DNA of 35,342 bases from NCBI GenBank assembly GCA_016789685.1, contig JAEUQQ010000392.1:1-35342 (forward strand), in the 5' to 3' direction. This DNA is from Acidobacteriota bacterium (GTDB lineage: Bacteria; Acidobacteriota; Vicinamibacteria; Vicinamibacterales; JAFNAJ01). Positions 1 to 35,342 of this stretch are shown piece by piece. Position 1 is the stretch's first letter, and each line of letters begins with the position of its first letter. The notes beneath the pieces were generated by a model that ran no database searches, was not told the DNA's origin, and worked only from the letters and a program-made list of their open reading frames with translations. A program made the translations under genes and the position numbers.

Positions 1-1
1 G

Positions 2-202
2 GTCGTCAGCGACCTGCGAGCCGAGCGGTCGGCGCTGGTCGACGAGAACACGCGGCTGCAGGTGAAGGTGGAATCGCTCGAGACGCGCCTGGCCGCCGAA
101 GCCGAGTCGGCGAGCGATGCCGAGGCGCTGCGCGTCGAGCGCGAGCAGGTACGGACGCGTGTCGCGAGCCTGCTCGAGCAGCTCGAGGCCCTGGAGCTGT
201 AG
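2..202 (+). CDS. C-terminal end of a coiled-coil protein, ZapB-like
   Basis: The window opens inside a reading frame that runs to TAG at 200-202 (66 codons visible). The visible part is one uninterrupted charged helix, rich in Glu, Arg, Leu and Ala with leucines at heptad-like spacing (for example ENTRLQVKVESLETRL). This is typical of short ZapB-type division coiled coils. The gene ends 41 bp before zapA on the same strand, so co-transcription with a Z-ring protein is likely. The N-terminus is outside the window, so length and identity cannot be confirmed; any small coiled-coil protein would look the same. The assignment to the division apparatus rests on the zapA neighbour, not on a diagnostic motif. 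Confidence 0.6.
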   Translation, partial: VVSDLRAERSALVDENTRLQVKVESLETRLAAEAESASDAEALRVEREQVRTRVASLLEQLEALEL

Positions 203-243
203 GCCCACGCGGGCCGCAGCGAGCAGATGAGGACCACCGCGCC

Positions 244-567
244 GTGGGAGACACGCGCGTCGTGACGGTCGAGATCGGGGGCCTGCGCTACCCCATCCGC
301 AGCGAGTTGCCCGAGGACTACGTCCAGGCGCTCGCCAGCTACGTGGATGCGAAGCTGCAGGCAGCCGCCGACGACACCGAAGCCGGCGACTCGATGAAGG
401 TGGCGATCGTGACGGCCCTGAACATCGCCGACGAGCTGTTCCGCTCGCGCGACGCGACTGACACGCCCGGGCCGAGTGTGCGGATGCGCGTCGAGGCGCT
501 CGAGCACCTCGTCGAGGCGGCCCTGGCGGCCGGTGCGCCCCTTGCGACGCCGCCGGGAAGCGACTAA
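244..567 (+). CDS. zapA: Cell division protein ZapA
   Basis: This is a 107-residue protein that starts with GTG. ZapA binds FtsZ in the cytoplasm and cross-links protofilaments in the Z-ring. The N-terminal part carries the family pattern VTVEIGGLRYPIRSELPEDYVQALASYVDAKL (residues about 7-39 in pieces), a beta-hairpin followed by the first helix. A middle segment MKVAIVTALNIADEL matches the ZapA dimerisation helix, and a C-terminal helix follows. The length is normal for the family. A coiled-coil gene lies directly upstream and a 6S RNA and rny follow, an order seen in many bacteria where zapA precedes ssrS. The GTG start is the first in-frame start that keeps the complete beta-hairpin. No strong Shine-Dalgarno sequence is visible. 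Confidence 0.9.
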   Translation: MGDTRVVTVEIGGLRYPIRSELPEDYVQALASYVDAKLQAAADDTEAGDSMKVAIVTALNIADELFRSRDATDTPGPSVRMRVEALEHLVEAALAAGAPLATPPGSD

Positions 568-589
568 GATCGAAGCCGGTTTTCTGCGG

Positions 590-770
590 TTCCCTGCGTT
601 GTGCGTGATGGTGTTCGGAGGCTCGCTTGAGCCAATGTTTCACCTAAGTGAGTCGCGACGTTGCGTGGTGCGCATACCTCTGTTCGAGGAAGCCTGAAGC
701 GCAACTTCTCCAGCGGCTCCACCTGCCCAGCAGGTTCATGCGACCTCCCCACACGGCAACGCGGGGAACC
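590..770 (+). ncRNA. ssrS: 6S RNA
   Basis: The gap between zapA and rny has 6S RNA features. The ends pair into a closing stem: CCCTGCGTTGTGCGTG (592-607) against CACACGGCAACGCGGGG (750-766), with only G-U and a few internal mismatches. Inside are blocks that resemble known 6S RNAs: GAGCCAATGTTTCACC on the 5' side (about 629-644) and TGTTCGAGGAAGCCTGAAG on the 3' side (about 682-700), which flank the central bubble that mimics an open promoter. Location directly after zapA is the classical genomic position. 6S RNA binds the housekeeping RNA polymerase holoenzyme and lowers transcription at many promoters in stationary phase. The ends are approximate; a covariance search (Rfam RF00013) would settle them. 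Confidence 0.85.
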
Positions 771-809
771 TCTCTCGCCGCCCGCCGCCCCCCCGCGATC
801 AGGCCGGCG

Positions 810-833
810 CCGCATCCCGGCGGCCGGGTGCGG
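810..833 (+). other. GC-rich hairpin between 6S RNA and rny
   Basis: CCGCATCCCGG (810-820) pairs with CCGGGTGCGG (824-833) with one bulged base, leaving a three-base loop. It sits between the end of the 6S RNA and the rny ribosome binding site. There is no T-tract, so it is not a standard intrinsic terminator; it may be a processing or pausing hairpin. Confidence 0.35.
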
Positions 834-856
834 GGTCTCACGCCGAGGACGTGCAC

Positions 857-2434
857 ATGAGCTCGTCTCCGTTTCCGTACCTCCTCGACCTGATCGTGTC
901 GGTCGGTGGCTCGCTCGCGGTCTTCTTCTGGTGGGTCGCCAACAAGCGGCGGATCGCCGCCGAAACCGTGGGCAGGGCCGAACAGCAGGCCGCGCAGCTG
1001 GTGCGCGATGCCGACCGTGAAATCGAGACGCGGAAGAAGGAAGCCGCCCTCGAGGCCAAGGAGACGGCGCACGTCCTGCTCGTCGAGGCCGAGAAGCAGG
1101 CGCGCGAGCGCCGGCTCGAGGCCCAGCGGGCCGAGCAGAGCCTGGCCGACAAGGCGCAGGCGCTCACCGAACGCCTCCACGCGATCGAACGACTCGAATC
1201 CGACCTGAAGCGGCGCGAAGGCGGCCTGACCGAGCGCGACGCGCTGGTCAAGAAGGCCGAGGCCAAGTACGAGGCCCTGGTGGCCGACCAGCAGCGCGAA
1301 CTCCAGCGTGTCGCCTCGCTGACCGCCGACGAGGCGCGCGAGTGGCTGCTCAAGCAGCTCGAGGCCGACGCGCGCCGCGATGCCGCGAACCTCGTCAAGC
1401 GGCTCGAGGCCGAGGCGCGCGAGGCGGCGGGCGCCAGGGCACGGCAGATCGTGACGCAGGCCATCCAGCGCAGCGCGGCCGAACACGCCATCGAGACGAC
1501 GGTGTCGGTGGTCGATCTGCCCAGCGACGACATGAAGGGCCGGATCATCGGCCGCGAGGGACGCAACATCCGCGCGCTCGAGCAGGCCACGGGCGTCGAG
1601 CTCATCATCGACGACACGCCGGGAGCCATCATCCTCTCGAGCTTCGATCCGTTCAGGCGCGAAGTCGCCCGCCAGTCGATCGAGCGGCTGATCGCCGATG
1701 GCCGCATCCATCCGGCGCGGATCGAGGAAGTGGTCGAGAAGGTCAAGGCCGAGATGGAGGAGTCGGTGAAGAAGGAGGGCGAGGCCGCGGCGTTCGAGCT
1801 CGGGCTCTTCGACCTCCACCCCGAGATCGCGCGGACGATGGGACGATTGAAGTTCCGGACGAGCTACGGCCAGAACGTGCTCGACCACTCCCGCGAGGTG
1901 GCCTTCGTGGCGGGCGTCATGGCCCGCGAGGTCGGGCTCGACGCGGGCGTCACGACGCGGGCGGCGTTCCTGCACGACATCGGCAAGGCCATCGACCGTG
2001 ACCTCGGCGGCTCGCATCTCGAACTGGGCGTCGAGTTCCTGAAGAAGCACGGGGAATCGCGCGCGGTCATCGACGCGGTGGCCGCCCATCACATGGACAT
2101 CGACTGGCCGTCGCTCGAGGCGATGCTCGTGCAGGCGGCCGACGCCATCTCGGCGGCGCGTCCGGGCGCCCGCCGCGACATCCTCGAGTCGTACGTGAAA
2201 CGGCTCGAGAAGCTCGAAGACCTGGCCGACTCGTTCAAGGGCGTCTCGAAGGCCTTCGCCCTGCAGGCGGGCCGCGAGATCCGGATCCTCGTCGAGGCCG
2301 AGCACGTCACCGACGAGGAGGCGGTCTGGCTGTCGAAGGACATCGCCCGGCGCATCGAGACCGAGCTCGAGTATCCGGGCCAGATCAAGGTCACGGTCAT
2401 CCGCGAGACCCGGGCCGTCGAGTACGCCCGGTGA
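857..2434 (+). CDS. rny: Ribonuclease Y
   Basis: This 525-residue membrane-anchored endoribonuclease starts bulk mRNA decay. An N-terminal hydrophobic segment (LLDLIVSVGGSLAVFFWWV, about residues 8-26) anchors it. A long charged coiled coil follows to about residue 190. A KH domain carries GRIIGREGRNIRALEQ near residue 228. The HD phosphohydrolase domain has NVLDHSREVAFVAG and the HDIGK metal-binding motif near residue 373, plus AAHHMD. Length matches the family (about 520). ATG 857 is chosen because GAGGA at 845-849 lies seven bases upstream; a GTG at 851 in the same frame is too close to that site. The stop codon overlaps the thiL start (GTGA). It follows the 6S RNA gene and may share its transcript. 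Confidence 0.95.
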   Translation: MSSSPFPYLLDLIVSVGGSLAVFFWWVANKRRIAAETVGRAEQQAAQLVRDADREIETRKKEAALEAKETAHVLLVEAEKQARERRLEAQRAEQSLADKAQALTERLHAIERLESDLKRREGGLTERDALVKKAEAKYEALVADQQRELQRVASLTADEAREWLLKQLEADARRDAANLVKRLEAEAREAAGARARQIVTQAIQRSAAEHAIETTVSVVDLPSDDMKGRIIGREGRNIRALEQATGVELIIDDTPGAIILSSFDPFRREVARQSIERLIADGRIHPARIEEVVEKVKAEMEESVKKEGEAAAFELGLFDLHPEIARTMGRLKFRTSYGQNVLDHSREVAFVAGVMAREVGLDAGVTTRAAFLHDIGKAIDRDLGGSHLELGVEFLKKHGESRAVIDAVAAHHMDIDWPSLEAMLVQAADAISAARPGARRDILESYVKRLEKLEDLADSFKGVSKAFALQAGREIRILVEAEHVTDEEAVWLSKDIARRIETELEYPGQIKVTVIRETRAVEYAR

Positions 2435-3444
2435 CGCCCCCGACGGTCGGCGATGCCGGCGAACACGCCCTGATCGCGCGCCTGCGGGCGCGGTTTGCCC
2501 CGGCCGGCGACGGCCATGGCCTGCTGCTCGGGATTGGCGACGACGCGGCCGTCATCGCGCCGGAGCGCAACACCTTCGACGTCGTGACCACGGATGCGCT
2601 GGTCGAGGGGGTGCACTTCGACCGTCGCTGGATGTCGGCCGTCGACATCGGCCACAAGGCGGCGGCGGTGAACCTCAGCGACCTGGGCGCCATGGGCGCC
2701 AGGCCGCGGCACCTGCTGGTGTCGCTGGGGCTCCCCCCTGACCTGCTCCTGGCCGACTTCGACGCCCTGATCGATGGCATCGCGAACTGCGCCGCGCTGC
2801 ACCGGGCGGTCGTGGCCGGCGGCAACATCACCGCGAGCCCTGGACGCCTGTTCATCGACATCACCGCGATGGGCAGCGTGAAGGCGCGGAAGATCCTGCG
2901 GCGCTCCGGCGCGCGTGCAGGCGACGAAGTGTATGTCACCGGCCAACTTGGCGGCGCTGCGGCTGGGCTGGCGCTGTGCCAGGCGGGCCACGGCGACGCC
3001 CGGGATCCGGTCCGCGCCTCGGCGCTGGCGCGCTTCCGTCATCCCCTGCCGCCGGTCGCCTTCGGTGGCCTCGCCGGCCGCAACCGTGCGGCCTCGGCCT
3101 GCATGGATCTCAGCGACGGGCTCGTCGACGGGCTGTCGCAGTTGTCCGAAGCGTCGGGCCTCGGCGTCGATGTGAGGCTCGCGGCAGTCCCCCGGCACCC
3201 TGCGGCTGAGGACGAGTCTTTCAGGGATTGTCAACTTGCGCTGCTGCTGTCGGGTGGCGAAGATTACGAGCTGCTGTGTGCAGTCCCCCGCCGGCGGCGC
3301 CGCGCGTTCCTGGCGCTGGCCCGGCAGGCGGGGGTGGTGGTTACTCACATCGGCGAGATGCATCGGACTCCTGGAGTCAGGTTGCACCATCCCGACGGCA
3401 GCCTGGTCGAGCCCCCGCGCGGATTCACCCACTTCGCGCGATGA
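2431..3444 (+). CDS. thiL: Thiamine-monophosphate kinase
   Basis: This 337-residue enzyme phosphorylates thiamine monophosphate to the cofactor thiamine diphosphate with ATP, in the cytoplasm. The AIRS/PurM-type fold is recognisable from LLGIGDDAAVI near residue 33 (metal and nucleotide binding), TTDALVEGVHF, the block IGHKAAAVNLSDLGAMGA, the glycine-rich VVAGGNIT segment and MDLSDGL near residue 228, and the C-terminal LLLSGGEDYELL. Length is normal for ThiL. It starts at a GTG that overlaps the rny stop by four bases and its own TGA overlaps the next ATG, so the three genes should be translationally coupled. I see no TPP riboswitch, as there is no leader. Nothing odd is seen in the conserved residues. 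Confidence 0.95.
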   Translation: MTPPTVGDAGEHALIARLRARFAPAGDGHGLLLGIGDDAAVIAPERNTFDVVTTDALVEGVHFDRRWMSAVDIGHKAAAVNLSDLGAMGARPRHLLVSLGLPPDLLLADFDALIDGIANCAALHRAVVAGGNITASPGRLFIDITAMGSVKARKILRRSGARAGDEVYVTGQLGGAAAGLALCQAGHGDARDPVRASALARFRHPLPPVAFGGLAGRNRAASACMDLSDGLVDGLSQLSEASGLGVDVRLAAVPRHPAAEDESFRDCQLALLLSGGEDYELLCAVPRRRRRAFLALARQAGVVVTHIGEMHRTPGVRLHHPDGSLVEPPRGFTHFAR

Positions 3445-3932
3445 GGAGGCTCGGCGAGGTTCATCGCCGGGCGATGCAACTGCTCGTGGCCGACGGCCAG
3501 CCCCCGCAACGGCGGGCGGCGGCGCTGGCCGTGGGAGTGTTCCTGAGTTTCTCGCCATTGCTGGGCCTGCAGGTGGCCGTGGGCATGCTTCTGGCCCCCC
3601 TGCTGCGCCTGAATCGAGTGCTCGTCTTCGTCGGGCTGTGCGTGAATCTGCCCTGGGTCACCGTCCCGTACTACGCGGCGGTCACCGAAGTTGCAGCCCG
3701 GGCGTTCGGCTGGCCGGCGCCGTCGGATCTTTCGGCGGGACTGTCGGCCGTCGTTCAGCATTCTGTCGTGTCGTCGGTGTTCTGGCGCGAACTCGTCGCG
3801 TGGCTGCGTCCGCTCCTCTGGCCATTTGCCGTGGGATCGACCGTGGCGGCCGGCGTGCTGGCTGCCGGGACCTACCGGATGGCGCTCGGGGTCGCCCGGG
3901 TCGCTGACCGGCGGCGCACGACAGCGCGGTGA
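3441..3932 (+). CDS. DUF2062 membrane protein
   Basis: This is a 163-residue protein that starts at an ATG overlapping the thiL stop (ATGA). It fits the DUF2062 family: a short basic amphipathic start, then the hallmark stretch AVGVFLSFSPLLGLQ followed by a hydrophobic segment, then VGLCVNLPWVTVPYYAA with its Asn-Pro, and a last hydrophobic segment near the C-terminus (LWPFAVGSTVAAGVLAAGTY). Three or four membrane segments are likely. The biochemical function of DUF2062 is unknown; members often sit beside glycosyltransferase or envelope genes. The frame is open 213 bases further upstream, but that part lies inside thiL and looks non-native, so the overlapping ATG is preferred. Confidence 0.85.
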   Translation: MRRLGEVHRRAMQLLVADGQPPQRRAAALAVGVFLSFSPLLGLQVAVGMLLAPLLRLNRVLVFVGLCVNLPWVTVPYYAAVTEVAARAFGWPAPSDLSAGLSAVVQHSVVSSVFWRELVAWLRPLLWPFAVGSTVAAGVLAAGTYRMALGVARVADRRRTTAR

Positions 3933-3949
3933 GCCCTCTGGGAGGACGT

Positions 3950-4483
3950 ATGCTGATTTCCCGGTCGTTCAAGCGCAAGGTCGTCGCCACGTGTGGCGCC
4001 GCCCTGGGGTTCGCGCTGTTGTACGAGGCCACCGTCTTCGACTCGCACCGCGCGGCCGAACACTCTGACGAGCGGCAGTCGGTGGCCCGTCCGGCCCCCG
4101 GCGCCTCGTTGCGCTTTTCGGCCACGGCCTACTGCAAGGGCCAGACGACCGCGGCCGGCACGGCCGTGCGGTCTGGCGTGGCGGCGGCCGATCCGACGCT
4201 GCTGCCGGTGGGGTCCGTCATCCAGGTGGGCAGCCTCGGGGCACGCTACGACGGCATCTACACCGTCATGGACACGGGTCCGGCCGTGCAGGGCCGCGAA
4301 CTCGACCTGTACATGTGGAGTTGCACCGAGGCGCTCGATTTCGGGCGGCGGACGGCCAGGGTGACGGTGTTGCGCCTCGGCTGGAACCCGCGTGCGACCG
4401 CGCGGCCGACGTCCTTGCGGACGGCCGCGGGCACCGACGAAACAGAATCCTCGGCCATCGGCTCGCCGGATCGTCCACAATAG
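3950..4483 (+). CDS. 3D-domain protein, envelope-anchored
   Basis: This 177-residue protein has a basic N-terminus, one hydrophobic segment (about residues 11-27) that serves as an anchor or uncleaved signal, and a 3D (Asp-Asp-Asp) double-psi barrel domain. The domain runs from FSATAYCKGQTTAAGT (residue 57) with the three signature aspartates at about D81 (AAADPTLLPVG), D108 (YTVMDTGPAV) and D119 (RELDLYM). This fold is shared by the C-terminal domain of MltA lytic transglycosylases and by resuscitation-factor-like proteins, so a role in peptidoglycan turnover is plausible but not proven. GGAGG at 3941-3945 lies four bases before ATG 3950, which I prefer to the GTG at 3929 that overlaps the previous stop. 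The C-terminal 40 residues are low complexity and probably disordered. Confidence 0.85.
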   Translation: MLISRSFKRKVVATCGAALGFALLYEATVFDSHRAAEHSDERQSVARPAPGASLRFSATAYCKGQTTAAGTAVRSGVAAADPTLLPVGSVIQVGSLGARYDGIYTVMDTGPAVQGRELDLYMWSCTEALDFGRRTARVTVLRLGWNPRATARPTSLRTAAGTDETESSAIGSPDRPQ

Positions 4484-4534
4484 CCCGTTCGGCCGGACCC
4501 GCCCTGTAGCCGTGGGGGCCGCCGCTGACGCCCC

Positions 4535-5296
4535 ATGGAGCACAAGACCTCGCTGACCGTCCTGCTCGAGCAGACCGATGCCGTCGAGCACGACCATTTC
4601 TGGTTTCGCGGCTTCCGGGCCTTCACCGACCCACTGCTCGACCGGGCAGCAGCCGGGCGAACGAACCTCACGTTGCTCGACTGCGGCTGCGGCACGGGCC
4701 TCAACATGCAGCGCTTCCAGCGCTACGGTACGGTGTTCGGCTTCGACATCACCCGACTGGGGCTCGAGCTGGCGCACCAGCGCAAGCAACAGCGCGTTGC
4801 CCAGGGGTCGACCACGCAGATCCCGTTTGCAGGCGAGCGCTTCGACATCCTGACGTCGTTCGACGTGCTCGTGTGCCTCGACGAAGAGCAGGAAGCCGAA
4901 GCGTTTGCCGAGTTCTTCCGCGTGCTGAAGCCGGGAGGGCACGTGCTGATCAACGTCGCGGCGCTCGAGATTCTGCGTGGCGCCCATTCGGCGGTCGCCA
5001 TGGAAGTACGGCGCTACCGGCGACGCATGCTCCGGCACGGCCTCGAGCGCGCGGGGTTCCGGATCGAACGGCTGACCTACACAAACGCGTCGCTGTTCCC
5101 GATCATGCTGGCGGTGCGGCTGGCCCAGCGGCTCGGCGGCCTGCCCTCGGCCGAAGAGGCGGGTAACAACCTTGCCATCCCCGCCGCCCCGGTCAACGCC
5201 GCGTTCGGCGCCGCCCTGGCCCTCGAAAGCCGGATCCTCCGCCTCATCGACATGCCCATCGGCAGCTCCGTCCTCTGCCTCGCCCGCAAACCCTGA
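4535..5296 (+). CDS. Class I SAM-dependent methyltransferase
   Basis: This 253-residue protein has a methyltransferase type 11/12 core. Motif I is LLDCGCGTGLNMQRF near residues 47-61 with D49 and the GxGxG-like glycines that bind S-adenosylmethionine. Acidic loop FGFDIT follows, then FDILTSFDVLVCLDE (motif for post I region) and the VLKPGGHVLINV strand. A pair of aromatic residues in HDHFWFRGF at the N-terminus is typical of a large environmental subfamily whose substrates are unknown, often linked to polysaccharide or lipid modification. The stop codon TGA is the first of two tandem TGAATTGGGG units that open the downstream repeat island, so the very end of the protein abuts the repeat. The substrate cannot be assigned. 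Confidence 0.85.
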   Translation: MEHKTSLTVLLEQTDAVEHDHFWFRGFRAFTDPLLDRAAAGRTNLTLLDCGCGTGLNMQRFQRYGTVFGFDITRLGLELAHQRKQQRVAQGSTTQIPFAGERFDILTSFDVLVCLDEEQEAEAFAEFFRVLKPGGHVLINVAALEILRGAHSAVAMEVRRYRRRMLRHGLERAGFRIERLTYTNASLFPIMLAVRLAQRLGGLPSAEEAGNNLAIPAAPVNAAFGAALALESRILRLIDMPIGSSVLCLARKP

Positions 5297-5577
5297 ATTG
5301 GGGTGAATTGGGGTCAGACCCTCATCATCCGCAGGAGTCGCGCAGACACCTGCCGGTTCCTCACGACGACGCTGCCCACCGGGCCCGACCGCGGCGCCCG
5401 CCGGAGTCGGTGCCAGTCCAACAGGTTACGCGCGCGCACGACATTGGCACGACCGCGCCGACGAGCCCAGAAATGCCGTCGGCCCACTGCGGCGTCACGG
5501 CATCGACCGCCACCTGCCGTTGGCGGATTAGGGCACTTGTGACCCGAATTCCCGCCAATTCGGGTCAGACCCCAATT
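5294..5577. repeat. GGGGTCAGACC inverted-repeat island (REP-like)
   Basis: The region between the convergent methyltransferase and ABC genes is bounded by inverted copies: AATTGGGGTCAGACC at 5306-5320 and GGTCAGACCCCAATT at 5563-5577, with one mismatch when paired. TGAATTGGGG is repeated in tandem at 5294-5313. A second perfect inverted repeat, TGACCCGAATT / AATTCGGGTCA with a six-base loop, lies at 5540-5567. The roughly 220 bases inside have no protein I recognise in any frame. The motif resembles repetitive extragenic palindromes that are moved by REP-associated tyrosine transposases; that origin is inference. The island supplies the stop codon of the ABC gene at 5565-5567. Confidence 0.7.
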
Positions 5578-7361
5578 CGCGGTTCTTGGTCGCGGTACTG
5601 CAGTTGGTAGAGGCGGTGGTAGATGCCGCGCTGGGCGAGCAGTTCCTGGTGGGTGCCCTGCTCGCGCAGTTCGCCGCGGTGCATGACGAGGATGCGGTCC
5701 ATGTCCTGGATCGTCGACAGGCGGTGGGCGATGGCGATGGTGGTGCGACCGGCCATCAACGTCCGCAGCGCGTCGCGGATGAGCAACTCTGTCTCGGTGT
5801 CGACGCTCGAGGTCGCCTCGTCCAGCACCAGCACCCCCGGGTCGTGCGCCAGCGCCCGGGCGAACGACAGCAGCTGCTTCTGCCCCACTGACAGTGTCGC
5901 CCCGCGCTCGGCCACGGGCGTCTGGTAGCCGTCGGGCATCCGCGCGATGAACGCGTCGGCGTGCACCGCCTCGGCGGCGCGGCGCACCACGTCGTCGTCG
6001 AGGTGCGCACTGCCGAGCCGGATGTTCGCCGCCACCGTGCCCGAGAAGAGATGCACGTCCTGCAGCACGAGCCCGAAACGGCGGCGCAGTTCCTGGAGCG
6101 GCCAATCGCGCACGTCGATGCCGTCCACCAGGATCCGCCCCTGCTGCACGTCGTAGAACCGCAACACCAGGTTGATGACCGTCGTCTTGCCGGCGCCGGT
6201 CGCGCCCACCACACCCACGCGCTGCCCCGGCTGCACCTCGAACGACACGTCGCGCAGCACCCACGCCTCGTCGCGATACGCGAACCACACGTGCTCGAAG
6301 ACGATGTGCCCGCGCGCCGAGCCGTCGGCCACCGGCCGCACGACCGGCACCGCCGGGCTGCTGATGCTGATCGGCGTGTCGAGCAGGCCGAAGATCCGCT
6401 CAGACGACGCCATCGCCGACTGGAGCACGTTGAACTTCTCGGACATGTCGGAGATGGGCCTGAAAAAGCGCTGCGCGTACTGGATGAAGGCCACCATCGC
6501 CCCCAGCGTGAGCGTGCCCTCGCCGACCCAGCCGCCCCCCATGAAGATGATCATCGCCGTCGCCAGCGCCGACACGAACTCGATGGCCGGATAGAACACG
6601 GCGTAGTAGAAGATGCCGTCGATGTTCACGTCGCGGTGCGCGGCGTTGATGCCGCCGAATGTCGCGAAGTTGCGCGACTCGCGCCCGAACACCTGCACGG
6701 TCGACATCCCGGTGACGTTCTCCTGCAGGAAGGCATTGATGCGCGCGATCCACGTTCGCACCTGCCGGTAGGATTCCCGCACGCGCCGCCGGAACCACTG
6801 CGTGATCACGACGATTACCGGCAGCACCGAGAACGTCAGCAGCGCGAGCCGCCAGTCCATCGTCGTCAGCACGACCATGATGCCCACGAGCGTGAACACG
6901 TCGCCGAAGATCGCGACGACGCCCGACGAGAACATCTCGTTGAGCACGTCGACGTCGGTCGTCACGCGTGTCATGAGCCGTCCGACGGGCGTCCGGTCGT
7001 AGTGCGCGAGGTCGATGCGCTGCAGGTGGGTGGCGACCTCCATGCGCACGTCGCGCATGATGCGCTGCCCCGTCATCTGCATCAGCCACGTCTGGACGTA
7101 CTCGAGCGTGAACGACGCGACGAGGACACCCAGGAAGGCCAGCGCGAGCGTATTGAGCCCCGCCAGGTCGCCGGTCGCGATGTAGCGGTCGATGGCGAGC
7201 TTCGTGATCCACGGCTGTGCGAGCTGCAGCACCGACGCCGAGACGATGGCGAGCAGCGCGAGCAGCGCGTGGTGCCAGTACGGCCACAGGTACTGCAGCA
7301 GGCGCCGCATCAGGCGGCTGTCGTAGGCCCGGCCGAGGGCTTCTTCGTCGTGCGCCGCCAT
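5565..7361 (-). CDS. ABC exporter half-transporter, consensus ATP site subunit
   Basis: This is a 598-residue fused permease-ATPase of the MdlB/MsbA-like type. The N-terminal two thirds hold six membrane helices starting at LLQYLWPYWHHALLALLAIV. The nucleotide-binding domain has Walker A GATGAGKTT near residue 386, Q-loop VLQDVHLFSG, a signature written LSVGQ instead of LSGGQ near residue 488, Walker B VLVLDEATSSVD with the catalytic Glu near residue 511, and switch His in IAHRLST. It lies 12 bp behind the 7374-9128 gene, with which it should form a heterodimer. The last codons (RIGV) and TGA come from the REP-like repeat, so the native tail has probably been replaced. Substrate unknown: lipid, peptide or drug. 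Confidence 0.93.
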   Translation of the reverse strand: MAAHDEEALGRAYDSRLMRRLLQYLWPYWHHALLALLAIVSASVLQLAQPWITKLAIDRYIATGDLAGLNTLALAFLGVLVASFTLEYVQTWLMQMTGQRIMRDVRMEVATHLQRIDLAHYDRTPVGRLMTRVTTDVDVLNEMFSSGVVAIFGDVFTLVGIMVVLTTMDWRLALLTFSVLPVIVVITQWFRRRVRESYRQVRTWIARINAFLQENVTGMSTVQVFGRESRNFATFGGINAAHRDVNIDGIFYYAVFYPAIEFVSALATAMIIFMGGGWVGEGTLTLGAMVAFIQYAQRFFRPISDMSEKFNVLQSAMASSERIFGLLDTPISISSPAVPVVRPVADGSARGHIVFEHVWFAYRDEAWVLRDVSFEVQPGQRVGVVGATGAGKTTVINLVLRFYDVQQGRILVDGIDVRDWPLQELRRRFGLVLQDVHLFSGTVAANIRLGSAHLDDDVVRRAAEAVHADAFIARMPDGYQTPVAERGATLSVGQKQLLSFARALAHDPGVLVLDEATSSVDTETELLIRDALRTLMAGRTTIAIAHRLSTIQDMDRILVMHRGELREQGTHQELLAQRGIYHRLYQLQYRDQEPRIGV

Positions 7362-7373
7362 GACGTTGCGCCG

Positions 7374-9128
7374 CTACGAGGCGGCCAGTTCCTCCTCGAG
7401 CAACTGGGTGCGGTGCAGATCGGCGTAGAAGCCCCCGCGCGCCACCAGCTCGTCGTGCGTGCCCACCTGCGAGATCCGGCCCTGCTCGACGACCACGATC
7501 TGGTCGGCTTCGCGAACGGTCGACACGCGGTGCGACACGATCAGCGACGTGCGGCCGCGCATCACCTCGCGCAACCGCGAGAGGATCTCCTCTTCGGTAT
7601 ACGTATCGACCGCCGACAGCGCGTCGTCGAGCACCAGGATGGGCGCGTCGAGGATGACCGCACGCGCGATCGCGGCCCGCTGTTTCTGTCCGCCCGACAG
7701 TGTCAGGCCACGCTCGCCGACCTCGGTCGCGTAGCCCTTCGGGAAGTGCGCCACGTCCTTGTCGAGCCGCGCCACCGCCGACGCAGCGGCGATGCGCTCG
7801 TCGGTGGCCTCGCCGTCGGGCAGGCCGAACGCGATGTTGCTGGCGAGGGAGTCGGAGAACAGGAACGGCTCCTGCGGCACGACCGCGATCGCGCGTCGCA
7901 GCGTGCGCAACGGATACTCGCGCACGTCGATGCCGTCGATGAAGACGGTGCCGGGCGGCGGATCCTGCAGCCGCGGCAACAGGTTCAGCAGCGTCGACTT
8001 GCCAGTACCGGTCGGCCCCACGAACGCGACCGTCTGGCCGGGCCGGATCGTGAGCGACACCTCGTGCAGCACCGGCCGCGCGGCGTCGAAACCGAAGGTC
8101 AGCCCGCGGAACTCGATCGCACCGGCGACGCGGGTCGCCTCGGCGACAGCGGGCACCGGCGGGTCGGTGATGGCCGGGGGCTCGTCGATCACCTCGCGCA
8201 TCCGCCCCCACGACGCCATGCCGCGCTGCATCATGTTGGTGACCCAGCCAAACGCGATCATCGGCCAGCTGAGCATCGTGAGGTAGGTGTTGAAGGCGAC
8301 GAATTCGCCCAGCGACAGGCGCCCGCTCACGACTTCGCGGCTGCCCATCCACAGGATGAGCATGGCTGCGCAGCCGAGCAGGAACGTCATGCTCGGGAAG
8401 AACGCCGCCTGCAGGACGATGAGGCGGCGGTTGCGCGCCACGTACTCGTCGTTGGCCGCCTGGAACCGCTCGATCTCGGCGCGCTCCTGCCCGTAGGCCC
8501 TGACGACACGCACCCCCGCCAGGGTCTCCTGCGTGATCGCGCTGAGCTCGGAGAGCTGGGCCTGGATGCGCTCGAACCGCTTGTGGATGGCCGACCCGAA
8601 CATCTTGACCACGACCGACACGCACGGCAGGGCGAGCAGGGCGATCCCGGTGAGCTTGGGGCTCAACGACAGCATCATGGCCACGGCGACGATGAACAGG
8701 ACGACCGTGGTCGTCGCATACATGACCGCCGGCCCGATCATCATGCGGACGGCGTTGAGGTCGTTCGTGGCGCGCGACATGAGGTCGCCGGTGCGGTTGC
8801 GCTGGTAGTACGACAACGGCAGCCGCTGCAGGGCCGCGAAGAAGTCGTTGCGCATGTCGAACTCGATGTGCCGCGAGGCGCCGATGGTGATGCGCCGCAT
8901 CCAGAAGCGGAACAGCCCGGCCGCGCCGTGGACCAGGACGATGGCGCCGGCATAGAGGGCGAGGCGCCCGCGCGTGACCGCGACGGCGAGGTCGTCGACG
9001 GCGAGCTTGAGGATCCACGGCGCCAGCAGCGAAATGCCCGTGTTGACGAGGGCGCAGGCCAGGCCGAGGCCGAACGACGCGCGGTACCGCCAGGCGTAGG
9101 GCCAGAGCTGTCGCAGGGCGGAGCGCAT
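7374..9128 (-). CDS. ABC exporter half-transporter, degenerate ATP site subunit
   Basis: This is a 584-residue permease-ATPase of the MdlA-like type, first gene of the reverse-strand pair. Six membrane helices cover about residues 15-310 (LRQLWPYAWRYRASFGLGLACALVNTGISLL at the start, in pieces). Walker A is GPTGTGKST near residue 370, Q-loop VVPQEPFLFS, a canonical LSGGQ signature near residue 476, and Walker B ILVLDDALSAVD, where Asp replaces the catalytic Glu near residue 500. Switch His is in IVSHRVST. Such a Glu-to-Asp change marks the degenerate site of heterodimeric ABC exporters. A TATACT box eight bases before the ATG suggests a leaderless or nearly leaderless mRNA. The export substrate cannot be told from sequence. 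Confidence 0.93.
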   Translation of the reverse strand: MRSALRQLWPYAWRYRASFGLGLACALVNTGISLLAPWILKLAVDDLAVAVTRGRLALYAGAIVLVHGAAGLFRFWMRRITIGASRHIEFDMRNDFFAALQRLPLSYYQRNRTGDLMSRATNDLNAVRMMIGPAVMYATTTVVLFIVAVAMMLSLSPKLTGIALLALPCVSVVVKMFGSAIHKRFERIQAQLSELSAITQETLAGVRVVRAYGQERAEIERFQAANDEYVARNRRLIVLQAAFFPSMTFLLGCAAMLILWMGSREVVSGRLSLGEFVAFNTYLTMLSWPMIAFGWVTNMMQRGMASWGRMREVIDEPPAITDPPVPAVAEATRVAGAIEFRGLTFGFDAARPVLHEVSLTIRPGQTVAFVGPTGTGKSTLLNLLPRLQDPPPGTVFIDGIDVREYPLRTLRRAIAVVPQEPFLFSDSLASNIAFGLPDGEATDERIAAASAVARLDKDVAHFPKGYATEVGERGLTLSGGQKQRAAIARAVILDAPILVLDDALSAVDTYTEEEILSRLREVMRGRTSLIVSHRVSTVREADQIVVVEQGRISQVGTHDELVARGGFYADLHRTQLLEEELAAS

Positions 9129-9136
9129 GACGGGCC

Positions 9137-9142
9137 AGTATA
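9137..9142 (-). promoter_or_regulatory. Candidate -10 box for the ABC exporter pair
   Basis: On the reverse strand TATACT lies eight bases before the ATG at 9128. No convincing -35 hexamer is visible. Transcription would begin at or next to the start codon, giving a leaderless mRNA. Confidence 0.5.
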
Positions 9143-9279
9143 GACGGCCGAGGCCCCGCCAGGCCCTGTGCTATCCTTCGATCACCTTCCCAGCCTCGCG
9201 TATCATGCGATGCGATGCCCCACGACGTTCCAGCCGTCGTGCAGTCGTGAACGACCTCCGGGGAAACGGACAGACACCG

Positions 9280-10104
9280 ATGTCACAGGGACGACGTTTC
9301 ACAACCATGCTCGCGGCCGGCGTGTGGATGGCGCTGTCGGCGGCGACCGCCACCGCCCAGTACACCGGCATGAACGATCCCGCCACCGGCGAGACGTATC
9401 ACGTCGAGCTTGCGGGCGGCATCTGGAAGCCCACTATCACGGCACTCATCTCGAGCGAGTCGCTGGGGATTCCCGGGACCGAGATCAACCTCGTCGACGA
9501 CCTCGGCATCGTCGACAGGAAGTTCTCGGACCTGCGCGCCGTGTTGCGCCTGGCCAAGAAGCACAAGCTGCGGGCGAGCTTCGTGCCGATCAAGTACGCG
9601 GCCGAGTCGACCCTCAAGCGCACGATCGTCTTCAACGGCATCAGCTACAACGTCGGCCTGCCGGTGAACTCGTCGCTCGACTTCAAGGCCTGGCGCTTCG
9701 GCTACGAGTACGACTTCATCTACCGCGACCGCGGCTTCATCGGATTCATCCTCGAAGCCAAGTACACCGACATCACCGCGTCGCTGGCGAGCCCCTTCAA
9801 CGACGACTTCGCGAGCGCCAAGGCCCCGGTGCCCGCCGTCGGCCTGATCGCACGCGGCTACCTGGCGGCGAATGTTGCGCTGACGGGAGAACTCACGGGG
9901 ATCAAGCTGCCCGGCAACATCGAGAAACTCGACGGCAACACGGGCGAGTACTGGGACCTCGACGTGTACGGCACGCTGAACTTCACCGACAACTTCGGCG
10001 TGCAGGGGGGCTACCGCCGCCTGTCGGTCGAGTACCGCGTGGACGAGGACTTCGGCGACCTGAAGCTGAAGGGCTTCTACGTCAACGGCGTGGTGAGGTT
10101 CTGA
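9280..10104 (+). CDS. Outer-membrane beta-barrel protein of unknown function
   Basis: This 274-residue secreted protein has a cleavable signal peptide (residues about 1-26, ending in SAATATAQ). The mature part shows alternating hydrophobic/aromatic strands (FKAWRFGYEYDFIY, FIGFILEAKYTDIT, VALTGELTGIK, YWDLDVYGTLNFTD, FGVQGGYRRLSVEY) and ends in a strand with terminal Phe (FYVNGVVRF), the signal for outer-membrane insertion. This fits an eight- to ten-stranded barrel. No named family is recognised. The ATG at 9280 is preferred because it gives a clean signal peptide; the frame is open further upstream to 9127, but that part overlaps the ABC promoter. Another in-frame ATG at 9307 would give an unusually short signal peptide. 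It precedes the SGNH hydrolase gene by 45 bp and may be co-transcribed. Confidence 0.75.
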   Translation: MSQGRRFTTMLAAGVWMALSAATATAQYTGMNDPATGETYHVELAGGIWKPTITALISSESLGIPGTEINLVDDLGIVDRKFSDLRAVLRLAKKHKLRASFVPIKYAAESTLKRTIVFNGISYNVGLPVNSSLDFKAWRFGYEYDFIYRDRGFIGFILEAKYTDITASLASPFNDDFASAKAPVPAVGLIARGYLAANVALTGELTGIKLPGNIEKLDGNTGEYWDLDVYGTLNFTDNFGVQGGYRRLSVEYRVDEDFGDLKLKGFYVNGVVRF

Positions 10105-10149
10105 CCAGGCGCGCGAGCGACGCGACACGCTCGAGTTGATCGCCGGACG

Positions 10150-10947
10150 ATGAGCCGCCGTGGAGGTGTCGTCGAGGCGGTGATGCTGGCACTCGCCGGC
10201 GTCATCGCCGCGCAGGGCTGCGTCACCGTCGCCTCGACGTCTGGCTCGCCGGGCGGCGCCCCGGCGAAGCGAGTCGAACGCATCCTGTTCATCGGGAACA
10301 GCCTCACCTTCGCCAACGATCTCCCGCGGATGGTGCGGGACGTCGTCGAGCACGGCACGAACATGACGGTCGAATACGACGCCGTCGCGTTTCCCGACTT
10401 CAGCCTCGAGGACCACTGGAACGACGGACGCGCTCGTAGGGCGTTGCAGTCGGGCCAGTGGACCCTCGTGGTGATGCAGCAGGGGCCATCGGCGAGCGCC
10501 GAGGGACGTCAGGTGTTGCGCGAGTACGCCACGAAGTTCGCGGAGCTGGGCAAGCATCGCGGCGCACGCAGCGCGCTCTACACTGTGTGGCCGTCGCGAT
10601 CGCGCCTCGGCGACATCGACGCCGTCATCGAATCACATCGCCTGGCCGCACAGGATGCCGGCGCCGGCATCGTGCCGGTCGGCGTCGCCTGGAGGGGGGC
10701 GCTTCGAGAAGATCCGTCGCTCCCGCTGTATGCCGACGACGGGTTCCACCCTTCCAGGGTCGGCACGTACCTGGCCGCGCTCGTGTTCCGGGAGTGGTTG
10801 ACGGGCGAACCGCCGGGCGGATTCACCCGGACGTGGCGGCGGCCCCCGCCGCTGGCCCCACCGGTGGCGTCGCTCCTCGAAGACGCCGCACATCTCGCCG
10901 TCCGGGACGCTGTGCTGGCAACTGGCGGTTCGCCCATACCTCGGTGA
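10150..10947 (+). CDS. Secreted SGNH/GDSL-type hydrolase
   Basis: This 265-residue protein has an N-terminal hydrophobic segment that ends in a Cys at residue 23 (GVIAAQGC), which may be a weak lipobox. SGNH block I is ILFIGNSLTF with the nucleophile Ser at about residue 51. Block V is DDGFHPS with Asp197 and His200 completing the DxxH pair. An intermediate VVMQQGPS segment sits where block III (GxND) is expected, but a clear Asn is replaced by Gln-Gly, as in several divergent SGNH families. The enzyme probably de-acylates a carbohydrate or other ester in the periplasm; the substrate is unknown. It follows the outer-membrane barrel gene by 45 bp. The lipoprotein call is tentative because position -3 is Ala rather than Leu. 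Confidence 0.78.
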   Translation: MSRRGGVVEAVMLALAGVIAAQGCVTVASTSGSPGGAPAKRVERILFIGNSLTFANDLPRMVRDVVEHGTNMTVEYDAVAFPDFSLEDHWNDGRARRALQSGQWTLVVMQQGPSASAEGRQVLREYATKFAELGKHRGARSALYTVWPSRSRLGDIDAVIESHRLAAQDAGAGIVPVGVAWRGALREDPSLPLYADDGFHPSRVGTYLAALVFREWLTGEPPGGFTRTWRRPPPLAPPVASLLEDAAHLAVRDAVLATGGSPIPR

Positions 10948-10965
10948 AGCCGACCTGACGTCGCT

Positions 10966-11532
10966 TCAGCCAGTCATGCGGTCCTTCGCCGCACGCCACG
11001 CGTTCTCCAGGCCCAGGCGGGCCACCCACTATTCGATGTGCTCCTCGTCGATCTGCCCGGCCGACACTCTCAGCACGCCCACAACGTCGGACACATGTTT
11101 GTCCGATCCGCCCCGCGCACGGAAGAGCAGCTTCGAGACGATCACATCCTCTGGTGTCGCCACCGACGCGTCTGATGCATCGGTGAACGGTAACCGATGA
11201 CGTCTCGAGAACTCGCGCTCCGCGAAGTCGGTACGCCGACGCACGATGAGGTCGACCTTCGACGCGCTCGGCACGTGAATGATGTTGAAGATGCCCGTCC
11301 TCGCCACGACCTCGCGGACGAACGGCGCCGACGGCACGTAGTAGTCGTCACCCGTGAAGTGAGCCAGCAGCGCGTCGACCTGGTCGGTTGTGAGTTCGAC
11401 GACGACGTCCATGTCGTTCGTCATGCGCGGTTCGCCATACAACGTGGCGGCGACGGATCCCGCCACCATGTACGGGACGCGGCACTGCTCAAGCGCGGTC
11501 AGGACCGCCACGAAGAAGACCTCCTGGTTCAC
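10966..11532 (-). pseudogene. Nucleotidyltransferase (AbiEii-like) with a premature stop
   Basis: The frame from GTG 11532 to TAG at 11031-11029 gives 167 residues with the minimal nucleotidyltransferase pattern: VAGSVAATLYG with G25-S26, then NDMDVVVEL with D40 and D42. GGAGG lies seven bases before this GTG; a GTG at 11538 is too close. After the TAG the same frame continues WVARLGLENAWRAAKDRMTG and ends in TGA at 10968-10966. That tail reads as the usual C-terminal helix of the family, so TAG probably replaced a Tyr codon and cut about 20 residues. The catalytic core is intact, so a shortened active protein is possible. It overlaps the small upstream gene by 44 bp. Related pairs are described as toxin-antitoxin-like; the role here is unknown. 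Confidence 0.7.
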
Positions 11533-11713
11533 CGACACACCTCCGGAGCAGTTCGAGGCGTAGTTCCCGCTCCGTCAACGATCGCCCTTCGCTCGCCACG
11601 ACCCGTTCCAGCCGTCGATACACGAAATCGTGGAGGTCGAATGCGACCCGGAGGCGTTGGGCGGGGCTCATCGCCCGGTAAAGGGCGAGTTGTTCAGAGG
11701 TCATGCGCGACAT
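11489..11713 (-). CDS. Small partner protein of the nucleotidyltransferase
   Basis: This is a 74-residue protein reading MSRMTSEQLALYRAM then SPAQRLRVAFDLHDFVYRRL, followed by a second helix with SLTERELRLELLRRC. The pattern (a short motif ending QRLRxAxDLxDxxxxxL, then a xLTExELxxxLLRR helix) recurs in small genes found just upstream of nucleotidyltransferase genes in many genomes. It could be an antitoxin or adaptor for the enzyme; this is inference from gene order. Its last 15 codons overlap the next gene in another frame, and the ribosome binding site of that gene lies inside it, so translation is coupled. A second Met at 11704 is possible. No DNA-binding motif is seen. Confidence 0.65.
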   Translation of the reverse strand: MSRMTSEQLALYRAMSPAQRLRVAFDLHDFVYRRLERVVASEGRSLTERELRLELLRRCVGEPGGLLRGGPDRA

Positions 11714-11814
11714 GCACGGTGTACTCCGATGCGGATCGAGTCGCACCTGGCGTGCGACACGCGGCGCCCCCCGAGTGGCCAGTCGCCACCGCTGGTGCGC
11801 GCCCGGCAGCGTCG

Positions 11815-14538
11815 CTACCGGAACGCAATCCACGCGCCGAGCAGGCGCGGGTCGGTCGATGACGGGTCGACCTCGCGCGGACGGAATCCGTGCGCCGCAC
11901 GCACCGAGAATCTCGCTGCGCCATTGACCCACGTCACGTCGAGCGGGACGATGCGCTCTTCGTCGGGCCCCAGCGACACCTGCACCGTCGTCGTCCCCGT
12001 GAGCACGACATCGTTGGCGATCGGCCCGTTGTGCACCAGCACCAGGAGCGGACCAGACGTCGGCGCCTCGTCGCGGGCCACGACCATCGGCACGTCGACG
12101 GCTGGCCGAATCCACATGCCGTCGCGCTCAAGATAGAGCGCGTCAGACAGCAGGTAGACCAGGCTCGATCCGAACCTCGCGAGCCGCTCGACGTTCTCGG
12201 TCCCGAGCCGCGGATCACGCGGCCGGATCTCGAGCACCTGCATCACGACGCTGCTGACGGCCTCGGTCGCGCGCGCCTCACCGCGAACCGTCACCAGGCG
12301 AACCGGCATGGCGAGGTCGATGTCGGTCGTCGCCGAGGCTGGCCCGTCGGGACGATCCCACGAGAACTGCCGCAGGGGCGCACCGTCGCGTCCGATCGCC
12401 ACGTCGACGGGTCCCGCCGCGGCGTCGCGCGTGGCAACGCGCAGCCGGTAGCGGCCCGCCGGAAGCAACCCCGCGCCAAAGGCCGTGTAGCGCGGCGCAC
12501 GCCGCAGCGACGTGGAAAACGCCAGGCGCTGCGCGAGATCGCTGGCCTGGACGCGCTTGGTGCTGCGCTCGGTACGACCGAAGCCGTCGTTGCGGGGCGC
12601 GTCGCGGAACACCACGGGTACGGCGCCGGCCGAGGCGCGCGACAGCGCAGACGACAGGCGCACCTGCGACGCATCGGCACGGCGTCCGTCAACGCTCCGC
12701 AGCGTCCACGCCGAGTTGGCTGCGACTCCCGCACCGCAGGCGGCGGTGCCGATCATCGCGAGCGCGATCGCTCCACGCGAGCGATTGGCCGTGCGCGCCA
12801 CCAGCCAGCCGACGCACAGGCACGCGACGGGGACGGCAATCCAGAGCAGTGCCCGCCACGCCACGACATCCGCCGGATCGCGGTGCACGGCGGGCAGGGC
12901 CTGCGAGAGATCGGCGACGGGCGATGCCCAGTCGGCCAGCAGCGCGAATCCGTCGCGACTGTTGAACGCCATGATGCCGCGCTGCTGCGACAGCACCGCG
13001 AACAGGATCACCGCCGACACGGCGACCAGGCCGAGCACGACACCGCGCGCCGCACGCGACGTGCAGCGCTGCCACGTGACCGCCGCCGGCAGGGCCAGCG
13101 GCAGCACGATCGGCGTCAGGAAGCGCGCCGGCGCGCTCGCCCCGCCCCACCACATCGCGTACGACGCCGCGAGCAACGTGTACGGCACGACCACCGCGAC
13201 GAGCACCAGCGACAGCATCCGCGGCGAGACCTGCACGGGATGGCCCTCCCGCGGCGTGCCCACGATGCGCGACGGCCAGGCCATGATCGCCACCCCCACG
13301 ATCCCCACCGCGAGCGCCGGCGCATGGGCCAGCAAGCCGAACTGCTGGTCGAACAGCAGCCCGAGCAGGCCGCGCGGCAGGTTGGCGAGGCCGCTCTGGG
13401 TGTAGCCGCCGTAGGGCGCCGACGGATCGAACGCGCCGTAGATCACCTTGAAGAAGCCGAGCCAGCCGAGCGCGCTGAGCGCCAGCGGCGTCATCCATGC
13501 CGCAAGCGATCGCCACGTCCGCGCGCGCAGCAGCGGCCACGCCCCGGCAAGGCCGACGACGAGCGCGACCGGCGCGTTGCGCGTGTGCAGCCACGGCAGC
13601 AGGGCCGTGACGACCGACAGGCCCGCGAATCGCCAGGTGCTGGCATCGGGCCGGACGAACAGGGCAAGCAACCCGGCCATGACGCACACCCCCGAGAGAC
13701 CGTCGGGGAAGATCATGAAGTTGTGGGCGACATACGTGGTCGATGTCGCCACGACCGCCCATCCGGCCCAGGCCGCGCCAGGGTCGGCCGTGAGCCGGTG
13801 TCCCAGTGACCAGGCCAGCCCCGCCCCAATCGCTCCGCACACGATGAGGAAGGCCACGACACCCGCGTAGCCACCAAGGGCAAAGGCCGGGATGACCAGC
13901 GCCGAGAGCCCGGGCGCGTGAATCGAGTAGATCTGCCGGTTGGTGCCGCGCCTCAGGTAGTCGGGAGGCAGTTCGCTCGGGTAGTAGGCGAGGTAGTCGC
14001 CATTCTTGTGATTGTTTTCGATCTGGAGGTCGCCATCGCGCATGAGGCTCTGCGTGATGACCAGGTAGTGCGGCTCGTCGCCGCCCGGCAGCCACTCCTG
14101 GATATTGACGGCCGCCAGTGACGACACCACGGCGACCAGCGCGCCGGCCACCCATGGCGCGCGTCGGGGATCGCGCAGCAACCCCGTCACGGCCGCTGGC
14201 GCGGGAATCGGTCCCGCCACCAGGCAACCGACGCCGATCAGGCCCCACCAGAGCCACGCCACGGGCCCCGTGAAGATCAGGAAGGCCGGCACGGTCGTCC
14301 CTGGAATCCACGGCAGGACGAAGACGACGGCCGCAAGCAGCGGCAGGCAGCGGGAGGCAGCCCAGCGCAGGCCGAACACGACGGCCAGCGCGATGCCGAC
14401 GGCGGCGAGCAGGGAGGGAATCGAGGGCAGCAGGCCGATGCGGCCGCCCGTCTGGGCGACGGCCAGCGTGCCAAGGGAACACCACGCGCCGACACCGGCC
14501 GTGAGAGCTGCCAGCAGGCGCACGATCGCTCCCGTCAT
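11815..14538 (-). CDS. Large polytopic membrane protein, GT-C-like glycosyltransferase candidate
   Basis: This 907-residue protein has about a dozen hydrophobic helices over its first 650 residues, then a soluble C-terminal domain of about 250 residues predicted to lie in the periplasm. The first loop carries WLPGGDEPHYLVITQSL near residue 160. An acidic DE pair after the first helices is the catalytic signature of GT-C-fold lipid-phosphosugar transferases. HNFMIFPDGLSG and WLHTRNAP are further loops of the type seen in these proteins. The C-terminal part is beta-rich (YRLRVATRDAAAGPVDVAIGRDG and following). The sugar donor and acceptor are unknown. The start at ATG 14538 is preferred; a Met at 14556 would overlap the divergent gene. 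It diverges from two related-looking membrane genes. Confidence 0.75.
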   Translation of the reverse strand: MTGAIVRLLAALTAGVGAWCSLGTLAVAQTGGRIGLLPSIPSLLAAVGIALAVVFGLRWAASRCLPLLAAVVFVLPWIPGTTVPAFLIFTGPVAWLWWGLIGVGCLVAGPIPAPAAVTGLLRDPRRAPWVAGALVAVVSSLAAVNIQEWLPGGDEPHYLVITQSLMRDGDLQIENNHKNGDYLAYYPSELPPDYLRRGTNRQIYSIHAPGLSALVIPAFALGGYAGVVAFLIVCGAIGAGLAWSLGHRLTADPGAAWAGWAVVATSTTYVAHNFMIFPDGLSGVCVMAGLLALFVRPDASTWRFAGLSVVTALLPWLHTRNAPVALVVGLAGAWPLLRARTWRSLAAWMTPLALSALGWLGFFKVIYGAFDPSAPYGGYTQSGLANLPRGLLGLLFDQQFGLLAHAPALAVGIVGVAIMAWPSRIVGTPREGHPVQVSPRMLSLVLVAVVVPYTLLAASYAMWWGGASAPARFLTPIVLPLALPAAVTWQRCTSRAARGVVLGLVAVSAVILFAVLSQQRGIMAFNSRDGFALLADWASPVADLSQALPAVHRDPADVVAWRALLWIAVPVACLCVGWLVARTANRSRGAIALAMIGTAACGAGVAANSAWTLRSVDGRRADASQVRLSSALSRASAGAVPVVFRDAPRNDGFGRTERSTKRVQASDLAQRLAFSTSLRRAPRYTAFGAGLLPAGRYRLRVATRDAAAGPVDVAIGRDGAPLRQFSWDRPDGPASATTDIDLAMPVRLVTVRGEARATEAVSSVVMQVLEIRPRDPRLGTENVERLARFGSSLVYLLSDALYLERDGMWIRPAVDVPMVVARDEAPTSGPLLVLVHNGPIANDVVLTGTTTVQVSLGPDEERIVPLDVTWVNGAARFSVRAAHGFRPREVDPSSTDPRLLGAWIAFR

Positions 14539-14545
14539 CGGCGCG

Positions 14546-14552
14546 TATGCTA
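14546..14552. promoter_or_regulatory. Symmetric TATGCTA element between divergent membrane genes
   Basis: TATGCTA reads as a -10-like TATGCT to the right and TAGCAT to the left. On the left side it is eight bases before the ATG at 14538, which fits a leaderless start. On the right side only three bases separate it from ATG 14555, which is short; a GTG at 14564 in the same frame would fit better. No -35 boxes are evident. Confidence 0.4.
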
Positions 14553-14554
14553 CC

Positions 14555-16207
14555 ATGCGCGCCGTGCGCGCCCGGACGATCGAAGTGGCCAGTGTGTGCG
14601 CCGTGGCCATCGGGTTGTCGGTCGTGATGACGTGGCCGCTCGCCGCCGGCCTCGGCACCCTCGGACGGACCAATACCGGCGACGGGCTGTTCTCGATCTG
14701 GTGCGTCGCGTGGGTCGCGCGGGCAATTGCCACCGACCCCTTCAACCTCTTCGACGCCAACATCTTCTTCCCGCACAAGGCGACGCTCGCCTACTCCGAG
14801 GCCAACTTCTTCCCGGGCCTGCTGGCGGTGCCGGCGTGGCTGGCCACCGAGAATCCCTACTTCGCCCACAACGTGGTCGTGCTGATCGCCTTCGCGCTGT
14901 CGGTCGCGGGCGGCTATGTGCTGGCCAGGTACCTGACGGGAAGCCGGCTCGCGGCGTTCAGCGCGGGCATCGCGTTCGCGTTCTGCCCGTTCGTCTTCGC
15001 GCGCACGGCGCACATGCAGCTCCTGATGTCGGCCGGACTCCCCTGGACGATGTGGGCGTTCCACCGCTTCGTGGACGCGCCGTCGGTCGGACGCTCGCTC
15101 ACGCTGGGGCTGGTGCTGACGCTGCAGGCGCTGTCGTGCGCCTACTACGGCGTGTTCGTCGCGATGCTGGTCGGGCTCGGCACGTTCTGGTTCGCAATCA
15201 CCCGCGGCTGGTGGCGTGCGCCGCGCTACTGGGCGCTGGTCGCGCTGGCCGCCGTCGTAAGTCTCGCCCTGGTCTTCCCGTTCTTCAAGCCGTTCCTCGA
15301 TGTCCAGACCGAGCTCGGGTTCTCGCGGTCGCTCGAGGACGCGTCGATGTACTCGGCCGACTGGCGCGCGTGGGTCGTGTCGGCGGCCTGGGCCCACCGC
15401 TGGCTGCTCCCGATGCTGGGCACGTGGAACGAGGTGCTGTTCCCCGGCGCCATCGCGCTGGTGCTCGGCGCCTACGGCCTCTGGCGCGTCACGCGGCGCG
15501 GCGACGAAGGCGGCGGGGCGCGTGACATCGCGGGCTACTACCTGTTTGTCGCGATCGTGGCGTTCTGGGCGTCGTTCGGCCCGGCGCTCGGGCTCTACAC
15601 GGTGCTGTTCAAGACCATCCCGGTGTTCTCGTTCCTGCGGGCGCCCGCGCGGTTCGGCATCCTCGTCCTGCTCGCGCTGGTCGTGGGCATGGCATTCGCC
15701 ATCGCGCGCCTGTCGCGGTCGACATTCGGGTGGCGCCGCACGCTGCTGCGTGCCACGCCCGTGCTGCTGGTGGCCGAACTCGCGACGTTCCCGATCAGCC
15801 TGCGGACGGCCGCACCGGTCAACCCCGCGTACCGCATGCTCGCCAACCTGCCGGCGGGCGTCGTGGTCGAGTTCCCGTTCTTCTACCGGCGCACCGACTT
15901 CCCGCGGCACGCCGAGTACATGGTCAACAGCACGTACCACTGGCGGCCGATGGTCAACGGCTACAGTGACCACATCCCGCAGGACTTCCGCGACATGGTG
16001 ATCCCGCTCTCGTCGTTTCCGACGCGCGAGAGCTTCGCCATCCTCGAGCAGCGGCGGGCGCGCTATGCCGTGTTCACGCTCAACGGGTACGACCGCCGCA
16101 GCCGCGAGAAGCTGCTCGACCGGATCGAGCAGTACCGCGAGTATCTCCACCCGCTGAGTCGCGAGAACGACGTGTGGCTGTTCGAAATCGTGGCCTGGCC
16201 GCGCTAG
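14555..16207 (+). CDS. Polytopic membrane protein (GT-C/YfhO-like), first tandem copy
   Basis: This 550-residue protein has ten or more hydrophobic helices and a C-terminal periplasmic part of about 110 residues. Near residue 44-75 it has NTGDGLFSIWCVAW followed by FNLFDANIFFPHKATLAYSE, an acidic first loop as in GT-C-fold enzymes. A central AFCPFVFARTAHMQLL and FLRAPARFGI precede the soluble end, which includes VVVEFPFF and MVNGYSDHIPQDF. The same landmarks occur in the next gene, so the two are tandem paralogues. It may transfer a sugar from a polyprenyl carrier to an envelope acceptor; function is inferred from topology only. The ATG at 14555 lies 16 bp from the start of the divergent gene, and no Shine-Dalgarno is visible. 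Confidence 0.75.
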   Translation: MRAVRARTIEVASVCAVAIGLSVVMTWPLAAGLGTLGRTNTGDGLFSIWCVAWVARAIATDPFNLFDANIFFPHKATLAYSEANFFPGLLAVPAWLATENPYFAHNVVVLIAFALSVAGGYVLARYLTGSRLAAFSAGIAFAFCPFVFARTAHMQLLMSAGLPWTMWAFHRFVDAPSVGRSLTLGLVLTLQALSCAYYGVFVAMLVGLGTFWFAITRGWWRAPRYWALVALAAVVSLALVFPFFKPFLDVQTELGFSRSLEDASMYSADWRAWVVSAAWAHRWLLPMLGTWNEVLFPGAIALVLGAYGLWRVTRRGDEGGGARDIAGYYLFVAIVAFWASFGPALGLYTVLFKTIPVFSFLRAPARFGILVLLALVVGMAFAIARLSRSTFGWRRTLLRATPVLLVAELATFPISLRTAAPVNPAYRMLANLPAGVVVEFPFFYRRTDFPRHAEYMVNSTYHWRPMVNGYSDHIPQDFRDMVIPLSSFPTRESFAILEQRRARYAVFTLNGYDRRSREKLLDRIEQYREYLHPLSRENDVWLFEIVAWPR

Positions 16208-17781
16208 GACTGTTCGCGGCCCTCGCGGTCGCGCACACGTGGCCGCTGGCGCTCGCGCCCGCGACCACCGGCCGCGTCGATCACGCCGACACGCTGCTCA
16301 ACGCGTGGATCCTGGCGTGGGTGCCGCACGCCCTGCTCACGCAGCCGCTGCACCTGTTCGACGCCAACATCTTCTTCCCGTCACGCGACGCGCTGGCGTT
16401 CTCTGAGCACCTGTTCGTGCCGGCGATGATCGGCGCGCCGCTGACGTGGGCGGGCGCGTCGCCGCTGCTGGTGCACAACCTCGTCCTGCTCCTGGGGATG
16501 TCGCTCACCGGCTGGGCGTGGTGTGTGCTCGGGTGGCGATGGACGCGCGACCCGTTCGCGGCCGTCTTCGTGGGCACGGTGGCGGCGTTCAACGCGCACA
16601 CGCTGACGCGGTTGCCGCACGTGCAGGCGATGCACGTCGAGTTCCTGCCGCTTGCGCTCCTCGCGCTCGACCGGCTCATCGCGAACGGGCCGTGCGTGCG
16701 GCGCACCATGACGATGGCGCTCGCGTTCTCGGCACAGGCGCTCTGCTCGGGGTACCTGCTGGTGCTGTCGGCGTTGTCGCTGACCGTCGTCGCCCTCGTC
16801 CGGGTCCGCGAGTGGATGGCGACGGCCCATCGATGGCGCGTCATCGGCGCCGCGAGTGGCGCCGGCGCGCTCAGCATCCTCCTGCTCCTGCCCTTCCTCG
16901 TGCCCTACCTGCGGGTGCAGCGGGTCGAGGGCATGACGCGGTCGCTCGACGAGGTCGCGCTGTATTCGGCGCATCCGCTCGACTACCTGACGACGACCGC
17001 CAGGATGCACTTCGACGCGTGGAGCCACACGTTCTACCGATCGACCGACGCGCTGTTTCCCGGCGTCGCGGTCCTGGTACTGGTGGCGTGGGCACTGGCC
17101 TCGCGGGTGGCCTGGCGCGACCTGCGCGCCCGCGCGATGCTGGCGGTGGCCGTAGTGGCGTTGGTGGCCTCGTTCGGCCCCCGGGTGCCGGGCTACGCCG
17201 TCGCGTGGGAGTGGATGCCGCTGCTGCAGGGCATCAGGGGCGCGGCCCGCTTCGGCTACCTGGTTACGCTCGGGCTGGGCGTCGTGGCGGGCATAGGCCT
17301 CGCGCATGCGCGCCGTCTGGCGCCGCGCCGTGCGGCGCTCGCCCTGGGGCTCGGTGCCGTCGTCCTGGCGAACGCCGACGCGTGGCGGGCGCCGCTGGCG
17401 TTCGAGCGCTTCGACGGCATCCCGGCCATCTACGATCTGCTCGCCGCGGAACCTGCCGCCGTCGTCGTCGAGTTGCCGTTCCCCGAGCCCGAGCGCGTCG
17501 ATCGCAATGCGCGCGCCGTGCTCGCGTCGACGCGGCACTGGGGACGGATGCTGAACGGCTACAGCGGGTTCACGCCATCCAGCTACGTGGAGCATGCGCG
17601 TGCCCTGCGGGGATTCCCCGACGAGCGCGCATGGACGCTGCTGCGCGCCCGCGGCGTCACACACCTGGTGGTGCACGACACGGCCTACGACGCCGCCGTC
17701 ATTGACGGCCTGTTGCACGACCACCGCCTCCGCCTCGTCGCGCGCACCCCCCGCCTGCTCCTCCTCCGCCTCACCGACTGA
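16174..17781 (+). CDS. Polytopic membrane protein (GT-C/YfhO-like), second tandem copy
   Basis: This 535-residue protein is a paralogue of the preceding gene. Shared landmarks in the same order are AHTWPLALAP near the start, HADTLLNAWILAW, LFDANIFFPSRDALAFSEHLF (in pieces), AFNAHTLTRLPHVQAMHVEFLPL, IRGAARFGYL, VVVELPFPEP and MLNGYSGFTPSSY. It has about ten membrane helices and a short periplasmic end. It starts at a GTG that overlaps the previous gene by 34 bp in a different frame, so the pair should be translated together. The shared landmarks suggest duplication followed by divergence, as identity outside these blocks is low by eye. The substrate is unknown. The 108-bp palindrome begins six bases after its stop codon. 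Confidence 0.75.
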   Translation: MAVRNRGLAALGLFAALAVAHTWPLALAPATTGRVDHADTLLNAWILAWVPHALLTQPLHLFDANIFFPSRDALAFSEHLFVPAMIGAPLTWAGASPLLVHNLVLLLGMSLTGWAWCVLGWRWTRDPFAAVFVGTVAAFNAHTLTRLPHVQAMHVEFLPLALLALDRLIANGPCVRRTMTMALAFSAQALCSGYLLVLSALSLTVVALVRVREWMATAHRWRVIGAASGAGALSILLLLPFLVPYLRVQRVEGMTRSLDEVALYSAHPLDYLTTTARMHFDAWSHTFYRSTDALFPGVAVLVLVAWALASRVAWRDLRARAMLAVAVVALVASFGPRVPGYAVAWEWMPLLQGIRGAARFGYLVTLGLGVVAGIGLAHARRLAPRRAALALGLGAVVLANADAWRAPLAFERFDGIPAIYDLLAAEPAAVVVELPFPEPERVDRNARAVLASTRHWGRMLNGYSGFTPSSYVEHARALRGFPDERAWTLLRARGVTHLVVHDTAYDAAVIDGLLHDHRLRLVARTPRLLLLRLTD

Positions 17782-17787
17782 CGCGGC

Positions 17788-17895
17788 GGGGTCACGTCTT
17801 TCATTGCAGCATTTCTCAAGATCTGACCCCGCTTCTGCCTGCCGGTGGGTGTGGGGACAGGTCTTGAGAAATGCTGCAATGAAAGATGTGACCCC
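17788..17895. repeat. 108-bp near-perfect palindrome (REPIN/MITE-like)
   Basis: Left arm 17788-17830 and right arm 17853-17895 are 43 bases each and pair with three mismatches around a 22-base centre; the outer 34 bases differ at one position only. Each arm begins or ends with GGGGTCA/TGACCCC, so the element looks like two inverted copies of one unit. The arms are much less GC-rich than the flanking genes. It carries no gene. The GGGGTCA ends resemble those of the island at 5294-5577. It sits 35 bp before the S9 peptidase start and could act as a terminator for the membrane genes. Confidence 0.85.
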
Positions 17896-17930
17896 GAGTA
17901 GGATGGGCGTCACTTCTGGAGGTCTCGCCC

Positions 17931-20063
17931 ATGGTTCAGTCTGCTCTGCGGCGCGCGCGTGCGTGTGCGCTCGTCCTCGTTGCGTTCGTGACGCTGCTCG
18001 GCGCCTCGCCGACACACGCGGCGCGGCCGATTGCCGAGACCGACCTGTTCGACTTCGTCTGGATTGCCGACCCGCAGATCTCGCCCGACGGCAGCCGCGT
18101 CGTGTTCGTCCGCGTCACGGTCAACGACAAGAAGGATGGGTACGACACATCGTTGTGGGTGGTCGAGACAAGCGGCGCCTCGGCGCCCAGGCGCCTCACG
18201 TCGGGCACCCGTGACACGGCGCCCAGGTGGTCTCCCGACAGCGCATGGCTGGCCTTCGTCAGGCCCGTCGACGCCAGGGGGCGCACGTCGCCCCAGATCC
18301 ACCTCCTGTCAATGGCCGGCGGCGAGGCGACCGCCATCACCGACCTCCCCCGCGGCGCCGGCGCTGCCGTGTGGGCGCCTGACGGCAGGACCATCGCCTT
18401 TCTCTCGACCACGAAGCCCGAAGACCTGACCGAGAAGAAAGACCCAGCCGAGCGCGTCAGCGACGTCCGCGTCATCACGCGCGCCGTCTACCGCGACAAC
18501 GGGGGCGGCTACCGCGACTACACGCGGGCCAGCAAAATCTGGACGGTGCCGGTACCGGCCGGCGCGCCCGCCGTCCAGAAGGCCACCCGCCTCACGTCTG
18601 GTGACTTCGGGGAATCTGGTGTGACGTGGACGCGCGATTCGCAGCGCATCCTCTTCACGACGACGCTCGACAAGGAGCCGTACTACAAGCCCCAGGACAG
18701 CGACCTCTACGCAATCCCCGCCGGTGGAGGCACGCCGGCGCTCGTGGCGTCGATCGATGGCGGCATCGGCAACGTGGTCGTCAGCCCGGAGGGGGGCCGC
18801 GTGGCGTTCATCGCGAGCCCAAGCACGCCCGTGCGGTCGTACACGCAACCCGATCTCTGGGTCGCGCCCCTCGACGGGTCGAGCGCTCCGAGGAACCTGA
18901 CGACGGCGTACGACTTCGACATGGGCACGGGCCTTGCCGGCGATCAGGGGGCTCCGCGTGGTGGGCGCGCGGCGGCGCCGACCTGGACGCCGGACGGCCG
19001 CGCCATCATCTACGGCACCGAGCGCGAGGGCCGCGTGAACCTGGTGCGCGTCGATGCCGCCAGCGGCGCCGTCACCAGCGTGACGACGGGCGACCACGAG
19101 GTGATGTCATGGACGGCCGACGCGAAGGTCACGCAGTTCGTGACGCTCATCTCGACACCGACGAGCATCGGCGACCTGTTCCTGGTGCCCGCGACCGGCG
19201 GCACGCCGAAGCGCCTGACCGACGTGAACAAGGACCTCTTCGCGCAGATCACGCTGACGGCACCCGACGACCTGTGGGTCACGAGCTTCGACGGCCGGAA
19301 GGTCCACACGCTGGTTCAGCGGCCTCCCAACTTCGACGCGTCAAAGAAGTATCCCGTGATTCTCAACATCCACGGCGGCCCGCACTCGGCCTACGGCTAC
19401 ACGTTCTTCCACGAGATGCAGTGGATGGCCGCGCAGGGCTACGTGGTCGTATACCCCAACCCGCGTGGCAGCACGTCGTATGGGCAGGACTTCGGCAACA
19501 TCATCCAGCACAAGTATCCCGGTGACGACGGCAAGGACCTGCTGGCCGCGGTCGACGCGGTGATCACACGGGGCTGGGGTGATCCCGATCGGCTCGGCGT
19601 CACGGGGGGAAGCGGCGGCGGCGTCCTCACCAACTACCTGGTCACGCAGACCAACCGCTTCAAGGCCGCGGTGTCGCAGCGGTCGATCAGCGACTGGGAG
19701 GCTTTCTGGTTCACGGCCGATTTCGTGCTGTTCCAGCCGTCCTGGTTCAAGGCCGCACCGTGGGAAGACCCGAAGGACTTCGCCGAGCGGTCAGCGGTGA
19801 CGCACATCGCGAAGATCACGACGCCGATCATGTTCGTCGAAGGCGCCGACGACCTCCGCACGCCCCCGTCAGCCGGCGGCGAGCAGCTCTTCCGCGGCCT
19901 CAAGTACCTGAAACGCCCCACGGTGATGGTGCAGTTCCCCGGGGAATCGCACGAACTGTCGCGTTCCGGGCATCCCTGGCATCGTGTCGAACGCCTCCGC
20001 CACATCGTCGGCTGGATGGACAAGTGGATTCTCGGCAAGGACGTGAAGGGCTACGAGCCCTAG
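17931..20063 (+). CDS. Secreted S9 family prolyl oligopeptidase-like peptidase
   Basis: This 710-residue protein has a signal peptide (residues about 1-30, ending in SPTHA), a beta-propeller of WD40/TolB-like repeats (ISPDGSRVVFVRV, WSPDSAWLAFV, WAPDGRTIAFLS, WTPDGRAIIYG) to about residue 440, and a C-terminal alpha/beta hydrolase domain. The domain has LNIHGGPHSAYG as oxyanion region, nucleophile Ser561 in GGSGGG, Asp641 in GADDLRTP and His674 in GESHELSR. Family S9C-type acylaminoacyl or dipeptidyl peptidases have this plan and length. It should cut short peptides in the periplasm. GGAGG lies eight bases before the ATG. A TAGGAT box at 17899-17904, just after the palindrome, could be its -10. 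The M20 enzyme gene follows. Confidence 0.93.
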   Translation: MVQSALRRARACALVLVAFVTLLGASPTHAARPIAETDLFDFVWIADPQISPDGSRVVFVRVTVNDKKDGYDTSLWVVETSGASAPRRLTSGTRDTAPRWSPDSAWLAFVRPVDARGRTSPQIHLLSMAGGEATAITDLPRGAGAAVWAPDGRTIAFLSTTKPEDLTEKKDPAERVSDVRVITRAVYRDNGGGYRDYTRASKIWTVPVPAGAPAVQKATRLTSGDFGESGVTWTRDSQRILFTTTLDKEPYYKPQDSDLYAIPAGGGTPALVASIDGGIGNVVVSPEGGRVAFIASPSTPVRSYTQPDLWVAPLDGSSAPRNLTTAYDFDMGTGLAGDQGAPRGGRAAAPTWTPDGRAIIYGTEREGRVNLVRVDAASGAVTSVTTGDHEVMSWTADAKVTQFVTLISTPTSIGDLFLVPATGGTPKRLTDVNKDLFAQITLTAPDDLWVTSFDGRKVHTLVQRPPNFDASKKYPVILNIHGGPHSAYGYTFFHEMQWMAAQGYVVVYPNPRGSTSYGQDFGNIIQHKYPGDDGKDLLAAVDAVITRGWGDPDRLGVTGGSGGGVLTNYLVTQTNRFKAAVSQRSISDWEAFWFTADFVLFQPSWFKAAPWEDPKDFAERSAVTHIAKITTPIMFVEGADDLRTPPSAGGEQLFRGLKYLKRPTVMVQFPGESHELSRSGHPWHRVERLRHIVGWMDKWILGKDVKGYEP

Positions 20064-20065
20064 TT

Positions 20066-20107
20066 CGGGCAGGTCACGCGGCAGGTGTGACGCAGATTTC
20101 CTGCCCG
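20066..20107. other. Nested inverted repeat after the S9 peptidase gene
   Basis: CGGGCAGG (20066-20073) pairs with CCTGCCCG (20100-20107), and TCAC/GTGA pair inside. There is no T-tract. It could be a transcription pause or 3' stabilising hairpin of the peptidase mRNA. Confidence 0.35.
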
Positions 20108-20204
20108 GGCTGCCGCCAGTTGAGCTATTGATATGCGCGACCCCGACAGTCGAACGGCGCCGCCCGTGAGGCGCGCGCCCCCGTTCCCGGCAGGAGGATT
20201 TTCG

Positions 20205-21845
20205 ATGCGTGCACTCCGTGTGTTCCCGTGGGCGTTGGTGTGTGCCCTCGGCGTGGCCCCGACGTCTGCCCGTGCGCAGGCGCCCGCCAAGGCGACCGCC
20301 AGGCCCACGAAGCCCAGCGCGGCCGAGTTGAAGCTCGACGCGCTCAAGAAGGCAGCGATCGCCAACGTCGATGGCCTCGCCAAGCAGGCGCAGGTCATGG
20401 TCGACTCGGTCTTCAGCTTCGGTGAACTCGGGTTCCAGGAGGTCGAGACCTCGCGCTACCTGACCGAGATCCTCGAGAAGAACGGATTCACCGTGAGACG
20501 CGGCATCTCGGGCATCCCGACGGCGTGGGTCGCGACCTGGGGCGCGGGCAAGCCCGTCATCGCCCTCGGGTCGGACATCGACGGCATCCCGCAGGCGTCG
20601 CAGAAGCCCGGCGTCGGCTATCGCGATCCCATCGTCGCGGGCGCGCCCGGCCACGGCGAGGGGCACAATGCCGGCGTCCCCCTCAACATCGTCGCCGCGC
20701 TCGCGGTGAAGCAGATCATGGAACGCGAGAAGATGCCGGGCACGCTGATGGTCTGGCCCGGCGTCGCCGAGGAACTGGTGGCGTCGAAGGCCTGGTTCGT
20801 CCGCGACGGCATCTTCAAGGACGTCGACATCTCGCTGTTCACGCACGTCGGCAGCAACATGAACGTGTCGTGGGGCACGGGATCGGGCAACGGCCTGGTC
20901 TCGATCGAGTACACGTTCAACGGCGAGAGCGCGCACTCGGCCGGCAATCCCTGGCGCGGCCGCAGCGCGCTCGACGCGGTCGAACTGATGAACGCGGGGT
21001 GGAACGCCCGCCGCGAACACCTGCGGTTGCAGCAGCGCTCGCACTACGTGATCACGAACGGCGGCGACCAGCCCAACGTCGTGCCGTCGAACGCGAGCGT
21101 CTGGTACTACTTCCGCGAAACCGACTACCCGCGCATCAAGGAACTGAAGGAAATCGGCGATCGCATGGCACAGGGCGCCGCGCTGATGACCGGGACGACG
21201 TTCACGTCGCGCATCCTCGGCACCGCGTGGCCCCAGCACATGAACAAGCCGATCGCCGAAGCGATGTACGAGAACATCAAGACAGTAGGCCTGCCGACGT
21301 GGGACGACAAGGACCAGGCGCTGGCCCGTGGGATCCAGCAGGAGATCAAGGCACCGAACCAGAAGGGCCTCGACACGGAACTCGCGAAGCTTGAAACGCC
21401 GATCGCCGAAGAAGACAAGCGTGGCGGCGGTTCTGACGACATCGGTGACGTCTCGTGGAACGTGCCCACGGTGACGCTGCGATTCCCGTCGAACATCCCC
21501 GGCCTGCCCGGGCACAACTGGGCCAACGCGATCTCGATGGCCACGCCCATCGCGCACAAGGGTGTCGTGGCCGGGGCCAAGGCGCAGGCGCTGACGATGA
21601 TCGACATCCTGTCGAAGCCCGAGCTGGTCAAGAGCGCATGGGACTACTTCACGAACGTCCAGACCAAGGACCAGAAGTACATCCCGTTCATCGAGAAGGA
21701 CACGCCGGCGCCGACGTTCCTCAACGAGGCCATCCTCGAGAAATACCGGCCGGCGATGAAGAAGTTCTACTACGATCCGTCGAAGTACGGCACGTATCTC
21801 GAGCAGTTGGGGATCACGTATCCGACGGTGCGGCCGACGCCGTAG
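20205..21845 (+). CDS. Secreted M20-family amidohydrolase/peptidase
   Basis: This 546-residue protein has a signal peptide (residues 1-25, ending in TSARAQ) and a metal-dependent amidohydrolase of the M20D type, related to p-aminobenzoyl-glutamate hydrolase subunit B (AbgB). The metal-binding elements are present: GSDIDGIPQ with Asp, GHGEGHNAGV with two His, the VAEELVAS Glu pair, and LFTHVGSN. A dimerisation domain with FNGESAHSAGNPWRGRSALDA lies in the middle, and a long C-terminal segment includes GLPGHNWANAISM with the last metal His. It should hydrolyse an amide bond of small periplasmic N-acyl or peptide substrates with a two-metal centre. AGGAGG at 20192-20197 lies seven bases before ATG 20205, which fixes the start. 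Nothing looks broken. Confidence 0.9.
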   Translation: MRALRVFPWALVCALGVAPTSARAQAPAKATARPTKPSAAELKLDALKKAAIANVDGLAKQAQVMVDSVFSFGELGFQEVETSRYLTEILEKNGFTVRRGISGIPTAWVATWGAGKPVIALGSDIDGIPQASQKPGVGYRDPIVAGAPGHGEGHNAGVPLNIVAALAVKQIMEREKMPGTLMVWPGVAEELVASKAWFVRDGIFKDVDISLFTHVGSNMNVSWGTGSGNGLVSIEYTFNGESAHSAGNPWRGRSALDAVELMNAGWNARREHLRLQQRSHYVITNGGDQPNVVPSNASVWYYFRETDYPRIKELKEIGDRMAQGAALMTGTTFTSRILGTAWPQHMNKPIAEAMYENIKTVGLPTWDDKDQALARGIQQEIKAPNQKGLDTELAKLETPIAEEDKRGGGSDDIGDVSWNVPTVTLRFPSNIPGLPGHNWANAISMATPIAHKGVVAGAKAQALTMIDILSKPELVKSAWDYFTNVQTKDQKYIPFIEKDTPAPTFLNEAILEKYRPAMKKFYYDPSKYGTYLEQLGITYPTVRPTP

Positions 21846-21884
21846 GTCAGGGCGCCGGCGGGGGCGACGTCGCCGTTGGGGACG

Positions 21885-22574
21885 TCAGCGCTTCGCCGGC
21901 GCTGCCTTCGGAGGGGGGCCGGGGACGTACTCGATCTGCACGTTGCTGACGACGGCGATCGGGCGGCCCGGCGACGCGTAGTTCTCGACGCCGTCGAGGG
22001 TGCGAACGGTGAGCTTCTCGCCGACGAGGCTCACTTCGTTCACGTCGGCCGCCAGCGGCACGACGATGGTCTCGCTGCCGATGGGGGCCACGGCTTTCAC
22101 GCCTCCCGTGGCCACACCGCCAGACACGCGGTCGAGCAGGTCCCTGGCCGTCCGGAACTGGCTGTTCACCACGCCACGTCCCAGCACGTAGCCATCCATC
22201 GACGCGATGATGATCGTCGAGGTGTAGTCGGCGAACCCACGGCCCGACTTCACCAGCTGCTCCGAGTACGTGTGGCGGTTGTGCAGGTCGAAGATCAGCG
22301 TCGTCTCGCCCTTGTGCGGCGGGATGGCGATGCGGACACCTTCTGGGGCCGTGCGGCTCGTCAGCACGTCACAGAACAGGGCCTTTGACGTGACCCCCGT
22401 GCCGAGTTGCGCCGGGCACGTCACCACCGCGGGATCGATCTTCTTCGCTGGCGGCTTGGCGGCGGCCTTCTTGACTGGGGCCTTCCGTGTGGCAGGACGC
22501 TTGCGCGTCTGGGCATCGAGCGGCGCCGTCAGCAGCAGGGCAACGGCCAGGAGCGTGGCGAACCGGCGGAACAT
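21885..22574 (-). CDS. Secreted protein of unknown function
   Basis: This 229-residue protein has a signal peptide (residues about 1-22, MFRRFATLLAVALLLTAPLDA then Q), followed by a lysine-, alanine- and proline-rich linker (about residues 23-47) and a predicted beta-rich domain that begins near ALFCDVLTSRTAPEGVRIAIPP and includes GETTLIFDLHNRHTYSEQLV. Two cysteines (residues about 54 and 69) could form a disulfide. I recognise no family. A consensus TATAAT box ends six bases before the ATG, so the mRNA is probably leaderless and monocistronic. It converges with the M20 gene and diverges from the DUF438 gene. A cell-envelope binding role would fit the linker but is a guess. Confidence 0.7.
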   Translation of the reverse strand: MFRRFATLLAVALLLTAPLDAQTRKRPATRKAPVKKAAAKPPAKKIDPAVVTCPAQLGTGVTSKALFCDVLTSRTAPEGVRIAIPPHKGETTLIFDLHNRHTYSEQLVKSGRGFADYTSTIIIASMDGYVLGRGVVNSQFRTARDLLDRVSGGVATGGVKAVAPIGSETIVVPLAADVNEVSLVGEKLTVRTLDGVENYASPGRPIAVVSNVQIEYVPGPPPKAAPAKR

Positions 22575-22580
22575 CCCGCA

Positions 22581-22586
22581 ATTATA
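22581..22586 (-). promoter_or_regulatory. Consensus -10 box, leaderless start of the 21885-22574 gene
   Basis: The reverse strand reads TATAAT followed by six bases and then ATG at 22574, so transcription should begin at the A of the start codon. No clear -35 hexamer is present. Confidence 0.6.
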
Positions 22587-22678
22587 GGGGCATGTCGCGC
22601 CCGGGCCGCACTCGCCGCGTTGCCGATGCCTCAGCCGAGGTGCGCGGGGGCCTTGCGCCGCCACGCGCGCGGCCCATG

Positions 22679-22690
22679 TGACGGGCGTCA
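22679..22690. promoter_or_regulatory. Palindrome TGACGGGCGTCA, possible operator
   Basis: Perfect five-base arms TGACG/CGTCA with a two-base centre lie about 100 bp before the DUF438 gene. The size suits a dimeric regulator, but the regulator and the promoter position are unknown. Confidence 0.3.
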
Positions 22691-22791
22691 TACCACCTGG
22701 CGCCAGCCACCGGTATCGTCGTGCACACGGTGCATGCGCAGGTCGCAGGCCACATACCAGGCCACCCGCCGCACCGTGCCCGAGGAACGAC

Positions 22792-24366
22792 ATGAGCGAA
22801 CTGATCGACAACCGCGCGCACCGCATCGATACCCTGAAGTCCATCATCCTGCACCTGCACCACGGAGGCTCGGCCGACGAGGTCCGGCAGCGGCTGTCGA
22901 GCCTGGTGGCGGACGTCGACGCGACCGAGGTCGCCGCCATGGAGCAGCAGCTCATCGCCGACGGCATGACGATCGACGAGGTCCGCTCGATGTGCGACCT
23001 GCACGCCGAGGTGATGCGCGACGTGATGTCGCCCATCCAGATCCGCCCCTCGGTCGGCCCAGGCCACCCGGTCGACACGTTCCAGCGCGAGAACGCGGCG
23101 CTGCGCGAGGCGGTCGGCGAGGTGCGGCGTGCGATCGACACGCTCGCCGAGGCAGGCCCCGCGGCCGACCAGTCGGCGGCGCGTGACACGGCACGCGCGC
23201 GCGTCAACGTCCTGTTCGACATCGAGAAACACTACCGGCGCAAGGAAGAGCTGCTCTTCCCCTTCCTCGAACGCCACGGCATCACCGGCCCCTCGAAGGT
23301 CATGTGGGCCAAGGACGATGAGGCGCGCGCCGCGCTGGCAGCCCTTGCGGAACTGCTCGCCATCGAGGTGCCAGGCCGCGAAGGCTGGGTGAGCGCGGTC
23401 CGCGAGGGGCTGGCGGCCACGGCGCGGGCAATCGAGGGCATGATCGACAAGGAAGAGCGCATCCTGCTGCCGATGGCGCTCGACACCCTCACGCGCGACG
23501 AGTGGGGCGTGATCTGGCAGGAGTCGCCGCGCATCGGATGGTGCCTCGTGGAGCCCCGCGCGGGCTACGTGCCGCCGACCTCGACGGTGCCCGATCACAC
23601 GATGACGCCGCCGGCCGGGCAGGCGATCCTGCTGCCGACGGGCCACGTGACGCTCGAACAGCTCACCGGCGTTCTTCAGACGATGCCGGTCGACCTGACG
23701 TTCGTCGATGCCGACGACCGTGTGGCGTTCTATTCAGAGGGTCCGGAGCGCGTCTTCTCGCGCAGCCGCGCCGTGATCGGGCGCAAGGTGCAGCACTGCC
23801 ATCCGCCGCGCAGCGTCTCGATCGTGGATCGCATCCTCGACGACTTCCGCGCCGGGCGCCAGTCGACGGCCGAGTTCTGGATCGAGATGCACGGACGGTT
23901 CGTCCACATCCGCTACTTCGCCGTGCGCGGAGCCGACGCGCAGTACCTCGGCTGCCTCGAGATGACGCAGGACGTGACGAAGATCCGCGCCCTGCAGGGC
24001 GAGCGTCGCCTGCTCGCATACGACGATGGCGTCACGGCCGGGGCGGCGGCGCAGGAACCAGGCCATCCGCACCACTCCGCACCTCCACCGGTGGCCACCG
24101 CCACCACGGTGTCAGCAGCAACGCCAGTGCTCGCGGCATTGATCGTGAAGACGATCGACGCTGACGCGATGCTGGCCGCCGGCACGCATCCGCTGCAAAT
24201 GGTGCAGCAGGGCGCAGCGGCGCTCGCCGCCGGGCAGGGACTCGCCATCGACAGCAGCTTCGTGCCCAAGCCGCTGATCGAGATGCTCGAACAGGGCGGC
24301 TACGACGTCACGACGGCCACGGCGCCCGACGGGCGTCACCGCACGGTCGTCCGCAAGCGCCTCTAG
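22792..24366 (+). CDS. DUF438 - hemerythrin HHE - PAS protein with DUF2249-like tail
   Basis: This 524-residue cytoplasmic protein has four parts. Residues about 1-70 are DUF438 (LKSIILHLHHGGSADEVRQRL). Residues about 83-235 are an HHE four-helix bundle with GHPVDTFQRENAALREAV, HYRRKEELLFPFLERHG and MWAKDDEAR; some classical His ligands are Asn or Asp here, as I recall for other DUF438 proteins. Residues about 283-405 are a PAS domain (TFVDADDRVAFYS, KVQHCHPPRSVSIV, FVHIRYFAVRG). After a low-complexity linker, residues about 448-524 resemble a DUF2249/TusA-like domain. A role in sensing or handling nitric oxide, oxygen or iron is plausible. GAGG six bases before ATG 22792 supports the start. 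No output kinase or DNA-binding domain is seen. Confidence 0.88.
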   Translation: MSELIDNRAHRIDTLKSIILHLHHGGSADEVRQRLSSLVADVDATEVAAMEQQLIADGMTIDEVRSMCDLHAEVMRDVMSPIQIRPSVGPGHPVDTFQRENAALREAVGEVRRAIDTLAEAGPAADQSAARDTARARVNVLFDIEKHYRRKEELLFPFLERHGITGPSKVMWAKDDEARAALAALAELLAIEVPGREGWVSAVREGLAATARAIEGMIDKEERILLPMALDTLTRDEWGVIWQESPRIGWCLVEPRAGYVPPTSTVPDHTMTPPAGQAILLPTGHVTLEQLTGVLQTMPVDLTFVDADDRVAFYSEGPERVFSRSRAVIGRKVQHCHPPRSVSIVDRILDDFRAGRQSTAEFWIEMHGRFVHIRYFAVRGADAQYLGCLEMTQDVTKIRALQGERRLLAYDDGVTAGAAAQEPGHPHHSAPPPVATATTVSAATPVLAALIVKTIDADAMLAAGTHPLQMVQQGAAALAAGQGLAIDSSFVPKPLIEMLEQGGYDVTTATAPDGRHRTVVRKRL

Positions 24367-24393
24367 CGAGCGCCCATCTGGGCAGGCGGGCCA

Positions 24394-24420
24394 TCCGGGA
24401 TGGGCACAAACCGTCCCGGA
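24394..24420. terminator. Inverted repeat between convergent genes
   Basis: TCCGGGA (24394-24400) pairs with TCCCGGA (24414-24420) with a 13-base loop, in the 65-bp gap between the DUF438 and transporter stop codons. It could end transcription from both sides, but no T-tract follows, so the call is weak. Confidence 0.3.
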
Positions 24421-24431
24421 CGAATGCGGTG

Positions 24432-25655
24432 CTACCCCGCCAGCCACCAGATACCGACGGCGATGGTGAGTAGCGTGACCGGCAGGCCGACCTTGAGGTA
24501 GGCGACGAACGAGAACGCCTCGCCCTGTCGCCTGGCCCCCTCGAGCACGATGAGGTTCGCGATCGAACCGAGCAACGTCAGGTTGCCGGCCAGCGTGCTC
24601 GACATGGCGAGCGCGAGCCAGGCTGTGTGCGGATCGGCGAGTTGCGGCACGACCTTCGTGAAGATCATGACCGCCGGCACGTTGCTGATGGCGTTCGAGA
24701 GAATCGCTGACACCACGCTGAGGCTCCAGACGCGGTCGATGCCGATCGCCGACAACTGCGCAAAGAACCAGTCGTCGAGGCCCGCGCGCTCGGCGCCAGC
24801 GACGACCACGAAGAGACCGACAAACAGCATCAGCAGGTCCCAGTCGATCTGCCGGTAGATCTTCTCGGGTTTCACGCGGCGGGTGATCAGCAGGATTGCC
24901 GCCGCGCCGGCCGCCACCGTCGCCGGCTCGTAGCCCGCCAGGAACGCGACCAGCACGCCCCCGGAGACGATCAGCGCCTTGGCCATCAGGGCGCGATGCA
25001 CGGGGCGCGGGCCACGCACCGGCGCATCGTCCATCGCGGTGCGCCGCAGGTCGTTGCGGAACATCCACCAGATCACCGCGACGTCGATGACGAGGCCGAT
25101 CGCCGCCACGGGCGCGAGTGCCGCCGAGAAGTCGCGGTAGCCGATACGCGACATGCTCGCGATCAGCATGTTCTGCGGGTTGCCCGTGATCGTCGCCACG
25201 CTGCCGATGTTCGAGGCGGTCGCCAGCCCGAGCAGGTACGGCAGCGGCGCGTGTCCGCGCGCGCGCGCGACGTCGATCACGATGGGCGTGAAGACGAGGC
25301 AGATGGTGTCGTTGACGAACAGGGCCGAGAGGAGGCCGCTGGCAAAGACGACGGCGCTGAGCAGGGCAAGGGGATGGTGCAGGCGCACGGCGAGGGCGCG
25401 GCCGATCGTCCTGAAGAACTGCGCGAGCCGCAGGTGGGCGATCACGACCATCATGCCGAACAGCAGCACGAGGGTCCGGTAGTCGATGGCGCTCCAGGCG
25501 TCGGCGAGGGGCAGGCCGCCGAGTTCGATCATCAGGATGGCCCCCACGATCGCCGCCCCCGTGCGGTCGAGGCGGAGCGGCGGCAGCCTCCCCACCGCGA
25601 TGACGAGGTAGGTCGCGGCGAAAATCAGCGTCGCGGCGATCGCTGGCGACGGCAC
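24432..25655 (-). CDS. ArsB/NhaD/CitM-type (IT superfamily) anion transporter
   Basis: This 407-residue inner-membrane protein has ten to eleven hydrophobic helices and two inverted-repeat halves, each with a re-entrant Asn/Pro-containing hairpin: FASGLLSALFVNDTICLVFTP in the first half (quoted across its centre, VNDT near residue 115) and AILSNAISNVPAVMIF in the second. Further loops ASNIGSVATITGNPQNML and TLAGNLTLLGSIANLIV carry the GNP and GS.AN motifs of the CitM/SLC13/ArsB group. Members move arsenite, citrate, dicarboxylates or sodium/proton; the substrate cannot be assigned, and no ars or dicarboxylate genes are adjacent. Start ATG 25655 lies seven bases after the folE stop, so the gene probably shares its transcript. 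Confidence 0.88.
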   Translation of the reverse strand: MPSPAIAATLIFAATYLVIAVGRLPPLRLDRTGAAIVGAILMIELGGLPLADAWSAIDYRTLVLLFGMMVVIAHLRLAQFFRTIGRALAVRLHHPLALLSAVVFASGLLSALFVNDTICLVFTPIVIDVARARGHAPLPYLLGLATASNIGSVATITGNPQNMLIASMSRIGYRDFSAALAPVAAIGLVIDVAVIWWMFRNDLRRTAMDDAPVRGPRPVHRALMAKALIVSGGVLVAFLAGYEPATVAAGAAAILLITRRVKPEKIYRQIDWDLLMLFVGLFVVVAGAERAGLDDWFFAQLSAIGIDRVWSLSVVSAILSNAISNVPAVMIFTKVVPQLADPHTAWLALAMSSTLAGNLTLLGSIANLIVLEGARRQGEAFSFVAYLKVGLPVTLLTIAVGIWWLAG

Positions 25656-25662
25656 AGCCCGA

Positions 25663-26208
25663 TCACGAGGTCTTGATGAGGTCGAGGAACTCGCTGCGCG
25701 TGCGGGCGTCCTGCCTGAACAGGCCGAGCATCGCCGACGTCTTCGCGACCGAGTTCTGCTTCTCGACGCCGCGCATCGCCATGCAGAGGTGGGTGCCCTG
25801 CATCACGACGGCGACACCCAGCGGGTTGATCTTCTCGCGGATGCACTCGGCAATCTGGTTCGTCAACCGTTCCTGCACCTGGAGCCGACGCGCGAACACG
25901 TCGACGATGCGCGGGATCTTCGACAGGCCGATGACCTTGGTACGCGGCACGTAGGCCACGTGGCACTTGCCGAAGAACGGCAGCAGGTGGTGCTCGCACA
26001 GACTGTAGTAGTCGATGTCCTTGACGATCACCATCTCGCTGTAGTCCACGTCGAACAACGCGTCGTTGATGACCGCATCGATGTCTTCGGCATAACCGCT
26101 GGTGAGGAACCTCAGCGACTTGTCGACCCGTTTCGGCGTGTCGAGCAATCCGTCGCGATCGGGGTTCTCGCCGAGTTCGATGAGCATGCGACGCACGAGA
26201 TCCTGCAT
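25663..26208 (-). CDS. folE: GTP cyclohydrolase I
   Basis: This 181-residue enzyme converts GTP to 7,8-dihydroneopterin triphosphate, the first step to folate and pterins. The zinc ligands are present: Cys71 and His74 in [11 protein letters not shown], and Cys142 in [12 protein letters not shown]. Other family blocks are [16 protein letters not shown] at the start, [25 protein letters not shown] and the C-terminal [15 protein letters not shown] box ends six bases before the ATG at 26208, which argues for this start and a leaderless mRNA. A Met at 26268 in the same frame would add 20 residues of low-complexity Thr/Pro sequence and has no ribosome binding site. It lies 7 bp before the anion transporter and 173 bp after the dehydrogenase gene. 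Confidence 0.94.
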
Positions 26209-26214
26209 GGCCGC

Positions 26215-26220
26215 ATTGTA
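26215..26220 (-). promoter_or_regulatory. Candidate -10 box for folE
   Basis: The reverse strand reads TACAAT, then six bases, then ATG 26208. This is the geometry of a leaderless start. If translation instead starts at 26268, this box lies inside the coding region. Confidence 0.45.
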
Positions 26221-26381
26221 TCGCGTGGTCGGGGTGGCGGTCGTGGTGGCGATCGTTTCAGGAGGCATGATCAGGGTAGACGCCGCGCGGGCGCCGGTCG
26301 TTTCGTGGGCGGCACGCCTGGGGGCGCGTCGCTGGCGCGGGATCTCCGTTGACCTCCGGCACCAGCGACCGCATGGCACGC

Positions 26382-27233
26382 TCAGTACTTGTAGAACCCT
26401 TCGCCGCTCTTGCGCCCGAGTCGCCCGGCCAGCACCATCCGCTTGAGCAGCGGCGGCGGCGCATACGCGGGCTCACGGAACTCCTCGAACATGATGTTCG
26501 CGATGAAATACGTCGTGTCGAGACCGACGAAGTCGAGCAGCGTGAACGGGCCCATCGGATGGCCGCAGCCGAGCTTCATCCCCTTGTCGATGTCCTCGAC
26601 GGTTCCGAGCCCGTGTTCGTAGGCGCGGATGGCGTCGAGCAGGTATGGCACCAGCAGGCGGTTCACGATGAACCCGGGACGGTCGGGAGCGGTAATCGGC
26701 TCCTTCCCCAGCGCCTGGGCGAAAGCAAACACGCGCTCGTAGGTCGCATCGGTCGTGGCCAGGCCGCGGATGACCTCCACCAGTTTCATCAGGGGCACCG
26801 GGTTGAAGAAGTGCAGCCCCCCGAAACGGTCGGGACGCTTCGTCGCGGCGGCCAGTTCGGTGATGCAGAGCGACGAGGTGTTCGAGAGGAAGATCGTGTG
26901 GCCCCCCACGACGCGCTCGAGCGCGTCGTAGGCGGCACGCTTCACGTCGAGATTCTCGACGATGGCCTCGATCACGACGTCGCATCCGCCAAGGTCATCG
27001 AACGTGGTGGTGCCCGACAGGTTGGCGAGGGTCGTGGTGCGCACGTCCTCGCTCACCTTGCCCTTGGCCACGCCGTCGTCGAGGAACTTGCGGATGCGCC
27101 CGAGTCCCCTGTCGAGCACCGCCTGCTCGACTTCGCGCACGATCGTCGTGAACCCCTGCATCGCCGCCACCTGCGCGATGCCCGCGCCCATCAGGCCACA
27201 GCCGAGGACGCCAACCGTCTTGATCTCACTCAT
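26382..27233 (-). CDS. 3-hydroxyacyl-CoA (3-hydroxybutyryl-CoA) dehydrogenase
   Basis: This 283-residue enzyme oxidises (S)-3-hydroxyacyl-CoA to 3-ketoacyl-CoA with NAD. The Rossmann fingerprint is [14 protein letters not shown] at residues 7-20. [12 protein letters not shown] near residue 117 and [15 protein letters not shown] with the catalytic His141 are the conserved active-site blocks, and [15 protein letters not shown] follows. The C-terminal dimerisation domain has [17 protein letters not shown] and ends [11 protein letters not shown]. The length is that of the stand-alone PaaH/Hbd type, not the fused FadB type. ATG 27233 is preferred over the adjacent GTG 27236 because GAGAGGA lies at the right distance. 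It follows a thiolase gene by 73 bp, which supplies the next enzyme of the pathway. An enoyl-CoA hydratase is not in the window. Confidence 0.94.
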
Positions 27234-27306
27234 CACGATTCCTCTCTGGCGGCCACACGGGGTGCACGCCGCTCATGCCAGGTGGCGCCCTCACGGCGCC
27301 ACGTCG

Positions 27307-28491
27307 TCAGACGGTCTCGATCAGCGCCGCGATGCCCTGGCCGCCGCCGATACAGGCCGATGCGATCCCACGCGCCTTGCCGCGGCGCCGCAACTCGTGC
27401 AGGAGCGTGATCATCAGGCGGGTGCCGCTCATCCCGAGCGGATGCCCAATCGCGATCGCGCCACCATTGACGTTCACGCGATCGCGGTCGAGGCCGAGTT
27501 CGGCTTCGACCGACAGGTACTGCGCGGCGAAGGCCTCGTTGATCTCGAACAGGTCGATGTCGGCCAGCGCGAGACCGGTCTTCGACAGCACGGCGCGAAT
27601 GGCAGGCGCGGGCCCCATGCCCATGTACGCGGGGTCGACACCGACCACCGCCCAGGCCCGCAAGACGCCGATGGGTGTCGCCGAGTGCGCCTCGGCCGCG
27701 GCACCTGACGCGAGCACGATCGCCGCGCCCCCGTCGACGATGCCGCTGGCGTTGCCAGCGGTCACGCCGCCGTCCTTCTTGAACACCGGCGGCAGCTTCG
27801 CCAGGGTCTCGATGGTGGTGTCGGGGCGCATGTGATCGTCGCGCGAGAACAGCTCGACGCCCTTGCGCCCCTTCACCTCGACAGGCACGACCTCGTCGCC
27901 GAGGCGGCCTTCGGCCCACGCAGCCGCGGCCAGACGCTGGCTTCGCAGCGCGAACTCGTCCTGGGCCTGGCGCGTGACGCCGTACTTCGTCGCGCAGTTC
28001 TCGGCGGTGATCGCCATCGGCGCCCCGCAGTACGTGTCGGTGAGCGCTTCCCACAGGGTGTCGTCGAGCTTCGGCGTGCTCCCGAACCTGAAGCCGGTGC
28101 GGCCTCCACGCACGACATGCGGCGCCTGGCTCATGCTCTCGATGCCGCCCGCGAGCACGACCGAGGCCTCGCCGAGCTGGATCAGCTGCGCGCCGGTGAC
28201 GGCCGCCTGGATGCCTGACCCGCACAGCCGGTTCACGGCGAGCGCGGGCGTCTCAACCGGCACGCCGCTCTTGAGCCCGATGTGACGCGCCGCGTAGATC
28301 GCATCGGCGCTCGTCTGCATGACGTTGCCGACCACCACGTGATCGATCGCCGAGGCCGGCACGGCGCTGCGCGTGATGGCGGCCCGTGCCGCGACGACGC
28401 CAAGGTCGGTGGCCGAAACGTCCTTGAGCGGGCCGACGAAACTGCCCATTGGTGTGCGTGCGCCGCTCAGAATGTAGATGGGAGATGACAT
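27307..28491 (-). CDS. Acetyl-CoA acetyltransferase (thiolase), second copy of the operon
   Basis: This 394-residue thiolase catalyses reversible condensation or cleavage between acetyl-CoA and acyl-CoA. The acyl-accepting Cys90 is in NRLCGSGIQA, the active-site His is in NGGAIAIGHPLGMSGTR, and the general-base Cys is in ACIGGGQGIA near the C-terminus. NEAFAAQYL and GGIESMSQAPHVV are further family blocks. ATG 28491 starts the conserved IYILSGARTPMGSF with an AGGGGA site upstream; an upstream in-frame ATG is less likely. It is 23 bp behind the isocitrate/isopropylmalate-type gene and before the hydroxyacyl-CoA dehydrogenase. Its direction (synthesis of acetoacetyl-CoA or degradation) cannot be told from sequence. 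A second thiolase at 29567-30772 is clearly distinct. Confidence 0.94.
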   Translation of the reverse strand: MSSPIYILSGARTPMGSFVGPLKDVSATDLGVVAARAAITRSAVPASAIDHVVVGNVMQTSADAIYAARHIGLKSGVPVETPALAVNRLCGSGIQAAVTGAQLIQLGEASVVLAGGIESMSQAPHVVRGGRTGFRFGSTPKLDDTLWEALTDTYCGAPMAITAENCATKYGVTRQAQDEFALRSQRLAAAAWAEGRLGDEVVPVEVKGRKGVELFSRDDHMRPDTTIETLAKLPPVFKKDGGVTAGNASGIVDGGAAIVLASGAAAEAHSATPIGVLRAWAVVGVDPAYMGMGPAPAIRAVLSKTGLALADIDLFEINEAFAAQYLSVEAELGLDRDRVNVNGGAIAIGHPLGMSGTRLMITLLHELRRRGKARGIASACIGGGQGIAALIETV

Positions 28492-28514
28492 GGATGCGTC
28501 CCCTGGCATGACGG

Positions 28515-29570
28515 TCAGGTCGTGGACTGAATCTGTGCGATGAGCATGTCGGTCGCCTCGCGCGTGCCGAGGTGCCCGCCGACGTCGGCGGTGCAGCCGC
28601 GGGCGGCGATGCACGATTCCACCGCCGACTCGATGGCCCGCGCCGGCCCCGCGTGGCCGAGCGTCTCGAGCAGCAGGGCCAGCGAGAGGCACGCGCCAAA
28701 GGGGTTGGCGACGTTCTTCCCGGCCAGCGGCGGCGCGCTCCCGTGCACGGGCTCGAACAACGAGGTCCGTCCGGGATGCAGGTTGGCCGACGCGGCCATC
28801 CCGAGCCCGCCCTGCAGTTCGGCCCCGATGTCGGTGACGATATCGCCGAACAGGTTGTTGGTGACGATGACGTCGAACTGGGCGGGATCACGAATCATGA
28901 ACATCGCGAGCGCGTCGACGAACAGGTGCCTGGCCTCGATCAGCGGGTAGTCGGCCGACACCTCGCGGAACACGCGCTGCCACAGCGCGTGGCCGTGTGT
29001 CAGCGCGTTGCTCTTGTCGGCCATGCAGACGCGCAAGCGGCCGGTGGCCTGCGCGAACTCGAACGCATGCCTGATGATGCGGTGGACGCCCTTCCAGGTG
29101 TTCACCTCTTCCTGCACCGCGATCTCGTCCTCGGTGCCGGCCTTGAAGCGCCCGCCGATGTTGACGTAGAGCCCCTCGGTGTTCTCGCGGAACACGACAA
29201 GATCGACGTCGCGGCGCGACTTGCCCTTGAGCGGCACGAGGCGGTCGTCGAGGCAGCGCACGGGCCGGTAGTTCACGTACAGATCGAGCTCGAAGCGCGC
29301 CCCGAGCAGGATGTCGCGCGCGTGACGGTTGTCGGGGACGCGTGGATCGCCCAACGCGCCCACGAACACGGCGTCGAACTGGTCGCGCAGCATGGCGTAG
29401 CCGTCGGGCGGGATGGTGACGCCGGTGGCGAGGTAGTGATCCGCGCTCCATGGCAGCGTGTCGACGCACACCGCCAGGCCGAAGGCCGACGCGACCGCAT
29501 CGAGGACGCGCCGCGCTTCGGCGGTGACGTCCTTGCCGATGCCGTCACCGGGAATGAACGCGAGGTTCAT
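28515..29570 (-). CDS. Isocitrate/isopropylmalate dehydrogenase family enzyme
   Basis: This 351-residue NAD(P)-dependent beta-decarboxylating dehydrogenase starts with NLAFIPGDGIGKDV. VFRENTEGLYVNIGGRF near residue 130 holds the substrate-loop Arg-Glu-Asn and resembles isocitrate and homoisocitrate enzymes more than typical LeuB. ADKSNALTHGHALW has the Lys of the active site, DALAMFMI and NNLFGDIVTDIGAEL the metal-binding Asp residues, and FEPVHGSAPPLAGKN the cofactor loop. LDLYVNYRPVRC replaces the LeuB-type LRPA segment. Candidates include isocitrate, homoisocitrate, tartrate or 3-isopropylmalate oxidation; no leuA, leuC or leuD gene is near. ATG overlaps the previous thiolase stop (ATGA), so it belongs to the thiolase operon. 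Context suggests a role linked to acyl-CoA or organic-acid metabolism. Confidence 0.9.
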   Translation of the reverse strand: MNLAFIPGDGIGKDVTAEARRVLDAVASAFGLAVCVDTLPWSADHYLATGVTIPPDGYAMLRDQFDAVFVGALGDPRVPDNRHARDILLGARFELDLYVNYRPVRCLDDRLVPLKGKSRRDVDLVVFRENTEGLYVNIGGRFKAGTEDEIAVQEEVNTWKGVHRIIRHAFEFAQATGRLRVCMADKSNALTHGHALWQRVFREVSADYPLIEARHLFVDALAMFMIRDPAQFDVIVTNNLFGDIVTDIGAELQGGLGMAASANLHPGRTSLFEPVHGSAPPLAGKNVANPFGACLSLALLLETLGHAGPARAIESAVESCIAARGCTADVGGHLGTREATDMLIAQIQSTT

Positions 29571-30772
29571 GTGAGTGCCTCGAAGGCCATGGCCATGCCC
29601 ATGCCGCCGCTCACGCAGAGCGTGGCGAGCCCGTAGCGTACCCCACGCCGGCGCATCTCGTGCAGCAGCGTCACCACGATGCGGGCGCCGGTGCACCCGA
29701 TGGGGTGCCCCAGCGCAATGGCGCCGCCGTTGACGTTGAGCCGTGCGGGATCGACGCCGAGTTCCTGCACACAGGCGATCACCTGCGGCGCGAACGCCTC
29801 ATTGATCTCGACCAGCCCGAAGTCGTCGAGGTGCATCCCCAGGCGCGACAGCAGGGCGCGGACGGCCGGCACGGGGCCGATGCCCATCACGCGGGGATCG
29901 ACACCGACGCTGGCCCATCCGAGGATCCGCGCCATCGGCGCGCGCCCAAGCGCCGCGGCCCCTGCCGCGCTCGCGACGACGACCGCTGCCCCGCCGTCGG
30001 TGATGCCCGAGGCCGACCCCGCCGTGATGATGCCCGGGCGTCCCTCCACGTCGTCGAATACGGCGGGCAGCCGCGCCAGCGCGGCCAGCGTCGTGTCTGG
30101 GCGTGGGTGCTCGTCGGCCTCGCACGTCACATCATCGCCGCGCGTCGTGATCGTGACGGGCACGATCTCGTCGACGAAGCGGCCGCCAGCCACGGCCACC
30201 AGGGTCTTGACCTGGCTGTCGAGGGCGAACGCATCCGACGCCTCGCGCGTGATGCCGTGCTGCCGGGCCAGGAGTTCCGCGGTCTCGCCCATCACCATGT
30301 CGGCCAGCGGGCACTCGAAGCCGTCGCGGTACATGGCATCCGCGAGGCGGAAGTGCCCCATGCGCCTGCCCCACCGGGCATCGGCCGCGTCGATGAGGTA
30401 CGGCATCCGGCTCATCGCCTCGATCCCGCCGGCAACGGCCACGGTCGTGTCACCGAGCGCGATCGACTGGGCCGCCCCCGCGATCGCCTGCAACCCCGAC
30501 GCGCAGGCCTTGTTGCTGGTCTGCGCGGGCACGGCGTCGGGCAACCCCGCGCGCCGCACGACCTGGCGGGCGGGGTTGGGGCCCGCCCCTGCCTGCCGGG
30601 CGTGGCCGATGACGACCTCGCCGACGGCCTCGGGCGGCACGTGGGCGCGCGACAGGACGGCACGCACCGCCACGGCACCGAGTTCGGCAGCGTGGACGTC
30701 CTTGAGTGTGCCGCCGTAGCGCCCGATGGGCGTGCGGGCGGCCGCGAGGATGACGGGATCGTGCGGAAGCAT
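29567..30772 (-). CDS. Acetyl-CoA C-acyltransferase (thiolase), first gene of the operon
   Basis: This 401-residue thiolase carries Cys90 in SNKACASGLQA, the His in GGAIALGHPIGCTGAR and the second Cys in TLCVSGGMGMA at the end. GGIEAMSRMPYLID and NEAFAPQVIA are conserved blocks. It is related to but clearly different from the thiolase at 27307-28491. The start at ATG 30772 begins the family sequence PVILAAARTPIGRYGG and has a TAGAAT box eight bases upstream, consistent with a leaderless mRNA; the frame is open further upstream but that part is unlike thiolase. The stop overlaps the next ATG. The gene heads a reverse-strand run that also holds a dehydrogenase, the second thiolase and hydroxyacyl-CoA dehydrogenase. 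Confidence 0.94.
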   Translation of the reverse strand: MLPHDPVILAAARTPIGRYGGTLKDVHAAELGAVAVRAVLSRAHVPPEAVGEVVIGHARQAGAGPNPARQVVRRAGLPDAVPAQTSNKACASGLQAIAGAAQSIALGDTTVAVAGGIEAMSRMPYLIDAADARWGRRMGHFRLADAMYRDGFECPLADMVMGETAELLARQHGITREASDAFALDSQVKTLVAVAGGRFVDEIVPVTITTRGDDVTCEADEHPRPDTTLAALARLPAVFDDVEGRPGIITAGSASGITDGGAAVVVASAAGAAALGRAPMARILGWASVGVDPRVMGIGPVPAVRALLSRLGMHLDDFGLVEINEAFAPQVIACVQELGVDPARLNVNGGAIALGHPIGCTGARIVVTLLHEMRRRGVRYGLATLCVSGGMGMAMAFEALT

Positions 30773-30780
30773 GCGCGCGC

Positions 30781-30786
30781 ATTCTA
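30781..30786 (-). promoter_or_regulatory. Candidate -10 box for the thiolase operon
   Basis: The reverse strand reads TAGAAT (one change from consensus), then eight bases, then ATG 30772. No -35 hexamer is evident. The mRNA would be leaderless or have one or two leader bases. Confidence 0.5.
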
Positions 30787-30933
30787 CCTGTCGCGGTCGC
30801 CGGGCCGCACGCACGGCCTGACGAGTGCACAGCCTGACCGGGGCCGACGTGTTCCTCGTCTGGGCGACGTGCGATGGCCGCGCACGCGAGGGCGCAGCGG
30901 TGACGAGCGGACCATGCGCGGCCGGCATCCCGT

Positions 30934-30963
30934 TCGTCACGGGACGAATCGTCACGGGATGAA
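30934..30963. promoter_or_regulatory. Tandem 15-bp palindromic repeats, operator candidate
   Basis: TCGTCACGGGACGAA (30934-30948) is followed directly by TCGTCACGGGATGAA (30949-30963), 14 of 15 identical. With the preceding T, the first unit is a palindrome TTCGTC-ACGG-GACGAA; the second is an imperfect version. They lie 162 bp before the thiolase start and 265 bp before the receptor start, in the only divergent gap of this region. They could bind a dimeric regulator of either gene. Confidence 0.5.
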
Positions 30964-31227
30964 CTGGTGTTCAGCGGGAATACGGAATCTTGGAACGAAA
31001 CGGCGCGATTTCTTGGATCGCGCGCAATTCGTCACAGCCTTCATCACAAACACCATCGATTCGCGCATGTCGCGAAACTCCCGATCGTGGCACGTGCGGT
31101 GCACTTCACCGCTGTCGTTCGACGGGTGGTACCAGGACGCCCCACCCAGGGCCGAGCTGCCACTCATCACGCTGACGCATGCGTGGCGTCGGGTTCGTCA
31201 TCGTTCCACGCAGGAGGTTCCTTTCAT

Positions 31228-34200
31228 ATGCGCAAGGTCATCATCAGCGCCCTCATGGGCGTGCTGCTGTGTGCGGTGCCCACCACCGCGCAGGAACAGC
31301 GCGCGGCCATCGAAGGCATCGTCAAGGACAGCCAGGGCGCCGTGCTCCCCGGCGTCACCGTCGAGGCCAGGAGCCTCCAGGGAGCCGTCGTCAGCACGGT
31401 CACCGAAGGCAATGGCGTCTACCGCTTCCCGGCGCTCGCCCCGGGCGTGTACGCCGTGACGGCCGAACTCGCCGGCTTCCAGATCGCCAAGGTCGAGAAC
31501 GTCGAGCTGACGCTGGGCACGATCAAGACCATCGGCTTCACCCTGCAGATCGCCTCGGTGACCGAAGAAGTGATCGTGACCGGCGAAGCCCCGCTGGTCG
31601 ACACCAAGCAGAGCGCCCGCGCCACCAGCCTGCGCAGTGACCAGTTCGAGCTGCTGCCCAAGGGGCGCGATTTCAGCTCGCTCGTCACGCAGGCCGCTGG
31701 CGCCAACAACGAAGCCAAGCTCGGCGGCATCTCGATCGATGGGTCGAGCGCCTCTGAGAACCGCTACATCGTCGATGGCGTCGAGACGACCGACATCGTG
31801 CAGGGCGCCGTCTCGCAGGGCGTCAACTCCGACTTCGTCGAGGAAGTGCAGATCAAGTCGTCGGGCTACACCGCCGAGTACGGCGGCGCGACCGGTGGCG
31901 TGATCAGCGTCGTGACGAAGAGCGGCAGCAACGACATCCGCGGGATGGGCATCTTCTACTGGTCGGGCGACAAGATCGAGGGCGGCCGGTACACCAACGC
32001 CGCCGAGACCATCGCGGCCGGCGGACGCGAGACGTTGCGCCTGAGTCCGACCAACTCGAACGTCGCCGAATACGTGTCGTACCCTGAAGACAGCTACAAC
32101 CGCTACGAGCCCGGCTTCTGGATCGGCGGACCGCTGCGCAAGGACCGCGCGTGGTTCTGGGCGGCCTACCAGCCCCGCCTGCAGGACACCGAGCGCACCG
32201 TGACCTTCCGCCTCGACAACAGCACGGGCACGTTCGAGCAGAAGCGGCGCGTGCAGAACGTCAGCGCCAACCAGACCGCGCAGATCAGCGACAAGCTGCG
32301 CACGCGCGCGGCGTTCAACCTCGAGTACGGCAAGGTCACCGGCCTGCTGCCGGCCCTCGACGGCTCGAGCACGCCGGTGGCGAACTTCGGCAAGGCCACG
32401 AAGACGCCCAACTACACCGTGTCGGGCCAGGCCGACTACGTGGCGAACCACAAGATGTACTTCGGCGTGCGCGCCGGCTACTCGCGCCGCAACACCACCG
32501 ACGACACCGTCCGTGACGGCGCCCTGTCGTGGTTCCGCACCAGCAACGTCGGCTTCGCCGGCCTCGACGGCACCGTCGTCCCCACGTCGCTCCAGCGCGT
32601 GACGAACTTCCAGACCGACATCGACAACAACCTGTCGGTGAAGGACGTCCGCACGCGCCTCAACTTCCAGGGCGATGCGACGTACTACGCCAGCTTCGCC
32701 GGCCAGCACACCTTCAAGGCCGGCGTGCAGGTCGACCGCATGGCCAACCAGGTCGACACCGGCCAACTGGGCAACATCGTCAACCTGTACTGGGGCCGCA
32801 CGCTCGGCGGCCGCCGCGGCAACTACGGCTACTACCGCGTCCGCAGCAACGGCGTCGACCCGAAGCGGGGCATCGTGACGACCGGCGACGTCAGCGTCAA
32901 CAACGTCGGCCTGTTCATCCAGGACGCCTGGACGATCAACAACAAGCTGACCATCAACGTGGGCCTGCGCACCGAGAGCGAGGAAGTCCCGGCGTTCTCG
33001 ACCGAGGGTGGCAGTTCGTCGACACCGATCACCTTCGGCTTCGCCGACAAGCTCGCCCCGCGTGTCGGGGCGGCCTACGACATCTTCGGCGACGGCAAGT
33101 GGAAGGTCTACGGGTCGTGGGGCATCTTCTACGACATCTTCAAGATGGAACTGCCGCGCGGCTCGTTCGGCGGCGACAAGTGGCTCGAGTACTACTACAC
33201 GCTCGACACCTACGACTGGACGTCGTTGACCAATGGCGCCAGCTGCCCGCCGGCCTGCCCAGGCACGCTGCTCCAGACCGTCGACTTCAGGCACTCGTCG
33301 GTCGACGCGATCGATCCCGACATGAAGCCGTACCGGCAGCAGGAAGCGGTCTTCGGCTTCGAGCACCAGTTGACCAACCGCATCGCCCTGCAGGCGCGCT
33401 ACGTGCACAAGCAGCTCGATCGCGGAGTCGATGACATCGGCCAGCTCGACGCCACCGGCAACGAGATCTACTCGATCGGCAACCCCGGCTACGGCCAGTC
33501 GGAGCTGTTCCTTCCCGACGGCGGCACCACGGCCATCACGCTGCCGAAGGCGCAGCGCGACTACGACGCCGTCGAAGTGGCGGTCAACAGGATGCTCGCC
33601 GACAACTGGTCGCTGCGCGCCAGCTACCAGTGGAGCCGACTCTACGGCAACTACACCGGCCTGTCGCAGGGCGACGAGAACGGCCGCACCAGCCCGAACG
33701 TGGGCCGCGCGTACGACTACCCGCTCATCATGTTCGGGCAGGACGGCGAACCGGTCCTCGGCCCGCTGCCCACCGACCGTCCGCACCAGTTCAAGGCGCA
33801 GGCGATCTACGTGCTCCCGTTCGGGACGGCCATCGGCCTGAACCAGTACGTGGCCAGCGGCATCCCGATCACGCGCGAGGCGGCGGTCTACCCGAGCAGT
33901 CAGTTCCCCGTGCAGTACCTCGGGCGCGGCAGCGACGGCCGCACCGACGTCCTGTCGCAGACCGACCTCTACGTCCAGCACGAGTTCAAGGCCTTTGGCG
34001 ACCGGCGCATCCAGGTCAGCCTCAACGTCCTGAACCTGTTCGACCAGAAGGCGGTCGCGGGCGTCTACGTGCTGCAGACGGCGGCGGGCGTGGGCCTCAA
34101 CATCGACGAGCCCGCGTTCTTTGCCGGCCAGCTCAACTTCCAGCAGTTGCTGACCGCGCAGAACGCGACGATCGACCCGCGCTTCCTGCAGGCCAACTCG

Positions 34201-34248
34201 TTCCAGACGCCGATCGCGGCGCGCGTCGGCGTGAAGTTCATCTTCTGA
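31228..34248 (+). CDS. TonB-dependent receptor, Oar-like, with carboxypeptidase-regulatory domain
   Basis: This 1006-residue outer-membrane protein has a signal peptide (residues 1-21, ending in VPTTAQ). A carboxypeptidase-regulatory-like domain (about 25-105) reads IEGIVKDSQGAVLPGVTVEA and YRFPALAPGVYAVTAELAGF. A TonB-box-like VTEEVIVTGEAPLVD precedes the plug (about 130-240; RYIVDGVETTD, GGATGGVISVVTKSGSN). A beta-barrel of about 760 residues follows and ends in Phe (VGVKFIF). Such receptors are abundant in Acidobacteriota and Bacteroidota and import large ligands, often glycans or peptides, with TonB energy; the ligand is unknown. AGGAGG at 31212-31217 supports ATG 31228. No SusD-like partner is adjacent. 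A strong intrinsic terminator lies downstream at 34343-34379. Confidence 0.95.
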   Translation: MRKVIISALMGVLLCAVPTTAQEQRAAIEGIVKDSQGAVLPGVTVEARSLQGAVVSTVTEGNGVYRFPALAPGVYAVTAELAGFQIAKVENVELTLGTIKTIGFTLQIASVTEEVIVTGEAPLVDTKQSARATSLRSDQFELLPKGRDFSSLVTQAAGANNEAKLGGISIDGSSASENRYIVDGVETTDIVQGAVSQGVNSDFVEEVQIKSSGYTAEYGGATGGVISVVTKSGSNDIRGMGIFYWSGDKIEGGRYTNAAETIAAGGRETLRLSPTNSNVAEYVSYPEDSYNRYEPGFWIGGPLRKDRAWFWAAYQPRLQDTERTVTFRLDNSTGTFEQKRRVQNVSANQTAQISDKLRTRAAFNLEYGKVTGLLPALDGSSTPVANFGKATKTPNYTVSGQADYVANHKMYFGVRAGYSRRNTTDDTVRDGALSWFRTSNVGFAGLDGTVVPTSLQRVTNFQTDIDNNLSVKDVRTRLNFQGDATYYASFAGQHTFKAGVQVDRMANQVDTGQLGNIVNLYWGRTLGGRRGNYGYYRVRSNGVDPKRGIVTTGDVSVNNVGLFIQDAWTINNKLTINVGLRTESEEVPAFSTEGGSSSTPITFGFADKLAPRVGAAYDIFGDGKWKVYGSWGIFYDIFKMELPRGSFGGDKWLEYYYTLDTYDWTSLTNGASCPPACPGTLLQTVDFRHSSVDAIDPDMKPYRQQEAVFGFEHQLTNRIALQARYVHKQLDRGVDDIGQLDATGNEIYSIGNPGYGQSELFLPDGGTTAITLPKAQRDYDAVEVAVNRMLADNWSLRASYQWSRLYGNYTGLSQGDENGRTSPNVGRAYDYPLIMFGQDGEPVLGPLPTDRPHQFKAQAIYVLPFGTAIGLNQYVASGIPITREAAVYPSSQFPVQYLGRGSDGRTDVLSQTDLYVQHEFKAFGDRRIQVSLNVLNLFDQKAVAGVYVLQTAAGVGLNIDEPAFFAGQLNFQQLLTAQNATIDPRFLQANSFQTPIAARVGVKFIF

Positions 34249-34342
34249 TCCTGCCCGCTGAGCCCATCCTGCGCGGCCGTGTCGCGGACTTGCCCTCTCG
34301 ACACGACCGCGTGGAAGGGCGGTACGGCGCCGCTCGATCGTC

Positions 34343-34379
34343 AACCCCGTCGGCCTCACCCGGCCGGCGGGGTTTTTTT
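34343..34379 (+). terminator. Intrinsic terminator after the TonB receptor gene
   Basis: AACCCCGTCGGCC (34343-34355) pairs with GGCCGGCGGGGTT (34362-34374) with one G-T pair and a six-base loop, and a run of seven T follows (34373-34379). This is a textbook rho-independent terminator, 94 bases after the receptor stop. Confidence 0.93.
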
Positions 34380-34432
34380 CACGCAGGCTGCCGCGAAGCG
34401 CGCTACCTTCAACCACGTTCGCGGATTGTCGA

Positions 34433-35342
34433 ATGCCCCCGCGCCGCCCGACACCATCGCACGACGTTGCCTCTGCCCCGCCCCCACCCCGGGATCACCG
34501 CCACTGGTGGATTCTCGCGGCCGCCGCGCTGATCCGCGTCGTGGCGCTGGCGCAGCTTTCGCCGCATCCGCTGCTGCAGCCATCTGTAACCCTCGACGAT
34601 GGCGCGTACGTCGCGCTGGCCACGCGTGTGGCGGGAGGTGACCTCGCGCTGGCCCCTGAGCCGTACTACCTCGCCCCCTTCTACACCTACCTGCTCGGCG
34701 CCGTCTTCGCCACGAGTGGCGGCTCGCTGCTCGCGGCGCGCGTCGTGCAGGCGCTGCTCGGCGTGGTCGCCGTGTGGCTGGTCATCGACACCGCCACCGC
34801 GTGGTTCAACCGTCGCGCCGGACTGATCGCGGGCGCGCTGGCCGCCACGACCGGGCTGCTGGTGTTCAACGAAGCGCTGATCCTGCAGTCGTCTCTGGAT
34901 CCGTTCCTGGCGGCACTGGCCCTGTGGGCCGCCACGCGCGCCTTCGGCGCTGCGGCGCCTGGGCGCGAGACCGCGGGCCTCCGGTGGTTCGTCGTCACAG
35001 GCGCCGCACTGGGGATGTTGTCGCTCAACCGGCCGAATGCCGTCGTGTGCGCGCCGGCGATGGCGCTGGCGTGGTGGGTCGGTCAGCGTTCACACGGGGC
35101 TTGGCGCCAGTCGGCGGCCCTGCTGCTCGGCGCCGTGCTGATGGTCGCTCCCGCTACCCTGCGGAATCGTATCGTTGCCGGCGAATGGGTGCTGCTCACG
35201 TCGCATGGCGGGCTGAACTTCTACATCGGCAACGCGAGCGGCGCCGACGGCACCTGGAAGGCTGTTCCCGGCATCACACCGTCGATTGCCGGCCAGGTGG
35301 CCGACGTGCGGCGCCTCGCGAGCGACGCGCTCGGACGGCCGG
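34433..35342 (+). CDS. GT39/ArnT-like glycosyltransferase, N-terminal part
   Basis: The frame from ATG 34433 stays open to the window end (303 codons). After a Pro-rich cytoplasmic start the first helix is WWILAAAALIRVVALAQL. The first loop has VTLDDGAYVALATRVAGGD with the Asp-Asp pair expected for GT-C/PMT-type transferases, and PYYLAPFYTYLLGAVF follows. Later helices include LLGVVAVWLVIDTATAWF, MLSLNRPNAVV and a loop APATLRNRIVAGEWVLLTSHGG, with NFYIGNASGADGTW near the end of the window, a pattern common in dolichyl/undecaprenyl-phosphate mannosyltransferase-like proteins. It would move a sugar from a lipid carrier to an envelope acceptor. The C-terminal half is beyond the window. No strong ribosome binding site is visible. 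Confidence 0.8.
   Translation, partial: MPPRRPTPSHDVASAPPPPRDHRHWWILAAAALIRVVALAQLSPHPLLQPSVTLDDGAYVALATRVAGGDLALAPEPYYLAPFYTYLLGAVFATSGGSLLAARVVQALLGVVAVWLVIDTATAWFNRRAGLIAGALAATTGLLVFNEALILQSSLDPFLAALALWAATRAFGAAAPGRETAGLRWFVVTGAALGMLSLNRPNAVVCAPAMALAWWVGQRSHGAWRQSAALLLGAVLMVAPATLRNRIVAGEWVLLTSHGGLNFYIGNASGADGTWKAVPGITPSIAGQVADVRRLASDALGRP

Follow-up and report, generated by a model that had tools for sequence, protein, structure and literature searches.

A multi-copy, REPIN-like inverted repeat in an Acidobacteriota genome, best filed with the TIR/TIRYT branch

An inverted pair between two genes

The window examined in the present study, i.e. the whole stretch of 35,342 nucleotides analysed from contig JAEUQQ010000392.1 of an Acidobacteriota bacterium (GCA_016789685.1), contains a near-perfect palindrome in the gap between an open reading frame (ORF) for a multi-pass membrane protein, the product of which has a weak YfhO-like match under the Pfam cut-off, and an ORF for a peptidase (Table 1). 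The element begins 6 nt after the TGA of the upstream ORF and ends 35 nt before the ATG of the peptidase, which is preceded by a GGAGG ribosome-binding-like site at 17918-17922.

Table 1 Coordinates of the inverted pair and of the neighbouring ORFs in the window
Feature	Positions	Strand	Description
Whole inverted pair, REPIN-like TIR dimer	17787..17896	.	two 43-44-nt units tail to tail, GGGGTCAC heads outward
Left unit, type L	17788..17830	+	GGGGTCACGTCTTTCATTGCAGCATTTCTCAAGATCTGACCCC
Right unit, type L	17853..17895	-	GGGGTCACATCTTTCATTGCAGCATTTCTCAAGACCTGTCCCC
22-nt centre	17831..17852	.	without counterpart in the other copies listed
Upstream ORF, 535 aa, multi-pass membrane protein	16174..17781	+	stop TGA 17779-17781
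Downstream ORF, S9 prolyl oligopeptidase family	17931..20063	+	ATG at 17931

The two arms (17787-17830 and 17853-17896) comprise 44 nt each, are 93% complementary and enclose 22 nt. The predicted RNA fold of 17782-17900 has an energy of -94.9 kcal/mol compared with -38.3 ± 3.8 kcal/mol for dinucleotide shuffles (z = -15), none of the 200 shuffles folding as well. GC content is 0.546 in the element versus 0.65-0.75 in the adjoining 108-base bins, and 0.719 in its 500-bp flanks. These figures bear out two statements of an earlier note on this DNA, namely that two inverted arms surround a 22-base centre and that the base composition is unlike that of the surroundings. The note also had both arms running from GGGGTCA to TGACCCC, which holds for the left arm but not for the right, where the inner end is GGGGACA (reverse complement ...TGTCCCC); the full terminal palindrome is present in only one arm of the pair. 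It further envisaged a long hairpin before the S9 peptidase mRNA, and a strong fold does lie ahead of that gene, but the upstream stop codon is the more striking neighbour. No rho-independent terminator or U-tract was found at the element, and Rfam returned only microRNA hairpin models far below their gathering scores, which amounts to a generic long hairpin. No conserved locus for an empty-site comparison was found via the S9 gene, the best same-family matches being only 32-43% identical, and neither an empty site nor an excision event was seen.

Copies, unit types and pair architecture

The host assembly comprises 6.17 Mb in 777 contigs, with a completeness of 92.4% and a contamination of 4.3%. 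Searching it for the arm sequence, as the earlier note had suggested, established that the element is multi-copy: the 15-nt arm end, or head, GGGGTCACRTCTTTC occurs 184 times with at most one mismatch (reversed-pattern control 0), the core GCAGCATTTCTCAAG occurs 71 times with at most two mismatches (reversed control 4), and BLAST of the element returned 85 matches. Since several copies are situated at the ends of contigs (e.g. C295:8-55 and C517:3-17), the copy counts are probably low. All unit and pair statistics rest on 132 distinct heads, out of the 184, that were read with their flanks. These are present as 43-bp singles and as head-out doublets of 86-195 bp with variable spacer length, singles being about as common as paired units. 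As in the definition of a REPIN, the repeated units thus form inverted pairs with a hairpin that are dispersed in the genome. The exact family appears specific to the host lineage as far as searched: a longer head, GGGGTCACRTCTTTCATTGC, is present in 0 of 148 other genomes of the same order, relatives that include no same-genus genome, and the exact pattern GGGGTCACRTCTTTCATTGCAGCATTT has no match in the contig collection searched (genome_contigs).

Two sub-families, GGGGTCACGTCTTTCATTGCAGCATTTTTCAAGACCTGACCCC and GGGGTCACATCTTTCTTCATCACATTTCGCACGCTCTGACCCC, have a common head; 70 type-L units of the first and 40 units of the second were read. The second, sub-family A, is a sister repeat (e.g. 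L058, L067 and L052) that at times adjoins a window-type unit, and it builds pairs of its own as well as mixed pairs. A single unit forms a stem of 12 pairs, interrupted by one C-C mismatch, and a loop of 17 nt, at about -15 kcal/mol. Given the tail variants TGTCCCC and TGGCACC, which disrupt the hairpin inside single units, this hairpin is not strictly kept. Conservation at the inner positions of the unit matches that of the head (94-100% at most positions), the first 15 bases being fixed by the search pattern, so that their conservation is no evidence. Upstream of the GGGG head, G is present at position -3 in 90% of copies regardless of a nearby stop codon, within a preferred C/A-G-G/A/T-C/A over the last four bases. 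GGC is the most common sequence there (50/130), and this preference possibly reflects a foot or guide tetranucleotide.

A total of 32 distinct pairs were recovered, comprising 16 L-R, 5 L-L, 6 A-A and 5 mixed or other combinations, and most window-type pairs are therefore L-R heterodimers. The two types are told apart by the loop, which is GCAGC-ATTT in L and GCAGC-AAAA in R, so that one strand of an L-R pair carries ATTT or TTTT at both of its loops, read in a single direction; the paired arms of L-R pairs carry an interior bubble. R units were in pairs in 16/16 cases compared with 28/67 for L (Fisher p = 9e-6), and R was never seen alone. Heterodimeric pairs as such are already known in REP families (PMC3733652). 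The pair in the window is L-L, a symmetric kind that is rarer than heterodimers among the window-type pairs, and it is for this reason that this copy forms a near-perfect palindrome.

Placement after stop codons

Single units are placed with a marked polarity relative to upstream genes. When open frames of 80 codons or more are counted, 34 of 66 singles have an upstream stop no further than 15 nt from the head, versus 4.2% of random positions, and 10 of 60 have one that close to the tail (head versus tail, Fisher p = 7e-5). Intergenic elements will be near stops in any case, but this does not by itself account for the contrast between the two ends. In Escherichia coli, REPs no more than 15 nt from a stop reportedly stall ribosomes (Liang et al. 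2015, as discussed in PMC12306157), and the likeness to the present family consists in a stable hairpin at that distance from the stop; the two differ in phylum, sequence and unit size. By analogy, copies following a stop could influence the end of the upstream gene's message.

The polarity of the singles, together with the effect published for E. coli REPs, also speaks for an account in which the repeats now serve mainly as 3'-end hairpins that brake translation, stabilise mRNA or act as terminators and are selected after stops, their mobile origin being old. However, the U-tract of a terminator is absent at the window site, and conservation of the inner unit equals that of the head, pointing to recent spread or recognition and not to an old local function. 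Short intergenic gaps alone would, moreover, put inserts near stops. We consider this account possible, if on the whole unlikely.

Relationship to Y1 transposases and known repeat classes

The GGGGTCAC motif at the heads and GGGGTCAG at most tails fit the published inverted-repeat signature of TIRYTs, GGGGWSAS, which has been described for repeats occurring as singles and dimers and found in Acidobacteria (Di Nocera et al. 2013, PMC3733652); most TIRYTs have since been equated with subclass 2.1, with the signature GGGG[AT][CG]A[CG] (PMC6006769). The window family thus has in common with TIR/TIRYT repeats its ends, its mixture of singles and dimers and a host among the Acidobacteria.

A connection to transposases is provided by relatives of the host. 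The other end of the unit, its start when read from inside, is GGGGTCAGRTCTTG, which is frequent in three genomes of the same family (G000, the host, G001 and G002) and in four of the same order (G042, G033, G044 and G051), and absent from most other genomes examined. Counts are 42 in the host, 67 and 52 in the two same-family genomes and 57 in G042. The G042 unit, GGGGTCAGGTCTTGAATTGCCAGTTTTTTCACGACCTGGCACC, is identical to the host family consensus at 33 of 43 positions, end to end and in the same orientation (shuffled maximum 23), including 13 identities in the inner 19 nt (shuffle p about 0.001). At one G042 locus (L129) a Y1 transposase gene is bracketed by four copies, two on each side, with their heads outward. 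The element is accordingly neither unique in its genome nor without kin, related units flanking a RAYT-type gene in a relative. More broadly, GGGGTCAG-type motifs were seen 33 times near Y1 genes of relatives versus 4.5 expected, and motifs of the GGGGTCAGGTCT or GGGGTCAGATCC kind adjoin long enzymes with HTH-like C-termini (L116, L124, L126 and L129), the HTH matches of these C-termini being weak (best E about 1e-4, nearly all under the Pfam cut-offs). On an Anaerolineae contig (L196) the same head lies directly ahead of a 44%-identical transposase. Near a further Y1 gene (L134, G026:C44), about nine GGGGTCAGGTCT-type repeats are present in direct orientation, several of them at 28-bp spacing, an arrangement that is tandem rather than inverted.

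In the host genome, a single Y1 gene was detected (C230; L030, G000:C230:5354-8668). Its match to the REP-associated tyrosine transposase model is below the cut-off, and its ends are AATTGGGGTCAGACCC. A tblastn search of the host genome with the G042 enzyme finds only this gene, and no transposase flanked by the exact window family was found in the host genome (92% complete, 777 contigs). Since the one Y1 gene of the host bears AATTGGGGTCAGACCC ends, the cognate enzyme of the GGGGTCAC family is either absent or not assembled, or another enzyme has taken its place. The REP-associated tyrosine transposase with matching flanks anticipated in the earlier note is therefore represented by a gene with homologous units around it in a relative, whereas the gene in the host is accompanied by different repeats.

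The GGGGWSAS ends and the homology to the flanks of long RAYTs with putatively HTH-like C-termini point to TIR/TIRYT repeats and not to canonical GTAG REPINs; we suggest that it is best filed as REPIN-like within the TIR/TIRYT branch, without a candidate for the cognate enzyme in the host. It resembles TIR/TIRYT repeats insofar as homologous units flank, in inverted orientation, a Y1 transposase gene in G042, and long Y1 enzymes of relatives have C-termini with weak HTH matches. It differs from them in its own sequence (GGGGTCACRTCTTTCATTGCAGC...), which has an exact match in no other genome searched, in a host genome with no cognate TIRYT detected and only a short Y1 enzyme of its own, and in the many pairs that are L-R heterodimers.

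The earlier note had proposed a mobile REPIN or MITE formed by two inverted units, of which the copy number and the inverted units stand and the class has to be amended. With REPINs (Bertels and Rainey 2011, PMC3116915) the family has in common inverted units, a long hairpin, high copy number, intergenic position and a Y1 link; it differs in its 43-nt units, GGGG heads, 17-nt loops, the lack of a GTAG tag and a number of singles close to that of paired units. A reading as a canonical GTAG REPIN served by a RAYT of its own (Bertels groups 2 or 3) would be in keeping with the inverted-pair architecture, copy number and intergenic position, but is very unlikely: base frequencies upstream of the heads indicate that a GTAG or GTGG foot is not the rule at the hairpin, G at -3 being present in 90% of copies, relatives have long enzymes whose C-termini are HTH-like, and the ends conform to GGGGWSAS. 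The canonical GTAG REP was rejected for its absent foot. A MITE with terminal GGGGTCA repeats, belonging to an insertion sequence with a DDE transposase, which the short terminal inverted repeats, many copies and intergenic positions might recall, is the least credible of the alternatives, as homologous units flank a Y1 gene and not a DDE gene, and target duplications of lengths 2-8 show no excess in the 32 doublets or in singles versus shuffled flanks, the result on which this candidate was rejected.

The element is very probably a REP-like mobile repeat of the TIR/TIRYT branch, non-autonomous and consisting of two inverted 43-nt units with GGGGTCAC heads out. This small repeat probably spread with the help of an IS200-type transposase. 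Its homology to transposase-flanking repeats suggests mobilisation by a TIRYT. The units would fold when the DNA is single-stranded, and a Y1 (HuH, IS200/IS605-like) transposase would recognise the GGGGTCA head and the hairpin, cut at the foot of the head and move or copy the pair without target duplication. The persisting copies are intergenic, and very frequently they follow immediately on a stop codon. By analogy, any effect on expression would arise from the transcribed hairpin, which within 15 nt of a terminating ribosome could stall that ribosome or shield the 3' end of the mRNA, in line with what is published for E. coli REPs (cf. PMC12306157). More speculatively, and with a rather small chance of being correct, the family may be of the TIRYT type but without its dedicated transposase, kept as polar post-stop 3'-end hairpins, with the asymmetric L/R pair marking the active strand for single-strand transposition.

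TIR/TIRYT repeats are a known kind of bacterial mobile repeat, and what is new is this family as a member of it; the less expected regularities are the head abutting a stop with polarity in singles, and heterodimers in which the right-hand type is confined to pairs. Much less work has been done on TIRYT-linked repeats than on GTAG REPs. In the host genome, a large and well-preserved family is available in which the L and R unit types are clear and post-stop placement can be quantified, so that both the transposition model (strand asymmetry and head recognition) and a possible role of such repeats in tuning translation at stop codons become testable outside Proteobacteria.

The AATTGGGGTCAGACCC-end repeats are a second repeat family in the host, with 158 hits. 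The Y1/RAYT-like product at C230 is short (193 aa), has NHWH and YVEANARRAG motifs, and its locus sits directly after the stop of a glycosyltransferase-like ORF resembling glycogen synthase. A second repeat element in the window, at 5288-5579 (GAATTGGGGTGAATTGGGGTCAGACCC ... CAATTCGGGTCAGACCCCAATTC), has ends matching those of the C230 element in the same order (95.7% over 47 bp and 97.2% over 36 bp). This element, with a TGA codon overlapping or bordering its left end, is too short for a transposase gene and is probably a non-autonomous derivative.
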